DNA of 64,000 nt from Alphaproteobacteria bacterium (GTDB lineage Bacteria > Pseudomonadota > Alphaproteobacteria > UBA6615): contig JBDXCV010000007.1 in the NCBI GenBank assembly GCA_039980135.1, forward strand, positions 124,001-188,000, in the 5' to 3' direction. How positions within the stretch are numbered: the first letter of the stretch is position 1; each line of letters begins with the position of its first letter. Positions 1-64,000 of the stretch are shown here, piece after piece. The notes beneath the pieces were generated by a model. The model ran no database searches. It saw nothing but the letters and a program-made list of their open reading frames with translations, and was not told the DNA's origin. The position numbers and the translations under genes are program-made.

Positions 1-1
1 T

Positions 2-1003
2 GGACTGAACAAATCGGCCGAAGGCGTCGTCCTCGGCATGGTCCAGCTTCAGCTCCCGGTGGTTGCCACGCCGGAAGACCTCGCGGCGCAGACCGACGTC
101 ATCGTCGAGATGGTGGGCAAGGCGCGGCGCAACCTGCCGACCATGGATCTGGTCGTGTTTCCGGAATATGCCCTGCACGGGCTGTCGATGGACACCAGTG
201 ACGAGATCATGTGCAGCCTCGACGGTCCCGAAGTTGCGGCGTTCAAGGCGGCGTGCGCAGAGCACGACATCTGGGGCTGCTTCTCGATCATGGAACGCAA
301 CCCCGGCGGCAATCCCTACAATTCCGGTCTGGTGATCGACAATCATGGCGAGCTGCAACTCTACTATCGCAAGCTCCACCCATGGGTGCCTGTCGAGCCA
401 TGGGAGCCGGGCGATATCGGCATCCCGGTGATCGACGGCCCGAAGGGGGTGAAGCTCGCCCTGATCATCTGCCATGACGGGATGTTCCCCGAAATGGCCC
501 GCGAATGCGCCTACAAGGGCGCGGAGATCATGATCCGCACGGCGGGCTATACAGCGCCGATCCGCGACAGCTGGCGGTTTACCAATCAGGCCAACGCGTT
601 TCAGAACCTCATGGTCACCGCCAATGTGTGCATGTGCGGCACCGACGGCAGTTTCGATTCCATGGGCGAGGGGATGATCGTCAACTTCGACGGCACGGTT
701 CTCGCCCACGGCACGAACGGCCGTGCGAACGAAATCATCACCGCCGAGGTGCGGCCCGACCTGGTGCGCGAAGCGCGGCTGGGATGGGGTGTGGAGAACA
801 ACATCTATCAGCTCGGCCATCGCGGCTATGTGGCGGTGAAAGACGGTGCGCAGGACTGCCCCTACACCTTCATGCAGGATCTTGTTGCAGGCGAATATGC
901 ATTGCCCTGGGAGGGCGAGGTTGCCGTGACCGACGGCACGTCCTGTGGTTTCGATGCCCCGACCCGGGTATATGGCGCCAAGGTCGATGAGGCGGCGGAG
1001 TAG
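2..1003 (+). CDS. amiF: Formamidase (carbon-nitrogen hydrolase), 5' end outside window
   Basis: Expected to hydrolyse formamide to formate and ammonia in the cytosol. The frame is open to the left edge: twelve codons before the ATG at 38 read [12 protein letters not shown], which fits the family N-terminus, so the true start lies just outside the window and the ATG at 38 is internal. The Glu-Lys-Cys triad of the nitrilase superfamily is visible in [18 protein letters not shown] and [10 protein letters not shown], and the C-terminal [15 protein letters not shown] stretch is typical of AmiF rather than the aliphatic amidase AmiE. It is the first visible gene of an operon; the next start codon follows its stop by 4 bases. 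Formamide as substrate is known for the family; it is inference here. Confidence 0.9.
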
Positions 1004-1007
1004 CGGT

Positions 1008-1742
1008 ATGAGCGCCAGCAGCCAATCCGACGAACAGGTGGCCTCGAACGAGGGGCCGGTCGCGGCCGACCCCTATCCCTGGCCCTTCGACGGTGATCTG
1101 CGCCCGGCGAATACCGCATTGCTGATCATCGACATGCAGACCGATTTTTGCGGCGTCGGCGGTTACGTGGATTCCATGGGTTACGACCTGTCGCTCACGC
1201 GCGCGCCGGTCGAGCCCATCTCGCGGGTGCTGTCGGCGATGCGCGGCGCGGGTTTTCATATTCTCCATACCCGCGAGGGCCATCGCCCCGATCTGGCCGA
1301 CCTGCCGGCCAACAAGCAATGGCGTTCGCGCCGCATCGGTGCCGGGATCGGCGATATCGGCCCGTGCGGGCGTGTGCTTGTGCGCGGTGAGCCGGGCTGG
1401 GAAATCATCCCCGAGCTGGCGCCGCTGCCCGAAGAGGCGGTGATCGACAAGCCGGGGAAAGGCTCCTTCTACGCCACCGATCTGGAGCTCATTCTGCACA
1501 CGCGCGGCATTCGCAATATCGTGCTGACGGGGATCACGACAGACGTCTGTGTGCACACGACGATGCGTGACGCGAATGATCGCGGCTTCGAATGCCTGCT
1601 GCTGGAAGATTGTTGCGGCGCGACCGATCGCGGCAATCACGATGCGGCGATCCACATGATCAAGATGCAGGGCGGCGTTTTCGGCGCCGTTTCAAACAGC
1701 ACAGACTATCTGGCCGCGCTTGACCGCGCCGGTCTGGCATGA
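1008..1742 (+). CDS. Cysteine hydrolase, isochorismatase fold, biuret-hydrolase-like
   Basis: Cytosolic amidohydrolase of about 244 residues. The ATG at 1008 is chosen over an upstream start at 945 that lies inside amiF. The catalytic Asp-Lys-Cys set of the isochorismatase-like cysteine hydrolases is visible: Asp42 in LIIDMQTDF, Lys148 in DKPGKGSF and Cys181 in [12 protein letters not shown]. The GYVDSMGYD and [12 protein letters not shown] segments resemble biuret hydrolase (BiuH) and the RutB ureidoacrylate hydrolases, both of which cut a carbamoyl or ureido C-N bond. Placement between a formamidase and an ABC transporter supports a role in nitrogen recovery from small amides or ureides. 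The exact substrate (biuret, ureidoacrylate, other carbamoyl compounds) cannot be told from sequence. Confidence 0.82.
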
Positions 1743-1749
1743 GGGCGGT

Positions 1750-3294
1750 ATGACATCCACGGCGGAAATCGAACGGGAACCGCGCGGCATCGGGGTCGAG
1801 ACCTTCGTGATGACGAAGAAGTTTGGTTCCCTGGTGGCCCTCGACGATGCGTCCATCAAGGTGCGGCCGGGCAGCTTTCATGCGCTTCTCGGAGAGAATG
1901 GCGCCGGCAAGTCGACCCTCGTGAAATGCATCATGGGAGTCTACAAGCCGACGTCCGGCCAGATCATGGTCGATGATCATGAAGTTGAAATCGCGAGCCC
2001 GCGCGACGCCCATGCACTCGGCCTCGGCATGGTCTATCAGCATTTTACGCTGGTGCCCTCGCTGACGGCGGCAGAGAATCTCGTGATAAGCCGCGCCCAT
2101 GTCCCGGCCGTCGTGAACTGGAACGCCGAACATGCAGCGCTCGCCGCGTTTCTCGAGACCACGCCCTTTCAGGTGCCGCTCGATGTGCCGGTTTCGGGCC
2201 TGTCGGCTGGTGAAAAGCAGAAGCTGGAAATCCTCAAGCAGCTCTATCTCAACCAGCGCTTTCTCATTCTCGACGAGCCGACATCGGTCCTGACCCCCGA
2301 CGAGGCCGACGAAATTCTCGGTTTGCTCAAGGGCCTCACGGATTCCGGTGAACTCACGATCCTGATGATCACCCACAAATTTCGCGAGGTCACGGCCTAT
2401 GCCGATGACGTCACGGTTTTGCGCGCCGGCAAGATGGTCGGGTCCCATCGGGTGGCTGATATCACGGTCGAAGATATGAGCCACATGATGATCGGGGATA
2501 CGGAATTGCGCCAGGCCGCGGCGCGCACGCCCACCCCCGAGGACGCACCCGTGGTGCTGGAACTTGTCGATGTGGCAGCGGAGGACGATGAAGGCCTGTC
2601 CGCGCTCCGTGACATCAGCCTTGCGGTGCGAGCCGGCGAGATCGTGGGAATTGCCGGCGTGTCGGGAAACGGGCAATCCGAACTGGTAGAGGTGCTGTCC
2701 GGCCAGCGCGAACTCGGGGGCGGCGCGCTTCGGGTACATGACGAAAACTATTCCCCGATGCGCCAGCAGATGGATGCCTTCAAGGTGTTCGGCCTGTCGG
2801 AAGAACCTCTGCGCAATGTCGCCGTGCCCAATATGACCGTGGCCGAGAACATCGCGTTTCGCTCGTTCGACAAGAACCCGATCGCGTCGGGCGCTGGCTG
2901 GCTCAAACCGAGCCATATGCGCCGGCAGGCACGGGGGTTGATCGCAGACTACCGGGTCAAAACGCCGTCGACGGACGAGCGGATCGAGAATCTGTCAGGC
3001 GGCAACGTGCAGCGCGCGGTGCTGGCGCGAGAACTGTCGGGCGACGTGGATATCCTGATCGTCGCGAACCCGTGCTTCGGCCTCGATTTCGCGAGTGTGG
3101 CCGAGATACGCGCCCAGATCATCGATCAGCGCAATCGCGGCGCGGCGGTGCTTCTGATTTCCGAGGATCTCGATGAAATCCTCGAACTGGCCGACCATGT
3201 GGGCGTCATGCTCGAAGGCGCGATTGAATACACGTCACCCATCGGTGAGACGGATCGCAGGACGATCGGTCACGCGATGGCGGGTGGCGAATGA
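1750..3294 (+). CDS. ABC transporter ATP-binding protein, double-ATPase (nucleoside/sugar type)
   Basis: About 514 residues with two fused ATPase domains, the layout of RbsA/MglA and of the BMP-linked nucleoside importers. Domain 1 has Walker A LLGENGAGKSTLVKC, signature LSAGEKQKLEI and Walker B LILDEPTSVLTPDEAD. Domain 2 is degenerate as usual for the type: its P-loop reads IAGVSGNGQSELVEVL with no Lys-Ser/Thr, while the signature LSGGNVQRAVLARELSG is intact and Walker B reads LIVANPCFGLDF. The ATG at 1750 is preferred over 1720, which overlaps the hydrolase gene. The permease and binding-protein genes are not seen downstream, so they probably lie upstream of the window. Likely supplies the substrate of the neighbouring amidases (inference). 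Confidence 0.88.
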   Translation: MTSTAEIEREPRGIGVETFVMTKKFGSLVALDDASIKVRPGSFHALLGENGAGKSTLVKCIMGVYKPTSGQIMVDDHEVEIASPRDAHALGLGMVYQHFTLVPSLTAAENLVISRAHVPAVVNWNAEHAALAAFLETTPFQVPLDVPVSGLSAGEKQKLEILKQLYLNQRFLILDEPTSVLTPDEADEILGLLKGLTDSGELTILMITHKFREVTAYADDVTVLRAGKMVGSHRVADITVEDMSHMMIGDTELRQAAARTPTPEDAPVVLELVDVAAEDDEGLSALRDISLAVRAGEIVGIAGVSGNGQSELVEVLSGQRELGGGALRVHDENYSPMRQQMDAFKVFGLSEEPLRNVAVPNMTVAENIAFRSFDKNPIASGAGWLKPSHMRRQARGLIADYRVKTPSTDERIENLSGGNVQRAVLARELSGDVDILIVANPCFGLDFASVAEIRAQIIDQRNRGAAVLLISEDLDEILELADHVGVMLEGAIEYTSPIGETDRRTIGHAMAGGE

Positions 3295-4070
3295 ACGGGA
3301 AAAGATCGATGAACGAAAAAGCACGCTGGGCGGGCCGCAACGAGACCAAGGATGAGGTGCGCGGTGCGGTCTGGGATGATCTGGTGGAAACGGGTGTGAA
3401 TGTCGGCCCGTCCCATAGCCGTATTCCGAATTTCGCGGGGGCCGACCTGGCGGCGCTGAACCTGTCGCAAGTTCCTGCCTGGCAGGCGGCACGCATCGTG
3501 AAGTGCAACCCTGATCCCCCGCAAATCCCCGTGCGTTTGCGCGCGCTGTATGAGGGCAAGATTGTCTATGCGCCGATCCCCGAGTTGATCGAGGGTGTGC
3601 CGTTTGTGCGCCTGGACCCGGCTGTGCTCGAAGCCAAGGGTGTCAGCTTCGAACTCGCGGCAACGAGCCAGGGGTTCCAGACCCATGGCGAACTCGTCGA
3701 GTTTGAAGACATGGAGCCGCTCGATTTCGTGGTTGTCGGTTGCGTGGCTGTTACGCGCGCGGGCGGGCGCACTGGCAAGGGCGGCGGGTTCGCCGATCTC
3801 GAGCTGGGCATCTTCCGTGAACTGGGGAAGGTCAGCCCGGACACCGAGATCGCGACGACCGTGCATTCGAGCCAGGTCGTTGATGATTCGCGGGTGTTGA
3901 TGGTGGCCCATGATTCAGCGCTCCACTGGATCGCGACCGAGGCCGGGCTGATCGAGACACGCACCGAATTTCCCCAGCCGACCGGTGTGGCCTGGGACAA
4001 GGTGCAGCCCGATCAGTATCGCGACATTCCGTTCCTTGAAACCTTGCGCGACCGCATCAAGGGCTCTTGA
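3291..4070 (+). CDS. 5-formyltetrahydrofolate cycloligase-like (MTHFS-domain) protein
   Basis: About 259 residues; starts with an ATGA overlap on the ABC ATPase stop, so it is translationally coupled, although the ATG at 3309 could also serve. The late motif GGRTGKGGGFADLELGIF matches the MTHFS/5-FCL signature (normally a GxGxGYYD-like loop), and the Arg-rich segment RIVKCNPDPPQIPVR fits the family's substrate region. It is longer than the roughly 190-residue housekeeping cycloligase and resembles the MTHFSD-like branch, whose reaction is not established. Joining a folate-linked fold to a formamidase operon suggests handling of formyl groups or formate, but that is inference. Last gene of the operon; the next gene is convergent. 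Confidence 0.72.
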   Translation: MNGKRSMNEKARWAGRNETKDEVRGAVWDDLVETGVNVGPSHSRIPNFAGADLAALNLSQVPAWQAARIVKCNPDPPQIPVRLRALYEGKIVYAPIPELIEGVPFVRLDPAVLEAKGVSFELAATSQGFQTHGELVEFEDMEPLDFVVVGCVAVTRAGGRTGKGGGFADLELGIFRELGKVSPDTEIATTVHSSQVVDDSRVLMVAHDSALHWIATEAGLIETRTEFPQPTGVAWDKVQPDQYRDIPFLETLRDRIKGS

Positions 4071-4108
4071 TCGCAGCCGGCTTCCGACTCGTATAATGGG
4101 CGCGCTTT

Positions 4109-4888
4109 TTACCCGAATAACGCCACGGCCCGGGTCCAACCGGCCGTGCCGCCACGAATTTTAGTGGGGAAGCAGGCGACGATGAATCCGTTGTCGGGCA
4201 GCTCTTCGAGATGCTGCAGCTTCTCTATCTGGCAGTAAGGCTCCTCGATCCCGGCATAGTGGCCCTCCCAGATGATTGAGGCGTCCTTCGTTTCGGCCCA
4301 GCGTTCGGCCGTGTGTTTGAAGGGCGCGTCCCATGTCCACGCATCGGTGCCACACACCCGTACACCCCGTGAGGTGAGATACAAGGTGGCCTCGCGGCCC
4401 ATGCCGCAGCCATGGTCGATATAGTCGTCCCGGCCATAGGCCGCTGCGGCCGAGGTGTTCACCAGCACGATATCCAGCGGCTGCAGGTCGTGGCCGATGC
4501 GCGCCAGCTCGGCCTCGATGTCGGCCTCGGTCACCAGGTAGCCGTCGTCGAAATGGCGGAAGTCGAACTTCACGCCGGGCCGCATGAACCAGTCGAGCGG
4601 CATCTCGTCGATCGAGGGCATCGGATCGCCGTTCTTGTCGACCGGGTGATAATGCAACGGCGCGTCCACATGGGTGCCGTTATGGGTGGCGAGCGTGATC
4701 GTCTCGTAGGCGGACGACAGCCCGCCCGGCAGTTCCGCCGGGTCGAGGCCGGGATAGAGCTTCTGCAGCCGGTCCAGATTGTCGCCATGCTCCATCATGG
4801 AAACCTTCGGGCGCATGGCCGGCGGATCGACGATGATCTCGTCATCGAGGGCCATGGAGATATCGACGATTCGGGTGGGGATCTGCAT
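4109..4888 (-). CDS. Cyclase-family (kynurenine-formamidase-like) metal hydrolase
   Basis: Member of the cyclase family (PF04199), which includes the Zn-dependent N-formylkynurenine formamidase KynB. The family signature is present as HNGTHVDAPLHYHP, giving the His/Asp/His metal ligands, with EADIEAELARIG and DHGCGMGREATLYL following. About 259 residues, a little longer than KynB. It converges on the amidase operon with only 38 bases between stops. An amide- or lactone-opening role would fit the neighbourhood; no other tryptophan catabolic gene is nearby, so true kynurenine formamidase activity is not supported. Confidence 0.8.
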   Translation of the reverse strand: MQIPTRIVDISMALDDEIIVDPPAMRPKVSMMEHGDNLDRLQKLYPGLDPAELPGGLSSAYETITLATHNGTHVDAPLHYHPVDKNGDPMPSIDEMPLDWFMRPGVKFDFRHFDDGYLVTEADIEAELARIGHDLQPLDIVLVNTSAAAAYGRDDYIDHGCGMGREATLYLTSRGVRVCGTDAWTWDAPFKHTAERWAETKDASIIWEGHYAGIEEPYCQIEKLQHLEELPDNGFIVACFPTKIRGGTAGWTRAVALFG

Positions 4889-5017
4889 GGCGCTGTCCTT
4901 GCGTGTTGTCTGTGGATCGTTCGCCCCGTCTACAGGGACGGAAAGAATGTTAGGCTTTCATGCGCCCGGCGTCAGCCATGGGCGCCAGTGCCACCCGCGA
5001 TCAAGAGGGCCTCGCCG

Positions 5018-5263
5018 ATGAAAGACCTGATCTTCAGGATCGACGAAATCTACATCCCGACCAAGCGCCGGACGGAGGTCGATCCCGACAGGGTACAGGA
5101 GATCGCCGAGAGCATCCTGGAGGAGGGGCAGCAGGTTCCGATCATGGTGCGCGACGACGGCAAGCGAAAAATCCTCGTCGAGGGCCTGCAACGCCTCGAG
5201 GCGTGTAAATCGCTCGGCGAAGAGACCATCGTCGGGATTATCGTCCAGGCGCGGCAGCGGTAG
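5018..5263 (+). CDS. Stand-alone ParB/Srx-fold mini-protein (81 aa)
   Basis: A short protein that is only the N-terminal ParB-like fold. The series DPDRVQEIAESILEEGQQ, PIMVRDDGKRKILVEG and LQRLEACKSLGEETI follows the ParB N-domain order: helix, strand and the box 'EGLxRLEAxKxLG' that replaces GERRxRAxxxxG in chromosome partition ParB. The helix-turn-helix and dimerisation domains of a partition ParB are missing and there is no ParA nearby. The ATG at 5018 was chosen because it begins the homologous segment; upstream codons in the frame are antisense to the cyclase gene. Such small ParB-fold proteins may bind nucleotides or act as nucleases or adaptors; its job here is unknown. Confidence 0.72.
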   Translation: MKDLIFRIDEIYIPTKRRTEVDPDRVQEIAESILEEGQQVPIMVRDDGKRKILVEGLQRLEACKSLGEETIVGIIVQARQR

Positions 5264-5288
5264 GCGTCTCAAGAGACATCACCTCCAT

Positions 5289-5363
5289 CGTCATGCCCGG
5301 ACTTGATCCGGGCATCTCCTTCCGGGTGGAGACGAGATACGCGGATCAAGTCCGCGTATGACG
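5289..5363. repeat. Double-hairpin palindromic intergenic repeat
   Basis: Two 9-bp perfect stems with 5-base loops: ATGCCCGGA/TCCGGGCAT (5293-5301 and 5307-5315) and ATACGCGGA/TCCGCGTAT (5337-5345 and 5351-5359). The two outer arms, both ending in CGTCAT or ATGACG, are also imperfect inverted copies of one another, so the whole can fold as a cloverleaf. This form (GTCATGCCCG...CGGGCATGAC) is a widespread dispersed element in alphaproteobacterial genomes. It sits between the mini-ParB gene and the end of the opposing cupin gene and may serve as a bidirectional terminator. Confidence 0.8.
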
Positions 5364-5383
5364 TCTAGAGAGTTGGGGTAGGC

Positions 5384-5773
5384 CTAGTCCTCAACCCCGT
5401 AGGGGTTGTTCACCAGTTCGGGGAACATGTCCGTACGCGGCGGTGAGAAAAACTCGACGATCTCGCAGTCCTCGCGATACCAGACCTCATGTTCGATCCC
5501 ACCGGGGATGAGCACGAGAGAGCCCGCCTCGCAGGTGGCTTCCTCGCCGGTGCCGAACTTGTAGTCGAACCGACCCTTCATCAGCCAGGTGATCTGCTCG
5601 TTCGGGTGCGAATGGGCCGGGATGTGGCTGCCGCCGTCGATCCTGGCCCAGAAGCCCATGACCTGGTCGCCGCCGAGCACCTTCATCTCGCCGAACGGCA
5701 TCTTGTGGACGGGGATGTCGTCGAGCTGGTGGATGAGGCTCGCGAAACGGGTTGTCTGCAATTCGTCGGCCAT
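5384..5773 (-). CDS. Small cupin-domain protein
   Basis: 129 residues forming a single beta-barrel cupin. Motif 1 appears as GSHIPAHSHPNEQITWLMKGRF (His-x-His, then Glu) and motif 2 as GSLVLIPGGIEHEVWY (His), so a full set of metal ligands is present. Cupins of this length are metal-binding isomerases, dioxygenases or sugar-nucleotide enzymes, and the substrate cannot be read from sequence. Transcribed divergently from the GST gene with about 115 bases between the starts, which must hold both promoters. Confidence 0.85.
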   Translation of the reverse strand: MADELQTTRFASLIHQLDDIPVHKMPFGEMKVLGGDQVMGFWARIDGGSHIPAHSHPNEQITWLMKGRFDYKFGTGEEATCEAGSLVLIPGGIEHEVWYREDCEIVEFFSPPRTDMFPELVNNPYGVED

Positions 5774-5888
5774 GGCGGTGCTCCTGTGATTCCGGTTTGT
5801 TCGCCGCTATGATCGCACCGAAACGCCGCGCGGGCCAAACCGCGCCCGCCTGAAGAACGGGCACCGACACAGGGAAGGAAATTCAGCG

Positions 5889-6767
5889 ATGGTGAAACTC
5901 GCCACATCGGACATCAAGACGACAGAGGTCCTGGACTGGAAAGGGCTGCACCTGTTCCATTTCATGGGCTCGTCCTGTTCCCAGAAAACCCGGATTGCGT
6001 TTGCGGCGAAGGGCGTGGAATGGGAGTCTCACCATGTGGATATCGCCCATTTCGAGAACTTCACCGAATGGTTTATGGGCATCAATCCGCGCGGCCTGAT
6101 GCCGACCCTGGTGCATGACGGGGACGTGCATATCGAGAGCAACGACATCATCGAATATGTCGACGCGACGTTCGGCGGCCCGAAGCTGTTCCCGACCGAT
6201 CCCGATGAGAAGGCCTTCATGGAAGCCTCGATGAAGCGTGAGGATGATCTGCATTTGTGCGTTCGGGCACTCACCTTCCGCTATTTCCTGCCCGTCGAGA
6301 TGATGAAAAAAGACGATGCGGCGGTGGACGTCTACGAGGCCGAAGGTGCGGAGACGGTCGGTGGCAAGGTCGATGGCCGCAAGGCGATCGAGGTCGAATT
6401 CTGGCGCAAGATGAACGAGAACGGTGGCATCACCGACGAACAGGTCGTTAATGCGGCCGGTGAGTTCCTGAAGGCGTTCGGCGAACTGGAAGAGCGCCTG
6501 GAGGGGCAGGAGTGGCTGCTGGCCAGCGGGTTCTCGGCGCTGGATATCGCGTGGTGGATCACCGTGTTCCGGATTACCTCCATGGGTTTCCCGACGGATC
6601 GGTTCCCGAAACTGCTGGCCTGGTATGAGCGTATTGCCGCGCGCGAGGACTTCAGGCGCGAGATTGCGAACCCGCCGGAGATCGACGAGATTTCCAAAAA
6701 GCATCAGGCGGCCTGTGCGGATGCCGGCAAGAGCATGCAGGACGTGATGGCCGCCTCGGGACTCTAA
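5889..6767 (+). CDS. Glutathione S-transferase family protein, long form
   Basis: 292 residues, against roughly 200-230 for an ordinary bacterial GST. The thioredoxin-fold N-domain is clear: GSSCSQKTRIAFAAKG offers Ser28/Ser29/Cys30 near the glutathione thiol, NPRGLMPTL carries the cis-Pro and IESNDIIEYV the gamma-glutamyl-binding Glu-Ser. The extra length lies between the N-domain and the helical C-domain (about residues 115-190), including a charged stretch and a GRKAIEVEFWRKMNENGG segment. A ribosome-binding site GGGAAGGAA lies a few bases before the ATG. Role likely in detoxification or ring/ether cleavage of a small compound; the insert may shape the substrate pocket (inference). Confidence 0.85.
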   Translation: MVKLATSDIKTTEVLDWKGLHLFHFMGSSCSQKTRIAFAAKGVEWESHHVDIAHFENFTEWFMGINPRGLMPTLVHDGDVHIESNDIIEYVDATFGGPKLFPTDPDEKAFMEASMKREDDLHLCVRALTFRYFLPVEMMKKDDAAVDVYEAEGAETVGGKVDGRKAIEVEFWRKMNENGGITDEQVVNAAGEFLKAFGELEERLEGQEWLLASGFSALDIAWWITVFRITSMGFPTDRFPKLLAWYERIAAREDFRREIANPPEIDEISKKHQAACADAGKSMQDVMAASGL

Positions 6768-6850
6768 TCCCGGGCTTTGGTCATCTTTCTCGTAGTGGCA
6801 GGGCTCCTGCCTTCGCGCATTGCGTTTCGGCGGACAAACATCAACCCGGC

Positions 6851-6910
6851 CATCCACGTGTTCGTGTCACGTGAAATATCGACGTGGATGCCCGCAACAA
6901 GTGCGGGCAT
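6851..6910. repeat. Nested inverted repeats between GST and cytochrome-like genes
   Basis: CATCCACGT (6851-6859) pairs with ACGTGGATG (6882-6890), and ATGCCCGCA (6888-6896) pairs with TGCGGGCAT (6902-6910) across a 5-base loop. The second stem has the same ATGCCCG...CGGGCAT core as the double hairpin at 5289-5363, so this is probably another, more diverged copy of the dispersed element. It lies between two convergent genes. Confidence 0.65.
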
Positions 6911-6931
6911 GATGACTATTCTGCCGGGGTC

Positions 6932-8515
6932 CTATTTCTTTTTCGGGTCCTGGGCGAACAGGATGCCCCAGACGAAGTCCGTCTGGACCGCGCGCCGGTT
7001 GGTCGTGCCGCGATCATAGAAGTCACCGATTTCCGGTGGGCCACTGACCTGGGTGCCGATGCCGAAATTGTTGAGCCGGCCCGTGGCGCCAACACCTGGT
7101 GCGCCAAGGCTGCCGTCGGCTTTCACCGACGCCTGAACATGGCAGCTGATGCAGGATGCGGTGTTCACGAAGCCGCCCTCGTTGATTGAAGAACCAAGAA
7201 GCGTGGGGTAGCCGTCAAAGTTGGTGAACTGGGTCTGCGTGCCCTTGAGCCGATAGCTCTTCCATGCCGGGTCGGTGACCTTCGGCGCCTCCGGATCAAC
7301 CGCTGCGTCGCCGGTGCCGATGCCCAGGCCTGTGAACAGGTCCGTCAGCGCTTTTGTCATCTCGCCCGCCGGATAGCGCTGGCCGAGATCGAACAGTGAA
7401 AGGTCGTCGTTCAGCTCGTCGTCCTTCGTGTTGGGTGCAATGAAGTTGCTTTCGAAGGTGGTGGTCAGCGTTTCGCCCTTTTCCGGCTGCAGCGGTGCGT
7501 CGACTGTCACCTCGTGCAGTGCGCCGAAACTGTCGTTGCAGCCAATGAAGTCACAGCGGCCGAGATTGTTCGCATGCTCGAACGCAAACCAGTGCCAGCC
7601 GGGCAGGGCCTTGGACGAGGCGGCGACGCTGGCGAGATAGTAGATCCGTTCGTGGAAGGTCTTGCCGTTGTCGGTCGAGGCCCGGATCTTCTGGGTGATG
7701 TAGGGCAGGTCCGGGTTCTGCGGCGGGGTCTTCGCGTCGCTGTCATGGTCGGTGACATAGCCGAGCGCGACCATCGTCTCCTGGTCGATCCAGGCGACCT
7801 TGAACATCATCGCCGCGGGCGGGTAGGCGACGCCCTGGCCGGTCGGACGGTGCGGCTTGGCGTGTTCGGCCTCGCCGGCGATCCGAGCGAACAGCTTTAC
7901 GAGCCCGGGCTTCGAGTAAAGTTCCTGTTCGGCCGTGTAGCGGACGAAGGCGTCGTTCCTGTACACGATCTCGACCTGGCCCTGGCGGGCAACCCGGGCG
8001 GGATCGAGCGTGCGCAGGAAGGTCGCGTTGTGGCTGTTGCCGGGTTTGCCGCCGGCGAAGCTGGTCTCTGCGGAACCGCCCCAGTCGCCCGGAATGTAGG
8101 GGCAGTGTTTGCCCGGCGCGCCGACGTCGTCGGGTTCGCGCACGTTGCCCGACGCGTCCCGGTGCCCGACCTGTGGCGCCGCACCGATACGCACAAAGCA
8201 ACAATCGGTCGCGCCGTCCGAGGTGCATAACGGCTTCGGGTCGACCACCCAGATCGTCTCGTCGTTCGCCCATTGATCCCAGAATCTGGCCTGGATCGTC
8301 TCCAGGAACGACGCCCAGGCGAAGGTGTCGGCGCAGGTGGCGGCGGGGCTGTTGATCGTATCGGGAAACGAGATAACGCCGTTCGCGGCGGTGGCCGTGC
8401 ATGTCGGCGCATCGCGGACATGGCTGTGGAAATACATGGCGGTCGATGTCGAATCCGCCTGCGTACCCGAGGTCGCCGCGACAAGCAGCATTCCGGCAAA
8501 GAGTGTGTGTTTCAT
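6932..8515 (-). CDS. Secreted protein with one c-type haem motif, family unknown
   Basis: About 527 residues. The start at 8515 is picked because GGGAGA lies 7 bases before it and because MKHTLFAGMLLVAATSGTQA is a clean Sec signal peptide; an upstream ATG at 8530 lacks this spacing. Near the C-terminus TASCISCHVQ holds a single CxxCH haem attachment site. Several other cysteine pairs (PTCTATAAN, GATDCCFVRIG, NLGRCDFIGCNDS) suggest disulfides in the periplasm. I do not recognise the family; it may be an electron-transfer or dehydrogenase-like periplasmic protein. It is the last gene of a leftward run that starts with the sulfurtransferase gene. Confidence 0.75.
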   Translation of the reverse strand: MKHTLFAGMLLVAATSGTQADSTSTAMYFHSHVRDAPTCTATAANGVISFPDTINSPAATCADTFAWASFLETIQARFWDQWANDETIWVVDPKPLCTSDGATDCCFVRIGAAPQVGHRDASGNVREPDDVGAPGKHCPYIPGDWGGSAETSFAGGKPGNSHNATFLRTLDPARVARQGQVEIVYRNDAFVRYTAEQELYSKPGLVKLFARIAGEAEHAKPHRPTGQGVAYPPAAMMFKVAWIDQETMVALGYVTDHDSDAKTPPQNPDLPYITQKIRASTDNGKTFHERIYYLASVAASSKALPGWHWFAFEHANNLGRCDFIGCNDSFGALHEVTVDAPLQPEKGETLTTTFESNFIAPNTKDDELNDDLSLFDLGQRYPAGEMTKALTDLFTGLGIGTGDAAVDPEAPKVTDPAWKSYRLKGTQTQFTNFDGYPTLLGSSINEGGFVNTASCISCHVQASVKADGSLGAPGVGATGRLNNFGIGTQVSGPPEIGDFYDRGTTNRRAVQTDFVWGILFAQDPKKK

Positions 8516-8615
8516 GACCATGTCTCCCATAGGAATACTGGCATTGCGTGGGCGGGCAGGCCAGTGCGTCCTCGTTCCGATGGTCCTCGTTCCGGCGGTC
8601 TTTGGCCGCGCGGTT

Positions 8616-9365
8616 CTAGTTGAGCAGCACCCAGGTCGAGGACGCCGCCAGTGTCGCCAGCGCGATGTTCCGGAAGAGACGCTCGCTCGCCAGCGGGAAC
8701 AGCTTCATGCCGATCCAGGTGCCGAGGATGAAGGGCGGGATCATCGCCGCCGTTTTCCACAACACCGCCGCATCGATCAGGCCGTTCAGCGCGAAGGTCG
8801 CGGTGAGCCCGACGAGAATCAGGGTGAAGTAGCCGATCAGGTTGGCGCGGATACGCGCCGGCGCGTCACCGCTCGCCATCATGTAGAGGATCGCGGGCGG
8901 GCCCGCGACGCCCGCCGCGCCCGCCAGGGTGCCACCGAGCATGCCGACGCCGATCTCCGGCCCGAGGCCGCGCGGGCCGCGGTAACGCCAGCCGGTCCAG
9001 AGGATGAGCGCGAGCAGCAGGACGATCGCGGCGTTGGCCCGGCGCATGTCGTCGGGGGGGACCGAAATCAGGATCAGCGCGCCGAGCGGCATCAGGAGCA
9101 CGGCGGGGATCCCCAGCGCCCACACGGTCCGCCGCTGGGATTCGCGGAGTGCGGTCGGTGCGAGAAGCAGGACGGGACCGATCTCGACCAGGGCAGTCAC
9201 CGGCACGCCGATCTGCGGCCCCCAAATCCAGCTCAGCATGGGGGCGTGAATCAGCGCGGACCCAAACCCCGAGAAACCCCGGATCAGGCCGCCCGCGAAC
9301 ACGGTCGCGGCGGCGATCAGCAGGCCGGTGTCGAACAGGTCAACCGGGATGAAGTTTTCGAACAT
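8616..9365 (-). CDS. TSUP (TauE/SafE) family membrane permease
   Basis: 249 residues, hydrophobic throughout with about eight predicted membrane segments and a repeated half structure. The N-terminal segment GGLIRGFSGFGSALIHAP and the second-half segment GGTLAGAAGVAGPPAILYMM are the paired TSUP motifs. TSUP proteins export or import sulfite, sulfonates or small carboxylates across the inner membrane. In the same leftward run as a rhodanese and a flavin reductase, a sulfur-linked anion is a fair guess but not shown. Confidence 0.88.
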   Translation of the reverse strand: MFENFIPVDLFDTGLLIAAATVFAGGLIRGFSGFGSALIHAPMLSWIWGPQIGVPVTALVEIGPVLLLAPTALRESQRRTVWALGIPAVLLMPLGALILISVPPDDMRRANAAIVLLLALILWTGWRYRGPRGLGPEIGVGMLGGTLAGAAGVAGPPAILYMMASGDAPARIRANLIGYFTLILVGLTATFALNGLIDAAVLWKTAAMIPPFILGTWIGMKLFPLASERLFRNIALATLAASSTWVLLN

Positions 9366-9428
9366 GGCGACGGATCAATCTTCGTGCGGGGCGATGTGCG
9401 ACGCAGAGATGTACGAAAGGGAGATGTT

Positions 9429-10004
9429 CTATTCCCCGAACCGAATGCCGATATCGGCCATCGCATCGCGGGTCTCACGCCCGAACCGGCGCTCGACTTC
9501 TTCTCCCGCGGCGGCGGCATGGATCACCGTGTCCTTGGTTTCCTCGGGCGGCGTCTGGATGGCGACGAAGAGGTGTCCCATCTTGGTGCCATTGTTGCGG
9601 AACTCCCGATAGACACCGGCCGGCACGGAGACGAAATCCAGCGGTCCAAGAGTGATCGAGTTCTCCCCCTCAGTGCCCCAGACGATCTCGAACTCTCCCT
9701 CGATGCAAAAGAAGTTCTCGACCGTGTCCGTGTGCTTGTGCAGGCCCGAGCTGTCGCCGGGCGGGCATTCGGCGATGGTTACGGTCAGACCCGGTGCACC
9801 CTTGACCGGCGCGACCTTGCTGCGTCCGGCCCAGCCCTCCGGGCTCATCACCGGGAAGACCTTGTCCGACGACATCAGTTGCATCGCCTCGGGTGCGATC
9901 CCGTGGGCGTCGTTCATCGTGTCCTTGTAGGGCACTAGGTCCGCAAAGCGGGCCACGCGTTTCTGCATGTCCTCGGGCGAGAGTTCGGTTTCGTCATGGG
10001 CCAT
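9429..10004 (-). CDS. Cupin-domain protein (191 aa)
   Basis: Single cupin domain with N-terminal helices. Motif 1 is recognisable in SSGLHKHTDTVENFFCIEG (His-x-His, Glu) and motif 2 in LDFVSVPAGVYREFRN, where the usual last His is replaced, so metal binding may be incomplete. The N-terminus (MQKRVARFADLVPY) resembles other hypothetical cupins found beside amidohydrolases. It is 23 bases downstream of the amidohydrolase gene and probably shares its transcript. Possible role: isomerase, dioxygenase or ligand sensor. Confidence 0.8.
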   Translation of the reverse strand: MAHDETELSPEDMQKRVARFADLVPYKDTMNDAHGIAPEAMQLMSSDKVFPVMSPEGWAGRSKVAPVKGAPGLTVTIAECPPGDSSGLHKHTDTVENFFCIEGEFEIVWGTEGENSITLGPLDFVSVPAGVYREFRNNGTKMGHLFVAIQTPPEETKDTVIHAAAAGEEVERRFGRETRDAMADIGIRFGE

Positions 10005-10027
10005 CGTTCATGTCCTCTTTTTGGTTA

Positions 10028-10837
10028 CTACGCCCAGCCGATCCAGTCGCACAGGGCGCGTCCCATCACCAGTTCCAGATCGTCGCCCGACAACCAGTCG
10101 AGTTCCTCGGTGAAGTGTGTGACGCACTCGCGATAGGTGCAGGGCAGGCGGGTGAGATCGGATCCCCAGAACACGCGTTTCGGCCCGAACGCATCGACGA
10201 CGCGCTTCAGCGGGTCGCTGGTGTTGGGCCAGGGATAGTCTTGCGAGGAATAGGCGCCGATCGTGCAGGCCTTCACGGAAACATTCTCGTATCGGGCCAG
10301 GTCGAGCAGGGTCTGCAGGCCGCCGAAGGCCTCGTCATCGACTTTACGTCCCGGCAGGTCCAGATGGTCCACGGTCAGGCGCAAATTCGGATGGGCCTCG
10401 GCGATTTTCGCGGTCTCGGCGGCGCTCCCGGCGAGCATGAACATCACCGGAAGATCGTTCGCCTCCGCGGCGGCCCACAGCCACTCCAGGCCGCCGGACT
10501 TCAGCGCTTCCTGTTCCTCGGGTTTGCCGAGGGTGAAACGAAGACCGAGCATCCCGGACTGATCCTTCCAGTCGGGGAGTTTCTCGGCACCCGCCGGGTC
10601 GAACAGATCCATACGCCCGAGCACCGCGAGACGATCGGGGTACTTTCCGGCGGCCTCGCAGGCTTGCGAATTGTCATTGCCCATCCACATCGGCGGGACG
10701 ACAATGGCCCGGTTGACCCCGGCCTCGTCCATTTCCGCGATCAGTTCGTCGGCCGTAAAGGCGGGCACCATGCGGTGCCATGGGTTGCCGTCACCTCGGA
10801 AATTCCAGAGATGAACCTGTGCGTCTGCAATTAACAT
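10028..10837 (-). CDS. Amidohydrolase family 2 (TIM-barrel) protein
   Basis: 269 residues, single metal-dependent TIM barrel of the amidohydrolase-2 type (family of ACMSD and 2-pyrone-4,6-dicarboxylate lactonase). The N-terminal metal motif reads IADAQVHLWN, with one His rather than the full HxH, as in the lactonase-like subgroup. RLTVDHLDLPG supplies the central His and VFWGSDLTRLP the late catalytic Asp. Likely opens a lactone or hydrolyses a C-C or C-N bond of a small carboxylate. Lies between the flavin reductase and the cupin, in the same direction. Confidence 0.82.
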   Translation of the reverse strand: MLIADAQVHLWNFRGDGNPWHRMVPAFTADELIAEMDEAGVNRAIVVPPMWMGNDNSQACEAAGKYPDRLAVLGRMDLFDPAGAEKLPDWKDQSGMLGLRFTLGKPEEQEALKSGGLEWLWAAAEANDLPVMFMLAGSAAETAKIAEAHPNLRLTVDHLDLPGRKVDDEAFGGLQTLLDLARYENVSVKACTIGAYSSQDYPWPNTSDPLKRVVDAFGPKRVFWGSDLTRLPCTYRECVTHFTEELDWLSGDDLELVMGRALCDWIGWA

Positions 10838-10900
10838 GATGCTTCTTCCCCCGAGATGTTCTGCCGTTTCGCTTTATCGCCGCGCGCTTGGGTTGGCGCG

Positions 10901-11557
10901 TTACTTTCGCTCGCTCGGATGCACCACATTGTCGGGGCGCTTCAGGGCGATGATGTTTTCCGATTCTATCTTTGCATAGTCCAGATAGCTAAGCCGCGCG
11001 ATCAGTTCCATCTTGTGAATGTCCACGATGCCATCCGTGATGACGTCGTCATTGATGTGAATGCCAACCACCTCGCCCATGACGACATGGGACTGCGAGT
11101 TGCGCCCGGGCGGCAGGTCGATGGTCTGGAGATGCTTGCACTCCAGTGCGATCGGTGACGCCTTGACCCGCGGAGGTCTGACATTATGGCAGGGCGCCGG
11201 CTCGAGCCCGGCCTTGGCCATTTCGTCGATGCGCGACGGCGCGTGCTCGGCTGTCGCGATCATCTGGTCGCGCAGGCCCCACACGCACATGTTGAACACG
11301 AACTCGCCGGTATCCTGCACGTTCTGGTAGGAATCTTTCTTCTCTCCCGTCCCAGGTTTGACGGCGTTCGGGCAGTACATCACGCAAGGTGGGTCGCCGG
11401 AGAGTGCGTTGAAGAAACTAAACGGCGCGAGATTGACCACGCCGTCGGCGCTTAGGCTCGATATCCAGCCGATCGGGCGGGGCACCACCAGGGCGCTGTA
11501 GACGGAATGCTTGAACGGTTCCGGCTTCATGCCGGCTTCGCGGGGATCGAAAAACAT
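10901..11557 (-). CDS. Flavin reductase domain (FMN-binding split barrel) protein
   Basis: 218 residues of the flavin reductase-like domain. The typical opening YSALVVPRPIGWISSLSADG and NLAPFSFFNALSGDPP are present, followed by DTGEFVFNMC and the HVVMGEVVGIHI strand. Members either feed reduced FMN to a two-component monooxygenase or act on flavin-bound substrates themselves; no monooxygenase partner is in this run. It begins 15 bases after the sulfurtransferase stop, so the two are co-transcribed. Confidence 0.88.
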   Translation of the reverse strand: MFFDPREAGMKPEPFKHSVYSALVVPRPIGWISSLSADGVVNLAPFSFFNALSGDPPCVMYCPNAVKPGTGEKKDSYQNVQDTGEFVFNMCVWGLRDQMIATAEHAPSRIDEMAKAGLEPAPCHNVRPPRVKASPIALECKHLQTIDLPPGRNSQSHVVMGEVVGIHINDDVITDGIVDIHKMELIARLSYLDYAKIESENIIALKRPDNVVHPSERK

Positions 11558-11572
11558 GACGGGGTAAAATCC

Positions 11573-12457
11573 TTATCCGGTTTCCATGGGCAGGGTCTCG
11601 TCCTTGCCCCATTCCTGCATCGACGCGTCGTAGAGCGCCACGTCTTCGTACCCCAGCGCCTTCTGGGCGAAGAAGGCGAGGGTCGCGGAGATACCGCCGC
11701 CGCAATAGTTGACGATCTTCTTGTCGGGCGTGGCACCCGCCGCGTCGAACATCCGCCGGAGGGCATCTGCGTCAGCGAAGACATTGGATTCCATGTCGCA
11801 CACGTCGGCATAGGGTGCGTTGGTGCTGTTGGCAATTCGCCCCGGGCGGCCGAACACCAGGCCGCCGGTGCCGTGGAACTGTTCCGCCGACAGGGCGTTG
11901 ACCACCGCAACGTCGGGATTGTCGAGGACGGCGCGGACATCGTCCTTGTCGAAGATCACCTCCCGGCGCGGCCGGGCCGTGAACGATGCAGGGGTGTGCG
12001 TTTCTTCGCCCGTGGAGATCGCGCGGCCCTCCGCCGTCCATTTGGCGTAACCGCCATCGAGGACCATGCCGCCGTCGAACCCCATGGCGTAGAGCGCCCA
12101 CCAGGCGCGGGTCGCCCAAAACGGCTGGGTGCGGCTGTACAGGATCAGGCGGGTGTCGTCGCCGATGCCCAGGGCGCCGATGCGTGCGGCGAAATCTTCG
12201 GGCGCGGGCAGCATGAAGCGGAACGCATGTGGGGTGACCGACATATCGTCCTGGCAGTTGATATAACCGGCGCCGGGAATATGGCCGGCTGCCCATCCTT
12301 CTCGATCCCCCTCGACCCGATACTCAAGTTCCGGATCCGGCACCAGCACAGTGGTGGTATCGAACACCCGCAGGTCCGGATCGTCGAGATGGGCTTCCAG
12401 CCATTCGGTCGTGACCAGGAGGTCGGGGTCGAGTTTGGACTCTTTGTGGTCAGCCAT
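11573..12457 (-). CDS. Two-domain rhodanese (sulfurtransferase, SseA type)
   Basis: 294 residues with the inactive N-terminal and active C-terminal rhodanese domains. The N-domain keeps VTTEWLEAHLDDPDLRVFD and GHIPGAGYIN; the C-terminal active loop is NYCGGGISATLAFFA, giving the persulfide-forming Cys in CGGGISA, a loop closer to 3-mercaptopyruvate sulfurtransferase (CGSGVTA) than to thiosulfate:cyanide enzymes. First gene of the leftward run to the haem-motif protein; its promoter must lie in the 150 bases shared with the divergent SDR gene. Confidence 0.9.
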   Translation of the reverse strand: MADHKESKLDPDLLVTTEWLEAHLDDPDLRVFDTTTVLVPDPELEYRVEGDREGWAAGHIPGAGYINCQDDMSVTPHAFRFMLPAPEDFAARIGALGIGDDTRLILYSRTQPFWATRAWWALYAMGFDGGMVLDGGYAKWTAEGRAISTGEETHTPASFTARPRREVIFDKDDVRAVLDNPDVAVVNALSAEQFHGTGGLVFGRPGRIANSTNAPYADVCDMESNVFADADALRRMFDAAGATPDKKIVNYCGGGISATLAFFAQKALGYEDVALYDASMQEWGKDETLPMETG

Positions 12458-12610
12458 TGCTCGTTTTGCTCCGTCGCTTACTTTTTTATAGCGGCTGCTG
12501 ATCGGTGCGCGTCAAGCTGTCGCGCACTTGCTCACGATGTAATACAGTCCGGTCAAGGCGTCGTGTCCGTGTTCGGGATGCGACGCTAGCGAATATTCCA
12601 TGGTGAAGAT

Positions 12611-13363
12611 ATGCCGGGTCGGCTGACCGGAAAAGTTGTGGCAATTACCGGGGCGGGGTCCGGTCTCGGGCGCGCAATGGCCCTGCGCGCCGCCAGCGAA
12701 GGCGCGCTGGTCGCTGTGAGCGGCATGAAAATGCCGGGGCTGGAGGAAACCGTGGCGTCCATGTCGGATCTCGAGGGGGACGGAATCGCCATTCCGGCCG
12801 ATGTCACCGATCCCGACCAGGTCTCGGCCTTGATCGACGGCGCGGTTGCGAAGTTCGGCCGGCTTGACGCGGCGATCGCCAACGCGGGCGCCTTCGTGGG
12901 CCGCACCGGTTTCCAGGACCTGGACCTCGCTGACTGGAACCGCCTTCTGGACGTCAATATGACGGGTGTGTTCCTTACCCTGCAGGCGGCGGCGAAGGTA
13001 CTTATCGCGCAGGGTGAGGGCGGATCTCTGCTGGCGACCGGGTCGTCCACGGCGGTGCGGCCGGGCCCCGGTATCCTTCCCTATGCATCGAGCAAGGCGG
13101 GCGTACACATGATGATGCGCGCGCTGGCGATCGAACTGGCGCCGCTGAAAATCCGGGTCAACACGATCGTGCCGGGCATGTCGCGCACGCCGCCGGTCGT
13201 CAATGTGCCGGGGTTCATGGAGGCGGGCCTGAAGCTTGCTCCCATGGGAGAAGTCGTCGAGCCTGAGGAGATTGCCGCCCTGGTCGCGTTCGCCCTTTCC
13301 GACGAAGCGCCGCACATGACCGGCGCAGAGCTGAAAATCGACGCCGGGCGCACCTCTGCCTGA
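12611..13363 (+). CDS. SDR-family NAD(P)-dependent oxidoreductase
   Basis: Classical short-chain dehydrogenase/reductase of 250 residues: cofactor loop VVAITGAGSGLGRAMA (TGxxxGxG), NAGA strand, catalytic Ser in TGSSTAVRPG and YASSK giving the Tyr-x-x-x-Lys pair with the Ser 13 residues before the Tyr. The acidic residue after the second strand is not obvious, so NADP is possible. First of four same-strand genes with a quinone oxidoreductase, an acyl-CoA synthetase and a beta-hydroxyacid dehydrogenase, likely a catabolic pathway from an alcohol or ketone to a CoA ester (inference). Confidence 0.88.
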   Translation: MPGRLTGKVVAITGAGSGLGRAMALRAASEGALVAVSGMKMPGLEETVASMSDLEGDGIAIPADVTDPDQVSALIDGAVAKFGRLDAAIANAGAFVGRTGFQDLDLADWNRLLDVNMTGVFLTLQAAAKVLIAQGEGGSLLATGSSTAVRPGPGILPYASSKAGVHMMMRALAIELAPLKIRVNTIVPGMSRTPPVVNVPGFMEAGLKLAPMGEVVEPEEIAALVAFALSDEAPHMTGAELKIDAGRTSA

Positions 13364-13397
13364 GGTGGCCGGCATTCAACAAAGAAGGAAAATTCTA

Positions 13398-14375
13398 ATG
13401 GAAATCAAATCAATCCAGGTCGCCAAGACCGGTGGCCCGTCGGTCATGAAGTGGAAGACGATCGACCTGCCGAAGCCGAAGAAGGGCGAAGTCACCGTCC
13501 GGCACACTGCCGTCGGGTTCAACTTCATCGACATCAACCACCGCACGGGTCGCTACCCGCTCGAACTGCCGACCGGGATCGGGTCCGAGGCGGCAGGCGT
13601 CATCGAGGCCGTCGGCCGCGGGGTCACCGACCTGAAGGTTGGCCAGCGCGTGGTCTATATCGGCGCCGTCGGCACCTATTCGGAGGCGCAGAATGTTCCG
13701 GCCGCGATCTGCGTGCCGATTCCGCGCGACATCACCGACGAAATCGCCGCCGCGACCCATCTCAAGGGCATGACGACCGAGATGCTCGTCGAGCGTGTCG
13801 GTGAGGTGCGAAAGGGCGATACGGTTCTGATGCATTCTGCTTCTGGCGGTGTTGGCCTGCTGCTGTGCCAGTGGGCCAAGGCGCGCGGTGCGACTGTTAT
13901 CGGCACGGCGTCTTCGGCTGCGAAGTGCAAGGAGATCACCCGCGCCGGCGCCAAGCATGCCATCGACACCTCGAAGAAGGACGTCGCCAAGGAGGTCGCC
14001 AAGATCACCAAGGGGCAGGGCGTGGACGTCGTGTTCGATCCCGTCGGCAAGGACACCTACGAGACGTCGCTGGCCTGTCTGAAGGATCGCGGTCTGCTCG
14101 CCAGCTTCGGCGGCGCGTCGGGCCCGGTGCCCGCCGTCGATCTCAATGAATTCCGCTACATGGCGCGCGCGTGGCGGCTAACCCGGGCGTCGCTCTTCAA
14201 CTACACCGCCGGCCGCGAGGATCTGTTGCATAGTTCCAAGCGCGTGTTCCAGATGATCCGGTCCGGCAAGGTGAAGGTCAAAATCAAGCAGCGCTATCCG
14301 CTCAAGGATGCCGCGAAGCTCCACAAGGATGTGGAATCCCGCAAACTGACGGGCATCAGCATGCTGGTTCCCTAA
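13398..14375 (+). CDS. Quinone oxidoreductase-type MDR protein (zinc-free)
   Basis: About 325 residues. The ATG at 13398 has AAGAAGGAA a few bases upstream and starts the MEIKSIQV strand; an earlier start at 13365 is less likely. Medium-chain dehydrogenase/reductase fold without the Cys and His zinc ligands of alcohol dehydrogenases, so it is of the NADPH:quinone reductase/enone reductase class. The nucleotide loop is HSASGGVGLLLCQWAKARG and the substrate-side segment GSEAAGVIEAVGRGV. In line with the SDR and the acyl-CoA synthetase. It would reduce a quinone or an alpha,beta-unsaturated carbonyl. Confidence 0.9.
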   Translation: MEIKSIQVAKTGGPSVMKWKTIDLPKPKKGEVTVRHTAVGFNFIDINHRTGRYPLELPTGIGSEAAGVIEAVGRGVTDLKVGQRVVYIGAVGTYSEAQNVPAAICVPIPRDITDEIAAATHLKGMTTEMLVERVGEVRKGDTVLMHSASGGVGLLLCQWAKARGATVIGTASSAAKCKEITRAGAKHAIDTSKKDVAKEVAKITKGQGVDVVFDPVGKDTYETSLACLKDRGLLASFGGASGPVPAVDLNEFRYMARAWRLTRASLFNYTAGREDLLHSSKRVFQMIRSGKVKVKIKQRYPLKDAAKLHKDVESRKLTGISMLVP

Positions 14376-14407
14376 ACGGAACCAAGAATACCGGGTGGGG
14401 AGACGCG

Positions 14408-15964
14408 ATGCGCGTGATCGACTTTTTCGACCGTGGGGCTTTGCTCCACCCGGACCGCGCCTTCATGATCGCGGAAGACGGCGCGATCACGACCTATCGT
14501 GATGCGCGCTACCTTTCCCACAGGACCGCATTGGCCATGCTTGCGGCGGGCTTCGGCTACCGCAAACACGCGGCGATCTACAGCCCCAACGCGCCCGGCG
14601 CGTTCGATGCGCTGATCGGTATCTACCGCGCCGGCGGCGCCTGGGTGCCGATCAACGCCCGCAATGCGGTCGCTGAGAACGCCTATATCCTGAACAACAA
14701 CGACACCGAATTTCTTTTCTATCACAGTGACTTCGAAGACAATATCAAGGTCATTCGCGAGGCGTGTCCCGGCATCAGGAACTATGTATGCCTGGACCGG
14801 GAAGGTGCTGACGCGCCGTCCTTCGCGGCATTTGTTTCGGGGTATGAAGGTGACGCCCCGGACTTTCCCGATGACCCCGATGACATCTGCGGGATCTTCC
14901 CGTCCGGGGGTACGACGGGCCGGCCCAAGGGCATCGTGTGGACGAACAATCTGTTCGAGACGATGGTCGCGGCGATGGTCGCGCATATGCCGCCGAAGAA
15001 GCCGCCGGTACATCTGTGTGCCGCACCCATGACCCACGCCGCGGGCGTCGTCGCGCTGTCGCTCATGGCTTATGGGGCGACGAACATCATCATGAACGGG
15101 GTGCAACTGCCGCAGCTCATGGAGAATATCGAGAAGCACGGCGTCACCAACCTGTTCCTGCCGCCGACTGCGATATACGTAATGCTGGCGCACCCGGACG
15201 TGCGCAATTACGACTATTCCTCGCTGGAATATTTCGTCTATGCCGCAGCGCCCATGTCGGTGGACAAGCTGAAAGAGGCGATCGACGTGTTTGGGCCGGT
15301 GATGGCGCAGTGTTACGGTCAGGCCGAAGCGCCCATGATCTGCACCTACCTGCCACCCGAGGCGCACACGGAAGCACTCACGACCAACAAGGCACATCGC
15401 CTGGCCAGCTGCGGTCAACCCTGTCTGCTGACGCCCGTGGAAATCATGGACGATGACGAGAATATCCTGTCACCGAACGAGCGCGGCGAGATCGTCGTGC
15501 GCGGTTCGCTGGTCATGGCCGGCTATTACAAGAACAAGGACGCGACGGACGAAGTCTCGACCTCCAATGGCTGGCACCGCACCGGTGATATCGGCCTGAA
15601 GGACGAGGACGGGTACATCTATATCGTCGACCGAAAGAAGGACATGATCATCTCCGGCGGGTTCAACATCTACCCTTCCGAGATCGAGCAGATCGTGTGG
15701 GGCCACGCCGCCGTTCAGGATTGTGCGGTGATCGGCGTGCCCGATGACAAATGGGGCGAGGCAGTGAAGGCCATTGTCGAGCTCAAGCCGGGACAGAAGG
15801 TGGACGAGGACGAGATCATCGCGCTGTGTAAGGAAGAGTTGGGCAGTGTGAAGGCACCGAAGACGGTCGAGTTCTGGGATGAGCTGCCACGGTCACCCGT
15901 CGGCAAGGTGCGCAAGAAGGATATGCGCGAGAAATTCTGGGAGGGGCGGGACCGCGCTGTCTAA
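14408..15964 (+). CDS. AMP-dependent acyl-CoA synthetase
   Basis: 518 residues of the ANL superfamily, which activate a carboxylic acid with ATP and CoA through an acyl-adenylate. The phosphate loop is PSGGTTGRPKGIVW (A3), the YGQAEAPMIC segment is the A5 motif, GWHRTGDIGLKDEDGY and IVDRKKDMIISGGFNIYP are A7-A8, and PRSPVGKVRKKDMRE carries the A10 catalytic Lys. The binding-pocket residues point to a medium-chain, aromatic or branched acid without resolving which. Co-directional with the neighbouring MDR and dehydrogenase genes. Confidence 0.92.
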   Translation: MRVIDFFDRGALLHPDRAFMIAEDGAITTYRDARYLSHRTALAMLAAGFGYRKHAAIYSPNAPGAFDALIGIYRAGGAWVPINARNAVAENAYILNNNDTEFLFYHSDFEDNIKVIREACPGIRNYVCLDREGADAPSFAAFVSGYEGDAPDFPDDPDDICGIFPSGGTTGRPKGIVWTNNLFETMVAAMVAHMPPKKPPVHLCAAPMTHAAGVVALSLMAYGATNIIMNGVQLPQLMENIEKHGVTNLFLPPTAIYVMLAHPDVRNYDYSSLEYFVYAAAPMSVDKLKEAIDVFGPVMAQCYGQAEAPMICTYLPPEAHTEALTTNKAHRLASCGQPCLLTPVEIMDDDENILSPNERGEIVVRGSLVMAGYYKNKDATDEVSTSNGWHRTGDIGLKDEDGYIYIVDRKKDMIISGGFNIYPSEIEQIVWGHAAVQDCAVIGVPDDKWGEAVKAIVELKPGQKVDEDEIIALCKEELGSVKAPKTVEFWDELPRSPVGKVRKKDMREKFWEGRDRAV

Positions 15965-15981
15965 GGCGTCGTCCGCACGAT

Positions 15982-16863
15982 ATGCGTCAGCGCATCGGCA
16001 TTCTTGGTCTTGGCGAAATCGGCGGCATGGCGGCCCGCCTGCTGCTGGCCAGGGGATTTGAGGTGTCAGGACTGGACCGGCGCAGTGCCGCCTGGTTGCC
16101 GGACGCCGGCGGCGCGTTGTTTCCTGACGCCCGAACCCTCGCGGCACACTCCGACATCGTCATTATGGCGCTGGCCAGCGAGGCCGCGGTCGAAGAGGCG
16201 GTATTCGGCGAAACGGGACTTGTGGCGGGTGGCCGGGCAGGGCTGATCGTCGCCGACATGGGTACGTTCGCCGTAGCGCTTAAGGAGCGTGTTCGCGACG
16301 CACTGGAAAAGAAGGGGGCTATCGCCCTCGATACCCCGATCAGCGGCACCCCCCAGGCGATGGAAACCGGCCGCGCCGTGATCATGCTGAGTGGGGACCC
16401 GGCAGCATGCGAGTCCGTGCAGCCGATGTTTGAGGTGCTGGCCCCCAAATGCCCCTATGTGGGCCCATTCGGCCATGGCATGAAACTCAAATTCGTGCTC
16501 AACGCGCTGGTGACCAATCATGTGCTCGTCACGGCGGAGGCGTTGAACATGGGGATCGCGTCGGGGCTCGATCCGCAGCAGATCATCGATGTCGTGAAAC
16601 CGAGCGTTGCGACCTCGACCCAGTTTGAACTGCGCGGTCCCCTGATGGCTGAACGCAAATGGGATCCGCCGCCGGCGCCGGCGCGTTTGGTGCTTAAGGA
16701 CACGCACTACATCGTTGAACACGCGGCGGCGCTCGGGGTGCCGGCGCCGGTCTCGACGATCACCCGGGACTATTACGACAAGGTCGCGGAGATGGGGCTG
16801 CTGGACAAGGAATTGGCGATCATCTTCGAGGCGCTGGAGTCAGACAACGAACCGCCTGGTTGA
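15982..16863 (+). CDS. Beta-hydroxyacid dehydrogenase (HIBADH/6PGDH-like)
   Basis: 293 residues. The Rossmann loop IGILGLGEIGGMAARLLLARG (GxGxxG) is followed by LDTPISGTPQAMETGR, the substrate-binding motif of 3-hydroxyisobutyrate dehydrogenase relatives, and by FGHGMKLKFVLNALV, with the catalytic Lys. Oxidises a short beta-hydroxyacid or reduces its semialdehyde with NAD(P). Starts 17 bases after the acyl-CoA synthetase stop and converges on the MFS gene with a 4-base gap. Confidence 0.87.
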   Translation: MRQRIGILGLGEIGGMAARLLLARGFEVSGLDRRSAAWLPDAGGALFPDARTLAAHSDIVIMALASEAAVEEAVFGETGLVAGGRAGLIVADMGTFAVALKERVRDALEKKGAIALDTPISGTPQAMETGRAVIMLSGDPAACESVQPMFEVLAPKCPYVGPFGHGMKLKFVLNALVTNHVLVTAEALNMGIASGLDPQQIIDVVKPSVATSTQFELRGPLMAERKWDPPPAPARLVLKDTHYIVEHAAALGVPAPVSTITRDYYDKVAEMGLLDKELAIIFEALESDNEPPG

Positions 16864-16867
16864 CCGG

Positions 16868-18073
16868 CTAGGGGCGGGTGTCGTTCTGGCGGATATACCT
16901 CGTCGCCCGCAGGAACGAGAAGACGCTCGTCAGGACGAGGAATCCAATCCCGATATAGGCAACCTTGAACGAGACCGTCGCGACGACCGCACCGAAGACG
17001 GCCGGGCCGATCACGATTGCACCGAAAATGATGAAGCCGACCGCCCCGGTGGTTCGGCTGACCTCGCCACCGGGTGCACGGCGTGCGGCTTCGGCCAGAT
17101 AAACCCCGTTCCAGCCGGCCGCACCGGCACCGAAGATGACGCCCACGGCATAGATAAGCGTGAGCGGCCAGGATGCGGTGATGGACGCTGTCAGGAAGGC
17201 CGCCAGTGAGCCGAGCAGTGCGAGAAACAGGAGCGTGGTCGATGGGCTCAGATACCGTGACGCGACGGCGCCGAAGACGATACGTCCTGTGCCACCGCTC
17301 GCCTGGGCCACCGCCAGGATCGCGCCGGCGGTCACGACGGACAGGCCGATGTCTTCCTGCAGATACAACACGATGAAAGTCGTGAGCGCGTATTGCGCGA
17401 TGACCAGGGGAACGCATCCGGCGAGCAGCCAGCGCAGGACGGGACTTGCCAGCACGAGGCGGACCGGGCCAATCAATTCCAGTTTCACCCGGATCGATGT
17501 GTCGGCGTATTGCGCATAGCCGCGCGACCAGATCTCCGTGATCACGGCCGTCGCGAGGCACGCGGCCGCGACGACCAGCAAGGCAGATTGCCAGTCCCAG
17601 AGGAGAGTGAGGGGTGGACCGACGAAGCCGGCCAGCGCACCGCCGAGCGGCACACCGGTCTGCTTGATTGAAAAAACGAACGGCTGGAGGTGCCGCGGGG
17701 TCGCACGTGAGAGAATGTGCGAACTCGCTGGGGTTGCAGGCCCGAGTGCCGCGCCGATGAGTGCGCTGCCAAGCGCGACGAGGAAAAGATTACCGGACGC
17801 AATGCTGACGCTGCCAACGGCACAAAGCAGCACCATCACCTGCGATGCGCGCATGGGGTTGAAACGGGCAACCAATCCTGCCGACATCATCCCGCTGAAC
17901 ATCGCGGCGGTGAACAGGATCGTCGGCTGCAATCCGATCCACGCCGGGTCGAGACCCATCTCCGGCAATGCCTGCTTGGCGAGCACGGGCGGTGCGAACA
18001 CCGCCCAGGAGATCATCGCCTGAATCAGGGTGAGCAGGATCGTCGGGCCGACATAGGCGGCGCGTTCATTCAT
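16868..18073 (-). CDS. MFS transporter
   Basis: 401 residues, 12 hydrophobic segments with the central loop around residue 195-205. The N-half contains the RFNPMRASQVMVLLC segment in place of the classic A-motif and SIKQTGVPLGGALAGFVGPPL, which resembles motif C. The substrate is unknown; many alphaproteobacterial relatives lie beside SDR and CoA-ligase genes. Transcribed with the SDR gene upstream, 20 bases apart. Confidence 0.88.
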   Translation of the reverse strand: MNERAAYVGPTILLTLIQAMISWAVFAPPVLAKQALPEMGLDPAWIGLQPTILFTAAMFSGMMSAGLVARFNPMRASQVMVLLCAVGSVSIASGNLFLVALGSALIGAALGPATPASSHILSRATPRHLQPFVFSIKQTGVPLGGALAGFVGPPLTLLWDWQSALLVVAAACLATAVITEIWSRGYAQYADTSIRVKLELIGPVRLVLASPVLRWLLAGCVPLVIAQYALTTFIVLYLQEDIGLSVVTAGAILAVAQASGGTGRIVFGAVASRYLSPSTTLLFLALLGSLAAFLTASITASWPLTLIYAVGVIFGAGAAGWNGVYLAEAARRAPGGEVSRTTGAVGFIIFGAIVIGPAVFGAVVATVSFKVAYIGIGFLVLTSVFSFLRATRYIRQNDTRP

Positions 18074-18093
18074 GAACTGATAGTCCGTCCGGT

Positions 18094-18960
18094 CTAGTAG
18101 TCGGGCATCGAATAGAGGAGGACACCGGCTTGCGCGCCGATGCGTTCGGCTTCGTCGGCGGCAGGACTATTCGGATCCCAGGGCTTGGCGTCATAGCGCA
18201 TGCCGCTGATGCTGTTGGTTGCCTCTGACATCAGCCAGACAATCGGCGCCCTCATCAGATCGGCTTCGATCAGCACCGGTTTGTCGAGGACCTTGTCGCG
18301 TTCCTTCATTTCGTCCGACATACCCGGTGTGGCCGCACCGGCGCCCGGGTTGAGTATGTTCACGGTAACGCCGGTCCCTTCGAGATCCTTGTGCCAGATC
18401 TCGGTCGCGCATTCGAGCGCGGCCTTGGAGGGTCCGTAGGGTGAGGAGCCCTGTTTGGTCATGGTCCGATACATCGTGGTGACATTGATGATCCGGCCCC
18501 AACCCTGCTCGATCATCAAGGGGGCGACGCGACGGGCGAGCTTGTCGCCGCCAACAAAATTTGCGTCCATCACGTTCTGGATGATCTCGTCGCTGGCCTC
18601 GTAGAATTTCGGCATTTCGCCCGTCGCTTTCCACTCTGGGCGCTTGTGTCCGTCGGGCCAGATGTAGGTGAAGGTCAGGCCGGCGTTGTTGACCAACCCG
18701 TGGATGGCCCCAAACGCGTCCAGACCTTCCGCGACAATACGGTCGCAATCTTCGGATTTGCGGATATCTGCCGTGACGCAATGCAGTTTGCCGGGGTTGC
18801 TGGCACACGCCTCGGTGAGCGTTGGAAAATCATCGTCGATGTGTGCCGCAGCGACGACGTTGGCGCCGGCTTCTGTCAGGGCCTCGGTCATCGCCTTGCC
18901 CAGGCCGCGGCCGGCTCCGGTCACGATTACCACGCGTCCGTTCAGATCATATTCGGCCAT
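18094..18960 (-). CDS. SDR-family oxidoreductase with substituted catalytic Ser
   Basis: About 288 residues. The start at 18960 has GGGGGAAAGC directly before it. The cofactor loop VVIVTGAGRGLGKAM and YGPSKAALE (Tyr-x-x-x-Lys) are standard, but the residue 13 before the Tyr, normally the catalytic Ser, is a Thr in NVTTMYRTMTKQGSSPY. There is also an insert of about 20 residues (IWPDGHKRPEWKATGEM) before the conserved Asn helix and a long C-terminal tail. Catalysis may be altered or use one of the later serines. Likely co-transcribed with the MFS gene. Confidence 0.85.
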   Translation of the reverse strand: MAEYDLNGRVVIVTGAGRGLGKAMTEALTEAGANVVAAAHIDDDFPTLTEACASNPGKLHCVTADIRKSEDCDRIVAEGLDAFGAIHGLVNNAGLTFTYIWPDGHKRPEWKATGEMPKFYEASDEIIQNVMDANFVGGDKLARRVAPLMIEQGWGRIINVTTMYRTMTKQGSSPYGPSKAALECATEIWHKDLEGTGVTVNILNPGAGAATPGMSDEMKERDKVLDKPVLIEADLMRAPIVWLMSEATNSISGMRYDAKPWDPNSPAADEAERIGAQAGVLLYSMPDY

Positions 18961-19319
18961 GCTTTCCCCCGGCTTTTTTCTGTCGCTGATTTGATTGGCG
19001 GCCAAGCTATGCGGCAGGACTGCGTCAGGCAAGATTTTCAATTCGGTAGCCGATTGGTGCCGCCGGGTCACATGACCCGCAAACGGTCGTCAAAACACAC
19101 TTGTGCATCTGTTGATCGTGCTGTTATGAATCATTCGAACTCACGGAAAAGTGAGTCATCGAGAGGAAACGACCCCCGGGCGAATTCGTCAAAATCTGAC
19201 AATTCAAATCAGGCCGGCAAAAGTGTCTGAATAGAGCGGGTCCGAACCTCGATGTGTTCTTACCAGGATTCACGGTTTCGTGAATCCGTGTGAAACGTGA
19301 ACACCTAGGGAGGGTGCAC
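18961..19319. promoter_or_regulatory. Divergent intergenic region between SDR and ABC binding-protein genes
   Basis: 359 bases without a gene. It must hold promoters for the leftward SDR-MFS pair and the rightward transporter operon. It is richer in A/T than the flanks. Visible structure: ACTCAC/GTGAGT (19139-19144 and 19151-19156), GTCA/TGAC (19188-19191 and 19197-19200) and the stronger dyad listed separately at 19266-19287. No -35/-10 pair stands out enough to call. Confidence 0.55.
19266..19287. promoter_or_regulatory. Perfect 9-bp inverted repeat before the ABC binding-protein gene
   Basis: GGATTCACG and CGTGAATCC, separated by GTTT, form a perfect dyad whose right end lies 32 bases before the ATG at 19320. 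As DNA it could be an operator of 22 bp; as RNA it forms a strong stem with a 4-base loop in the leader. No T-run follows, so a terminator is unlikely. It may be the control site of the whole transporter operon. Confidence 0.6.
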
Positions 19320-20603
19320 ATGACCCGAATTCTCGCAAACAGAGTGCGCGTATGGCTGCTTGTCGGCCTGTTCGCGGCGTCCGTTGTTCTGTCGGGGTCG
19401 ATCTCGACAACCGCGCAGGCGCAAGACAAAGACCCGATCAAGATCGGTTTCAGCATGGCGCTGACCGGTGCACTTGCCGGTGGCGGCCAGCAGTCGCTTT
19501 TGGCGATGCAGATCTGGGCCGAAGATATCAACAAGAAGGGTGGCCTTCTGGGCCGACAGGTCGAACTCGTCTTTTATGACGATCAGACCAACCCGAAGAA
19601 TGTGCCTGGTATCTATTCCAAGCTCATCGATATCGACAAGGTCGACCTGATCGTCAGCGGCTATGGCACCAACCTGATCGCGCCGGCGATGCCGATCGCG
19701 ATCGAACGCGAAATGGTGTTCATGGGCCTGTTCGGCATGGACAACAATTCCAAGTGGAAGTACGAGAAGTATTTCCAGATCCTGCCCGCAGGTCCCGATC
19801 CTGCCGTCGGCTTCTCCCAGTACTGGTTTGAAGCGGTCGCAGGTCTCAAGCCCAAGACGATCGCGGTGATCGCGGCCGACGCGGAATTCGCGCAGAACCT
19901 GAAGAAGGGTGCTGTAACGAATGCCGAGAAGATGGGTCTCGAAATCGTCTATGAGCAGAACTACAACCCGAAGACGGCTGACTTCACGCCAATTCTGCGT
20001 GCGGCAAATGCCAAGAAGCCGGATGTGATCTACATCGCGTCCTATCCGAACGGTTCGGCCGGGCTTGTGCGCGCACTTGCCGAAGTCGGGACCGATGCGA
20101 AAGCCGTCGGTGGCGGCATGGTCGGTCTGCAGTTCTCGGGCCTAATGGCGGGCCTCGGCCCGATGCTCAACGGCATCTCGAACTATGACTTCTTCGTGCC
20201 GGAACCCACCATGGATCTGTATCCCGGTGCGGGCGATCTCATCAAGCGCTACCAGGCGAAGGTGAAGGAGGACAACCTGAAGGTTGATGCCCTCGGCTAC
20301 TATCTGGTGCCCTGGTCCTATGCCTATGTCGATATTCTCGGCCAGGCTGTGAACGCTGTCGGTTCACTCGATCAGGACGCGATCGCCGACTACATCCGTG
20401 ACACCAAGTTCAGCACGGTTGTGGGCGACGTGAAGTTCGGCAAGAACGGCGAGTGGGATCGTTCACGTACCATTGTCGTGCAGTATCAGGGCATTGAGAA
20501 CAATGACCTGGAGCAGTTCGCGAAGCCGGGTACGCGCAAGATCATGTTGCCGGCCGATATTTCGACCGGTGAACTTCAGACGTTCGGCGCACTGCGCAAA
20601 TAA
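19320..20603 (+). CDS. Branched-chain-type ABC transporter substrate-binding protein
   Basis: About 427 residues, periplasmic. The ATG at 19320 has GGGAGGG 7 bases upstream and starts a Sec signal peptide with a VWLLVGLFAASVVLSG core and an AQA cleavage site. The mature part opens with DPIKIGFSMALTGALAGGGQ, the usual opening of LivK-like type I binding proteins of the HAAT family, and PAGPDPAVGFSQYWFE and DVIYIASYPNGSAGLVRAL lie in the hinge lobes. The ligand cannot be read; HAAT members bind amino acids, urea, amides and aromatic acids. First gene of the five-gene transporter operon. Confidence 0.92.
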   Translation: MTRILANRVRVWLLVGLFAASVVLSGSISTTAQAQDKDPIKIGFSMALTGALAGGGQQSLLAMQIWAEDINKKGGLLGRQVELVFYDDQTNPKNVPGIYSKLIDIDKVDLIVSGYGTNLIAPAMPIAIEREMVFMGLFGMDNNSKWKYEKYFQILPAGPDPAVGFSQYWFEAVAGLKPKTIAVIAADAEFAQNLKKGAVTNAEKMGLEIVYEQNYNPKTADFTPILRAANAKKPDVIYIASYPNGSAGLVRALAEVGTDAKAVGGGMVGLQFSGLMAGLGPMLNGISNYDFFVPEPTMDLYPGAGDLIKRYQAKVKEDNLKVDALGYYLVPWSYAYVDILGQAVNAVGSLDQDAIADYIRDTKFSTVVGDVKFGKNGEWDRSRTIVVQYQGIENNDLEQFAKPGTRKIMLPADISTGELQTFGALRK

Positions 20604-20615
20604 CGCCTATTAGGA

Positions 20616-20655
20616 CGGCGGCACTCTCCTTCGGGTGCCGCCGCCTCCTTTTTCT
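20616..20655 (+). terminator. Hairpin with T-rich tail between binding-protein and permease genes
   Basis: CGGCGGCAC (20616-20624) pairs perfectly with GTGCCGCCG (20635-20643) and is followed by CCTCCTTTTTCTTT. It stands 12 bases after the stop of the binding-protein gene and 34 bases before the permease start. As an intra-operon partial terminator or 3'-end stabiliser it would keep the binding protein in excess over the membrane parts, which is common in ABC importers. Confidence 0.8.
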
Positions 20656-20688
20656 TTCTGACGCCCGGTCCGGGCGTGGAGTTCTGCC

Positions 20689-21594
20689 ATGGCTGTGTTT
20701 ATTGATCTCCTGCTGAATGCGCTGGTGATCGGCATCCTTCTTGGCGGCTTTTACGCCGCCCTGGCGATCGGGTTGTCCATCACGTTCGGCCTGCTCGACG
20801 TGGTGAATATCGCTCATCCGACGATGCTCGTCCTGGGTGCCTTTATTGCCTTTTTGCTCAATTCCACTCTGGGGATCGACCCGATCCTGGCGGGTGTCCT
20901 ATCAACGCCATTCTTCTTCATTCTCGGCTGGCTGATTTATCAGGTTTACTACAACGTCTTCGAAAAGTCGGGCGCGGAATCACTGCGCGGCCTGGCCTTC
21001 TTTTTCGGTCTGTTGTTTATCATTGAAGTCGGCCTCGTCATTCAGTTCGGCGTCGACCACCGCCTCGTCGAGGCGCCCTATATCGGCGAATCGTGGAACA
21101 TCATTATCGGCCAGGAGATCGATGTCGCGATCCCGTTCCGGTTGCTCGTCGCCTTCGTGGTAGCAGCGATCGCGACCCTGGCAATCCGCGCCTATCTTAC
21201 CCGAACCTTCTTCGGCCGCGCCGTGCGCGCCGTGGCGCAAGACATGATGGCGCTGCGCCTCATGGGCGTCGATCCGATCCGGGTGAAGCGCATCGCCTTT
21301 GCCCTGGGTGTCGCGACGGCTGGTGTCGGTGGCGCATTGATGATCATCGTGCTGCCGATCGAACCGTCGCTCGGGCGGCTTTATCTTGGCAACGTATTCG
21401 CCATCGTCGTCCTTGGTGGCCTGGGGTCGATCAGCGGAACGCTGCTGGCGGCCGTGATCATTGGCGTCGCCGAAAGTATCGTTGCCACATTCTTCGGTCC
21501 CTCCTGGGGGCCGGCCGTGTCGTTCGGCATTCTGCTTGCGGTTCTGGCCTTCCGCCCCGAAGGGCTGTTCGGCAAGACGGCGGGAGCGCACTAA
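20689..21594 (+). CDS. livH: Branched-chain-type ABC permease, LivH family
   Basis: 301 residues with about eight membrane segments. The opening LLLNALVIGILLGGFYAALAIGLSITFGLLDVVNIAHP and the later FGRAVRAVAQDMMALRLMGV (cytoplasmic coupling loop, EAA-like) are typical LivH features. Inner membrane; forms the channel with LivM. Ends in a TAATG overlap with the next start, so the two are translationally coupled. Confidence 0.92.
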   Translation: MAVFIDLLLNALVIGILLGGFYAALAIGLSITFGLLDVVNIAHPTMLVLGAFIAFLLNSTLGIDPILAGVLSTPFFFILGWLIYQVYYNVFEKSGAESLRGLAFFFGLLFIIEVGLVIQFGVDHRLVEAPYIGESWNIIIGQEIDVAIPFRLLVAFVVAAIATLAIRAYLTRTFFGRAVRAVAQDMMALRLMGVDPIRVKRIAFALGVATAGVGGALMIIVLPIEPSLGRLYLGNVFAIVVLGGLGSISGTLLAAVIIGVAESIVATFFGPSWGPAVSFGILLAVLAFRPEGLFGKTAGAH

Positions 21595-22571
21595 TGAAGT
21601 ATCGTTTTGAGATTATCTGCCTGCTCTTGATTGTCGGCCTGTTTGTTCTGACCCAGGTGGTCGGCAACCAGTTCTACTTTTTCATCGGCTTCGTGATCCT
21701 GCAGTACATGGTCATGGCCACCGCCTGGAATATCCTTGGCGGCTATGGTGGTTACGTGAATTTCGGTTCTGCCGGTTTTCTGGCAACAGGTGCCTATACA
21801 GCGGTCGCGCTGATCAACTTCCTCGATGTTGGTCTTGTCGAGCAGATGATTGCGGGCGGGATCTTCGCCGGGCTTCTGGGGTTCGCGACCGGATATCTGA
21901 CACTTCGCCTGCGCGGCGTGTATTTCGCGATCGCAACTTTGGCGCTGGCGATCATCCTCGAAACAATCGTCGCCCATTGGGATTATGTCGGCGGTGCCGC
22001 CGGGACGTCGATCTTGCCGAAGCGCAAACCGGAACTCCTGGGTGAACTGATCGTTGATCGCAAGGCGGGATTGTTCGGGAATTATAAGGAGTTCCTGTTC
22101 TTCCTGATGGGGACGGTCGCGATCCTCAGTGTCTGGGTCGCGCGTTACATCGAGAACAGCAAGCTCGGTCGCGGCCTGAACGCGATCAAGGACAGCGAGG
22201 AGGCGGCGGAGTGCATGGGCGTTCCCACGTTGCGTCTCAAGTTGATTGCCACGACGATCAGCGGTGCCATGATGGGTGTCGCGGGTGCACCCTTGGCGAG
22301 CTACCTCACGTTTATCGACCCGCTTTCGGCCTTCAACCTCGAATATGCGATCAACGCGATCGCCATGCCGATGATCGGTGGCACGGTCAGTTGGGCCGGG
22401 CCGGTGATCGGCGCGTTGCTGCTTGGAACGGCACAGCAAGTATCTTCCCTCTGGATTCAGTCTGAACTGAACTTGCTGATTGTCGGCGTTGTCCTCGTGG
22501 TCTTCGTGATTATCGCACCGGAAGGCATAATTGGCTGGTTCAGGAAATCACGTCAGGGGTCAAGCCGATGA
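21594..22571 (+). CDS. livM: Branched-chain-type ABC permease, LivM family
   Basis: 325 residues from the ATG that shares its A with the LivH stop codon; an upstream open frame is only a shadow of livH. Membrane segments begin at residue 6; AWNILGGYGGYVNFGSAG is the LivM hallmark, and GRGLNAIKDSEEAAECMGV is the coupling loop facing the ATPases. Inner-membrane partner of LivH. Overlaps livG by ATGA. Confidence 0.92.
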   Translation: MKYRFEIICLLLIVGLFVLTQVVGNQFYFFIGFVILQYMVMATAWNILGGYGGYVNFGSAGFLATGAYTAVALINFLDVGLVEQMIAGGIFAGLLGFATGYLTLRLRGVYFAIATLALAIILETIVAHWDYVGGAAGTSILPKRKPELLGELIVDRKAGLFGNYKEFLFFLMGTVAILSVWVARYIENSKLGRGLNAIKDSEEAAECMGVPTLRLKLIATTISGAMMGVAGAPLASYLTFIDPLSAFNLEYAINAIAMPMIGGTVSWAGPVIGALLLGTAQQVSSLWIQSELNLLIVGVVLVVFVIIAPEGIIGWFRKSRQGSSR

Positions 22572-23305
22572 GCGATGCACTTCTAAAGGTAGACGGTGTC
22601 TCGAAGCATTTCGGTGGTTTCACGGCGCTGTCGAACGTCACCACCCATGTGAGCCAGGGCGAGCGTTTCGGCCTCATCGGACCCAACGGTTCGGGAAAGA
22701 CGACGATGATCAACTGTGTTTCCGGGTTGCTGCGCAACGAGGAAGGCAAGATCATTTTCGACGGCAATGATGTGACCGACCTAAAGCCGCATAAACGCAC
22801 CGGGGCGGGTATTGCCCGCAGTTTCCAGATTCCGCGGCCCTTCCACACCATGACCGTGATCGAAAACCTGATGATCCCGGCGGAGTTTGTGGGCCACCAT
22901 CGCGGTGAGAAGACCGATGATCGGGCCGAGGCCATGGAAATCCTCGAGACGATGGGGATGGCAGAGAAGGCCGATGACACGACCCTCGACCTGACCCAGA
23001 TCGAGTTGCGCAAGCTTGAACTGGCGCGGGCGATGGCCGCAAAGCCGAAACTGTTGATCTCGGACGAGGCGATGGCGGGTCTGACCGGGCAGGAGGTTGA
23101 TGAAGTCATCGACATCCTGTTCAAGATGAACGAACGCGGAATTACGATCATTATGATCGAACACATCATGCGAGCGGTCATGCGTTTCTCTCAGCGGATC
23201 ATCTGCCTCGATGCGGGCCAGTTGATCGCCGAGGGTACGCCTGATGAAATCGTAAAGAACAAGGACGTCGAGCGGGCGTATCTGGGAAGCGACGACGATG
23301 GTTGA
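22568..23305 (+). CDS. livG: Branched-chain-type ABC ATPase, LivG family
   Basis: 245 residues. Walker A is IGPNGSGKTTMINC and the Q-loop is ARSFQIPRPF. The signature reads LTQIELRKLELARA instead of LSGGQ, and Walker B is LLISDEAMAGL with Ala after the catalytic Glu; both features recur in one subgroup of HAAT ATPases rather than marking loss of function. H-loop IMIEHIMRAV is intact. Overlaps both neighbouring genes, confirming coupling. Confidence 0.9.
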   Translation: MSDALLKVDGVSKHFGGFTALSNVTTHVSQGERFGLIGPNGSGKTTMINCVSGLLRNEEGKIIFDGNDVTDLKPHKRTGAGIARSFQIPRPFHTMTVIENLMIPAEFVGHHRGEKTDDRAEAMEILETMGMAEKADDTTLDLTQIELRKLELARAMAAKPKLLISDEAMAGLTGQEVDEVIDILFKMNERGITIIMIEHIMRAVMRFSQRIICLDAGQLIAEGTPDEIVKNKDVERAYLGSDDDG

Positions 23306-24029
23306 GCTTGTTATCAAGGATCTGGACGCCGGATACGGCGCGGTCACTGTTTTGAACAAAGTGTCGATCGAGGTGCCGAACGGGCAGACCGTCGCGTTGT
23401 TGGGTACTAACGGCAACGGCAAGTCGACCCTCATGCGCTGTGTCTCGGGCCTGATCAAGCCCAGCGCGGGCTCGATAGAGCTGCGTGAGGACGACGGTAC
23501 CGTCATCGATCTGACCGCGGCGTCTCCCCAGGAGATCGTCGAGGCCGGCGTGGCCCAGGTGCCCGAAGGGCGCCGATTGTTCCCGGATCTGACGGTCGAG
23601 GAAAACCTTACACTCGGCGCCTATCGTCAGGCGGCCCGTGCGACGCTGGCAACCAATCTCGACTACGCCTTCACGCTGTTCCCACGGCTTGCCGAGCGTA
23701 AAACACAGCTCGCCGGTAGCATGAGTGGTGGTGAACAGCAGATGCTGGCCGTGGGTCGTGCGCTGATGAGCGACCCGAGGCTTCTTCTGGTCGATGAGCC
23801 TTCGGTCGGTCTGGCACCGATTCTGGTCAGTCAGATGATCACGAAGATCGGTGAGCTTGGTGAAAGCCGAGGGCTCACCATTCTGATGGCCGAGCAGAAT
23901 TTCAACCAGGCCATCCGTATCGCCGACAAGGGCTACATCATTGTCCATGGCGAGATCGCGTTCGCGAGTAAGGACGCAACCGATCTTCGCGAGAACGACA
24001 TGGTGAAGAGCTACTATCTCGGGGCTTAA
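23298..24029 (+). CDS. livF: Branched-chain-type ABC ATPase, LivF family
   Basis: 243 residues. Walker A LLGTNGNGKSTLMRC, Q-loop VAQVPEGRRLFPDLTVEEN (the Pro-Glu-Gly-Arg motif typical of LivF), signature MSGGEQQMLAVGRALMSDP and Walker B LLLVDEPSVGLAP are all intact. Starts inside the end of livG. Ends the rightward operon; the next gene is convergent with a 21-base gap. Confidence 0.92.
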   Translation: MVELVIKDLDAGYGAVTVLNKVSIEVPNGQTVALLGTNGNGKSTLMRCVSGLIKPSAGSIELREDDGTVIDLTAASPQEIVEAGVAQVPEGRRLFPDLTVEENLTLGAYRQAARATLATNLDYAFTLFPRLAERKTQLAGSMSGGEQQMLAVGRALMSDPRLLLVDEPSVGLAPILVSQMITKIGELGESRGLTILMAEQNFNQAIRIADKGYIIVHGEIAFASKDATDLRENDMVKSYYLGA

Positions 24030-24050
24030 TGCCGACGCCGGGAACCGGCG

Positions 24051-25280
24051 CTAGGAATCTGTTCGAGAAATATTGCCGCTGCGTTCGGGCAATCCCGTCA
24101 TCTGATGACAGATGTCCGCCAGCCGCGCGACGCCTTCGCGTATATCCTGATGGGACGGATGCCCGAAACACAGGCGCAGCCGATGGCGGCCGCTATCCGG
24201 GTCCGCCGACCAATCGGCACCGGGATTGATCGCCACGCCCTGTTCGAGCGCACCCGTCGCCAGTTCGCTGGTGTCGACGGCGTCGGGCAGGTTCACCCAG
24301 ATGAATATTCCGCCCTTGGGCTGCGCGTAACTGGCGGTCGTGCCGAACTCACTGTCCAGGGCGTCCATGATGGTCTCGCACTTGGCGCTCAAGACTCCCT
24401 GCAAGGCACCGACATGGCGTTCAAAATGTTCCGTGCAATATTCGGCTATGAGCATCTGTTCGAGCGCACCGGTGCCACCGTCATATTTGACTGCCAGGGC
24501 GTGGGCAATCACGTCGGGTTCCGCAGTGATGAAACCGACACGCAAGGCCGGCGCAATGGTCTTGGAGAACGATCCGCAATAGATCACCATGCCGTTCGTA
24601 TCGAGTGCCCGGATCGCACGGGGCCGTGTGCCGTCGAACGTCAGGTCGGCGTAGCAATCATCTTCGAAGATTGGGACGCCATGAGCGTGTGCGAGAGATA
24701 GCAGCTCCAGGCGGTTTGCCTCGGGCATGACCGAGCCGGAAGGATTCTGCACCGTCGGGATTGTATAGATGTATTTCGGCTTGCGATTCTCTGTATTCAG
24801 ACTGCTCAGGATGTTGGCGAGCGCGTCCATGCGAATCCCGTTTTCATCGAGTGGGGCGCCGATATACTCGACACCAAGACGGCTCAGGCGTTGCAGCGTC
24901 CCTTGGTAGGTAGCCTCTTCGACGATCACCACATCGCCTGGCGACAGAAGTACATCGTTTACCAGATCAAGCGCCTGCAATGACCCGGACACGATAAGAA
25001 TATCGTCGGCCGATTGCCGCATGCCCGTGCGTTCGTGCAGCGAAGTGGCCAAAAACTCGCGCAGCGGTCGATAACCCTGGGGGCCACTGGAGAGACCATA
25101 AGTCGACAGCGTATGACCTTCGCGTTTCAGGACGCTGGCTGCAGACTGTACGAAATCGTCAACTGGGATCGCGTCGGCGTCATTATGTCCGCCGATAAAG
25201 TTGTACTTCGGGAACCCGGTCCAGCGGGGCCTCGTTGCCGGCAGCCCGGATCGGTACAGCGACGCGTAGTCAAATCCCAT
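24051..25280 (-). CDS. PLP-dependent aminotransferase, class I/II (2-aminoadipate type)
   Basis: 409 residues with the fold-type I core found in MocR regulators and LysN/AAT enzymes, but no N-terminal winged helix, so it is an enzyme rather than a MocR regulator. Key segments: SGSLQALDLVNDVLLSPGD (PLP phosphate site), IPTVQNPSGSVMP (Asn), FEDDCYADLTF (Asp to the pyridine N) and CGSFSKTIAPALRVGF with the Schiff-base Lys. Amino donor unknown. It lies behind the molybdenum enzyme gene, 61 bases downstream, and next to an amino acid type transporter. Confidence 0.9.
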   Translation of the reverse strand: MGFDYASLYRSGLPATRPRWTGFPKYNFIGGHNDADAIPVDDFVQSAASVLKREGHTLSTYGLSSGPQGYRPLREFLATSLHERTGMRQSADDILIVSGSLQALDLVNDVLLSPGDVVIVEEATYQGTLQRLSRLGVEYIGAPLDENGIRMDALANILSSLNTENRKPKYIYTIPTVQNPSGSVMPEANRLELLSLAHAHGVPIFEDDCYADLTFDGTRPRAIRALDTNGMVIYCGSFSKTIAPALRVGFITAEPDVIAHALAVKYDGGTGALEQMLIAEYCTEHFERHVGALQGVLSAKCETIMDALDSEFGTTASYAQPKGGIFIWVNLPDAVDTSELATGALEQGVAINPGADWSADPDSGRHRLRLCFGHPSHQDIREGVARLADICHQMTGLPERSGNISRTDS

Positions 25281-25341
25281 GATTACTCCTGTTTCGGCCG
25301 GATGATCGAAAGGCTCGGATGGTCGCCATGTGCGTCGGGGT

Positions 25342-27681
25342 TTATGCCGCTTTCGGAGATTGCATCAGCTCCCAAATCCGCTCCGGTGTCGCGGGCATGT
25401 CGATATGGGACACATCGTATTCCCGCAGAGCGTTCGCAATTGCGGCGATGACAACCGGCGGGGCGACCAACGCACCGGCTTCGCCGGCCCCTTTCACGCC
25501 CAGTATGTTTGTCTTGCAGGGCACCTCGTTCGTGTCGAGCTCTATCATCGGCAAATCGTCGGCACGCGGCATGGTGTAGTCCATGAATGAACTGGTGATC
25601 ATCTGGCCGTTCTGCGGGTCGTAGAAAGTGTTCTCCATGATCGCCTGTCCGACACCCTGTGCGACCCCGCCATGCACCTGGCCGGCGACGAGCATCGGGT
25701 TGATCACCTTGCCCACATCGTCGATCGCGCAGTAGCGGACGATATCGATGACACCGGTGTCTTCATCGATCTCCAGTTCGCAGATATGGCAGCCATTCGG
25801 ATAGCTCCAATTCTCGATCGTGTGGGTGTCGGTGCCGTTCAGCGCGCCCTGCAATTCCTCGGGAAGGGTGGTGGAGGTGCGGGCATGTCTGGCAACGTCG
25901 AAAAGGGTCACGGCACGGTCCGTACCTGCAACACGGAACTCGCCATCCGTGAACTCGATATCGACGGCTGCGGTCTCAAGCATCTCCGATGCGATCAGGA
26001 TGCCCTTGGAGATGACCTCGTCGCTGGAATTCAGCGCCGCGACACTGCCGATATGGCTGGTTCTGGAGCCATGGCTACCGCCGCCGTCGGGCAGGTTGTC
26101 GCTGTCGCTGGTGTCGATCCGGACCTGCTCGAAATCGATACCGAGTTTCTCGGAGACGAGCTGCATGAATGATGTGTCATGGCCCTGGCCCATTGGCTGG
26201 GTGCCGACCCGAACAATAACCTGATCGTCTCCGACCTCCACTTCGGCGCTTTCCGTCGGGTTGCCGGCTGTCGTCTCCAGATACTGGCTGACCGCGATGC
26301 CGCTGAGTTTGCCTCTTTTGCGGGCATCAGCCCGACGTGTTTCGTGGCTGTCCCAGTCGGCCAGCTTTGCGACAAGGTCCATATTCTCCTCGAACGCGCC
26401 GCTGTCGTAGGTGGTTCCGACGGCGTTGGTATAGGGGAACCGGTCGTTGGAGATCAGGTTGCGTCGCCGGATTTCCAGCGGATCGATGCGGAGATCATGT
26501 GCCGCGACATCCACCAGTCGCTCCATCACATAGATGGCCTCCGGGCGGCCCGCACCGCGATAGGGCCCGACCGGGGCGGTGTTGGTGACGACGCATTTCA
26601 CTTCCACGTCGGCGAGCGGGACGTCATAGACGCTGGTGAGGATCTTCGGCCCGATCTGGGTGGGGACCGAGACGCCGGCCGAACAGGAATAGGCGCCGAT
26701 GTTTGCGACGGTTTTCACACGCACGGCCAGGAATTTTCCATCCTTGTCCAGGGCCAGCTCGCAATCCGAAATGTGATCGCGGCCGTGCAGGTCGCTGAGA
26801 AACGCTTCGGTACGATCGCTGATCCAGCGGACTTTCCGTCCGAGGCGCTTCGCGGCGACGAGCACCAGTACCTGTTCGGGGTAGGGGTGGGTTTTCATGC
26901 CGAACCCGCCGCCAACATCATCGACAAGGACGCGGATTTTCGTCGGCTCGCACTTGAAGAAGGCGCCGGCAAGCCAGCTGCGCAAAAGATGACGATTCTG
27001 GTTCGATGTATAGATGGTGTAGCGCTCGTCATCGGCGTCGTAGCTGCCGATCGCGCCGCGCACTTCCATGGAGTTCTGGACGATGCGCTGATTGACGAGG
27101 CGGACCGACGAGATGTGATCTGCCGCCTCGAAGGCCTTCTCGGTGGCGTCGGCGTCGCCGATCTGGGCCTGGAACAGGAAATTCTTCGGCACATCGTCCC
27201 AGATCTGAACGGCACCGCCGTTCATCGCCGCGTCGGTCTCGACGACGGCGGGAAGGGGGGCATAGTCGACGTCGATTGCTTCCGCCGCGTCGCGCGCCTG
27301 CTCGAGTGTCTCTGCCACGACAAACGCCACGGGGTCGCCCACATATCGCACCCGATCAGATGTCAGGGCATGTTGGGGTGGATAAACCAGAGGCGATCCG
27401 TCGGGCTTGGTCAGCGCGGCGAAGAATGGCGGGGGACCGGGGAACACGCCGATGCCGTCTTCGATGAGGTCCTGGCCGGTCAACACGCCGAGCACCCCGG
27501 GCATCGCCTCGGCTACGGTCTTGTCGATGGAGCGGATATCGGCATGTGCGTGAGGTGAACGGAGGACATAGCTCATGGCCTCGCCGTCACGGGGCAGGTC
27601 ATCATTGAATTTACCGCGGCCCGTCAGAAGTCTTGGGTCTTCGTTGCGCCGCACCGGTTGTCCAACACCGTATTTCGCCAT
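25342..27681 (-). CDS. Xanthine dehydrogenase-family molybdopterin-binding large subunit
   Basis: About 779 residues, the CoxL/XdhB-type Mo-MCD subunit. Start at 27681, with GGGGGGAAGAAA directly upstream; the further 24 residues to 27753 are not homologous. MAKYGVGQPVRRNEDPRLLTG is the standard opening. VGPYRGAGRPEAIYVME is close to the AYRGAGR loop of form II CoxL-like hydroxylases, not the form I CO dehydrogenase loop. GGGFGMKTHPYPE, MGQGHDTSF and VKGAGEAGALVAPP (with the catalytic Glu) are present. The FAD and 2Fe-2S subunits that normally accompany it are missing from this window, so it must recruit partners from elsewhere. Confidence 0.92.
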   Translation of the reverse strand: MAKYGVGQPVRRNEDPRLLTGRGKFNDDLPRDGEAMSYVLRSPHAHADIRSIDKTVAEAMPGVLGVLTGQDLIEDGIGVFPGPPPFFAALTKPDGSPLVYPPQHALTSDRVRYVGDPVAFVVAETLEQARDAAEAIDVDYAPLPAVVETDAAMNGGAVQIWDDVPKNFLFQAQIGDADATEKAFEAADHISSVRLVNQRIVQNSMEVRGAIGSYDADDERYTIYTSNQNRHLLRSWLAGAFFKCEPTKIRVLVDDVGGGFGMKTHPYPEQVLVLVAAKRLGRKVRWISDRTEAFLSDLHGRDHISDCELALDKDGKFLAVRVKTVANIGAYSCSAGVSVPTQIGPKILTSVYDVPLADVEVKCVVTNTAPVGPYRGAGRPEAIYVMERLVDVAAHDLRIDPLEIRRRNLISNDRFPYTNAVGTTYDSGAFEENMDLVAKLADWDSHETRRADARKRGKLSGIAVSQYLETTAGNPTESAEVEVGDDQVIVRVGTQPMGQGHDTSFMQLVSEKLGIDFEQVRIDTSDSDNLPDGGGSHGSRTSHIGSVAALNSSDEVISKGILIASEMLETAAVDIEFTDGEFRVAGTDRAVTLFDVARHARTSTTLPEELQGALNGTDTHTIENWSYPNGCHICELEIDEDTGVIDIVRYCAIDDVGKVINPMLVAGQVHGGVAQGVGQAIMENTFYDPQNGQMITSSFMDYTMPRADDLPMIELDTNEVPCKTNILGVKGAGEAGALVAPPVVIAAIANALREYDVSHIDMPATPERIWELMQSPKAA

Positions 27682-27800
27682 TTTCTTCCCCCCTGCCTGT
27701 ATTCTCTTATTCCGGATATTATGAAACGAACGGGCCGGTTGCGCGACATTCAATGTGCGATGAACGGTCGAATTAGTGGCTCTTGGTGGGAGAATTTACC

Positions 27801-28748
27801 TTGTCGATACCGAACCAGCGGACCGTCTACCTGAATGGTGACTACATTCCCGAGAACGAAGCGCGGATTCCCTTCCGCGATCGCGGAGTGAAATACGGAG
27901 ACGCGGTGTTCGACACGACGCGCACCTTCGGCCACGAGATATTCAAGCTGCGCGAGCATCTGGAACGCCTGTATCGCTCCCTGCGCTATATTGGGATCGA
28001 TCCCGGCATGTCGCTGGACGAGATGGCGGCGGTCACCGAAGAAGTGGTGCGCCGGAACCTGCCGACGATCGCCGCGGATGAGGATCTTTGGGTGTCCCAG
28101 CGGATCACGCGCGGGATCGTCGACCCGAACGAACGCTCCGCCTGGCCGGATTACGTTGGCCCCACGGTGATCGTGGAATGTCTGCCGTTGCCGCTGTCCA
28201 CCCGCGCGAAGGTCTATCGCGACGGGATCGACATGATCGTGTCATCGGTCCGTCGGACGGCACCCGACATGCTGAGTCCGCGGGCCAAGACCCACAATTA
28301 CCTGAATCTCATCATGGCCGACGAGGAAGTCTCGGCCCAAAACCCAGAGGCCTACGCGCTGATGCTGGACCATAACGGCAATGTTGCGGAGGGTCGGGGC
28401 AGCAATGTGTTTTTCGTTTCCGAGGGCCGTCTTTTTACCCCCCAGGAGCGCTACGTGCTGCCGGGTATCAGCCGCCAGACCGTGATGGAGCTTGCCGTGA
28501 AGATCGGTATCCCATGCGAGGAAAAGGATTTCGATCTATACGACGCCTACAATGCCGACGAGGCATTCATTTCCTCGACGAGTTTCTGCATCTGCCCTTG
28601 CCGCAGCGTCAGCGGGCGCGTGTTCGGAGACGGCGCTGTGCCCGGGCCGATCACCAGGCAGTTGATGGACGCCTATGTCGAGCATGTCGGTTTCGACTGG
28701 GTCGAACAATACGCGCGCTATCCGGTGCAGGACACGCCGCGCCTCTAG
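27801..28748 (+). CDS. Branched-chain/D-amino acid aminotransferase, class IV, TTG start
   Basis: Fold-type IV PLP enzyme of about 315 residues. No ATG is available at the head of the frame. TTG at 27801 is preferred because GGTGGGAGA lies 7 bases upstream; another TTG at 27783 lacks a site. RTVYLNGDYIPENEARIPFRDRG begins the fold. AKTHNYLNLIMAD contains the Schiff-base Lys, AEGRGSNVFFV the conserved Glu and ISSTSFCICPCRSVSG replaces the TGT-type phosphate-binding turn. Transcribed divergently from the molybdenum subunit. With the class I enzyme it gives two transaminases near the transporter. Confidence 0.88.
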   Translation: MSIPNQRTVYLNGDYIPENEARIPFRDRGVKYGDAVFDTTRTFGHEIFKLREHLERLYRSLRYIGIDPGMSLDEMAAVTEEVVRRNLPTIAADEDLWVSQRITRGIVDPNERSAWPDYVGPTVIVECLPLPLSTRAKVYRDGIDMIVSSVRRTAPDMLSPRAKTHNYLNLIMADEEVSAQNPEAYALMLDHNGNVAEGRGSNVFFVSEGRLFTPQERYVLPGISRQTVMELAVKIGIPCEEKDFDLYDAYNADEAFISSTSFCICPCRSVSGRVFGDGAVPGPITRQLMDAYVEHVGFDWVEQYARYPVQDTPRL

Positions 28749-29053
28749 TTCGCCGCGACGTTTGTGTTGTTGGCTGGCCCGTCAGGGGTCGGGACATCCA
28801 TGGGTTTGCAGAGTCCCTGCGCGCCAGTTTATGCAAACCGGTCCAACACTTTTGTATTGTTGGTTCAGTTCCCCGAAACGACCGGAATGGCCGTGAAACG
28901 GGTCCCGGGCGGATTTTAGGCGGTCTTCTGGTGGTTTTTCACGTTCAGATGGTGTCGCTGGAAGGTTCAGGCGCCTAACATTTGTGACGCGCCGGCAGTT
29001 GTGAAATGGCGAGTCGCGTTGTTAGTTGGGCCGAACAATGCAGGAGAATTGGC
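28749..29053. promoter_or_regulatory. Intergenic region with clustered direct and inverted repeats before the XRE-cupin regulator
   Basis: 305 bases without a gene. TTTGTGTTGTTGGCT (28761-28775) recurs as TTTGTATTGTTGGTT (28851-28865). GGTTTGCA (28803-28810) pairs with TGCAAACC (28832-28839) over 21 bases. CCAACA (28843-28848) pairs with TGTTGG (28858-28863), and TTGTT (29019-29023) with AACAA (29034-29038). This looks like a multi-site operator, most simply for the regulator encoded just downstream. Confidence 0.6.
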
Positions 29054-29707
29054 ATGGACGATTTGCGGACCGAAAGCGGATCGATCAACGGACTGACTCT
29101 GGGTACCAAGGTGCGGGCGCTCCGCAAAGCGCAAGGCAATACCCTGGCCGAAGTCTCGCAAGCCACCGGATTGTCGATCTCCGCCTTGTCCAAAATCGAG
29201 AACGATCAGGTCTCGCCGACATTTACGAACCTGATGCGCCTGGCCGAAGGCCTGCGGATATCACTCGGCGATCTGGTGACGCTGAAGCAAGACGAGGGCA
29301 ATGTTTCTGCGCGCATGACCGTCAGCCGCCAGTTGGATACGGTTTTCCGCTCGACCCCGAAATACGATATGTACGCCCTCTGCTCGGAACTGCGGCGAAA
29401 GCGCATGACGCCGCTGATCGAACGGGTCAAGGCCGATGAGCCCAGCCCGCTCGATGGCATGGTGTCTCATTCCGGCGAAGAATTTTTCTATGTACTGAAT
29501 GGTGCCATCGAAGTGCACACCGAGCATTACAGCCCGGTTCGCCTGGAGAAAGGCGATAGCGCCTATCTCGACAGCACGATGGCCCACACCCTGGTCGCGA
29601 TGGACGGCAAGGATGCCGACATCCTCATGGTGTGGCTCGGCCCGTCCCCGGTTGGCTCGGAAGACGGGGCGTCGATGGCCGAGGCAATCCTGAACCACGA
29701 TTGCTGA
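29054..29707 (+). CDS. XRE-family transcriptional regulator with C-terminal cupin
   Basis: 217 residues. The ATG at 29054 has AGGAGA 7 bases upstream; an earlier start is less likely. Residues about 18-72 form a phage-repressor-type helix-turn-helix (VRALRKAQGNTLAEVSQAT, then LSISALSKIENDQVSPTFTNL). The second half is a cupin (VSHSGEEFFYVLNGAIEVH and LEKGDSAYLDSTMAHTLVAMD) that would sense a small ligand. This arrangement occurs in PuuR and SutR-like regulators of amine or amino acid use. Probably autoregulates through the repeats upstream and controls nearby catabolic genes (inference). Confidence 0.9.
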   Translation: MDDLRTESGSINGLTLGTKVRALRKAQGNTLAEVSQATGLSISALSKIENDQVSPTFTNLMRLAEGLRISLGDLVTLKQDEGNVSARMTVSRQLDTVFRSTPKYDMYALCSELRRKRMTPLIERVKADEPSPLDGMVSHSGEEFFYVLNGAIEVHTEHYSPVRLEKGDSAYLDSTMAHTLVAMDGKDADILMVWLGPSPVGSEDGASMAEAILNHDC

Positions 29708-29742
29708 TCGACGACATCACTCCGGGCTTTTGGAGGAATTCC

Positions 29743-30531
29743 ATGGAAGTGCGTCATCTGGACGCGGTGAATGCCGATGTCATTCAGGTCGGTGATGGCC
29801 CTGATCTCCTGCTGATCCACTCGCTGCTGGCCGAGCGCACGGCTTTCGACAGGGCGTTGCCGGAACTGGCGGTCGGACACCGGGTCACGATACCGAATTT
29901 GCCCGGCTACGGTGCAACGCCGCCGCTGGAACATTCGAATCCTGACGTGCGTGCGTTCGCCGACTACCTCGCTGAAATCATGGATGCGGCCGGTCTTCCG
30001 GAAGATACGTCCGTCCTCGGGAACGGGGCAGGGGGGTTCATCAGTGTGGCGCTGGGTATTCATCATGGCGACCGTATCGGCAAACTGATCCTCGCCGACA
30101 CGGGGCCCGGTTTTCCCGATGCGGCGAAAAAACCACTGCACATACTGGCGGAAATGGTGGAAGCGAACGGTATGGACGCGGTCCTTGATGCGGCGATCCT
30201 GCGCATGTTCCCGCAGCCTTTCATCGAAGCCAATCCCGAGGTGATTGCCGAACGCAAGGCCGCGCTCGCGGCGGCAGATCCGATGGCGTTCGCGACGCTG
30301 GCAAGTGCGTTGGCACAAGTCGAAATGGCCGAAGAGATCGGCGGCATTGCGAACGAGACGATGGTGATGGTCGGATTGGATGACGCCACGACGCCGCCGG
30401 CCATGTCCTATGCGTTGAAACGGGGCATTCCCGGGGCAATATTGGTCGAGATTCCCGATTGCGGACATTGCCCGCAAATTCAGGCCAGGGACATATTCGT
30501 GAACGCTGTACTCGAGTTCATCGACGGCTAG
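29743..30531 (+). CDS. Alpha/beta-hydrolase-fold protein lacking the nucleophile
   Basis: 262 residues; the ATG at 29743 follows TGGAGGA. The fold is plain: DLLLIHSLLAERTAFDRALPE (oxyanion loop region), IPNLPGYGATPP, and a C-terminal IPDCGHCPQIQ that keeps the catalytic His. The nucleophile elbow, normally G-x-S-x-G, reads VLGNGAGGFIS: Gly95 (codon GGG at 30025-30027) stands where Ser belongs. A hydrolytic mechanism is therefore unlikely unless another residue takes over. Possible roles are a lyase, a cofactor-free dioxygenase-like enzyme or a binding protein. It is 35 bases after the regulator gene and probably shares its transcript. Confidence 0.85.
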   Translation: MEVRHLDAVNADVIQVGDGPDLLLIHSLLAERTAFDRALPELAVGHRVTIPNLPGYGATPPLEHSNPDVRAFADYLAEIMDAAGLPEDTSVLGNGAGGFISVALGIHHGDRIGKLILADTGPGFPDAAKKPLHILAEMVEANGMDAVLDAAILRMFPQPFIEANPEVIAERKAALAAADPMAFATLASALAQVEMAEEIGGIANETMVMVGLDDATTPPAMSYALKRGIPGAILVEIPDCGHCPQIQARDIFVNAVLEFIDG

Positions 30532-30547
30532 ATCGGAACATGGGGTG

Positions 30548-31177
30548 TCAGCCGTTCCTGGCACCCGCCATGCGGACCGCAAGGTCGCTATATTGATCCG
30601 CGAGATTTTCGACGGACAACGCCCCCTCGTTGCGAAACCAGTAAACCGCGAAATCGACGATTCCGATGATCGCGAACGCGGTTGTGGTGACGTTGTCGAA
30701 TACGAAGGTTCCGTCTTTTTCGCCCGCGATCAGGATGCCACGAAGCCGGTCCAGAAAGTCGCGTTGCATCTGGGTCAGCATGCGACGGCGCGCCGCCGGG
30801 AGCCCGCCAATAAGCTGGTCGACATTGTAGAGGCCCGCGTTCAGCATTGGCATGATATCCGCGTTGCCGACATCATGCTGGACATGCGCCCGGACAAAGC
30901 CGCGCAACTGTTCGAGCGGCGCGGCTCCCGCCGCGGCGACCATATCGGCAGACATCCGGTTCAGCTGGACCAGCGTATTCTCCAGCGTGGCGAACAGAAT
31001 CTCGTCTTTTGAATCGAAATGATAGTACAGCGCCGGGGCGCTGATCCCGATCGCACCGGCGATCGCCTCGAGGCTGGTTCGCTCATACCCGCGCGTTGCA
31101 AACAGTGTGGCCGCCTCGTGAATAATCGACGCTTTGGTCTCACTGGCGTTTCGCGAACGCTTTCGTGCCTGGGCCAT
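30548..31177 (-). CDS. TetR-family transcriptional regulator
   Basis: 209 residues. The N-terminal DNA-binding domain is clear: IHEAATLFATRGYERTSLEAIAGAIGISAPALYYHFDSKDEIL-type residues 19-60, with the helix-turn-helix around residue 38-57. The C-terminal ligand domain is all-helical and unmatched. Divergent from hyuA; the 150-base interval holds a palindrome of the length TetR dimers bind. Likely represses the hyuA operon and its own gene until an inducer, perhaps an acyl-CoA or the operon's substrate, binds (inference). Confidence 0.92.
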   Translation of the reverse strand: MAQARKRSRNASETKASIIHEAATLFATRGYERTSLEAIAGAIGISAPALYYHFDSKDEILFATLENTLVQLNRMSADMVAAAGAAPLEQLRGFVRAHVQHDVGNADIMPMLNAGLYNVDQLIGGLPAARRRMLTQMQRDFLDRLRGILIAGEKDGTFVFDNVTTTAFAIIGIVDFAVYWFRNEGALSVENLADQYSDLAVRMAGARNG

Positions 31178-31204
31178 GCGGCCACCTCCATCGGGGCAGT
31201 ATAG

Positions 31205-31226
31205 TTACTTAATGGCCATTAATTAA
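31205..31226. promoter_or_regulatory. Probable TetR operator
   Basis: A perfect 14-bp palindrome TTAATGGCCATTAA (31209-31222) extends by one mismatch to a 22-bp dyad ending TTA/TAA. It lies 28 bases before the TetR start and about 105 bases before hyuA, between divergent genes in an A/T-rich patch. Size and position fit a TetR homodimer site. Confidence 0.78.
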
Positions 31227-31330
31227 ACTTGGTTGCGCGGCAAACCGCCTGTTAATCTGGCACTCTAATTCGGGCGTCCCAAGGTGCCGGGCGCTTGCGC
31301 AAAACATTGGCGCCGGGGATGAGGAATACG

Positions 31331-33415
31331 ATGCGGTTTGCTGTCGATACGGGCGGTACGTTCACCGACCTGATTGTGGAAGATGATGACAATGGCCTTC
31401 ATATGTACAAGGCCTCGACCACGCCGGGCGATCCGATCAACGGTGTGCTGGACAGTCTGAAACTTGCCGCCGACGACTTCGGTCTCGGCCTGGACGCGCT
31501 CCTGGCAAAAGGCGAGCTGTTCATTCACGGCACGACCCATGCGATCAACGCGATCGTGACCGGGAATACCGCCAAAACCGCGTTCCTGACCACCGAGGGG
31601 CATCGCGATATCCTCGTCTTCCGCGAGGGCGGGCGGATGGAGCCGTTCAACTTTACGGTTCCCTATCCGCAGCCCTACCTGCCGCGCGCGCTTTCCTATG
31701 AGGTACCGGGTCGGATTCTCTCGGATGCGTCTGAAATGGCACCCCTCGACGAAGGCCGGGTGGTGGAAATCCTCGAAGACCTCAAGGCGAAGGAGGTCGA
31801 GGCGGTCGCGGTCTGCCTCCTCTGGTCGATCATCAATTCAAGCCACGAGGACCGGGTGGGTGAACTGATCGAGCAACACCTGCCGGGCGTTCCCTATACG
31901 TTGTCTCATATTCTCAACCCGTCCCTGCGCGAATACCGACGTGCGTCATCGGCGGCGATCGACGCCTCGCTGAAGCCGTTGATGAGTGCGTACATGCACA
32001 ACCTGACGGGGCGCTTGTCCGATGCAGGTTTCGGGGGGCGCGTCCTGATCGTCACGTCCCAGGGCGGCATGATGGACGCGGTGGATGTCGCCGAGCATCC
32101 GATACATCTGATCAATTCCGGGCCGTCCATGGCGCCCGTGTCCGGGCGCTACTTCGCCCGTGAGGATGAAGGTTCCGATACCGCGGTGATCGCCGATACG
32201 GGCGGCACGACCTATGACGTCAGTCTCGTGCGCCGCGGGCGGATTCCCTGGACGCGCGAAACCTGGATCGGCCAACCCTATCGCGGCCATATGACAGGCT
32301 TCCCGTCGGTCGATGTAAAATCAATCGGCGCCGGTGGTGGCTCCATCGCCTGGGTCGATGACGGTGGCATGCTGCATGTCGGGCCGCAGAGCGCTGGCGC
32401 GGTGCCGGGGCCGTCCTGCTACGGACAGGGGGGCGACAAACCGACCGTGACCGATGCGTCTCTAGTGCTCGGTTATCTCGACCCGGAATTTTTTCTGGGT
32501 GGATCTATGGCCCTCGACCTCGAGGCCGCCAACAGCGCGATCAAGCGCGACGTTGCGGACCCCATGGGAATCGGGCTCGAGGATGCCGCCGCGGCCATCA
32601 TCGCGATCGCGACCGAGAATATGGTTCAGGCAATCGTCGATATCACCGTCAATCAGGGGATCGATCCCCGTGACGCGATCTTGATCGGCGGCGGCGGCGC
32701 GGCCGGATTGAACTCGACGGCAATCGGGCGACGTCTCGGCAGCGAACGTGTGGTGATCCCCGAGGTGGGTGCCGCGCTGAGTGCGGCGGGCGCGATGATG
32801 TCCGACCTGCATTCGCAATACACGCGGACATTCTTTGCAACATCGGAGAATTTCGATGCTGCGGGGGTGAATCAGATTCTTGATGGGCTCGAGGCCCGCT
32901 GCAACGCGTTCATCGATGGTCCGGGTGCCGGTTCGATCAGCCAGACGATCGAGTTCTTTGCCGAGGCGCGCTACCCCGAACAGGTGTGGGAAATCGAGGT
33001 GCCGCTGGCCGCCCGCCGGTTCGAAAGTGACGCCGATATCGACGCGCTCGTCGAGGAGTTCCACAAGGTTCACGAGGATATTTTCGCTATCAACGATCCG
33101 GAATCGAGCATCGAAGTCGTGGGCTGGACCGCGTCGGTGAAATGCCTGCTGAATGAAAGCGAGAGCGGTTCCCTGGCGGCGGCAGAAACGACCGCGTCAG
33201 TGGATGGGACGCGCAAGGTTTATTTCGCGGAGACAGGCTATGTGGATGCGACGGTCCGCAGGTTCGAGGCGATGAAGACCGGTGAAGTGCTGCCGGGCCC
33301 GGCGATCATCGAATCGCCATTCACGACGGTGGTGGTGGACCCCGGGGCAACGGCGGAACGGCGCGGATCGGGAAGCGTCTCGATTGTGCCCGGCTCTGCA
33401 CCGGCGGCGGCATAG
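31331..33415 (+). CDS. hyuA: Hydantoinase/oxoprolinase subunit A (HyuA)
   Basis: About 694 residues. The ATG at 31331 is chosen because GAGGAA precedes it by 4 bases and it opens the ATP-binding fold MRFAVDTGGTFTDLIVED; upstream ATG/TTG codons lack a site. A second nucleotide motif IADTGGTTYDVSLV, the glycine-rich AILIGGGGAAGLN and the PGPSCYGQGG loop are all typical. HyuA proteins use ATP to phosphorylate or carboxylate a carbonyl or amide and act with HyuB: hydantoinase, 5-oxoprolinase, acetone and acetophenone carboxylases. Head of a six-gene operon. Confidence 0.93.
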   Translation: MRFAVDTGGTFTDLIVEDDDNGLHMYKASTTPGDPINGVLDSLKLAADDFGLGLDALLAKGELFIHGTTHAINAIVTGNTAKTAFLTTEGHRDILVFREGGRMEPFNFTVPYPQPYLPRALSYEVPGRILSDASEMAPLDEGRVVEILEDLKAKEVEAVAVCLLWSIINSSHEDRVGELIEQHLPGVPYTLSHILNPSLREYRRASSAAIDASLKPLMSAYMHNLTGRLSDAGFGGRVLIVTSQGGMMDAVDVAEHPIHLINSGPSMAPVSGRYFAREDEGSDTAVIADTGGTTYDVSLVRRGRIPWTRETWIGQPYRGHMTGFPSVDVKSIGAGGGSIAWVDDGGMLHVGPQSAGAVPGPSCYGQGGDKPTVTDASLVLGYLDPEFFLGGSMALDLEAANSAIKRDVADPMGIGLEDAAAAIIAIATENMVQAIVDITVNQGIDPRDAILIGGGGAAGLNSTAIGRRLGSERVVIPEVGAALSAAGAMMSDLHSQYTRTFFATSENFDAAGVNQILDGLEARCNAFIDGPGAGSISQTIEFFAEARYPEQVWEIEVPLAARRFESDADIDALVEEFHKVHEDIFAINDPESSIEVVGWTASVKCLLNESESGSLAAAETTASVDGTRKVYFAETGYVDATVRRFEAMKTGEVLPGPAIIESPFTTVVVDPGATAERRGSGSVSIVPGSAPAAA

Positions 33416-33427
33416 GAGGGCGGACCG

Positions 33428-35191
33428 ATGGCTGAGAAAATTGACGGCGTAAAACTCGCGCTCCTGTCCAACCGGCTCGAAGGTATCTCGCGCAAGATGG
33501 GCAACACGTTGATGCGCACAGGCCGGTCCGGCGTGCTCAATATTGCGCGCGACTTCTCCTGCTGCATCCTGACGGCCAACGACCAGCTCGCGGCCGTGGC
33601 CGAGAGCCTGCCGATTCACGTTCTGTCCGGTCCGGACATGATGGCCGCCACGATGAAGGAATATCATCCGGTGCTGAAACGCGGCGACGCGTTCCTGCAC
33701 AACTCGCCCTACCACGGATGTTCCCATCCGGCGGATCATACGATCCTGGTGCCGGTGATCGACGACGATGGTATCCATCGCTACACCATGGCGGCGAAGG
33801 CCCATCAGGCCGATATCGGCAACTCGATCCCGACGACCTATCACGGCACCGCGCGCGATGTTTACGAGGAAGGCGCGTTGATCTTTCCGGCGGTGAAGGT
33901 GCAGGAAAACTACGAACACAACATGGATATTGTGCGGATGTGCCGTCTGCGGATCCGGGTGCCGGACCAGTGGTGGGGTGACTATCTGGCGATGATGGGC
34001 GCGGCGCGCATTGGTGAACGAGAACTGCTCGCATTGGGCCGGGAGGTCGGCTGGGACACGCTCGAGGCGTTCAATGAGCAATGGTTCGACTACTCGGAAG
34101 AACGCATGGTTGGGGCCATCCGCCAATTGCCGGCGGGCGCCGCCACGCGCACGTCGACCCATGACGCGATTCCCGGAACACCCGAAGAGGGGATCATGAT
34201 CACCAGCAAGGTGACGATCGATCCGGACGGCGGCGAGGTGACTGTTGACCTGATGGACAACCCCGATGCCCAGCCATGCGGACTCAATTTGTCCGAGGCC
34301 TGCGCGCGGACGGCGGCAATGGTGGGCGTGTTCAATTCGATCGACCACTCGGTGCCGAAGAATGCGGGCTCGTTCCGGCGCATCAAGGTGCTGCTGCGCG
34401 AGGATTCCGTTTGTGGCATTCCGAAACACCCGACCTCCTGTTCGGCCGCGACCACCAACATCGCCGACCGGGTCGCCAATCCGACCCAGGCCGCGATAGC
34501 GGAGATCGCGGAAGGGTTCGGGCTGGCCGAGTGCGGCGCGATCATCCCGCCCGCGGTCGGCGTGGTATCTGGAATCGATGAGGAGCGGGGGGAACCCTTT
34601 GTGAACCAGGTATTCCTCGGGCTGACGGGTGGCGCGGGCGCGCCCGAGGCCGACTGCTGGCAGTCGATCTGCCATGTGGGCAATGGGGGACTTTGTTATC
34701 AGGATTCCATCGAACTCGACGAGTTGCGCCAGCCGATTTTCGTCAAGACACGGACCTTCGCGCCCGATACGGAAGGTGCGGGCCAGTACTGCGGGGCCCG
34801 TTCCGCCTATACGGAGTTCGGCCCTCGTGTCGGCAATCTCGATGTTGCCTATGTCAGCGATGGCGGGATCAATGGACCCAAAGGGGTCCGCGGGGGGCTC
34901 GGCGGGTCGGTGTCGGGTCAATACAAGATCACCCGAAATAACGAGCGTGAAGACCTTCCGAATTGTGCGGTTGTGACCCTCGTCGCCGGGGAGTTGATCA
35001 GTTCCCAGTCTTGCGGCGGTGGCGGCTACGGCGCGCCGACGGATCGCGACCCCGAGATGGTCGCACGCGATGTGGTCGAGCAATATGTATCGGCCGAGCG
35101 CGCACGCAGTGTGTATGGCGTCGTCGTGGATACCGACGGTACCGTAGATACAGCCGCGACGACGAAACTTCGCGCGGAAATGACCGCCTGA
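33428..35191 (+). CDS. hyuB: Hydantoinase/oxoprolinase subunit B (HyuB), copy 1
   Basis: 587 residues, with GGAGGG upstream of its ATG. Typical HyuB features: KMGNTLMRTGRSGVLNIARD, FLHNSPYHGCSHPADH (His and Asp metal ligands), QADIGNSIPTTYHGTARDVYEEG and GVRGGLGGSVSGQYK near the end. It partners HyuA in the ATP-dependent reaction. Its stop codon overlaps the start of copy 2 (TGATG). It is strikingly similar to copy 2, so the pair arose by tandem duplication. Confidence 0.92.
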   Translation: MAEKIDGVKLALLSNRLEGISRKMGNTLMRTGRSGVLNIARDFSCCILTANDQLAAVAESLPIHVLSGPDMMAATMKEYHPVLKRGDAFLHNSPYHGCSHPADHTILVPVIDDDGIHRYTMAAKAHQADIGNSIPTTYHGTARDVYEEGALIFPAVKVQENYEHNMDIVRMCRLRIRVPDQWWGDYLAMMGAARIGERELLALGREVGWDTLEAFNEQWFDYSEERMVGAIRQLPAGAATRTSTHDAIPGTPEEGIMITSKVTIDPDGGEVTVDLMDNPDAQPCGLNLSEACARTAAMVGVFNSIDHSVPKNAGSFRRIKVLLREDSVCGIPKHPTSCSAATTNIADRVANPTQAAIAEIAEGFGLAECGAIIPPAVGVVSGIDEERGEPFVNQVFLGLTGGAGAPEADCWQSICHVGNGGLCYQDSIELDELRQPIFVKTRTFAPDTEGAGQYCGARSAYTEFGPRVGNLDVAYVSDGGINGPKGVRGGLGGSVSGQYKITRNNEREDLPNCAVVTLVAGELISSQSCGGGGYGAPTDRDPEMVARDVVEQYVSAERARSVYGVVVDTDGTVDTAATTKLRAEMTA

Positions 35192-36978
35192 TGCCTGAAG
35201 CCGAAGAAGATGCGGTAACGGGCGCATTCGACGGCGTTCAGCTCGCCCTCCTGTCGAATCGGCTCGATGGCATCGTCAAGAAGATGGCCAACACGTTGCT
35301 GCGCACCGGCCGTTCCGGTGTGCTCAACATGGCGAGGGATTTCTCTTGCTGCATCGTGACGGCGAACCATGAGTTGCTCACGGCGACCGAAAGCCTGCCG
35401 ATACATGTGCTGTCCGGCCCGGACATCATGGCGCGCTGGATGTGCGAGGTGCACCCCGATCTCAGGCGTGGTGACGCCTTCCTGCACAACTCGCCCTATC
35501 ATGGCTGTTCGCATCCGGCGGATCACACGATCCTGGTGCCGGTCCTCGACGGCGCCGGGGGGCATCGGTTTACGCTCGTGGCGAAGGCCCATCAGGCAGA
35601 TATCGGCAATTCGATTCCGACCACCTATCACGCCCGCGCCCGCGATGTTTACGAGGAGGGCGCGCTGATTTTCCCCGCGGTCAAGATTCAGCGTGACTAT
35701 CAGAATATCGATGACATCGTGCGCATGTGCCAGATGCGCATTCGCGTACCCGGGCAATGGTGGGGTGACTACCTCGCCATGGTCGGTGCGGCACGCATCG
35801 GTGAGCGTGAACTGATCGCGCTGGGTGAGGATATCGGGTGGGACAGGCTCGATGCCTTTGCCGAGCAGTTCTTCGACTATTCCGAGGCGCGTATGGTGAC
35901 GGCACTACGCGAGCTTCCGGCCGGCACCGCATCCCATTCCAGCACCCATGACCCGATACCGGGTACGCCAGAGGAAGGGGTCAGGATCAACGTAACCGTC
36001 GCCGTCGATCCCGAGGAGGCCCGCGTGCGGGTCGACCTGCGCGACAATCCCGACGCGATGCCGTGTGGGCTCAACCTGTCCGAGGGTTGCTCGCGGACGG
36101 CCGCGATGGTCGGCGTGTTCAATTCGATCGATCATACGGTACCGAAGAATGCCGGCGCGTTCCGGCGCATCGATGTGGATCTGCGCGAGGATTGCATCGT
36201 CGGTATCCCCAGACATCCCACAAGCTGTTCGGCGGCGACCACGAACGTTGCCGACCGAGTATCAAATTCGGTCCAGGCATCGATGGCCAAGATTTCGGAA
36301 GATATCGGACTTGCCGAATGTGGTGCCTCGAGCCCGCCGGCCGCAGCCGTGGTATCGGGGGTAAACCCCGAAACCGGCAAGCCATATATCAATCAGGTGT
36401 TCCTGGGGCGCACGAACGGGGCGGCGAGCGCGCATACGGACGCCTGGTGGACCATTGGCCATGTCGGCAATGCCGGCATGTGCTTCCTCGATTCCGTCGA
36501 GCTCGACGAGTTGCGGCTGCCGATTTACGTCCATTCCCGGGGTTTCGTCCCCGATACCGAAGGTGCGGGGCGAAATTGCGGTGCGCCTCAGGGGTTTGCG
36601 GTCTATGGCCCGCGGGTCGGGAGCATGTCCCTGGTTTATAATTCCGACGGCACGATCAATGGTCCGAAGGGTGTGCGTGGCGGTCTTGGGGCGGCCACGG
36701 CGGCCCAGCACAAGCTGACAGTCAACGGACAGGAAGAGGAGGTGCCGCGCGTTGGCCAGGTTTCCCTAGATGCCGGAGAGCTGATTGTGTCGCGATCTTG
36801 CGGCGGGGGCGGGTTCGGACCGCCCGGCGAGCGCGATCCGGAACGTGTGCTTTATCAGCTGGCAGAAGGCTTCATCAGCCGCGATCGCGCGCGCGATGTG
36901 TATGGCGTTGTGGTGAGTGAGGACGGCGTCTTGTTGGCCAAGGAAACGGACGATCTGAGGGCGGAGGCAACATCATGA
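35191..36978 (+). CDS. hyuB: Hydantoinase/oxoprolinase subunit B (HyuB), copy 2
   Basis: 595 residues from the ATG that shares a base with the previous stop codon. Same signatures as copy 1: KMANTLLRTGRSGVLNMARD, FLHNSPYHGCSHPADH and QADIGNSIPTTYHARARDVY. Both copies keep all visible metal-ligand motifs, so neither looks degenerate. Two B subunits with one A subunit suggest a heteromeric enzyme, as in acetophenone carboxylase, or alternative partners for different substrates (inference). It overlaps the serine hydrolase gene by ATGA. Confidence 0.92.
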   Translation: MPEAEEDAVTGAFDGVQLALLSNRLDGIVKKMANTLLRTGRSGVLNMARDFSCCIVTANHELLTATESLPIHVLSGPDIMARWMCEVHPDLRRGDAFLHNSPYHGCSHPADHTILVPVLDGAGGHRFTLVAKAHQADIGNSIPTTYHARARDVYEEGALIFPAVKIQRDYQNIDDIVRMCQMRIRVPGQWWGDYLAMVGAARIGERELIALGEDIGWDRLDAFAEQFFDYSEARMVTALRELPAGTASHSSTHDPIPGTPEEGVRINVTVAVDPEEARVRVDLRDNPDAMPCGLNLSEGCSRTAAMVGVFNSIDHTVPKNAGAFRRIDVDLREDCIVGIPRHPTSCSAATTNVADRVSNSVQASMAKISEDIGLAECGASSPPAAAVVSGVNPETGKPYINQVFLGRTNGAASAHTDAWWTIGHVGNAGMCFLDSVELDELRLPIYVHSRGFVPDTEGAGRNCGAPQGFAVYGPRVGSMSLVYNSDGTINGPKGVRGGLGAATAAQHKLTVNGQEEEVPRVGQVSLDAGELIVSRSCGGGGFGPPGERDPERVLYQLAEGFISRDRARDVYGVVVSEDGVLLAKETDDLRAEATS

Positions 36979-38126
36979 GCGATATACCTGTTGCGGGTCA
37001 CTGCGATCCGAAATTTGCGGCCGTCGAGGACGCATTCCGGCAGAATATGGATGCGGGTGATCTGGTCTGTGGTGAGGAAATCGGTGCCGGCGTCTCGGTC
37101 GTTGTTGATGGCGAAGTGGTGGTCGATCTGTGGGGTGGATATCGCGATGCCGCGCGGACCCGGCCTTGGGAGGCGGACACCATCACCTGCATGATGTCGG
37201 TGACCAAGGCCTGTGCGGCGATCACGCTGCTAAGCCTGATTGAACGCGGTGCCGTCAGCATGGACGACAAGGTCAGTGATCACTGGCCCGAATTCTCCGG
37301 CGACGGCAAGGAAGACATGACGGTCCGCACGCTGGTCTCCCACCAGTCCGGCGTGATCTATGCCGATGCGGCCCCCGCGGGTTCGCTCTGGGACGGCACC
37401 TCGGTCGAGCGCGCGCTCGAGGCGGCGACACCGGAGTGGAAGCCGGGGACGGGTGGCGCCTATCATTCATTTACCTATGGCCCGCTGATGAACGGGCTGA
37501 TCCGTCATGTCGACGGCCGCGATGTCGGTACGGTCTGGCGCGAGGACATCGCCGGCCCGTTCGGCATCGATTTCCAGATCGGCCTCAACGACGCGGAGGC
37601 CGCCCGACGCGCCGAATACGTGGAGACCCCGGGCACGCCGTCACGCGACGGCATCAAGGGTGTGACGGAGTCTCCACTCCTGCGGGCCTGGCGGCCGATG
37701 CCGCGAGACGAGGATTTCAATTCCGACGACTGGGTGCACAACCAGTTTGCGTCGGCGAACGGTCATGGCAACGCCCGCGCCATCGCGCGTCTGTATGGCG
37801 GGATGGCCAATGGCGGTCGGATCGACGGCCGGCAGCTCCTGTCGGAAGAGTTGATCGCCGACGCGATCCGCGAGCATTGGGACGATCTCGACCGGATGAC
37901 CAACCGGCCGTTCCGGTTTTCTTGCGGTTTCATGCTGTCCTGCCCGCCGTTTCCGTTCGGCGGTTACCGGGACAATTTCGGACACACAGGCATCGGTGGT
38001 GCTGTCGGGTTCGGGGATCCGAATCGTCACTTGGGGTTCAGCTATTGCTGCAATCGGATGGCACCGATTGCCGATTTGGGGCCGTTCGCGCCGCCGATGA
38101 TCGACGCCATGTATGCGGCGCTTTGA
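36975..38126 (+). CDS. Serine hydrolase, class C beta-lactamase/EstB family
   Basis: 383 residues. The S-x-x-K nucleophile motif is MMSVTKACAAITLLSL, followed by a Tyr motif in GGAYHSFTYGPLMN (YxN-like position replaced by Tyr-His-Ser) and a C-terminal HTGIGGAVGFGDPN, corresponding to the KTG-type loop. No signal peptide, so it is cytosolic, which favours an esterase, amidase or D-peptidase over a beta-lactamase. Translationally coupled to hyuB copy 2; probably cleaves an ester, lactam or amide linked to the HyuAB product. Confidence 0.88.
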   Translation: MSDIPVAGHCDPKFAAVEDAFRQNMDAGDLVCGEEIGAGVSVVVDGEVVVDLWGGYRDAARTRPWEADTITCMMSVTKACAAITLLSLIERGAVSMDDKVSDHWPEFSGDGKEDMTVRTLVSHQSGVIYADAAPAGSLWDGTSVERALEAATPEWKPGTGGAYHSFTYGPLMNGLIRHVDGRDVGTVWREDIAGPFGIDFQIGLNDAEAARRAEYVETPGTPSRDGIKGVTESPLLRAWRPMPRDEDFNSDDWVHNQFASANGHGNARAIARLYGGMANGGRIDGRQLLSEELIADAIREHWDDLDRMTNRPFRFSCGFMLSCPPFPFGGYRDNFGHTGIGGAVGFGDPNRHLGFSYCCNRMAPIADLGPFAPPMIDAMYAAL

Positions 38127-38142
38127 AGTTGAGGAGATGAGT

Positions 38143-38904
38143 ATGCGTTTTGAAGGCAAAGTGGCTCTGGTCACGGGTGGTTCGTCGGGGATCGGCGCCG
38201 AAACCTGCGTGCGTTTCGCTGAAGAGGGCGCGCATGTTGCCGTGGTGGCGAGTTCGTCGCTCGAACGGGCACAGGCGACGGTCGACCGCTGCGGCGGCAA
38301 TGCCAAGCCGTTTGCGTGTGACGTCGGCGAGGTTGCGCAGGTCGACAAGCTCGTTGGTGATGTCATCGCGGAGTTCGGCCGGATCGACATTTTCGTCAAC
38401 GCAGCGGGTGTGTTCTTTCCGACCCGGGTCGGAGAGACCGATGAGGCCATGTTCGACCAGATGATCGATGCCAACCTCAAGGGCTGCTTCTTCATGTGTG
38501 ACCGGGTCGGACAGCACATGATAGAGCGCGGCGAAGGTGGCAAGATCGTCAATCTGGGCTCCTCGGCCGGGACAGCCGGGCGCGGCAACTACATCGTCTA
38601 TTCCGCGGTCAAGGCGGGCGTCATCAATATGACCCGCTCGCTTGCCGTCGCACTCGCGCCTCACGGAATCAACGTGAATTGCCTGGCACCGGGAAATACC
38701 GCGACGCCGATGAACGAAAATGTACGCTCGGAACCCGAATACGCGGAAATCTACGCGACCATCCAGGAAAAAACCCCCAGCCAGCGCGCGTTCGCCGAGC
38801 CGCGTGAGATGGCGGGTACGATCCTGTTTCTGTGCTCCGACGATGCTCAGGCTGCGCATGGTGCGATGCTGCTCATGGATGAAGGCGTGTCGGCCGGATA
38901 TTGA
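38143..38904 (+). CDS. SDR-family oxidoreductase, tandem copy 1
   Basis: 253 residues from the ATG at 38143, preceded by GAGGAG at 6 bases; two earlier ATGs in frame are possible. TGGSSGIG cofactor loop, NAAG, GSSAGTAGRGNYIVYSAVK with the Ser-Tyr-Lys triad in normal spacing, and NCLAPGNTATPMNENV. Classical NAD(P)-dependent alcohol/carbonyl oxidoreductase. Fifth gene of the hyu operon. Confidence 0.9.
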   Translation: MRFEGKVALVTGGSSGIGAETCVRFAEEGAHVAVVASSSLERAQATVDRCGGNAKPFACDVGEVAQVDKLVGDVIAEFGRIDIFVNAAGVFFPTRVGETDEAMFDQMIDANLKGCFFMCDRVGQHMIERGEGGKIVNLGSSAGTAGRGNYIVYSAVKAGVINMTRSLAVALAPHGINVNCLAPGNTATPMNENVRSEPEYAEIYATIQEKTPSQRAFAEPREMAGTILFLCSDDAQAAHGAMLLMDEGVSAGY

Positions 38905-38933
38905 ATTCAGATACGAACAAGGAGGGAAAGACC

Positions 38934-39707
38934 ATGGAACTGAGAAACAAGGTGGCACTGATTAGCGGCGGTTCGTCAGGTATCGGCGAGGCGATTGCAC
39001 GGAAGTTTGCATCGGAAGGCGCGACCTGCGCCGTGATCGCCAGCTCGAATATCCGCAAGGCCAACAAGGTCGCCAAGGATCTCAAGCGCAAGTCGAAGGG
39101 CTATGTCTGTGACGTGACCAAGCCCAAGGAGGCCGAAGCCACGGTCGCGAAGGTCCTGAAAGATCACGGCAAGATCGACATCCTGGTGAACGCGGCGGGT
39201 GTCTTCTACCCCACACCGGCCGGCGATACGAAGCCCGTCGACATGAATCGCATGGTCGACATCAACCTCAAGGGCCAGTGGAACATGATCAACGCGGTGT
39301 CGCCGCACATGGTGTCGCGCAAGCGCGGCAACATCATCAACATGGCGTCGGTCGCGGGCCTGGTGGCGCTACCGTCCTACGGCCTGTACTGCGCGACAAA
39401 GGCCGGGATCATCATGCTGACCAAGTGCATGGCCGTCGAGCTGTCACGCTCGGGCATCCATGTGAACTCGATCTCGCCCGGCAACACCGCGAGCCCCATG
39501 AACGAGGACATCCGTACCGACCCGGAACTCAAGCCGGTGCTCGACTTCATGGAGATGCTGACCCCGTCGGGCCGGACATATTCCTCGACCGAAGAGATGG
39601 CCAACGCGGCGCTCTTCCTCGCGTCGCCCAAGACCGGGAACCCGATCTACGGTGCGAACTTCACCCTGGATGAAGGGTTTGCGGCGGGCCTGTTTATCGC
39701 GAACTGA
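38934..39707 (+). CDS. SDR-family oxidoreductase, tandem copy 2
   Basis: 257 residues; the ATG at 38934 has AAGGAGGG 8 bases upstream. SGGSSGIGEA cofactor loop, NAAGVFYPTPAGDTKPVD, SVAGLVALPSYGLYCATK with Ser-Tyr-Lys, and SPGNTASPMNEDIR. The NAAGVF and GNTA-PMNE stretches are shared with the gene before it, pointing to tandem duplication. Last gene of the hyu operon; the next gene is convergent with 9 bases between stops. Confidence 0.9.
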   Translation: MELRNKVALISGGSSGIGEAIARKFASEGATCAVIASSNIRKANKVAKDLKRKSKGYVCDVTKPKEAEATVAKVLKDHGKIDILVNAAGVFYPTPAGDTKPVDMNRMVDINLKGQWNMINAVSPHMVSRKRGNIINMASVAGLVALPSYGLYCATKAGIIMLTKCMAVELSRSGIHVNSISPGNTASPMNEDIRTDPELKPVLDFMEMLTPSGRTYSSTEEMANAALFLASPKTGNPIYGANFTLDEGFAAGLFIAN

Positions 39708-39716
39708 CCTGGCGGG

Positions 39717-40133
39717 CTATTCGCCCATCGGCGGCATTTTGGAGAACCGCGGAACGGCATCGTCGAACCGGTCCCAGGGCTGGGCGCTGGATTCGAAGAT
39801 ATCCGCCTGCGGGCTGAACACGCTCGGGTCGTCGAGCGTGATCACGTGCAGAAAGACGAGTTCTTCGCCCTCGATCTGGCCCATGATCGGGGTGCCGCAA
39901 GTGGGGCAGAAGGCGCGCATCGACGTGCCGCCACGATCATTCGTGATTGTGAAACGGGTCAGCTCACCGGTGAGTAAAAAGGCGGCTGCGGGCAGCCCAA
40001 TCCCGGGGATATGTGTACTGCCACTTGTCATCTGGCAGTGACGGCAATGACAATTCACCGCGAATAGCGGTTCGGCGTCGCTTTCGTAACGAACGGCACC
40101 ACACAGGCAGCCGCCTTCAATCTTCTTTGACAT
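39717..40133 (-). CDS. GFA-domain (glutathione-dependent formaldehyde-activating-like) protein, copy 1
   Basis: 138 residues. Zinc-binding cysteines in CLCGAVRYES, CHCRHCQMTSG and FCPTCGTPIMG match the GFA/CENP-V fold. The family name comes from one member; most GFA proteins have no proven reaction. Ten bases after the second copy in the same direction, so the two are co-expressed. Confidence 0.88.
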   Translation of the reverse strand: MSKKIEGGCLCGAVRYESDAEPLFAVNCHCRHCQMTSGSTHIPGIGLPAAAFLLTGELTRFTITNDRGGTSMRAFCPTCGTPIMGQIEGEELVFLHVITLDDPSVFSPQADIFESSAQPWDRFDDAVPRFSKMPPMGE

Positions 40134-40142
40134 GGGAATCCC

Positions 40143-40565
40143 TCAGCTCTCTTCCATCGGCGGCAGTTTATCGAATTTCGGTAGTTCGGGGTTCATATGC
40201 GTCCACGGTTGTGCGCTGGAGGCATAGACTTCCATCTGCGGTTCGACCCAGCTGGCATCGTCCAGAGTCACGGCGTTGACGGCGAGCGCGCCGAAACCGT
40301 CGCTGATGCCATAGACATACGCACCGCATTTGGCGCAGGAGAAACGGTGGACAGGCGTCCCGCGATCCGACGTCTGGGTATGCTCGATGACCTCGCCCGA
40401 CACCGTGACATCCCCCCGGTTGACCGCGACGGCGGTGGTGAAGGGCGCGCCGCTCGCCTGCTGGCAATGGGTGCAGTGGCAGTTGAACATCACCATGGGT
40501 TCGGCGTCCGTCGTGTAACGGACCGCGCCGCACTGGCAGCCGCCTTCGATCTTGTGGGTCATCAT
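40143..40565 (-). CDS. GFA-domain protein, copy 2
   Basis: 140 residues, with the same layout as its neighbour: CQCGAVRYTT, CHCTHCQQASG and SCAKCGAYVYG. Both end in the same kind of tail, SSAQPWTHMNPELPKFDKLPP here and SSAQPWDRF in the other, which supports a tandem duplication. ATG at 40565 or 40562. Probably binds zinc; function unknown. Confidence 0.88.
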   Translation of the reverse strand: MMTHKIEGGCQCGAVRYTTDAEPMVMFNCHCTHCQQASGAPFTTAVAVNRGDVTVSGEVIEHTQTSDRGTPVHRFSCAKCGAYVYGISDGFGALAVNAVTLDDASWVEPQMEVYASSAQPWTHMNPELPKFDKLPPMEES

Positions 40566-40583
40566 CGATCTCCTTTCGCGGGA

Positions 40584-41279
40584 TCAGTCGTAGCTGTTCT
40601 GGGGGAACCAGCCGTCGCGCCCCTCGGGAGTCATATCGAGCAGGTTCCAGACCGGCCAAATCATATCGGCGTGACGAGGGTGCTGGCCCTCGGCGGGCGG
40701 GGCGTAGAACAGCTCCGAGCCCCAGCTGTGGAAGATGCCGTCTGCGGTGCGCCGGAACACGTTGATGATCGGTATCTGGCTCTCGCCGTCGCGCTCGGTC
40801 ACATAATCCGTGTTGTAGCTGGTGCCGTTTGTCGACAGGAGGCGGACGTTGCGCCAGCCGCGTTCGCGCGCCCAGGCCCTGAAAATGGGCGCGGGCGTCT
40901 TGGCGAAGACGACGAAATTCACCCGCGCGGTGATATGTGCGGCCTGGCCGTCGAGACCGTCGATCAGCGACGTGCAGGCGGGGCAGGGATTGCCGCCTTC
41001 CGGATACATGAACGAGTAGACAATCAGCGTGTCCTTGCCCGGTGCGAAGAGTTCCGAGAAGCGCGTCTGGCTCTCGGTGTCAGCGGCAGACAGGTCTGCG
41101 GGTCCTTCGGTCAGCAGATAGTCTTCTTTCAGGGCGCCGCCGAGGGGAAGTGTGCGTCGCAGCGCGGCGACTTCCTCCACTTTGGCGCGGAGTTCCATTT
41201 CGGCTGTCAGCAACGCATCTCGCGCAGAACGATATTCGCTGGTTTCGTTGGGAAACCTGTCGTCGTGCAGGTGTGTCAT
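40584..41279 (-). CDS. DUF899-family thioredoxin-like protein
   Basis: 231 residues. Thioredoxin-like fold with the DUF899 hallmark FMYPEGGNPCPACTSLIDGL, offering two cysteines (CPAC) in a redox-type loop, and RVNFVVFAKTPAPIFRAWAR after it. The C-terminal half holds FHSWGSELFYAPP and YPVWNLLDMTPEGR-like segments. The reaction is not established; members occur near SRPBCC and ArsR-type genes. The start lies 10 bases from a near-perfect operator-like palindrome. Likely leads the transcript of both GFA genes. Confidence 0.88.
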   Translation of the reverse strand: MTHLHDDRFPNETSEYRSARDALLTAEMELRAKVEEVAALRRTLPLGGALKEDYLLTEGPADLSAADTESQTRFSELFAPGKDTLIVYSFMYPEGGNPCPACTSLIDGLDGQAAHITARVNFVVFAKTPAPIFRAWARERGWRNVRLLSTNGTSYNTDYVTERDGESQIPIINVFRRTADGIFHSWGSELFYAPPAEGQHPRHADMIWPVWNLLDMTPEGRDGWFPQNSYD

Positions 41280-41289
41280 GGGATGTCCT

Positions 41290-41317
41290 CTATATTAAAC
41301 CATTTGGTTAAATATAG
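41290..41317. promoter_or_regulatory. 28-bp operator-like palindrome upstream of the DUF899 gene
   Basis: CTATATT (41290-41296) pairs with AATATAG (41311-41317), and AACCA (41298-41302) with TGGTT (41305-41309); only the two flanking A bases and the central TT fail to pair. It begins 11 bases before the DUF899 start codon, a place where a bound protein would block transcription. The core AACCATTTGGTT resembles sites reported for ArsR/SdpR-like regulators in front of DUF899 and SRPBCC genes (recollection, not a search). No such regulator gene is in this block. Confidence 0.75.
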
Positions 41318-41353
41318 TATCTCCACGGACAAACGCAATTACGAAGTGCAGGC

Positions 41354-42109
41354 TTAGCCGAGGTTGGTCGCCACGATGTAGATTCCGAGCAGGAAAAGCG
41401 CAGCCAGCAGGAGCTTGCGAAACTGCGCTTCCGGAATTCGGCTGCGTATCTTTGCGCCGAAATAGTATCCGGCGAGTGTCGGCAGCGACCCGAGCGCCGA
41501 GGCGACACCGATTTCGGCCGTCAGGAGCCCGCGATAGGTAAAGGCGAGCGCAATCATCGAGGAACCGAGCAGAAACAGGATGCCCATCGCCTGGATCAGC
41601 ATGTCCCGGCTCAGGCCGAGGGCCTGCATGTAGGGCACGCCAGGAATGACGTCAGACCCGGTCATGCCGCCGAAAATTCCCGTCAGGCCCCCGATGACCG
41701 GCGACATCCATGGCTCGTGGCGCCCGGGGGACGGTATGCGCGGGGTGAACAGGGCGTAGGCGGCATAGACCACAAGCAGGACACCCAATGCGGCCGCCAG
41801 ATGCGCCGGGTTCGAAGCCGCGAGAATCTCGGTGCCGAACCAGATGCCGACGCAGAACATCACGAAAAGGCTCCAGGTCCGCCGCAGGGTCTCGCGCAAG
41901 GGCGGACCGCCGAACATCTGCCAGATGTTGGTGGTCACGGCCGGAACGATGATGATCGCGATCGCGATGGGCAGTTCGACGATGGTCGCCAGCAAGCCGA
42001 GTGCCACGACCTTCATGCCCAGGCCGACCGTGCCCTTCACCACGCCGGCCAGGAACAGGGCGACGAAGGCAAAGACGAGTTGGAAAGGCGTCAGGTCGAG
42101 CAGGGGCAT
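41354..42109 (-). CDS. TSUP (TauE/SafE) family permease
   Basis: About 251 residues from the ATG at 42109; a longer frame to 42349 overlaps the SDR gene and is rejected. Eight or so membrane segments. LFLAGVVKGTVGLGMKVVALGLL and GGLTGIFGGMTGSDVIPGVPYMQ are the paired TSUP motifs. Substrate unknown, family includes sulfite and small organic acid carriers. Follows the SDR gene by 25 bases, so it is likely co-transcribed with it. Confidence 0.9.
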   Translation of the reverse strand: MPLLDLTPFQLVFAFVALFLAGVVKGTVGLGMKVVALGLLATIVELPIAIAIIIVPAVTTNIWQMFGGPPLRETLRRTWSLFVMFCVGIWFGTEILAASNPAHLAAALGVLLVVYAAYALFTPRIPSPGRHEPWMSPVIGGLTGIFGGMTGSDVIPGVPYMQALGLSRDMLIQAMGILFLLGSSMIALAFTYRGLLTAEIGVASALGSLPTLAGYYFGAKIRSRIPEAQFRKLLLAALFLLGIYIVATNLG

Positions 42110-42134
42110 AACGGTCAACGGTCGGGGAAGCGCC

Positions 42135-42911
42135 CTAGATTTCCCACTCGACGTTGCCGTCCATGCCGATCTCCTGGCCGGTGATGTGGCGGCCGGCGTC
42201 GGATGCGAGGAAAACCGCGAGATCGCCCACTTCCGTCGGGTCGATCCAGCATTTAAGTGAAATGAACTCGAGGAACTCCGCCTCGCGCGCCTCGACCGAG
42301 ATGCCGCGCTCTTCGGCCTGGCTGGCGACGATCCCGCGGCCACGCGCATTGTCGATCAGGCCGGGCAAAATCGAGTTGCAGCGGATGCCGAACGGGCCGT
42401 ATTCACGCGCGACGGTGTGGGTCAGGCCCAGCACACCCACCTTGGATGCCACATAGGGGGAACGCTGGGGCAGCGCCACCTTGGCCGAAGCGGTCGAGAT
42501 GTTGACGATGCAGCCCGAATTCTGGGCCTTCATGTGGGGGGCGACGTTCTTGATGCAGTAGAACATGCCGTTGAGATTGACCCCGATCGTGCGGTCCCAG
42601 TCTTCGTAGGAGATATCTTCGAGCGCCGCCTTGGGGCCGCCGATCCCGGCGTTGTTGACCAGTACGTCGACTCCGCCCATCGCCACGACAGCCGCTTCGA
42701 CCAGTTTTTCGACGTCCTGGGGTACGCCGACATCGGCGAGTGTGCCGGTAACGCGTGGATCGCTCGCAATCACCTCGTCGAGGAATTGCTGTTGCACGTC
42801 ACAGGTGTGGACCTGCGCGCCGCCGGCAACGAAACGGTCGACGATCGCGCGGCCGATGCCCGAACCCCCGGCCGTTACCAACACCCGCTTGCCGTCGATT
42901 CCATTCGACAT
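42135..42911 (-). CDS. SDR-family oxidoreductase
   Basis: 258 residues. The cofactor loop reads VLVTAGGSGIGRAIVDRF (TAGGSGIG). The catalytic region is NISTASAKVALPQRSPYVASK with Tyr-x-x-x-Lys and a nearby Ser one place further than usual. FISLKCWIDPTEVGDLAVFL closes the fold. DNVNG-type NAD specificity cannot be judged. Located 32 bases after LysR 1 in the same direction. Confidence 0.87.
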   Translation of the reverse strand: MSNGIDGKRVLVTAGGSGIGRAIVDRFVAGGAQVHTCDVQQQFLDEVIASDPRVTGTLADVGVPQDVEKLVEAAVVAMGGVDVLVNNAGIGGPKAALEDISYEDWDRTIGVNLNGMFYCIKNVAPHMKAQNSGCIVNISTASAKVALPQRSPYVASKVGVLGLTHTVAREYGPFGIRCNSILPGLIDNARGRGIVASQAEERGISVEAREAEFLEFISLKCWIDPTEVGDLAVFLASDAGRHITGQEIGMDGNVEWEI

Positions 42912-42943
42912 TAAACAATCCCTTTAATCCGTTGAAATAAAAA

Positions 42944-43867
42944 CTATTTAGTTCCTGACAATTCTTTCCAGCGACCCATAATTGCGGCGAGTTCCTCACC
43001 TAACAGGGCGACAAAACGTTCCGCCGCACTGGTCAACGGACGCCGGGTCTGGCGGACCAGATAATACTCCACGGGGACCTTGGGACGCACGATCGGATTG
43101 ATGACCAGGGTGCCGGTATCCGTCGCGTCGATGACAGAGGCCACGGAGGTGAGTGTCGACCATCCGGAATGGCGGACATATTCGATCGTGGTGTTGAGGC
43201 CGTCGGACTCGATCATCGCCTCGACCTGCAATTCCGCACGGGCGATCTGGCTGTCGATCATGCGTCGGATCGCGTGACGTTCGGTCGGCAGGACCAGGCG
43301 CAGGGGCGGTAAATCCCGTAACCGGATGCGCTCGAAAGGCTGCAAACCCGAACCGGGGCCCGAGACCAGCGTCAGTTCGTGCTCCGCGAGCAACGTCGCC
43401 TCTATGCCTTCATGTTTTACGGCGCTCGTCACCACGGCGAAATCCAGCTCGCCGGAAACAACCCGCTCGGTCAGGGTGCCGCCATAGGCCTCGTCGAGGG
43501 TCAGTTCCACATCGGGATAGGCCTCGACAAACCGTGACAGCGCCGCCGGGAGCGCGCTGCGCGAGACCGAGGGAACGGTTCCCGCCGTAATCGCACCCGT
43601 CACGTTGCCCGCCAGCTCCCGCACCGCCATCTCGGTGTCGGCGACGGAATTGAGAATCGAAAGCCCGCGGGCATACAGGCGTTTGCCCGCAACGGTGGGC
43701 TCCACGCCGCGTCGGTTGCGGGTAAACAATGACACGCCGAGTTCGTTCTCGAGGTTCCGGATCTGCACGGAAAGTCCCGGTTGGGTGCAGTTTGCTCGGC
43801 GCGCGGCACGCGAGAAGCTGCCTTCCTCATACACGGCGACGAACTGTTCCAGCTGGCGGAAATCCAT
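42944..43867 (-). CDS. LysR-family regulator 1
   Basis: 307 residues. MDFRQLEQFVAVYEEGSFSRAARRANCTQPGLSVQIRNLE holds the winged helix-turn-helix (residues about 1-60), followed by LFTRNRRGVEPTVAGKRLYA. The rest is the two-lobed periplasmic-binding-like effector domain (TVPSVSRSALPAALSRF). The gene directly downstream is the SDR, and LysR 2 lies upstream in the same direction. A T-N11-A site sits just before its start. Confidence 0.9.
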   Translation of the reverse strand: MDFRQLEQFVAVYEEGSFSRAARRANCTQPGLSVQIRNLENELGVSLFTRNRRGVEPTVAGKRLYARGLSILNSVADTEMAVRELAGNVTGAITAGTVPSVSRSALPAALSRFVEAYPDVELTLDEAYGGTLTERVVSGELDFAVVTSAVKHEGIEATLLAEHELTLVSGPGSGLQPFERIRLRDLPPLRLVLPTERHAIRRMIDSQIARAELQVEAMIESDGLNTTIEYVRHSGWSTLTSVASVIDATDTGTLVINPIVRPKVPVEYYLVRQTRRPLTSAAERFVALLGEELAAIMGRWKELSGTK

Positions 43868-43875
43868 GTGCCAAC

Positions 43876-43892
43876 CATAAGTCAGAGCTATG
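43876..43892. promoter_or_regulatory. LysR-type box (T-N11-A) before LysR 1
   Basis: CATA (43876-43879) and TATG (43889-43892) form a small dyad with 9 bases between, giving the T-N11-A spacing (T43878, A43890) typical of LysR sites. It lies 9 bases in front of the LysR 1 start, in the short gap to LysR 2. Confidence 0.5.
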
Positions 43893-43927
43893 CCAACGGC
43901 CAGCGGGTATGCGTTTGAATACTGGCG

Positions 43928-44857
43928 CTATGCGGCGACGCCGGCGCGGATTGCCCCCCAGGCGGCGGCGGAATGCTTCAGCGCGCGCTCGAGCCGTCCA
44001 ACGAGGTCTCGGGCCGCCAGCGAGAGCGGTTTCTGCGTCTGGTGGACGAGGAAGAATTCAAAACTGGATTGGACGTCGATGATCGGGCTCACAGAGAACG
44101 CGCGGCTGTCCAGATCGGAAACCACGGTGGTGACCGGAAGGATCGCGGAAAAATCGGTTTTCTGGATGAACTCAAGTGCGCCGTAGAGGCCGTCTATCTC
44201 AACGATGCGGCCCGGTGTGATGTTCCCCAGTTTGATATAGCGCTCGATCAGGGTGCGCAGGCTGTGCTGGGCCGACGGCATGACGAGGTTTACGGATGGA
44301 AGTTGTTTGAGTGACACCGGCTGCAGATGAACCAGGCCGGCCTTGTGTCCAGAGACCATGACCAGTGGTTCCGTGGACATCACACGCAATTCCAGACCGT
44401 CATGGCGCGGCGGTTCGGTGCAGATCGCGAAATCGAGCTCGCCTGACATGACCCAGTCCGTCAGGGTGCCGCTGAACGCCTCGACAACACGAAGCTCGAC
44501 ATTCGGCAGGGCCTCGATGAATTCCGGCAGGGCCTGGGCCAACACGCCCTTGGTGACCGTGGGAATGAGGCCGACATCCAGCGAGCCCGATACGCCTGAC
44601 GAGAATTCCCGCATTGTCTGTGCAGCACTCTCCACGTCCCCCAGGATTTTTCGGCAGTCATCGTAGAAGCGCTCGCCGGCCGGCGTCGGTCGGACCCCGC
44701 GGGCATGACGCTCGAAGAGCTGCACCCCGACGGATTCCTCGAGGGTCTTGATTTGCTGGCTGAGGCTGGGCTGCGCGATGTTTATTGTCTCGGCCGCGCG
44801 ATTGATGCTGCCGTCCCCGTAAACGGCCACGAAAGAGCGGATTTGCCTGAGGTCCAT
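43928..44857 (-). CDS. LysR-family regulator 2
   Basis: 309 residues from the ATG at 44857; an upstream ATG at 44890 adds only a non-homologous extension. MDLRQIRSFVAVYGDGSINRAAETINIAQPSLSQQIKTLE is the DNA-binding domain, then LFERHARGVRPTPAGERFYD. Effector domain follows. It is similar in plan to LysR 1, especially in the DNA-binding helices, so the two may have arisen by duplication. Divergent from the flavin monooxygenase gene, with a strong dyad between them. Confidence 0.9.
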   Translation of the reverse strand: MDLRQIRSFVAVYGDGSINRAAETINIAQPSLSQQIKTLEESVGVQLFERHARGVRPTPAGERFYDDCRKILGDVESAAQTMREFSSGVSGSLDVGLIPTVTKGVLAQALPEFIEALPNVELRVVEAFSGTLTDWVMSGELDFAICTEPPRHDGLELRVMSTEPLVMVSGHKAGLVHLQPVSLKQLPSVNLVMPSAQHSLRTLIERYIKLGNITPGRIVEIDGLYGALEFIQKTDFSAILPVTTVVSDLDSRAFSVSPIIDVQSSFEFFLVHQTQKPLSLAARDLVGRLERALKHSAAAWGAIRAGVAA

Positions 44858-44889
44858 CGGTTTCCGTCCGAACAGAAGGGGAGCTTGCA

Positions 44890-44908
44890 ATATAGTACAA
44901 ACCTATAT
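44890..44908. promoter_or_regulatory. LysR-type operator between LysR 2 and LLM oxidoreductase
   Basis: ATATAG (44890-44895) pairs perfectly with CTATAT (44903-44908) over a 7-base spacer, containing T-N11-A (T44893, A44905). It sits 33 bases before the LysR 2 start and 89 bases before the monooxygenase, exactly where a LysR activator would bind to control a divergent target and itself. Confidence 0.72.
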
Positions 44909-44996
44909 CTTGCATTGAAAGTTAGTATTTGTGGGTATGCCCCGACTTTCCTAGTTTCCCGATAACAGGAATCGCAGTGCAACAAGAGGACCCGCA

Positions 44997-46235
44997 ATGG
45001 CCAAGCCCAAGGTAATTCTGCAGCTCTATCCGATGTTCCCCTCCGATGGCGAAGAAGACCGCAAGGCGAAGCGTCCGCTCGGCAACGACAACGAGATGTA
45101 TCACCGCATCGTCCATGAGTGGACCGACATCGTCAAAGAAGCCGACAAGATGGGTGTCTGGGGGATCGGCACGATCGAGCATCACTTCCATTCGGAAGGC
45201 TACGAAGTCGGGCCGAATCCGGGAATCCTGAACGCCTATTGGGCCAGCCTCGTGGAGAACGCCCATGTGGGCGCGCTCGGCTATGTGATGGCGACCCATG
45301 ACCCGCTGCGTGTCGCGGAAGAAACGGCGATCCTGGATCACCTGACCAAAGGCAAATACTTCGTCGGATTTGCGCGCGGCTACCAGTCGCGCTGGGCCAA
45401 CATCATGGGCCAGTACACAGAATCTCCCGCGACCGTGTCGGACGGCAGCGATGCCGACGACCGCAACCGGCAGATCTTCGAGGAACGGGTCAACCAGGTA
45501 ATCGACGCCTGGACCCAAGAGACGGTCCGGACGCAGGGCGAGTTCTACGAGGCGCCGTACCCGTTCGAGACCGGTGTCGAAGGCTATCCCGCCTGGGAAA
45601 TCGCCCGTGACGCGGGCGCGGAAGGGGAGATCGGTCCCGACGGCAGCGTGCAGCGGGTCTGCGTGGTGCCGAAGCCGTACCAGAAACCGCATCCGCCGGT
45701 GTTCGTCGCCGCCTCCAAGAGCCAGGCATCGATCGATTTTTGCGCCCGCAACAACTTCATCCCGACCTATTTCATGCCGACCAAGGGCGTGGTGGAGCTT
45801 TCGCACTACTACACGAAGGTCGCGAATGAGAGCGGTTTCAATGTGCAGCTGGGTCAGAACCAGAACATCGTGCGCTGGCCGCATATCACCAAGACGACCG
45901 CGGATTTCGACCGCAAACTGCGCGACTATGATCTCGACATCTACAAGAACTTCTACGGCCCGTTCTTCCCGCAGTTCCCGCGCGGCAACGACAGCGAACT
46001 GATCCAGGGTATGAAGGATTCCGATATCTTCATCGGCGGCACGGTCGATGAGTCCATTGCGGCCTGGCAGAAGATTTACGATCAGGTGCCGTGCGAGTAC
46101 ATCACGTTGATCTGGCATTGGGCGCAGCAGCCGAAAGACGACATGATGGAAGAGCTGCAGCTGTTCATGGACAAGGTCCTGCCGGAGCTCGAAACGCCGG
46201 ACTTCCCGCAATGGGAAGCTGCCGCCGCGGAATAA
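44997..46235 (+). CDS. LLM-class flavin-dependent oxidoreductase
   Basis: 412 residues, luciferase-like monooxygenase TIM barrel. DKMGVWGIGTIEHHFHSEGY near the start, GALGYVMATHDPLRVAEETAILDHLTKGK (typical LLM segment) and VGFARGYQSRW are clear, as is PHPPVFVAASKSQASIDF. It needs reduced FMN from a flavin reductase. Insertions after residue 140 make it longer than the commonest 330-residue members. Divergent from LysR 2, which probably controls it (inference). Ends 26 bases before a strong terminator. Confidence 0.9.
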   Translation: MAKPKVILQLYPMFPSDGEEDRKAKRPLGNDNEMYHRIVHEWTDIVKEADKMGVWGIGTIEHHFHSEGYEVGPNPGILNAYWASLVENAHVGALGYVMATHDPLRVAEETAILDHLTKGKYFVGFARGYQSRWANIMGQYTESPATVSDGSDADDRNRQIFEERVNQVIDAWTQETVRTQGEFYEAPYPFETGVEGYPAWEIARDAGAEGEIGPDGSVQRVCVVPKPYQKPHPPVFVAASKSQASIDFCARNNFIPTYFMPTKGVVELSHYYTKVANESGFNVQLGQNQNIVRWPHITKTTADFDRKLRDYDLDIYKNFYGPFFPQFPRGNDSELIQGMKDSDIFIGGTVDESIAAWQKIYDQVPCEYITLIWHWAQQPKDDMMEELQLFMDKVLPELETPDFPQWEAAAAE

Positions 46236-46261
46236 GTCCGTTTGGGTGCAACAAATGATCG

Positions 46262-46288
46262 GGCCGCCCCCGGCAGGGGCGGCCTTTT
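46262..46288 (+). terminator. Rho-independent terminator after LLM gene
   Basis: GGCCGCCCC (46262-46270) pairs perfectly with GGGGCGGCC (46276-46284), loop CGGCA, followed by TTTT. It ends the LLM transcript before the first Gfo/Idh gene. Confidence 0.88.
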
Positions 46289-46360
46289 CGTTTGCGGGCG
46301 TTGACCGGCTGCGTCGGGCGATGCCAACGTGGCGTACGGGTTTTGGCGGAGAAAACAGGC

Positions 46361-47437
46361 ATGGAATGTGATGCCCTCGGCGTGGCGGTTATCGGGTGCG
46401 GACGTATCGGCGCGTTGCGCGCAAATCTCTCATCCACCCATCCCGGCGTCGGATTCCTGGCGCTTTCCGACAAAAACCGGAAACAGGCGGATGTCCTGGC
46501 CCAGCGAACGGGGGCGGACCTCGTGACCACCGACAATCAGGCGGCCATCCGCGATGAACGGGTCGGCGCGGTGTTCATTTCCACCCCCGAGCATGATCAT
46601 CGCGAGGCGGTGATCCAGGCCCTGGAGGCGGGGAAGGCGGTCTTCGTGGAAAAGCCGATCGCGCTGACGCTGGAGGATGCGGACGCCATCATCGACGCCG
46701 CTGAACGTACCGGATCCGAGCTTCGTATCGGTTATTCCCGTCGCCATGACCGACGCTGGATGCTCGCGAAGGAGCAGATTCTGCAGGGTCGCTTGGGCGA
46801 GGTGCTGGGCATTCAGTCCCGGGTCTACAATACGCGCGCGCAGTTGCTGCAAATCCTCGAGCGTGCGCCCGACGCCACGCCGGTGAACGACGTGCTGACC
46901 TATTACGTAGATATGGCCTGCTGGTTCCTCGAGGGTATCCGCCCCGTCGAGGTGGTGGCACGCAGCCAGTTCAAAGTGTTCAAGGCGATGGGGCACAAGG
47001 CGTCTGATGTTACGTGGGCGATCATCACTTTCGAGAATGGCGCGGTGGTCAATCTGGGGGTCAGCTACGTCCTGCCGGCGACATACCCAACCGTTGGCCA
47101 GAGTTCCCGTTTCGAAATCATCGGTGATGAAGGCGTGATACTGCTGGATGCCGACAACAAGGACAGCCTGCTGTTCACCGATCGTGGTGCGCCGCACAGC
47201 TATGTACCCGACCACAACATCAACATGATGTTCATGCAGACCACCTCGGCAGCAGATTTTGCCGTCGGGGACTATTGGGGCGCGGTCGCCAGCGAGACAC
47301 GCTCCTGGCTCGATCACCTGATGACCGGGCGGCCGAGTCCGCACACGACCCCATGTGAGGCGCGGCGCACTTTGGCAGTTACCCTGGCGATCGAAGAGGC
47401 GGCACACACGCGCGAATCCGTCGCGCTGCCGAATTGA
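46361..47437 (+). CDS. Gfo/Idh/MocA-family dehydrogenase 1
   Basis: About 358 residues from the ATG at 46361, with GGAGA 9 bases upstream; a TTG at 46292 inside the terminator tail region is less likely. GVAVIGCGRIGALRA is the Rossmann loop, FVEKPIALTLEDAD carries the Glu-Lys-Pro motif and GYSRRHDRRWM begins the C-domain. Acts on sugars, inositols or related polyols with NAD(P). Tandem with the next gene, 36 bases apart. Confidence 0.9.
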   Translation: MECDALGVAVIGCGRIGALRANLSSTHPGVGFLALSDKNRKQADVLAQRTGADLVTTDNQAAIRDERVGAVFISTPEHDHREAVIQALEAGKAVFVEKPIALTLEDADAIIDAAERTGSELRIGYSRRHDRRWMLAKEQILQGRLGEVLGIQSRVYNTRAQLLQILERAPDATPVNDVLTYYVDMACWFLEGIRPVEVVARSQFKVFKAMGHKASDVTWAIITFENGAVVNLGVSYVLPATYPTVGQSSRFEIIGDEGVILLDADNKDSLLFTDRGAPHSYVPDHNINMMFMQTTSAADFAVGDYWGAVASETRSWLDHLMTGRPSPHTTPCEARRTLAVTLAIEEAAHTRESVALPN

Positions 47438-47473
47438 GCGCGACGAAACAGTCATGATCGCGGGGGACTTACG

Positions 47474-48508
47474 ATGAATGCCATCAACGTCGGCGTAATC
47501 GGCGCCGGGTGGGTCGGTGGTATCCGGGCCAACGCGTGTGCTGCGCATCCGCTTGTCGAAGAACTGCACGTGGCCGAAATCAACCCGACACGCGCGTCCG
47601 AAATTGCGGCCGAGACGGGCGCGGTCCGGGTGACGGATGACTGGAAAGAGTTGATCGCAAGCCCCCTGATCGACGCTGTCATCATCGCCTCGACCCCGGA
47701 ATCTCAGCGCTTTCCGATCGTCCGCGCCACGCTTGAGGCGGGCAAGCATGTTCTGATCGAAAAGCCCCTGGCGCCGACTCCTGAAGAGGCGGACGAGGCC
47801 ATCGCGTTGTGTGATGCCGGCAACCTCAAGCTCGCAATCGGTTATACGCGCCGGTTCGATCCGAAATACGCTTACATCAACAAGGCCATCAAGGCGGGGG
47901 CGATCGGTGAGCCCGTGACCTGTCTGGTCAGCCGTAACATCACGCGTGAGATCGGCGCCAAGATCAAGGGGCGCTCTCGTATGTCACCGGCGGCCATGGG
48001 CGGCACGCACTCGATAGATTTTCTTCTATGGTGCCTCCAGCCGCGGCGACCGGTGAGGGTCTATTCGCAGCAGTCCGGCAAGCTGTACAGCAAGGTCAGC
48101 GATACGCCGGACCATCAATGGATCATGGTGACGATGGACGACGGCACCACGATCGCGGCCGGGTCCGGTTGGGTTTTGCCGCTGGGTTATCCGCAGTATT
48201 CACAAAGCTGGATCGAGGTCGTCGGTACGGAAGGTGCCCTGACGGTGGACGATACCCACCGTGAAATTAGTATCAACACGACCGAACACGGCATCCGCTA
48301 TCCGCTGTCTTCGATGCCGGGTGAGCCGGTCGATCATGTTTTCGCCGGCGCCATGGTGAGCGAGACCAACCATTTCATTGATGCGGTCGCCCTCGACCGG
48401 CCGGTCTTGGCGAATGCGCGCGAAGCGCGTCTGGTGATGGACGTCACGATGGCCGCCGATCTGTCGGCAGAGTCCGGGGAGCCGGTGGAACTTCAGGAAC
48501 GTCGGTAA
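47474..48508 (+). CDS. Gfo/Idh/MocA-family dehydrogenase 2
   Basis: 344 residues. NVGVIGAGWVGGIRANAC is the cofactor loop, VLIEKPLAPTPEEADEAI the Glu-Lys-Pro motif and IGYTRRFDPKYAYIN the start of the substrate domain. It shares the same design as its neighbour, with a tandem-duplication look, though no long identical run. Together they could interconvert a polyol or sugar through a keto intermediate. Followed after 131 bases by the IclR regulator gene. Confidence 0.9.
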   Translation: MNAINVGVIGAGWVGGIRANACAAHPLVEELHVAEINPTRASEIAAETGAVRVTDDWKELIASPLIDAVIIASTPESQRFPIVRATLEAGKHVLIEKPLAPTPEEADEAIALCDAGNLKLAIGYTRRFDPKYAYINKAIKAGAIGEPVTCLVSRNITREIGAKIKGRSRMSPAAMGGTHSIDFLLWCLQPRRPVRVYSQQSGKLYSKVSDTPDHQWIMVTMDDGTTIAAGSGWVLPLGYPQYSQSWIEVVGTEGALTVDDTHREISINTTEHGIRYPLSSMPGEPVDHVFAGAMVSETNHFIDAVALDRPVLANAREARLVMDVTMAADLSAESGEPVELQERR

Positions 48509-48554
48509 ACGGAGATTTGTTTCTCTGCCGATCACTGGAAATTCAGATCAGTTT

Positions 48555-48571
48555 GTCTCATATTTCGAGAC
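48555..48571. promoter_or_regulatory. Dyad before IclR regulator gene 1
   Basis: GTCTC (48555-48559) pairs with GAGAC (48567-48571) across ATATTTC. It is 69 bases before the IclR start at 48640, placed where an IclR dimer would bind its own promoter. The arm length is modest, so it is a candidate only. Confidence 0.45.
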
Positions 48572-48639
48572 GGACACGAACCTGACCTTCGACAAGTGCT
48601 GTTGGCATGTTTGTCAGAGCCGGGAGCGAGAACGAATCC

Positions 48640-49410
48640 ATGGCCACCTATAAGAACCAGTCGCTTGAGCGCGGGTTTCAGATACTCGAGTATCTTGGCG
48701 ACAGCACAAAGGGTCGTGCCGTGTCCGAAGTGGCGCGGGCGACCGGGCTGCACCGGGCGACGGCACATCGGCTGCTCGAGGTGCTCTGCGGCATGGGCTA
48801 TGCCTACAAGGGCGATGATCGCCGCTATTGGATTGGCTACAACTCGCATCTGTTCGGGAACCGGTCGAACATGGTCGCCCGGATCACCCATCACGCGCAT
48901 CCGTACCTTGTGACCCTGGCGCATGATGTGGACGAGACGATCGCGCTCGGTTTCCTCGAAGGCATTCAGGTGTTCATTGCCGACCGAGTCTCGACAGAGC
49001 GCGCCCATCGCTCCGACGTCCAGATCGGTACTTACTTCGATGCTCATGCGACCAGTCTGGGCAAGGCGCTCTTGTCGGTGCGGCCGATAAGCGAAGTCCG
49101 CGCGAGCTACAAGAACACGCGTCTGAACGCCTACACCGGCAAAACCATCACCGACATGGATGCGTTGGCGCGCGAGTTGGGCAACATCAAGAAGCGCGGC
49201 TATTCGATCAATGACGAGGAGGGTTCGCCAGGTATTCGATCCGTTTCGGCGCCCGTTCTCAATCCGCATGGCCGCGCTGCCTGCGCGCTCGCGGTGAGCG
49301 GCCCGCGCGCGCGCCTCGACGATCAGAAGATTGAGCGCATCGGTAGTATGTTGCAGAACGTCGCGAGCGACATCGTTAATCAGTTGGCCAGGCAGGGCGG
49401 GGATAATTAG
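48640..49410 (+). CDS. IclR-family transcriptional regulator 1
   Basis: 256 residues from the ATG at 48640, with GGGAGCGAG about 9 bases upstream; the earlier ATG at 48607 lacks a site. The winged helix (SLERGFQILEYLG, then EVARATGLHRATAHRLLEVLCGMG) covers residues about 8-60, and the GAF-like effector domain has FLEGIQVFIADRVSTERAH and SINDEEGSPGIRSVSAPV. Directly downstream of the Gfo/Idh pair, so it probably controls them. Confidence 0.9.
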   Translation: MATYKNQSLERGFQILEYLGDSTKGRAVSEVARATGLHRATAHRLLEVLCGMGYAYKGDDRRYWIGYNSHLFGNRSNMVARITHHAHPYLVTLAHDVDETIALGFLEGIQVFIADRVSTERAHRSDVQIGTYFDAHATSLGKALLSVRPISEVRASYKNTRLNAYTGKTITDMDALARELGNIKKRGYSINDEEGSPGIRSVSAPVLNPHGRAACALAVSGPRARLDDQKIERIGSMLQNVASDIVNQLARQGGDN

Positions 49411-49430
49411 CCCCACACTGGTGTACGTGA

Positions 49431-50162
49431 CTATTTTCGAGCGGTGATGTCGACGGCAATGACGGGGCCGAAAGGGCGTTCGCCGCTGAACGCGATCTCG
49501 CCGAAGCCCGCGCTGTCGAGGGCCGCCCGAAGCTCGGACTCCTCCACCACCCCGCCCAGCGATGCCGCCATCGCCATCGGGTCCGTCAGAAGTTCGGGCG
49601 GGAGCGGAGCACGACGGATAAGGTCTGCGACAAGCAGGCGTCCGTCGGGCCTTAGAATGCGCGCGACTTCCGACAAGGCAACCACCTTGTCGGTGGTGAG
49701 ATTGAGGGATGCGTTGGCGATCACGACATCGGCAACGTTAGCCGCGAGCGGGAGCCGCTCCATATCCGCTGCGACCGTATGCACACGCGCGCCGTCGATG
49801 CCAGAGATGGTGTCACGTGTACGCGACAGCAACTCGGGCGTGAGATCCAGGGCAATCACATCGCTGCCGCGGGGCAATCGTTCGGCGACAAAGCGCGTGT
49901 CGAGGCCGCCGCCGCAGCCCAGATCGACCACGGTGCCGTGGTTCCAATCCGTCAAGCCGCCGGCCGGCCAGCCACACCCTGAGAATACGCCCGCGATACG
50001 TTGCGGCAGGGCGTCAAACCAGTCCATCGGGACTCCGGCGGCGCGTGCCTTGCTTCGCGCGTCTTCATGAAACGAGTCCGCCGCCGCTAGCTGAGCATAG
50101 CGACGGCGGATCAAAGCCTTGGCCTGGGCCTCCCAAGGGGTCGGAACAGGCGCGCGTGTCAT
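49431..50162 (-). CDS. Class I SAM-dependent methyltransferase
   Basis: About 243 residues from the ATG at 50162. VVDLGCGGGLDTRFVAERLP is SAM motif I, DVIALDLTPELLSR the acidic end of strand 2, DVVIANASLNLTTDKV motif IV and RLLVADLI motif VI. It resembles ArsM/UbiE-like enzymes, but the arsenite-binding cysteines of ArsM are absent. Follows the metallophosphoesterase gene by 26 bases, in the same direction. Confidence 0.86.
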   Translation of the reverse strand: MTRAPVPTPWEAQAKALIRRRYAQLAAADSFHEDARSKARAAGVPMDWFDALPQRIAGVFSGCGWPAGGLTDWNHGTVVDLGCGGGLDTRFVAERLPRGSDVIALDLTPELLSRTRDTISGIDGARVHTVAADMERLPLAANVADVVIANASLNLTTDKVVALSEVARILRPDGRLLVADLIRRAPLPPELLTDPMAMAASLGGVVEESELRAALDSAGFGEIAFSGERPFGPVIAVDITARK

Positions 50163-50188
50163 TGTGACACTCCTGACGCGGCAGCGGC

Positions 50189-50950
50189 CTAGTGCGGCAT
50201 GTGGTCCGGGTTCCAGAAGTAGCCCGTCCGGATCATCTTGGCGATGCGGTCGCCGTGTGGAATCCAGCAATTCTCGTTGAGCTTCGCCTGCGGCTCGAAA
50301 TCGCCATCGACGCGGTGTGTCTGGCAGTCCCATTTGCCGTCGCCGAGATATTCGACCGTGGCATAGGACGGACGCGGATCGCCATCCCAGCTCATGCCGA
50401 CCGCGGCGGCGCAGACGAGGGTCTTGTCGCGCACCTGGCGCACATAGCCGCCATGGATATGGCCGAAGGACATCACGTCGGCATCGACGTCGCCGATCTT
50501 TTCCCACATCTCGTCGTCGGTAAGGCGCGGCGGGAGGGCGTCTTCGTCGCCGATCTCGTCCGGTGTCGCGTGGAACACATGGAAATTATGGCCATGCTCC
50601 GGAGTATAGGTCATCGCGAACGGCAGCTTGTTGAGCCAGTCGAGCTGTTCCTGGGTCATCCGCTCGCGGGTGAGGCGGGCCATGTCGAGCATCCATTCGT
50701 GATAGATGTTCTTCGGCGTCTTGGTCTCCCAGAACTTGTCGACCACCCACATGTCCAGGTTACCGATCAGGATGTCTACGTTCTGACGGACATTCATGAA
50801 ATGATCGACCACTTCGGCAGGTTGCGGGCCGAGCATGATCAGGTCACCGATCAGGATTTCCTTGTCGGCGTTTTCCTTGTCGACAGCTTCAAGTACGGCT
50901 TCCATCTGCGGCACTTGCGCATGGATATCCGCATAAAGAACGAATTTCAT
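50189..50950 (-). CDS. Calcineurin-like metallophosphoesterase
   Basis: 253 residues with the full set of metal motifs: LYADIHAQ (Asp-x-His), ILIGDLIMLGPQ (Gly-Asp), ILIGNLDMWV (Gly-Asn-Leu-Asp in place of GNHD), VFHATPD (His) and SFGHIHGGYV (GHxH). The GNLD variant is shared by YfcE/Ysh-like and some bis-nucleotide phosphatases. No signal peptide. Likely a cytosolic phosphodiesterase or phosphatase. Confidence 0.88.
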   Translation of the reverse strand: MKFVLYADIHAQVPQMEAVLEAVDKENADKEILIGDLIMLGPQPAEVVDHFMNVRQNVDILIGNLDMWVVDKFWETKTPKNIYHEWMLDMARLTRERMTQEQLDWLNKLPFAMTYTPEHGHNFHVFHATPDEIGDEDALPPRLTDDEMWEKIGDVDADVMSFGHIHGGYVRQVRDKTLVCAAAVGMSWDGDPRPSYATVEYLGDGKWDCQTHRVDGDFEPQAKLNENCWIPHGDRIAKMIRTGYFWNPDHMPH

Positions 50951-51118
50951 TGGTGTCTCCCATTTTTCCCTGACCGCACGTTGCGGGCGGCGTTGGATAA
51001 ATCATAACACGGCATCGGCGCACGTCGTGAGACGCGGGTCAGCCGGTGAACTGTTCCTCAATGTGTACAATTTTCGAATATCGGTGTCATCCGGGCAAAA
51101 TTTCGAAAATGGGCAATT

Positions 51119-51466
51119 TCACTCTGCGATTGTCCCCGTCAGGTAAATCTCATTGTCGCGTTCCACGAATGCGAGCCGGGTCAAGTTCGCCCCCTGGCAA
51201 GGACCGTCGATGCATTCACCGCTTTCGATCCGGAAGATCGCGCCGTGCATGCCGCAACGCAGATGGCTTCCATCAGGTGTGAAGAACTGGCCCTGGATAT
51301 GATCGAGCAGTGCGCCGGCATGGGGACATTTGTTCAGATACAAGTGCAGTGCCCCGTCCCGGCGGACGGCGAAGATGTTCCGCTGCATGCCGTCGATACG
51401 GCCGACAAAGCCGCGCGCTTCCATCTCGGGGATATCGTCGGCTGCGCAGATGTGTTCCTGCGCCAT
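51119..51466 (-). CDS. Rieske 2Fe-2S ferredoxin-type protein
   Basis: 115 residues of Rieske domain only. The cluster ligands are visible as CPHAG and RCGMHGAIFRI (C-x-H and C-x-x-H). It could be the ferredoxin of a Rieske oxygenase or of a nitrite reductase-like system, but no oxygenase gene is near. Starts 5 bases after the CoA transferase stop, so it is co-transcribed with it, an unusual pairing. Confidence 0.9.
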   Translation of the reverse strand: MAQEHICAADDIPEMEARGFVGRIDGMQRNIFAVRRDGALHLYLNKCPHAGALLDHIQGQFFTPDGSHLRCGMHGAIFRIESGECIDGPCQGANLTRLAFVERDNEIYLTGTIAE

Positions 51467-51471
51467 CGCTA

Positions 51472-52698
51472 TCAGCCGATCGCACCGGCGTCGCGCAGGT
51501 TGGCGATCCGGTCGTCGTCATAGCCGAGAACCTCACGCAGGACCTCATCGGTGTGCTGGCCGAGAAGGGGCGGGTGGTGGCGGTAGGCAACCGGTGTCTC
51601 GGACAGTTTTAGGGGGCTGGCAATCAGCGTGGCCCCGTCCGGCCCGGCGAGGGGGTGGGGTACGTTCACGACCATCTCGCGGGCCTTGACGTGCGGGTCT
51701 TCGAAGACCTGATCGAGGGTGTTGATCGGCCCGCAGCCGATCTTGTTGGCTTCGAGTTCGGCGAGCCAGTGGGCGGAGGGTTTCTTCTTCATGATCGCCT
51801 GAAGATGACCAACCACCTCGTCGCGATTGCGCACGCGTGAATCGTTGGTGGCGAATAACGGCTGATCGGCCAGCTCGGGTTCGCTGAGAATGCCTGCGAA
51901 GGTACGGAACTGATTGTCGTTGCCGACCGCCACCACGATGTGGCCGTCCGCGGTTTCGAAAACTTGGTAGGGGACGATGTTGGGGTGTGCATTGCCCAGG
52001 CGTTCGGCCTGTCCGGAATGCAGGAAGTTCATGCCCTGGTTCACCAGCCATGCCACCTGGGTGTCGAGCATGCCGATGTCGATATACTGTCCCTGGCCGG
52101 TGACGGCGGCATGACGCAGCGCGCCGTTAACGGCGACGGCCGCGAACATGCCTGACATGATGTCGGCGATCGGAACACCGACCTTTTGGGGCTCGCCATC
52201 GGCCTCACCGGTGATGGACATGATTCCGCCCATGCCCTGGATCAGGAAATCATAACCGGGACGTGCGGCATAGGGACCCGTCTGCCCGAACCCGGTGATC
52301 GAGCAATAGACCAGCCTTGGGTTCGCATCCTTGAGGTCGTCATAGGCCAGGCCGTATTTGGCCAGGTTCCCGGTCTTGAAGTTCTCGACGATCACGTCCG
52401 CCTTCAAAGCCAGTTCGCGCACGAGCGCCTGGCCGGTCTCGCTGGTGAGATCGACTTCGACGGAGCGCTTGTTGCGGTTGGCGCTCATGAAGTAGGCACT
52501 CTCGGAAGATTCCTCACCGTCGGGCCCCGCCATAAATGGGGGCGCAAAGCGTCGGGTGTCGTCACCGGCGCCGGGACGCTCGATCTTGATGACGTCGGCG
52601 CCCAGATCACCGAGCATCTGGGTGCAATAGGGGCCGGCCAGAACGCGCGTGAGATCGAGGACGGTTATGCCGGAAAGGGCGCCAACGGGATCAGACAT
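51472..52698 (-). CDS. CaiB/BaiF-family CoA transferase (class III)
   Basis: About 408 residues from the ATG at 52698, which has GGAGTGAATCCC upstream; the frame to 52788 is discarded. SGITVLDLTRVLAGPYCTQMLGDLGADVIKIE is the family opening, and GYDFLIQGMGGIMSITGE carries the Asp that forms the acyl-anhydride. Transfers CoA between carboxylates such as succinyl-, oxalyl- or carnitine-type donors. Operon partner: the Rieske protein. Divergent from the nitroreductase gene. Confidence 0.92.
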   Translation of the reverse strand: MSDPVGALSGITVLDLTRVLAGPYCTQMLGDLGADVIKIERPGAGDDTRRFAPPFMAGPDGEESSESAYFMSANRNKRSVEVDLTSETGQALVRELALKADVIVENFKTGNLAKYGLAYDDLKDANPRLVYCSITGFGQTGPYAARPGYDFLIQGMGGIMSITGEADGEPQKVGVPIADIMSGMFAAVAVNGALRHAAVTGQGQYIDIGMLDTQVAWLVNQGMNFLHSGQAERLGNAHPNIVPYQVFETADGHIVVAVGNDNQFRTFAGILSEPELADQPLFATNDSRVRNRDEVVGHLQAIMKKKPSAHWLAELEANKIGCGPINTLDQVFEDPHVKAREMVVNVPHPLAGPDGATLIASPLKLSETPVAYRHHPPLLGQHTDEVLREVLGYDDDRIANLRDAGAIG

Positions 52699-52926
52699 GG
52701 GATTCACTCCGTGTGGGCCGCAACCTCTGGGAGGGCCGGGATAGAGACGTTTTGTAGCCTCAATAATGCATTCGGACCGCAGGCTCAACGCCGGGACGCC
52801 CGTTCAGTCAGCGAACCCGGGTTTGAAGCGAATTGACATTCATGGGCGCGCCTCACATGTAGACCCCAGCCAAAGACATGGTTCGGGAGTGCGTCCGCGC
52901 ACACGACGACACACAGGGGAAAAATA

Positions 52927-53580
52927 ATGTCAGCAGAAGAAGCTCTCGCCGCAGCACGCGCACAGATCGAAGCCTATCGGGAGCGGATCCGGTCCCTCGA
53001 TGACGATTCACGCGATCTGATATTCCGCGAAGCGCGCAACCACAACGCGTGGCAGGATCGCGAGGTTACCGACGCTCAGCTGCAGGAAGCCTTCAACCTG
53101 GCGCGGATGGGGCCGACAAGCGCCAACACCCAACCCATGCGGATTGCCTTCGTGCGTTCCAAGGAAGCCAAGGAGCGCCTGAACCCTCATGTGAACGGGC
53201 CGAACCAGGCCAAGACGATGGCCGCACCTGTCACGGCGATTATCGGCTACGACAACACCTTCTTTACGGATTTTCCCAAGTTCCTGCCGATCCGCCCGGA
53301 GATGGGTGATCGGTTCATCGATAATCCCGAGTTGGCTGAAAAATTCAGCTACATCCAGGCGATCCTGCAGGGTGGCTATTTCATCATGGCCTTGCGCGCG
53401 GTGGGTCTGGATGCCGGCGCGATGGGCGGGTTCAACAACGCGGCCGTGAATGAAGAATTCTTCAAGGACACGCCGGTGAAATCGATTTTCCTGTGTAACA
53501 TCGGCTATGGCGATGTCTCTGGAATTATGGGGCCGCGTCTGTATCGCTATGAATTCGATGAGGTCTGCGACGTCCTGTAG
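52927..53580 (+). CDS. Nitroreductase-family flavoprotein (RutE-like)
   Basis: 217 residues. WQDREVTDAQLQEAFNLARMGPTSANTQPMRIAFVRSKEAKERL is the FMN-binding opening of the RutE/malonic semialdehyde reductase branch, and QGGYFIMALRAVGLDAGAMGGFN the second FMN contact. Likely reduces an aldehyde or nitro/quinone group with NAD(P)H. RutE works in uracil breakdown, but no other rut gene is adjacent, so the specific role is open. Ends 20 bases before a bidirectional terminator. Confidence 0.88.
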   Translation: MSAEEALAAARAQIEAYRERIRSLDDDSRDLIFREARNHNAWQDREVTDAQLQEAFNLARMGPTSANTQPMRIAFVRSKEAKERLNPHVNGPNQAKTMAAPVTAIIGYDNTFFTDFPKFLPIRPEMGDRFIDNPELAEKFSYIQAILQGGYFIMALRAVGLDAGAMGGFNNAAVNEEFFKDTPVKSIFLCNIGYGDVSGIMGPRLYRYEFDEVCDVL

Positions 53581-53600
53581 CGGGAAGTCCGCAAGGATAG

Positions 53601-53630
53601 AAACGGCGACGCCCAAGCGTCGCCGTTTTT
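53601..53630. terminator. Bidirectional terminator between nitroreductase and IclR 2
   Basis: AAACGGCGACGC (53601-53612) pairs perfectly with GCGTCGCCGTTT (53617-53628), loop CCAA, with A and T flanks on both sides, so it can end both convergent transcripts. Confidence 0.9.
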
Positions 53631-53633
53631 CGT

Positions 53634-54404
53634 TTAGCGCGGCAACTGCGCGGTGATCTTCCTGGATGCGTCGTGCAGTGCCGGCAGAAAACGCGACGTC
53701 ATGTCGTCGAGGCGCGTGCGCGCGGCGTGGGTGCCGACATTCAGTGCCGCCAGGATACCGCCGTTACGGTCGAGGATCGGGACGGCGAGAGAACGCAGGC
53801 CGGTTTCGAGTTCCTGATCGACCAGCGCATAGCCCTTCAGGCGCACCGTATCGAGTGCCTGGCGAAGAGCGACGCGATCCGTTTTCGTGCGCTCGGTAAA
53901 CTGGTGCGGGTTCAAATCCGTCAGATACCGGTCGAGATACTCCGGTGTCTGGTGCGCCAGCAACACCCGGCCAAGCGACGTTACATAGGCGGGCAGACGG
54001 GTACCGATACCGAGATTGATCGACATGATCCGGGTGGCGGAAACGCGTGCGACGTAGATCACCTCCTGTCCGTCTAGAACTGCTGCGGAACAGGATTCCT
54101 GCAGCTCGTGAACCACGGTTTCCATGTGCGGTTGTGCGATCTGCCACCATTCAAGGGAAGACAGGTAGGCGTAACCCAGGCCGAGCACGTGCGGTGTCAG
54201 GGAAAACCGTCGCCCATTGGACCGGATATGGCCGAGTGACTCGAGTGTCAGCAAGAACCGGCGCGCGGTGGCACGCGTGGTTCCGGTCGCTTCCGCGACT
54301 TCGCTGATCGTCATGTCCGGTCGTTCGGCGCCGAAGGCCTGGATGACTGCCAGGCCCCGTTGCAGGGATTGCACGAATTCCGAACCTTCACGTGGCGGAG
54401 CCAT
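53634..54404 (-). CDS. IclR-family transcriptional regulator 2
   Basis: About 256 residues from the ATG at 54404; the longer frame to 54779 runs into the dioxygenase gene and is discarded. FVQSLQRGLAVIQAFGA and EVAEATGTTRATARRFLLTLESLGH make the winged helix; LQESCSAAVLDGQEVIYVARVS and VDQELETGLRSLAVPILDRN belong to the effector domain of the PcaR/PobR type. This branch controls protocatechuate and other aromatic catabolism and senses the ring acid or its muconate. Divergent from an intradiol dioxygenase, its obvious target. Confidence 0.92.
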   Translation of the reverse strand: MAPPREGSEFVQSLQRGLAVIQAFGAERPDMTISEVAEATGTTRATARRFLLTLESLGHIRSNGRRFSLTPHVLGLGYAYLSSLEWWQIAQPHMETVVHELQESCSAAVLDGQEVIYVARVSATRIMSINLGIGTRLPAYVTSLGRVLLAHQTPEYLDRYLTDLNPHQFTERTKTDRVALRQALDTVRLKGYALVDQELETGLRSLAVPILDRNGGILAALNVGTHAARTRLDDMTSRFLPALHDASRKITAQLPR

Positions 54405-54428
54405 TATCGCGAACCTATATGAATCAAA

Positions 54429-54464
54429 TTGTTCAACAAGCGAACTTATGTTCGTTATATGAAC
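54429..54464. promoter_or_regulatory. Cluster of GTTC/GAAC dyads, likely IclR operator
   Basis: TTGTTCAACAA (54429-54439), CGAACTTATGTTCG (54441-54454) and GTTCGTTATATGAAC (54450-54464) are three overlapping or adjacent inverted repeats sharing the half-site GTTC. IclR regulators of the PcaU/PobR type bind several such 10-bp half-sites. The cluster starts 24 bases before the IclR start and lies about 150 bases before the dioxygenase. Confidence 0.72.
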
Positions 54465-54616
54465 ATTCGCTGTTGGAGTCCAGCCGCTTTTGGGGCTTAG
54501 TTGCAGAAGATCATCACCTGTTGCCGGACCTTTGAATTCGGCGCATTCTTTCGAACAAGCAAACCCCTGAGCGCTGGACTGTCGGTCCCAAACGCGTTTG
54601 CTGGAGGAGTATTCCG

Positions 54617-55543
54617 ATGCGAGATCTGAACGAATCAAATGTGACCCAGGCGGTCCTGGACAAGATCGGTCCGGACACCAATCCGCGCGTACGGGAAATT
54701 CTGGAGGCGCTGGTCCGTCACGCACATGATTTCGCCCGCGAGGTAAACCTGACGCCGGACGAGCTTCTGTATACCGCACGTTTTATTCAGGCTGTCGGGC
54801 AGATATCGGACGACAAGCGAGAAGAAGGCGTCCTGCTTGGCGACATTCTCGGGCTGTCTGCACTGACGGAGATACTCGCCGACAAAGTGCGGGTTGGCGC
54901 GACTGAATCAAGTCTTCTCGGGCCGTTCTACCGTGACGGGGCGCCCGCGCGTGAAATGGGATTCGATATCTCGCTGGGAGATACCGAGGGGGAGGCCGCA
55001 ATTGTGCGCGGCACCGTGATGGATGCGGCCGGTGCGCCGTTGGCAAATGTGACGCTGGATCTCTGGCAGGTGGCGCCGAATGCCTTTTACGAAGCGCAGG
55101 TCGGCCAGCCGGGAGACTATGAAGATTATGCTTATCGCGGAAAGTTTACGACCGGTGCCGACGGCACCTACCTGGTCAAAACCCGTAAACCGGTGGACTA
55201 CCCGATCCCCGTCGATGGACCGGTGGGGATCATCATGGAGGCTACGGGACGGCACAATATGCGCCCCGCCCATCTCCACTATCTGATCTACAAGGATGGT
55301 TATCAGACCATTCAGACGGAACTGTTCAATGAGGACAGTGAATTCCTCGATTCCGACGCGGTGTTCGGCGTCAAGGAAACGCTTATTATTCCCTACACGC
55401 TGATTGATGACCCGGCGCGGGCTGCCGAATACGAGATCGAGGGACCATTCTACGAGGGCGTCTTCGACTTCACGATGAAAGACGATGCCAGCGCAAAGGA
55501 TGCCGCGTCAGCCTACAGCGAACGCGCCAGCATGAGCGCATGA
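54617..55543 (+). CDS. Intradiol ring-cleavage dioxygenase (hydroxyquinol/catechol 1,2-type)
   Basis: 308 residues. The N-terminal helical dimerisation domain (residues 1-105, HAHDFAREVNLTPDELL) is followed by a beta-sandwich with the non-haem Fe(III) ligands Tyr, Tyr, His, His: FYEAQVGQPGD, YAYRGKFTT and MRPAHLHYLIY. SSLLGPFYRDGAP is typical of the hydroxyquinol branch, where GPF(Y/H) precedes the sandwich. Opens the ring of a catechol between the hydroxyls to a muconate. No ring hydroxylase or muconate pathway gene is adjacent; a dehydrogenase of the beta-hydroxyacid family follows. Confidence 0.92.
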   Translation: MRDLNESNVTQAVLDKIGPDTNPRVREILEALVRHAHDFAREVNLTPDELLYTARFIQAVGQISDDKREEGVLLGDILGLSALTEILADKVRVGATESSLLGPFYRDGAPAREMGFDISLGDTEGEAAIVRGTVMDAAGAPLANVTLDLWQVAPNAFYEAQVGQPGDYEDYAYRGKFTTGADGTYLVKTRKPVDYPIPVDGPVGIIMEATGRHNMRPAHLHYLIYKDGYQTIQTELFNEDSEFLDSDAVFGVKETLIIPYTLIDDPARAAEYEIEGPFYEGVFDFTMKDDASAKDAASAYSERASMSA

Positions 55544-55564
55544 GGGGCATTCGATAAACAATAC

Positions 55565-55596
55565 ACCGGCGCCGCCTGCCAGGGCGGCGCCGGTTT
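55565..55596 (+). terminator. Terminator-like hairpin after the dioxygenase gene
   Basis: ACCGGCGCCGCC (55565-55576) pairs perfectly with GGCGGCGCCGGT (55583-55594), loop TGCCAG. Only a short T tail (TTT) follows, so it may be a partial terminator or an mRNA 3' stabiliser between two same-strand genes. Confidence 0.65.
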
Positions 55597-55620
55597 GCAT
55601 TCAGGAGAGGAGCGACGATC

Positions 55621-56517
55621 ATGAGCCTTGATGGGACGAAAATCGGCTGGATCGGTGCCGGGAAGATGGGCGGGCCCATGAGCCGTCGCGTGGTCGGTGC
55701 CGGTGCGACGCTCCGTGCCTTTGACCCGGATGCAGCCAATCTGCAGGCCGTTGCGGCGGCGGGTGGCCATGCGGCCGCGTCCAACCAGGACGCTATCGTC
55801 GATGCGGAAATCGTGGTCTCGATGATTCCGAACGACGCGGTTCTCAAGGCAATCACAATTGGTGACGGCGGTATTTTTGCCAGTCTTGCGCCGGGTACGG
55901 TCTATGTCGATATGAGTACGGTCTCGCCGCAGGCCTCCGCCGAGGTCGCGGTGGCGGCCAAGACCGCCGGTATCGAGTATCTGCGGGCGCCGGTGTCCGG
56001 CAGCACGGCGTTGGCGGAAAGCGGAAACCTGACGATCATGGTGTCCGGCCCCGGCGTGGCGGCGGATAAATGCGCGAATTTGTTCGCCGCGATGAGCGGA
56101 CAACATTTCTATCTCGGCGCGGACGAACAGGCCCGTTACCTGAAGCTGGTGATTAATCTCTTGGTCGGTACGACGGGTGCCGTGCTGGCCGAAGCGCTGA
56201 CACTTGGGCGCAAGGGCGGCCTCGACTGGGAGCAGATGATCGATGTGATCGGCGTGAGCGCGGCCGCATCGCCATACATCCAATACAACGTCGCACCCTT
56301 GAAGGCGCGTGACTTCTCGGCGTTGTTCACCACCGAACAGATGGTCAAGGATTCGAAACTGATTTGCGATGCGGGCGCCAGCACCGGGGTGCCGATGGCG
56401 ATCGGCAATGCGATGCTGAAGATATTCGAAGACACAATCGACGCTGGCTATGGCCAGGAGAATTTGACCGCTGCCATCAAATTAGTCGAGGGCAAGTCAG
56501 GTCTGGAAAGCACCTGA
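55621..56517 (+). CDS. Beta-hydroxyacid dehydrogenase (HIBADH/tartronate semialdehyde reductase-like)
   Basis: 298 residues. KIGWIGAGKMGGPMSRRVV (GxGxxG), GIEYLRAPVSGSTALAESG (substrate motif) and ARYLKLVINLLVGTTGAV with the catalytic Lys and Asn mark the 3-hydroxyisobutyrate dehydrogenase family. It lies on the same strand as the dioxygenase, 77 bases on, and might act on a ring-fission product. It converges on the 2-oxoglutarate oxygenase gene, with a weak hairpin at 56530-56553 between them. Confidence 0.87.
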   Translation: MSLDGTKIGWIGAGKMGGPMSRRVVGAGATLRAFDPDAANLQAVAAAGGHAAASNQDAIVDAEIVVSMIPNDAVLKAITIGDGGIFASLAPGTVYVDMSTVSPQASAEVAVAAKTAGIEYLRAPVSGSTALAESGNLTIMVSGPGVAADKCANLFAAMSGQHFYLGADEQARYLKLVINLLVGTTGAVLAEALTLGRKGGLDWEQMIDVIGVSAAASPYIQYNVAPLKARDFSALFTTEQMVKDSKLICDAGASTGVPMAIGNAMLKIFEDTIDAGYGQENLTAAIKLVEGKSGLEST

Positions 56518-56540
56518 TTCTTTAACCCCGGCGACGAGGT

Positions 56541-57548
56541 TCAGGACGTCGCCGCGTACCCGTAGGACAGACGAAACATTTCGTCCATATGCTCGGACGT
56601 GGTGCAGGCGGGAAATTTGGGCGGCTGCTGATCATTCACGCATGTCGGGATCGGTCTGATGACGGCATCGGAGCGTGGTGAATGGAAAAACGGTATCGAA
56701 TATCGGTCGCGTTCGCGGTCGGAATTTAGCACGCGGTGCATGTTCGACCGGTATACCCCGTTGGTCCAGCGCGCCATCAGGTCGCCGAGATTGACGACGA
56801 AGGAACCTTCGATGGGAGGCGCGGAGACCCATTCATCCGCGGCATTCTGAACCTCCAACCCGCCGATATCGTCCTGGGCAAGCAACGTGATTCCGCCCCA
56901 GTCCGTATGGGCGCCGGCACCGATCTGGTTATATTCAGTTGTGTCCGGTTGTGGCGGATAGCGTATCAGACGCAACACAGAGCTTGGCCAGTCGAAAAAT
57001 TCCGCAAACCAGTCCGCATCGAGCTCAAGCGACAGCGCCACAAGCGAGAGCAGATGATTGCTCAATTCTCGCAAGGCCCCATGATAGGCGACCATCTGCT
57101 CGCGGAACTCGGGAAAGTTTTCCGGCCATTGATTATGGCCGATGCCGCGAAGCCGGCGTTTTGCAAAAGGGTGCTGGTCCGGCACTTCCATGCCGCAATA
57201 GTAGCTTTCCTTCAGATCGGGCGGTGCCGGTTCGCTGCTTGTATCCTGACTGTCCAACCTTTGTTCCGCGACCGGCTCATAGCCTGCCGTGGTCGGCGAG
57301 TTACGCATATGGAGTGATCGTTTTTCTTCCATGGGCAACGCAAAGAACCGCGCGGCCAGGTCAAACTGGTCTCGTACCAGTTGATCGGCCACGCCGTGGT
57401 TCACGATGTAGAAGAAGCCGATATTCTGGCAGGCGTGCCGAATTTCCGCGGCGATCCCGTCCTGTCCGGCGGTGTTTGCCCCGAAACCTCCGTTGAGATC
57501 GATGACCGGTACGGCTGAGAACGTGGCGGGTGGGGAATAAATGAGCAC
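56541..57548 (-). CDS. Isopenicillin N synthase-like Fe(II)/2-oxoglutarate oxygenase
   Basis: 335 residues. The jelly-roll iron triad is AGAHTDWGGITLL (His-x-Asp) and RSNMHRVLNSD (distal His), and RYSIPFFHSPR supplies the 2-oxoglutarate Arg-x-Ser. The N-terminal DIOX_N region FYIVNHGVADQLV is conserved. Oxidises an amino acid, peptide or plant-hormone-like compound; the IPNS-like bacterial members are rarely assigned. Not obviously linked to its neighbours. Confidence 0.9.
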   Translation of the reverse strand: MLIYSPPATFSAVPVIDLNGGFGANTAGQDGIAAEIRHACQNIGFFYIVNHGVADQLVRDQFDLAARFFALPMEEKRSLHMRNSPTTAGYEPVAEQRLDSQDTSSEPAPPDLKESYYCGMEVPDQHPFAKRRLRGIGHNQWPENFPEFREQMVAYHGALRELSNHLLSLVALSLELDADWFAEFFDWPSSVLRLIRYPPQPDTTEYNQIGAGAHTDWGGITLLAQDDIGGLEVQNAADEWVSAPPIEGSFVVNLGDLMARWTNGVYRSNMHRVLNSDRERDRYSIPFFHSPRSDAVIRPIPTCVNDQQPPKFPACTTSEHMDEMFRLSYGYAATS

Positions 57549-57668
57549 GGCGGCGCCTCTTTAAGCTGCAAATCCGGCGTGGAGACCCGGCAAGGCACGG
57601 ATTCGTGACCCCCTTGGATTTCCACGCCTTTCTCGATGCAGCTTGCGTGCCAGTACGCGCATTCCAAA

Positions 57669-58064
<396 letters not shown>

Positions 58065-58087
58065 TTACGTCGAGATGACTTGTCCGG

Positions 58088-59299
58088 CTACGTATTGTGG
58101 TAACCGCGCTCCCCGTGTAGTGCCAGATCCAATCCCTGGACCTCTGTTTCCTCGTCCACTCGGAACGGCAGGAACATCTTCAGCACCATCACGATAACGG
58201 CGGTAAGAACGGCGGACCAGACGGCGACGATGGCGATGCCAATCACCTGTACGCCGAACTGACTGCCGATCGTCATGCCTTCGGCGAGGCCGTTGCCGCC
58301 GAGGGCGACCGAGACGAATACCGCCGTCAGCATCGTGCCGAGCATACCGCCGACGCCGTGAACGGCGAACACGTCGAGAGAATCGTCGATCTTGAACCGC
58401 TGCTTCACGGCCTGAGTGACCATGTAACAGACGACACCGCCGGAAAGGCCCAGAACGAGGCCGCCGATCGGACCCACGGAACCCGATGCCGGGGTGATCG
58501 TGGCAAGACCCGCGACCATGCCCGTCACCGCGCCAACCAGGCTCGCCTTGCGATAGCGGATCAATTCCATCACCGACCAGGCGATGGCACCGGCCGCAGC
58601 GGAAATATGCGTCACCGTCATGGCCATGCCCGCGGCGGCATCCGCCGCGAGGGCCGAGCCGGCGTTGAAGCCGAACCAGCCGACCCACAGCATCGCGGCA
58701 CCGATCATGGTGAGACCGGGACTGTGCGGCGGCTGAACCTCGCCGGGGAATCCGCGTCGCGGGCCGAGCATCATCGCCAGAACCAGCGCGGAGACACCGG
58801 CGGTCACATGGACGACGACGCCGCCGGCAAAGTCGAGCAGGCCCATTTCGGCGAGAAAACCGCCACCCCAGACCCAATGGACGACCGGGGCATATACAAT
58901 CAGGACCCAGACAAGAGAGAAGCCGATCACGAATGAAAAGTGAATGCGTTCAGGATACGCGCCGACGATCAACGCGGGCGTGATGATCGCGAACGTCATC
59001 TGGAACATGAAGAACAGCGTTTCGGGAATCGTTCCCGACACGCTGTCGATGTTCACGCCGGACAGGAATGACTTACCCAGTCCGCCCCACCAGGCGTTGC
59101 CGTCGCCGAAGGCGATCGAGTAGCCGACGGCGAACCAGAGAATGGAAACTGTCGCCGCGATCGCGAAGCAGTTCATGAGTACTGACAGCACGTTTTGGGA
59201 TCGAACGAGGCCCGCATAGAAAAGTGCGAGACCGGGTAGGGTCATAAACAAAACCAGCGCCGTCGAGGTCAGAATCCAAGCCGTGTCGGCTCCTTGCAT
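58088..59299 (-). CDS. amtB: Ammonium transporter AmtB
   Basis: 403 residues, 11 membrane segments. DFAGGVVVHVTAGVSALVLA and FAVHGVGGMLGTMLTAVF contain the twin His of the pore, MFQMTFAIITPALIVGAYPERI the Phe gate and the DFAGG segment the conserved Asp. The start gives no separate signal peptide; MQGADTAWILTSTALVLFMTLPGLALFYAGLVR is the usual mature N-terminus. Trimeric NH4+/NH3 channel in the inner membrane, gated by the GlnK encoded next to it. Expression normally depends on nitrogen limitation; no clear sigma-54 promoter is visible here. Confidence 0.95.
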   Translation of the reverse strand: MQGADTAWILTSTALVLFMTLPGLALFYAGLVRSQNVLSVLMNCFAIAATVSILWFAVGYSIAFGDGNAWWGGLGKSFLSGVNIDSVSGTIPETLFFMFQMTFAIITPALIVGAYPERIHFSFVIGFSLVWVLIVYAPVVHWVWGGGFLAEMGLLDFAGGVVVHVTAGVSALVLAMMLGPRRGFPGEVQPPHSPGLTMIGAAMLWVGWFGFNAGSALAADAAAGMAMTVTHISAAAGAIAWSVMELIRYRKASLVGAVTGMVAGLATITPASGSVGPIGGLVLGLSGGVVCYMVTQAVKQRFKIDDSLDVFAVHGVGGMLGTMLTAVFVSVALGGNGLAEGMTIGSQFGVQVIGIAIVAVWSAVLTAVIVMVLKMFLPFRVDEETEVQGLDLALHGERGYHNT

Positions 59300-59522
59300 G
59301 ATTCCGCTCCTTCATATGTTGGTTGTTACGTTTTCTTATTATTTGACGGGGCACCAAAGGCACCGACACCATCTGACCACGGGTCATGCCCGCAGCCGCG
59401 AAGCGGCGCTGGTTCCTTCGAATTCCCCAATACGGCGTGTGTGCGGTTATGTTTCTTATTTGGCCGCCGGTAGGCTTCGCGCAGGATAATATCGGGCTGA
59501 CACGCGATCGCAAGGGGCACAT

Positions 59523-60827
59523 GTGAGCAAACTCGGCACAACTGAAACATGTCGCGACTCTCCGCGAGAATTCCTGCTGCGCCTGTTCGTGACGGCGGTC
59601 GCGTCGGCGGACCCGATGGTGTGCGTCCCCCCATCGATTACGATGCCCAATTCGTCCGGCAGGATTGTCGTTGCCGGTGCCGGCAAGGCGTCCGCAGCCA
59701 TGGCTCTGGCTGTCGAAGGCGAAGCCCGAAAGCAGGGTTGGTTCGAACGCCTGGAAGGGCTTGTGGTGACGCGCTATGGACACGGCGCCGCGTGTGAACG
59801 GATCGAGATCATCGAGGCGGCGCATCCGGTGCCGGACACGGCCGGAGCCGATGCGGCGCAGCGCATCGAGGCACTGGTTTCCGGTCTTGGATCGGAGGAT
59901 CTGCTGCTTTGCCTGATCTCCGGCGGCGGTTCGGCGCTGCTCACCGCACCAGCACCCGGCATCAGCGCGGAGGAGAAGGCCGCCGTCACCCGCGCGTTGT
60001 TGCGCAGTGGTGCACCGATCGGCGAGATGAACTGTGTGCGTAAGCACATCTCGGCCATCAAGGGGGGGCGTCTGGCCCAGCTCGCGGCGCCGGCACGGGT
60101 GCGCAGCCTTATGATCTCGGATGTGCCCGGCGACGACCCATCGGTTATCGCGTCAGGTCCCACCGTTCCCGATCCGACGACGCGCCACGAGGCGCTCGAA
60201 ATTCTAACGCGATACACGATCGATGCACCGGCCTCGGTCGTTGCGTTGCTCGACAGTCCCGACGGCGAGACGCCGAAACCCGACGACCCGCTGTTCGCGA
60301 AGGTCGAGAATGTAATCGTCGCGCGACCGTCCGAGATGCTGACCGCCGCGGAAAGAGCGGCGCGCGAAGTGGGTTGCGACATCGTTTCACTGGGGGCGGA
60401 TCTCGAGGGCGAGGCGCGTGACCTGGGCGGGCAACATGCGAAACTGGCGCTGCAACTTCAGAAGGATCGCGCGAGCGGGCCGCCACTCATCATCCTGTCG
60501 GGCGGCGAGACGACCGTGACCGTAACGGGCGATGGCCGGGGCGGGCGCAATGCCGAATATGCGCTGGGGCTTGCGCACGCGCTTGCGGGCGCCACGGGAA
60601 TTTATGCGATCGCGTGCGATACGGACGGTATCGACGGGGTCGAGGACAATGCCGGGGTGCTGGTGGCCCCCGATACGCTGGCGCGGGCACAGGCGGCGGG
60701 TCTCGAAGCAGAAGACACGCTGACGCGAAACGACGCCTACAGCCTGTTCGCGGTGATCGACGATCTCGTGGTCACGGGACCGACCCGTACCAATGTGAAC
60801 GACTTTCGGGCGATCCTGATCACATGA
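59523..60827 (+). CDS. Glycerate 2-kinase (MOFRL family)
   Basis: 434 residues with a GTG start at 59523; an ATG two bases earlier is in another frame. N-terminal DUF4147 part has VAGAGKASAAMALAVEG and LISGGGSALLTAPAP; the C-terminal MOFRL domain has LSGGETTVTVTGDGRGGRNAEYALGLA, the nucleotide loop. Phosphorylates D-glycerate to 2-phosphoglycerate, for instance in tartronate semialdehyde, serine-cycle or hydroxypyruvate routes. Divergent from amtB. The terminator at 60834 ends it. Confidence 0.93.
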   Translation: MSKLGTTETCRDSPREFLLRLFVTAVASADPMVCVPPSITMPNSSGRIVVAGAGKASAAMALAVEGEARKQGWFERLEGLVVTRYGHGAACERIEIIEAAHPVPDTAGADAAQRIEALVSGLGSEDLLLCLISGGGSALLTAPAPGISAEEKAAVTRALLRSGAPIGEMNCVRKHISAIKGGRLAQLAAPARVRSLMISDVPGDDPSVIASGPTVPDPTTRHEALEILTRYTIDAPASVVALLDSPDGETPKPDDPLFAKVENVIVARPSEMLTAAERAAREVGCDIVSLGADLEGEARDLGGQHAKLALQLQKDRASGPPLIILSGGETTVTVTGDGRGGRNAEYALGLAHALAGATGIYAIACDTDGIDGVEDNAGVLVAPDTLARAQAAGLEAEDTLTRNDAYSLFAVIDDLVVTGPTRTNVNDFRAILIT

Positions 60828-60833
60828 ATCGAA

Positions 60834-60859
60834 AAGGCCGGGTTTCGATCCCGGCCCTT
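60834..60859. terminator. Bidirectional terminator after glycerate kinase
   Basis: AAGGCCGGG (60834-60842) pairs with CCCGGCC followed by CTT (60850-60859), loop TTTCGAT. It lies between convergent genes; the A and T flanks are short, so strength is moderate. Confidence 0.7.
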
Positions 60860-60888
60860 CCTGAATGTCGTGTTGTGCCTTCGTGGTG

Positions 60889-61614
60889 CTAGGCGGCTTG
60901 CTTGCGTGCCTTGCGCTTCGCCCACCATGTCTGAATATCGAGCTTGAAATGCTCGTAGTAGACTTTCGGGAAAATGATCAGGATGTCGTAAAGCGCCACC
61001 CAGCCGCCCTTCAGGGTCACGGGAATGGTGATCCAGGGGGCCGCGCCAATGATCGCGATATGCTCATTCGTGTTGATCGTATCGCGGTTCTGGAGCGCGC
61101 GGTCCACATGGTGGGCGAAGGACCAGTCGGCGCGATAGATGACCTTGCCCTCGGGGTTGATCACGTAGACGGTGTTGGGCAGCAGGCCCCATTCGTGGTG
61201 CCACTTGCCCTCGACGTTATCGACGATGATCTTGCGCTCTTCCTTGTAGTCATCGCGGTTGCGCTTGGCATATTCGATCTTCTCCTCGATCGATTCCGCC
61301 TGTTTTGCTTTCTCGCCCGGATGGGCTTCGCGCACATAGACGACCAGCCATTCGACGTCCGGATATTTCTCCCGGAGCTTGGCGTACGGCTTCACGTTCT
61401 TGACGTACATCGGGCAGGTCAGGCTGCCGGACTCGATCACGAGCCACTTGCCCTTGTAGTCGGCAAGCTTGACCTCGTTGCCGTCCAGGTCCGTCAATGT
61501 GTAGTCGTAATTGACGTCTTCGCCCGCCTTCGGCCCGGGAAAATAGCCGAGCTCGTAGTTGCTCATCTTGAAGCGCGGGTAATTATAGGTGTCGTCGCGT
61601 GCGGGTGCGCCCAT
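60889..61614 (-). CDS. Deiodinase-like thioredoxin-fold protein with Cys at the selenocysteine site
   Basis: 241 residues from the ATG at 61614, with GGAGGG 7 bases upstream; the frame to 61698 is discarded. The core WLVIESGSLTCPMYVKNV, then PYAKLREKYPDVEWLVVYVREAHP and LPNTVYVINPEGKVIYRADW, follows the iodothyronine deiodinase (T4-deiodinase) fold, whose active site reads S-x-T-U-P. Here the site is S-L-T-C-P with Cys67 from an ordinary TGC codon. A hydrophobic segment near residue 195-215 (ITIPVTLKGGWVALYDILII) may anchor it. Bacterial members have no proven deiodinase role; a thiol-dependent dehalogenase or peroxiredoxin is possible. Confidence 0.82.
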   Translation of the reverse strand: MGAPARDDTYNYPRFKMSNYELGYFPGPKAGEDVNYDYTLTDLDGNEVKLADYKGKWLVIESGSLTCPMYVKNVKPYAKLREKYPDVEWLVVYVREAHPGEKAKQAESIEEKIEYAKRNRDDYKEERKIIVDNVEGKWHHEWGLLPNTVYVINPEGKVIYRADWSFAHHVDRALQNRDTINTNEHIAIIGAAPWITIPVTLKGGWVALYDILIIFPKVYYEHFKLDIQTWWAKRKARKQAA

Positions 61615-61751
61615 CGGTTTGCCCTCCTTGGGACTCAACGAGAAGTCCAATGCATTGGTGACACGAATATTACAGCAAATGGCGCCGGACGGTAACAACA
61701 GATGCGTGAATACCGGTGCCTGATGGCCGTATTGCCCCTGAAAACCGGGCT

Positions 61752-62531
61752 TTAGACCACGGTCCAGCCACCGTCGATGGTCAGGCTCGCGCCGGTGATC
61801 AGTTCCGAGGCGGGCGAGGCGAGGAAGACCACGGAACCGGTCACGTCTGATATCTTGCCGAGGCGGCCCATGAGAATGCGGTCCATCACGAATTCCTTGA
61901 ACTCCGGGTTCTCGAACATCGGTTTGGTCATCGGCGTCTCAATGAATGTCGGGCCGATGCAATTGCTGCGTATATTCTGGGGGGCAAGCTCGGCCGCAAT
62001 TGCCTTGCTCATGCCTTCGACGGCATGCTTGGTCGCGCAGTAGTTGGTACGGTTGGGCGAGCCGACATGGCCCATCTGGGACGACATGTGAATGATCGAA
62101 CCGCCGCGATTGTTCGCGAGCATGCGCCGTGCGGCGGCCTGCGCGACCAGGAACATCGACTTCACATTGATGTTGAGGAGGAAATCGAGATGTTCCTCGC
62201 TCACGTCGACAAACGGTTCGGGAATATTGGCGCCCGCGTTGTTCATCAGAATATCGATCCGGTCCAGACCTTCGATTTTCTCGGTTACCTGCGACGCATC
62301 GGTCACGTCGCATACCAACGTACGCGCTCGGCCGCCTGCATCCGAGATGCGTGCGGCAACCTCATCGAGGTCACTCTGAGTGCGGCTGACGAGCACGATC
62401 TCGGCCCCGGCGTCGGCGAGGGCCAAGGCGATACCGCGGCCCAGGCCGCGACCAGCCCCGGTGACCACGGCAACCAGGCCGTCGAGCCGCATCGATGGTG
62501 ATTTGTTGTCTTCTGTATCCTCGGCGCTCAT
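61752..62531 (-). CDS. SDR-family oxidoreductase
   Basis: 259 residues. VAVVTGAGRGLGRGIALAL cofactor loop, NNAGANIPEPFVDV, IIHMSSQMGHVGSPNRTNYCATK with correctly spaced Ser-Tyr-Lys, and CIGPTFIETPMTKPMFENPE near the substrate loop. The N-terminus has an acidic extension of about 14 residues (MSAEDTEDNKSPSM) before the fold. Classical FabG-like reductase or dehydrogenase, substrate unknown. Divergent from the cyclase gene at 62679. Confidence 0.9.
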   Translation of the reverse strand: MSAEDTEDNKSPSMRLDGLVAVVTGAGRGLGRGIALALADAGAEIVLVSRTQSDLDEVAARISDAGGRARTLVCDVTDASQVTEKIEGLDRIDILMNNAGANIPEPFVDVSEEHLDFLLNINVKSMFLVAQAAARRMLANNRGGSIIHMSSQMGHVGSPNRTNYCATKHAVEGMSKAIAAELAPQNIRSNCIGPTFIETPMTKPMFENPEFKEFVMDRILMGRLGKISDVTGSVVFLASPASELITGASLTIDGGWTVV

Positions 62532-62678
62532 CTCGTTCCATCCCTGTCACATTGTGGCAAATCCGGCAGATTGCGGACTTGCAATCCGATTTTTGTGCGA
62601 CCATAACCGAGCCCGATGCCGCACGTAAGGTCGGCAAAGCAGATCAATTTTAAGAACAGACACAGGCGAGGCAACGAC

Positions 62679-63695
62679 ATGGCCAAGAAAGCAACCGCAC
62701 GCAAGCCAGCCGCGAAAAAGCGCGCGACCCGCAAGGGCAAGAAGCTGCTCACCAAAGCGGACGTGATGCGCAAGTGCAAGGAGCTGAGCAACTGGGGCAA
62801 ATGGGGCAAGGACGACGAGCTCGGTGTCCTCAACTACATCACCCCGGAAGACATCGCCAATGCGGCGAAGCTGATTCAGAAGGGCAAAGTGTTTCGCCTC
62901 GGCCTGAACCTCGACGAGAACGGCCCGCAGAACGGATTGTTCGGCGGCCGCTGGAACCCGATGCATCAGATGCTTGCCACGGGCACGGACGCGGTTCAGG
63001 GCATTCAGGAGCCGCTTGCCGGCATGCGTTACGCCGACGATGCCATCAATCTGCCGACCCAGGCAGCGACCCAGTGGGACGCGCTTTCTCATGTGTTCAC
63101 CGACGATAAAATGTGGAACGGCTATGACGCCACGCTTGTCGACGTTCGCGGCGCCCACAAGAACGGCATCGAGAAATTTGCCGACAAGATGGTCGGTCGC
63201 GGGGTGTTGCTCGACGTCGCGCGCTACAAGGGCAAGAAGCGCCTCGCGGATGGCTACGAGATCACGATCAAGGACCTTGAAGCCACCGCCAAGAAGCAGG
63301 GCGTGGAAGTGCGTCGCGGCGACTTTGTGATCTTTAACACCGGACAGATGGCCGATTGTCTGGATAAGGGTGATTGGGGCGGCTACGGGGGCGGCGACGC
63401 GCCGGGGCTCGGCTTCGAGACCGTCGATTGGATTCACGAGAAGCAGATCTCGGGTATTTGCTCTGACACCTGGGGCATCGAAGTGCGCCCGAACAAGAGC
63501 GTCCCGGGGCTGAACCAGCCCTGGCACTGGGTGACAATCCCGCATATCGGCATCGTTCACGGCGAGATCTGGTACCTGCGCGAACTGGTCGAGGATTGCG
63601 CCGAGGATGGCGTCTATGAGTTCTTCCTCTGCGCCCCGCCGCTGGTCATCACGCGCGGCACGGGGTCGCCGATCAACCCGCAAGCCATCAAGTAA
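62679..63695 (+). CDS. Cyclase-family protein with Lys/Arg-rich N-terminal tail
   Basis: 338 residues. Residues 1-24 are almost entirely Lys, Arg, Ala and Thr (AKKATARKPAAKKRATRK), resembling the tail of bacterial histone H1-like proteins, then KCKELSNWGKWGKDDELG starts the cyclase domain. The cyclase motif is in THWDALSH form: TQWDALSHVFTDDKMWNGY, with His/Asp as probable metal ligands, and a second cluster in NQPWHWVTIPHIGIVHGEIW. The ATG at 62679 has GAGG 7 bases upstream. Likely a metal-dependent amide or lactone hydrolase. A sister gene follows. Confidence 0.86.
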   Translation: MAKKATARKPAAKKRATRKGKKLLTKADVMRKCKELSNWGKWGKDDELGVLNYITPEDIANAAKLIQKGKVFRLGLNLDENGPQNGLFGGRWNPMHQMLATGTDAVQGIQEPLAGMRYADDAINLPTQAATQWDALSHVFTDDKMWNGYDATLVDVRGAHKNGIEKFADKMVGRGVLLDVARYKGKKRLADGYEITIKDLEATAKKQGVEVRRGDFVIFNTGQMADCLDKGDWGGYGGGDAPGLGFETVDWIHEKQISGICSDTWGIEVRPNKSVPGLNQPWHWVTIPHIGIVHGEIWYLRELVEDCAEDGVYEFFLCAPPLVITRGTGSPINPQAIK

Positions 63696-63719
63696 CTGAG
63701 GCGGCAGCCATGCGTTTCG

Positions 63720-63755
63720 GGGGTCACGTTCCATTGGAGCGTGGCCCCTTTGCTT
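63720..63755 (+). terminator. Terminator-like hairpin between the two cyclase genes
   Basis: GGGGTCACG (63720-63728) pairs with CGTGGCCCC (63740-63748), one G-T wobble, loop of 11 bases, followed by TTTGCTTTGCT. Fits a rho-independent terminator for the first cyclase gene. Confidence 0.75.
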
Positions 63756-63827
63756 TGCTATAGTCCGAGTACAAGAAAACCCGCCCGCGCCAGATGGGCC
63801 AATCGAGATTTACGGGGGAGAACCAAA

Positions 63828-64000
63828 ATGCATCGTTACGACGATCCGAAATACCAGCTCGACATGGACGTCATTAAGGAGAAGTCCGAACGCAACAAGA
63901 ATTGGGGCAAGTGGGGCCCGGATGACGAGTGGGGCACGATCAATTATGTGGGCGACGAAGAGCGCAAGGAAGCGGCCGCGCTGGTCAAGAAAGGCCAAGT
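63828..64000 (+). CDS. Cyclase-family protein, 3' end outside window
   Basis: The ATG at 63828 follows GGGGGAG by 7 bases. The 57 visible codons read MHRYDDPKYQLDMDVIKEKS and continue RNKNWGKWGPDDEWGTINYV, which lines up with KELSNWGKWGKDDELGVLNY of the preceding gene and then with the KKGQV segment. It is therefore a paralogue of that gene without the basic tail. Only the N-terminus is in the window, so the active-site motif cannot be checked. Confidence 0.8.
   Translation, partial: MHRYDDPKYQLDMDVIKEKSERNKNWGKWGPDDEWGTINYVGDEERKEAAALVKKGQ

Follow-up and report, generated by a model that had tools for sequence, protein, structure and literature searches.

A clade of PcaD-like alpha/beta-hydrolase-fold proteins in which glycine occupies the position of the nucleophile serine

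Proteins of the alpha/beta-hydrolase fold are mostly annotated as serine hydrolases by default, and members of the fold that lack the nucleophile Ser are already known, AqdC, RutD and DPP10 among them. In the cofactor-free dioxygenases HOD and AqdC, the His-Asp pair alone deprotonates the substrate, the nucleophile is dispensable, and Ala takes its place in some natural members (PMC10548524). RutD of Escherichia coli (E. coli), encoded in the rut operon and putatively assigned as an aminoacrylate hydrolase, has yet to be shown active, and growth on uridine did not require it (PMC8113886). DPP10 has Gly at the nucleophile position, keeps the His and the Asp, and is inactive (PMC4350108). The clade described here, in which Gly is fixed at the same position, was previously unnamed: our literature search on its elbow motif and on natural Ser-to-Gly members in bacteria found nothing on it, and annotation pipelines label its members 'alpha/beta hydrolase'. 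With its fixed Gly and an otherwise fixed active site, the clade offers a natural experiment on the transition of the fold from covalent to non-covalent catalysis.

The gene in question (29743..30531, + strand) lies within a stretch of alphaproteobacterial DNA of 64,000 nucleotides that was analysed as a whole (the window, hereafter). It starts with ATG at 29743, preceded by a Shine-Dalgarno-like GGAGG that we read from the sequence at 29732..29736, and encodes a PcaD-like protein of 262 aa (the Gly protein, hereafter). The elbow, G-N-G-A-G within VLGNGAGGF (residues 91-99), has Asn94 (AAC, 30022-30024) followed by Gly95 (GGG, 30025-30027; the pair at 30022..30027), the latter replacing the nucleophile Ser. 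The His loop CGHCPQIQ is encoded at 30460-30483 and includes His242 (CAT, 30466..30468) at the catalytic-histidine position, while Asp214 (30382..30384) occupies the canonical acid position and Asp119 (30097..30099) lies just after strand 6 (residues 114-118 in the model described below). Two arginines, Arg154 (30202..30204) and Arg171 (30253..30255), lie in the helical cap, and the oxyanion-loop region carries the motif H26-S/T27-L-L-x-x-R32 (29818..29838), which is distinctive of the clade. The protein matched Pfam Abhydrolase_1 and Abhydrolase_6 and, weakly, Ndr; its best NCBIfam equivalog was PcaD (TIGR02427), at 122.3 bits below the cut-off of 255.85, and the scores for RutD (TIGR03611; 68.4 bits, cut-off 238.5) and for the meta-cleavage families HsaD (49 bits, cut-off 400) and BphD (36 bits, cut-off 462) were all below cut-off as well.

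Searches of genomes at the genus, family, order, class and phylum levels, of GTDB contigs and of plasmids provided 29 distinct homologues (window included) of 31-84% identity, from Alpha- and Betaproteobacteria, a Myxococcota MAG, and plasmids of Methylobacterium and Sinorhizobium. The first-pass annotation, made from the window alone, had read a Gly in place of Ser in the elbow and an intact His loop, and had proposed that Ser in close relatives would speak against the former. Both readings extend far beyond the window, since Gly occupies the same column in 29/29 homologues, down to 31% identity, a consistency that greatly exceeds chance, and His242 is invariant (29/29) as are Asp214 and Asn94, with Asp119 and Cys240 each present in 28/29. 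The elbow of the clade is G-N-G-x-G-G or a near form of it (A-N-G-F-G-G, G-N-G-F-G-A), and residue 95 is encoded by all four Gly codons (GGC in 14 homologues, GGT in 7, GGG in 6 and GGA in 2). Further, dN/dS was 0.03-0.2 for 11 homologue pairs, i.e., the gene is under purifying selection. Because Gly is clade-wide, its codons are mixed and dN/dS is low, we do not view it as a recent inactivation or an error. That is, the chance that a sequencing error, a misread elbow or a recent inactivating mutation underlies the Gly is practically negligible: no point in favor of such an artefact was found, and independent assemblies agree on the Gly using different codons for it.

In a tree of 51 rows, built with PcaD-type outgroups added and the longest rows removed, the Gly-bearing rows formed one side of a single branch (support 98/91; 98% of the bootstrap trees); an earlier tree without the PcaD outgroups had shown weak support for the clade (36) because of long branches. 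Ser-bearing PcaD-type enol-lactonases stand beside the clade in the tree, and matches outside the clade, which are at most about 31% identical and include paralogues from the same genomes, have Ser in every row for which the elbow was read. The nearest Ser-bearing row, E. coli MhpC, is placed on a very long branch (3.9), and thus its closeness is not to be trusted. These sequences show that Gly replaced the nucleophile once, in the ancestor of this proteobacterial and myxococcal clade, and has been retained since then. Compared to 18 PcaD-type rows, the clade has fixed Asn94 (L/V in the latter), Gly95 (Ser), Leu29 (Gly/Ala), Phe35 (Trp), Pro54 (Arg) and Cys240 (Ala), as well as Arg32, Arg171 (mostly hydrophobic or aromatic in the PcaD-type rows) and Phe183, and it has in common with them Asp214, His242, Gly143, Gly211 and Arg154, the last being invariant in the clade and present in 17/18 of the PcaD-type rows. 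In sum, the clade has kept the acid-base pair of the PcaD site together with one of its cap arginines, has gained a second cap arginine, and has lost the nucleophile; with pocket residues fixed despite the loss of the nucleophile, the pattern is unlike that of a decaying site.

An AF2 model of the window protein, built from a 14-sequence alignment, was confident (pLDDT 91.9, pTM 0.91) and revealed an alpha/beta-hydrolase fold with a PcaD-shaped helical cap. Its top VIA-align match was PcaD, an enol-lactonase from Burkholderia (2xua; Z 37.9, with 252 residues superposed at 1.5 A), and RutD (3v48) was matched with Z 33.7; HOD and AqdC were absent among the structural matches listed for the model, which is evidence neither for nor against a relationship. 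The elbow has the expected geometry, a beta strand (90-94) followed by a helix (96-111), and profile alignments set G95 on the nucleophile Ser of PcaD and TtEst, which excludes that the elbow had been misread. We also considered a shifted elbow with Asn94 as the nucleophile and rejected it, since it agrees neither with how the protein aligns to relatives that have Ser nor with where the strand gives way to the helix in the model.

Alternatively, the nucleophile might have been displaced, with Cys240 of the C-G-H loop or Ser/Thr27 of the oxyanion loop forming the covalent intermediate. Such a displacement would be consistent with Cys240 being nearly invariant in the clade where most PcaD-type rows have Ala, and with the exclusive presence of Ser or Thr at residue 27 among the rows that include it. 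However, one homologue (L058) has Leu at position 240, the Ser-bearing E. coli MhpC also has D-C-G-H, and Cys240, which shares a loop with the His and precedes it by two residues, is unlikely to be positioned for in-line attack. Ser27, for its part, is a regular element of the (N/H)S(L/I) motif typical of PcaD, and hence is not a replacement nucleophile. Overall, we regard a displaced nucleophile as improbable.

The genes around the Gly gene provide evidence of a different kind. Immediately upstream is a gene for an XRE-cupin regulator (HTH_3 + Cupin_2; 29006..29707, +), 35 nt away on the same strand and with no terminator-like site in between, so the shared transcript suggested by the first-pass annotation is plausible as far as the sequence goes. 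The same annotation had further suggested that the Gly protein may be a receptor-like or non-hydrolytic partner of this regulator, and had proposed examining whether homologues also follow XRE-cupin genes. The two genes are indeed adjacent in genera g1-g3 of the window's family, and this is the evidence for a receptor-like or co-regulator partnership. In genus g10 (L047, L049, L050), however, a divergent ABC-transporter operon is found in place of the regulator, and no XRE-cupin orthologue was detected at E<=1e-30 anywhere in the three genomes (G021-G023, 95-100% complete), all of which keep the Gly gene and HyuA/HyuB; a constant partnership was rejected on these grounds. Outside the family, there was no XRE orthologue beside the homologues other than an XRE-cupin-like gene of 23% identity close to the copy in Methylobacterium; the regulators at these loci are different ones, chiefly GntR, which stands beside most of the distant members. 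In addition, the known receptor-like members of the fold (RsbQ, D14/KAI2) use a complete Ser-His-Asp triad for ligand handling, whereas the Gly protein has no Ser. Therefore, while a receptor-like role as such is possible, with nothing pointing to it, we find it very improbable that the Gly protein serves the XRE-cupin regulator as a receptor-like partner or co-regulator; the regulator is best described as a neighbor.

Downstream, and beyond a convergent TetR-type regulator gene (30548..31177, -), the window encodes a HyuA/CapA-like ATP-dependent lactamase or carboxylase subunit (31295..33415, +) and two HyuB/CapB-like subunits (33428..35191, + and 35200..36978, +). HyuA-HyuB-HyuB is found downstream of the Gly gene throughout the window's family wherever the flank is covered, with the caprolactamase CapA/CapB as the nearest named relatives (566, 248 and 238 bits, vs. 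cut-offs of 1000). No conserved aldehyde dehydrogenase was detected in the family at E<=1e-140 (24 genomes, no positive control); the module is thus a different one in this family, although a diverged enzyme may be present.

Several other features of these neighborhoods were also observed. The two tandem HyuB/CapB-like genes after a single HyuA/CapA-like gene are an arrangement kept in relatives, and the convergent TetR gene is present at the same junction in L013, L014, L018 and L024 and missing from L016, L019 and L053. A second alpha/beta hydrolase, with Ser (GRSMGG), is encoded at 11696-12496 of L054 and at the ends of L013 and L018; in these relatives, it lies past the PotA-like ATPase gene belonging to the divergent transporter operon, an operon that does not adjoin the Gly gene in the window. 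Farther upstream, the window encodes an aminotransferase-fold protein resembling the C-terminal part of MocR/PdxR and without the DNA-binding N-terminus (24051-25280, -), and a lone molybdenum-hydroxylase large subunit of the CO dehydrogenase/glyceraldehyde dehydrogenase alpha type (25342-27753, -), with no medium or small subunit genes among its immediate neighbors.

In loci outside the window's family, an aldehyde dehydrogenase gene adjoins the Gly gene in nine cases (L022, L026, L042, L043, L052, L082, L083, L084, L085); most of these enzymes are 67-83% identical between loci, and they match betaine-aldehyde or semialdehyde dehydrogenases only loosely, with scores below all cut-offs. A GntR regulator is next to or near the Gly gene in L026, L042, L043, L051, L052 and L082-L085 (L022 has the aldehyde dehydrogenase but no GntR), and Liv-type transport genes are near it in L021, L022, L025, L026, L051 and L085. 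The combination of GntR and aldehyde dehydrogenase of high mutual identity beside the Gly gene (L026, L042, L043, L052, L082-L085) is a candidate uncharacterised catabolic module, spanning alpha-, other proteobacterial and myxococcal genomes. Two of these loci (L052, L083) also hold an MFS transporter and a guanine-deaminase-type amidohydrolase, and L051 has, near its homologue, tandem opine-dehydrogenase-like genes (1164-3395; 68% identical) and SsuA-like binding proteins. No pca genes were found in the flanks examined. The constant theme of the Gly-gene loci is small-molecule catabolism (HyuA/HyuB in the window) rather than any one regulator.

This gene content also bears on whether the Gly protein is an enzyme at all. 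It is possible that it is a non-catalytic pseudoenzyme, that is, a metabolite-binding or complex-forming accessory of catabolic enzymes (e.g., HyuA/HyuB) that uses the pocket for binding only. DPP10, with its elbow GKGYGG, provides a precedent for an inactive Ser-to-Gly protein with the His and Asp kept; HyuA is a consistent neighbor of the Gly gene within the window's family; and most members of the clade also match Pfam Ndr, to our knowledge a hydrolase-fold family without enzyme activity. The conservation of the His-Asp pair and the low dN/dS of the clade would also fit a binding protein. However, the flanks of homologues from outside the window's family showed no HyuA/HyuB, which means that there is no constant protein partner, and His242, Asp214, Arg154 and Arg171 are invariant over deep divergence; we consider the pseudoenzyme unlikely.

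With the dyad and the cap arginines fixed and the gene linked to catabolic functions, we judge nucleophile-free catalysis to be likelier than either a binding-only pseudoenzyme or a displaced nucleophile, and we favor, with reasonable but limited confidence, the hypothesis that the Gly protein is a PcaD-derived catabolic enzyme that employs a His-Asp dyad, but no covalent nucleophile, to act on a small anionic substrate. It would probably carry out a degradation step while dispensing with the covalent chemistry typical of the fold. Under this hypothesis, a PcaD-type catabolic enzyme would have lost its covalent nucleophile once, leaving His242 and Asp214 to serve as a dyad in the role of general base/acid; the oxyanion pocket, left open by the absence of the Ser side chain and flanked by Asn94, would accommodate the substrate's carbonyl or enolate; and cap residues Arg154 and Arg171 would hold the substrate carboxylate(s), a role that is likely for Arg154. 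The chemistry would then be water addition to, or tautomerisation or cleavage of, an intrinsically reactive intermediate (candidates include an enol-lactone, an enamine, a carbamate, or a beta-keto compound), and the product, e.g., a semialdehyde, would be passed to the next enzyme, namely the linked aldehyde dehydrogenase in other clades or part of the HyuA/HyuB/SDR operon in the window. The conserved aldehyde dehydrogenase neighbor narrows the class of product, suggesting an aldehyde. The pathways linked to the gene vary from clade to clade, so its products need not all catalyse the same reaction. More tentatively, and with considerable doubt on our part, the clade as a whole might have swapped covalent hydrolysis for nucleophile-free His-Asp chemistry, in which case it would represent a new lyase, tautomerase or cofactor-free oxygenase with Asn-Gly as its hallmark, in a catabolic route common to Alpha- and Betaproteobacteria and Myxococcota.

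Among known systems, PcaD (3-oxoadipate enol-lactonase) resembles the Gly protein in fold, in the positions of His and Asp, in Arg154 and in the oxyanion-loop motif (N/H)S(L/I), but all 18 PcaD-type rows have the Ser nucleophile, and Asn94, Arg32, Arg171, Leu29 and Cys240 are distinctive of the Gly clade. RutD shares the fold, the natural loss of the nucleophile, the kept His and a location in a catabolic operon (for an N-heterocycle in its case); its elbow, G-H-A-L-G, has Ala at the nucleophile position instead of Gly, and it is placed far from the clade in the tree. HOD and AqdC have an acid just after strand 6, where the Gly clade has Asp119, and a His corresponding to His242, but bear Ala or Ser at the nucleophile, and no sequence match of the Gly protein to them was seen. 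The meta-cleavage C-C hydrolases (MhpC, BphD, CumD) share the fold, the Asn before the nucleophile (GNSMGG vs. GNGxGG) and the D-C-G-H loop, while the Ser of GNSxGG is absent from the Gly clade; this likeness, which is based on motifs and one long-branched row, may represent convergence. Finally, DPP10 has the same substitution but is a eukaryotic two-domain membrane protein that serves as an inactive channel modulator.
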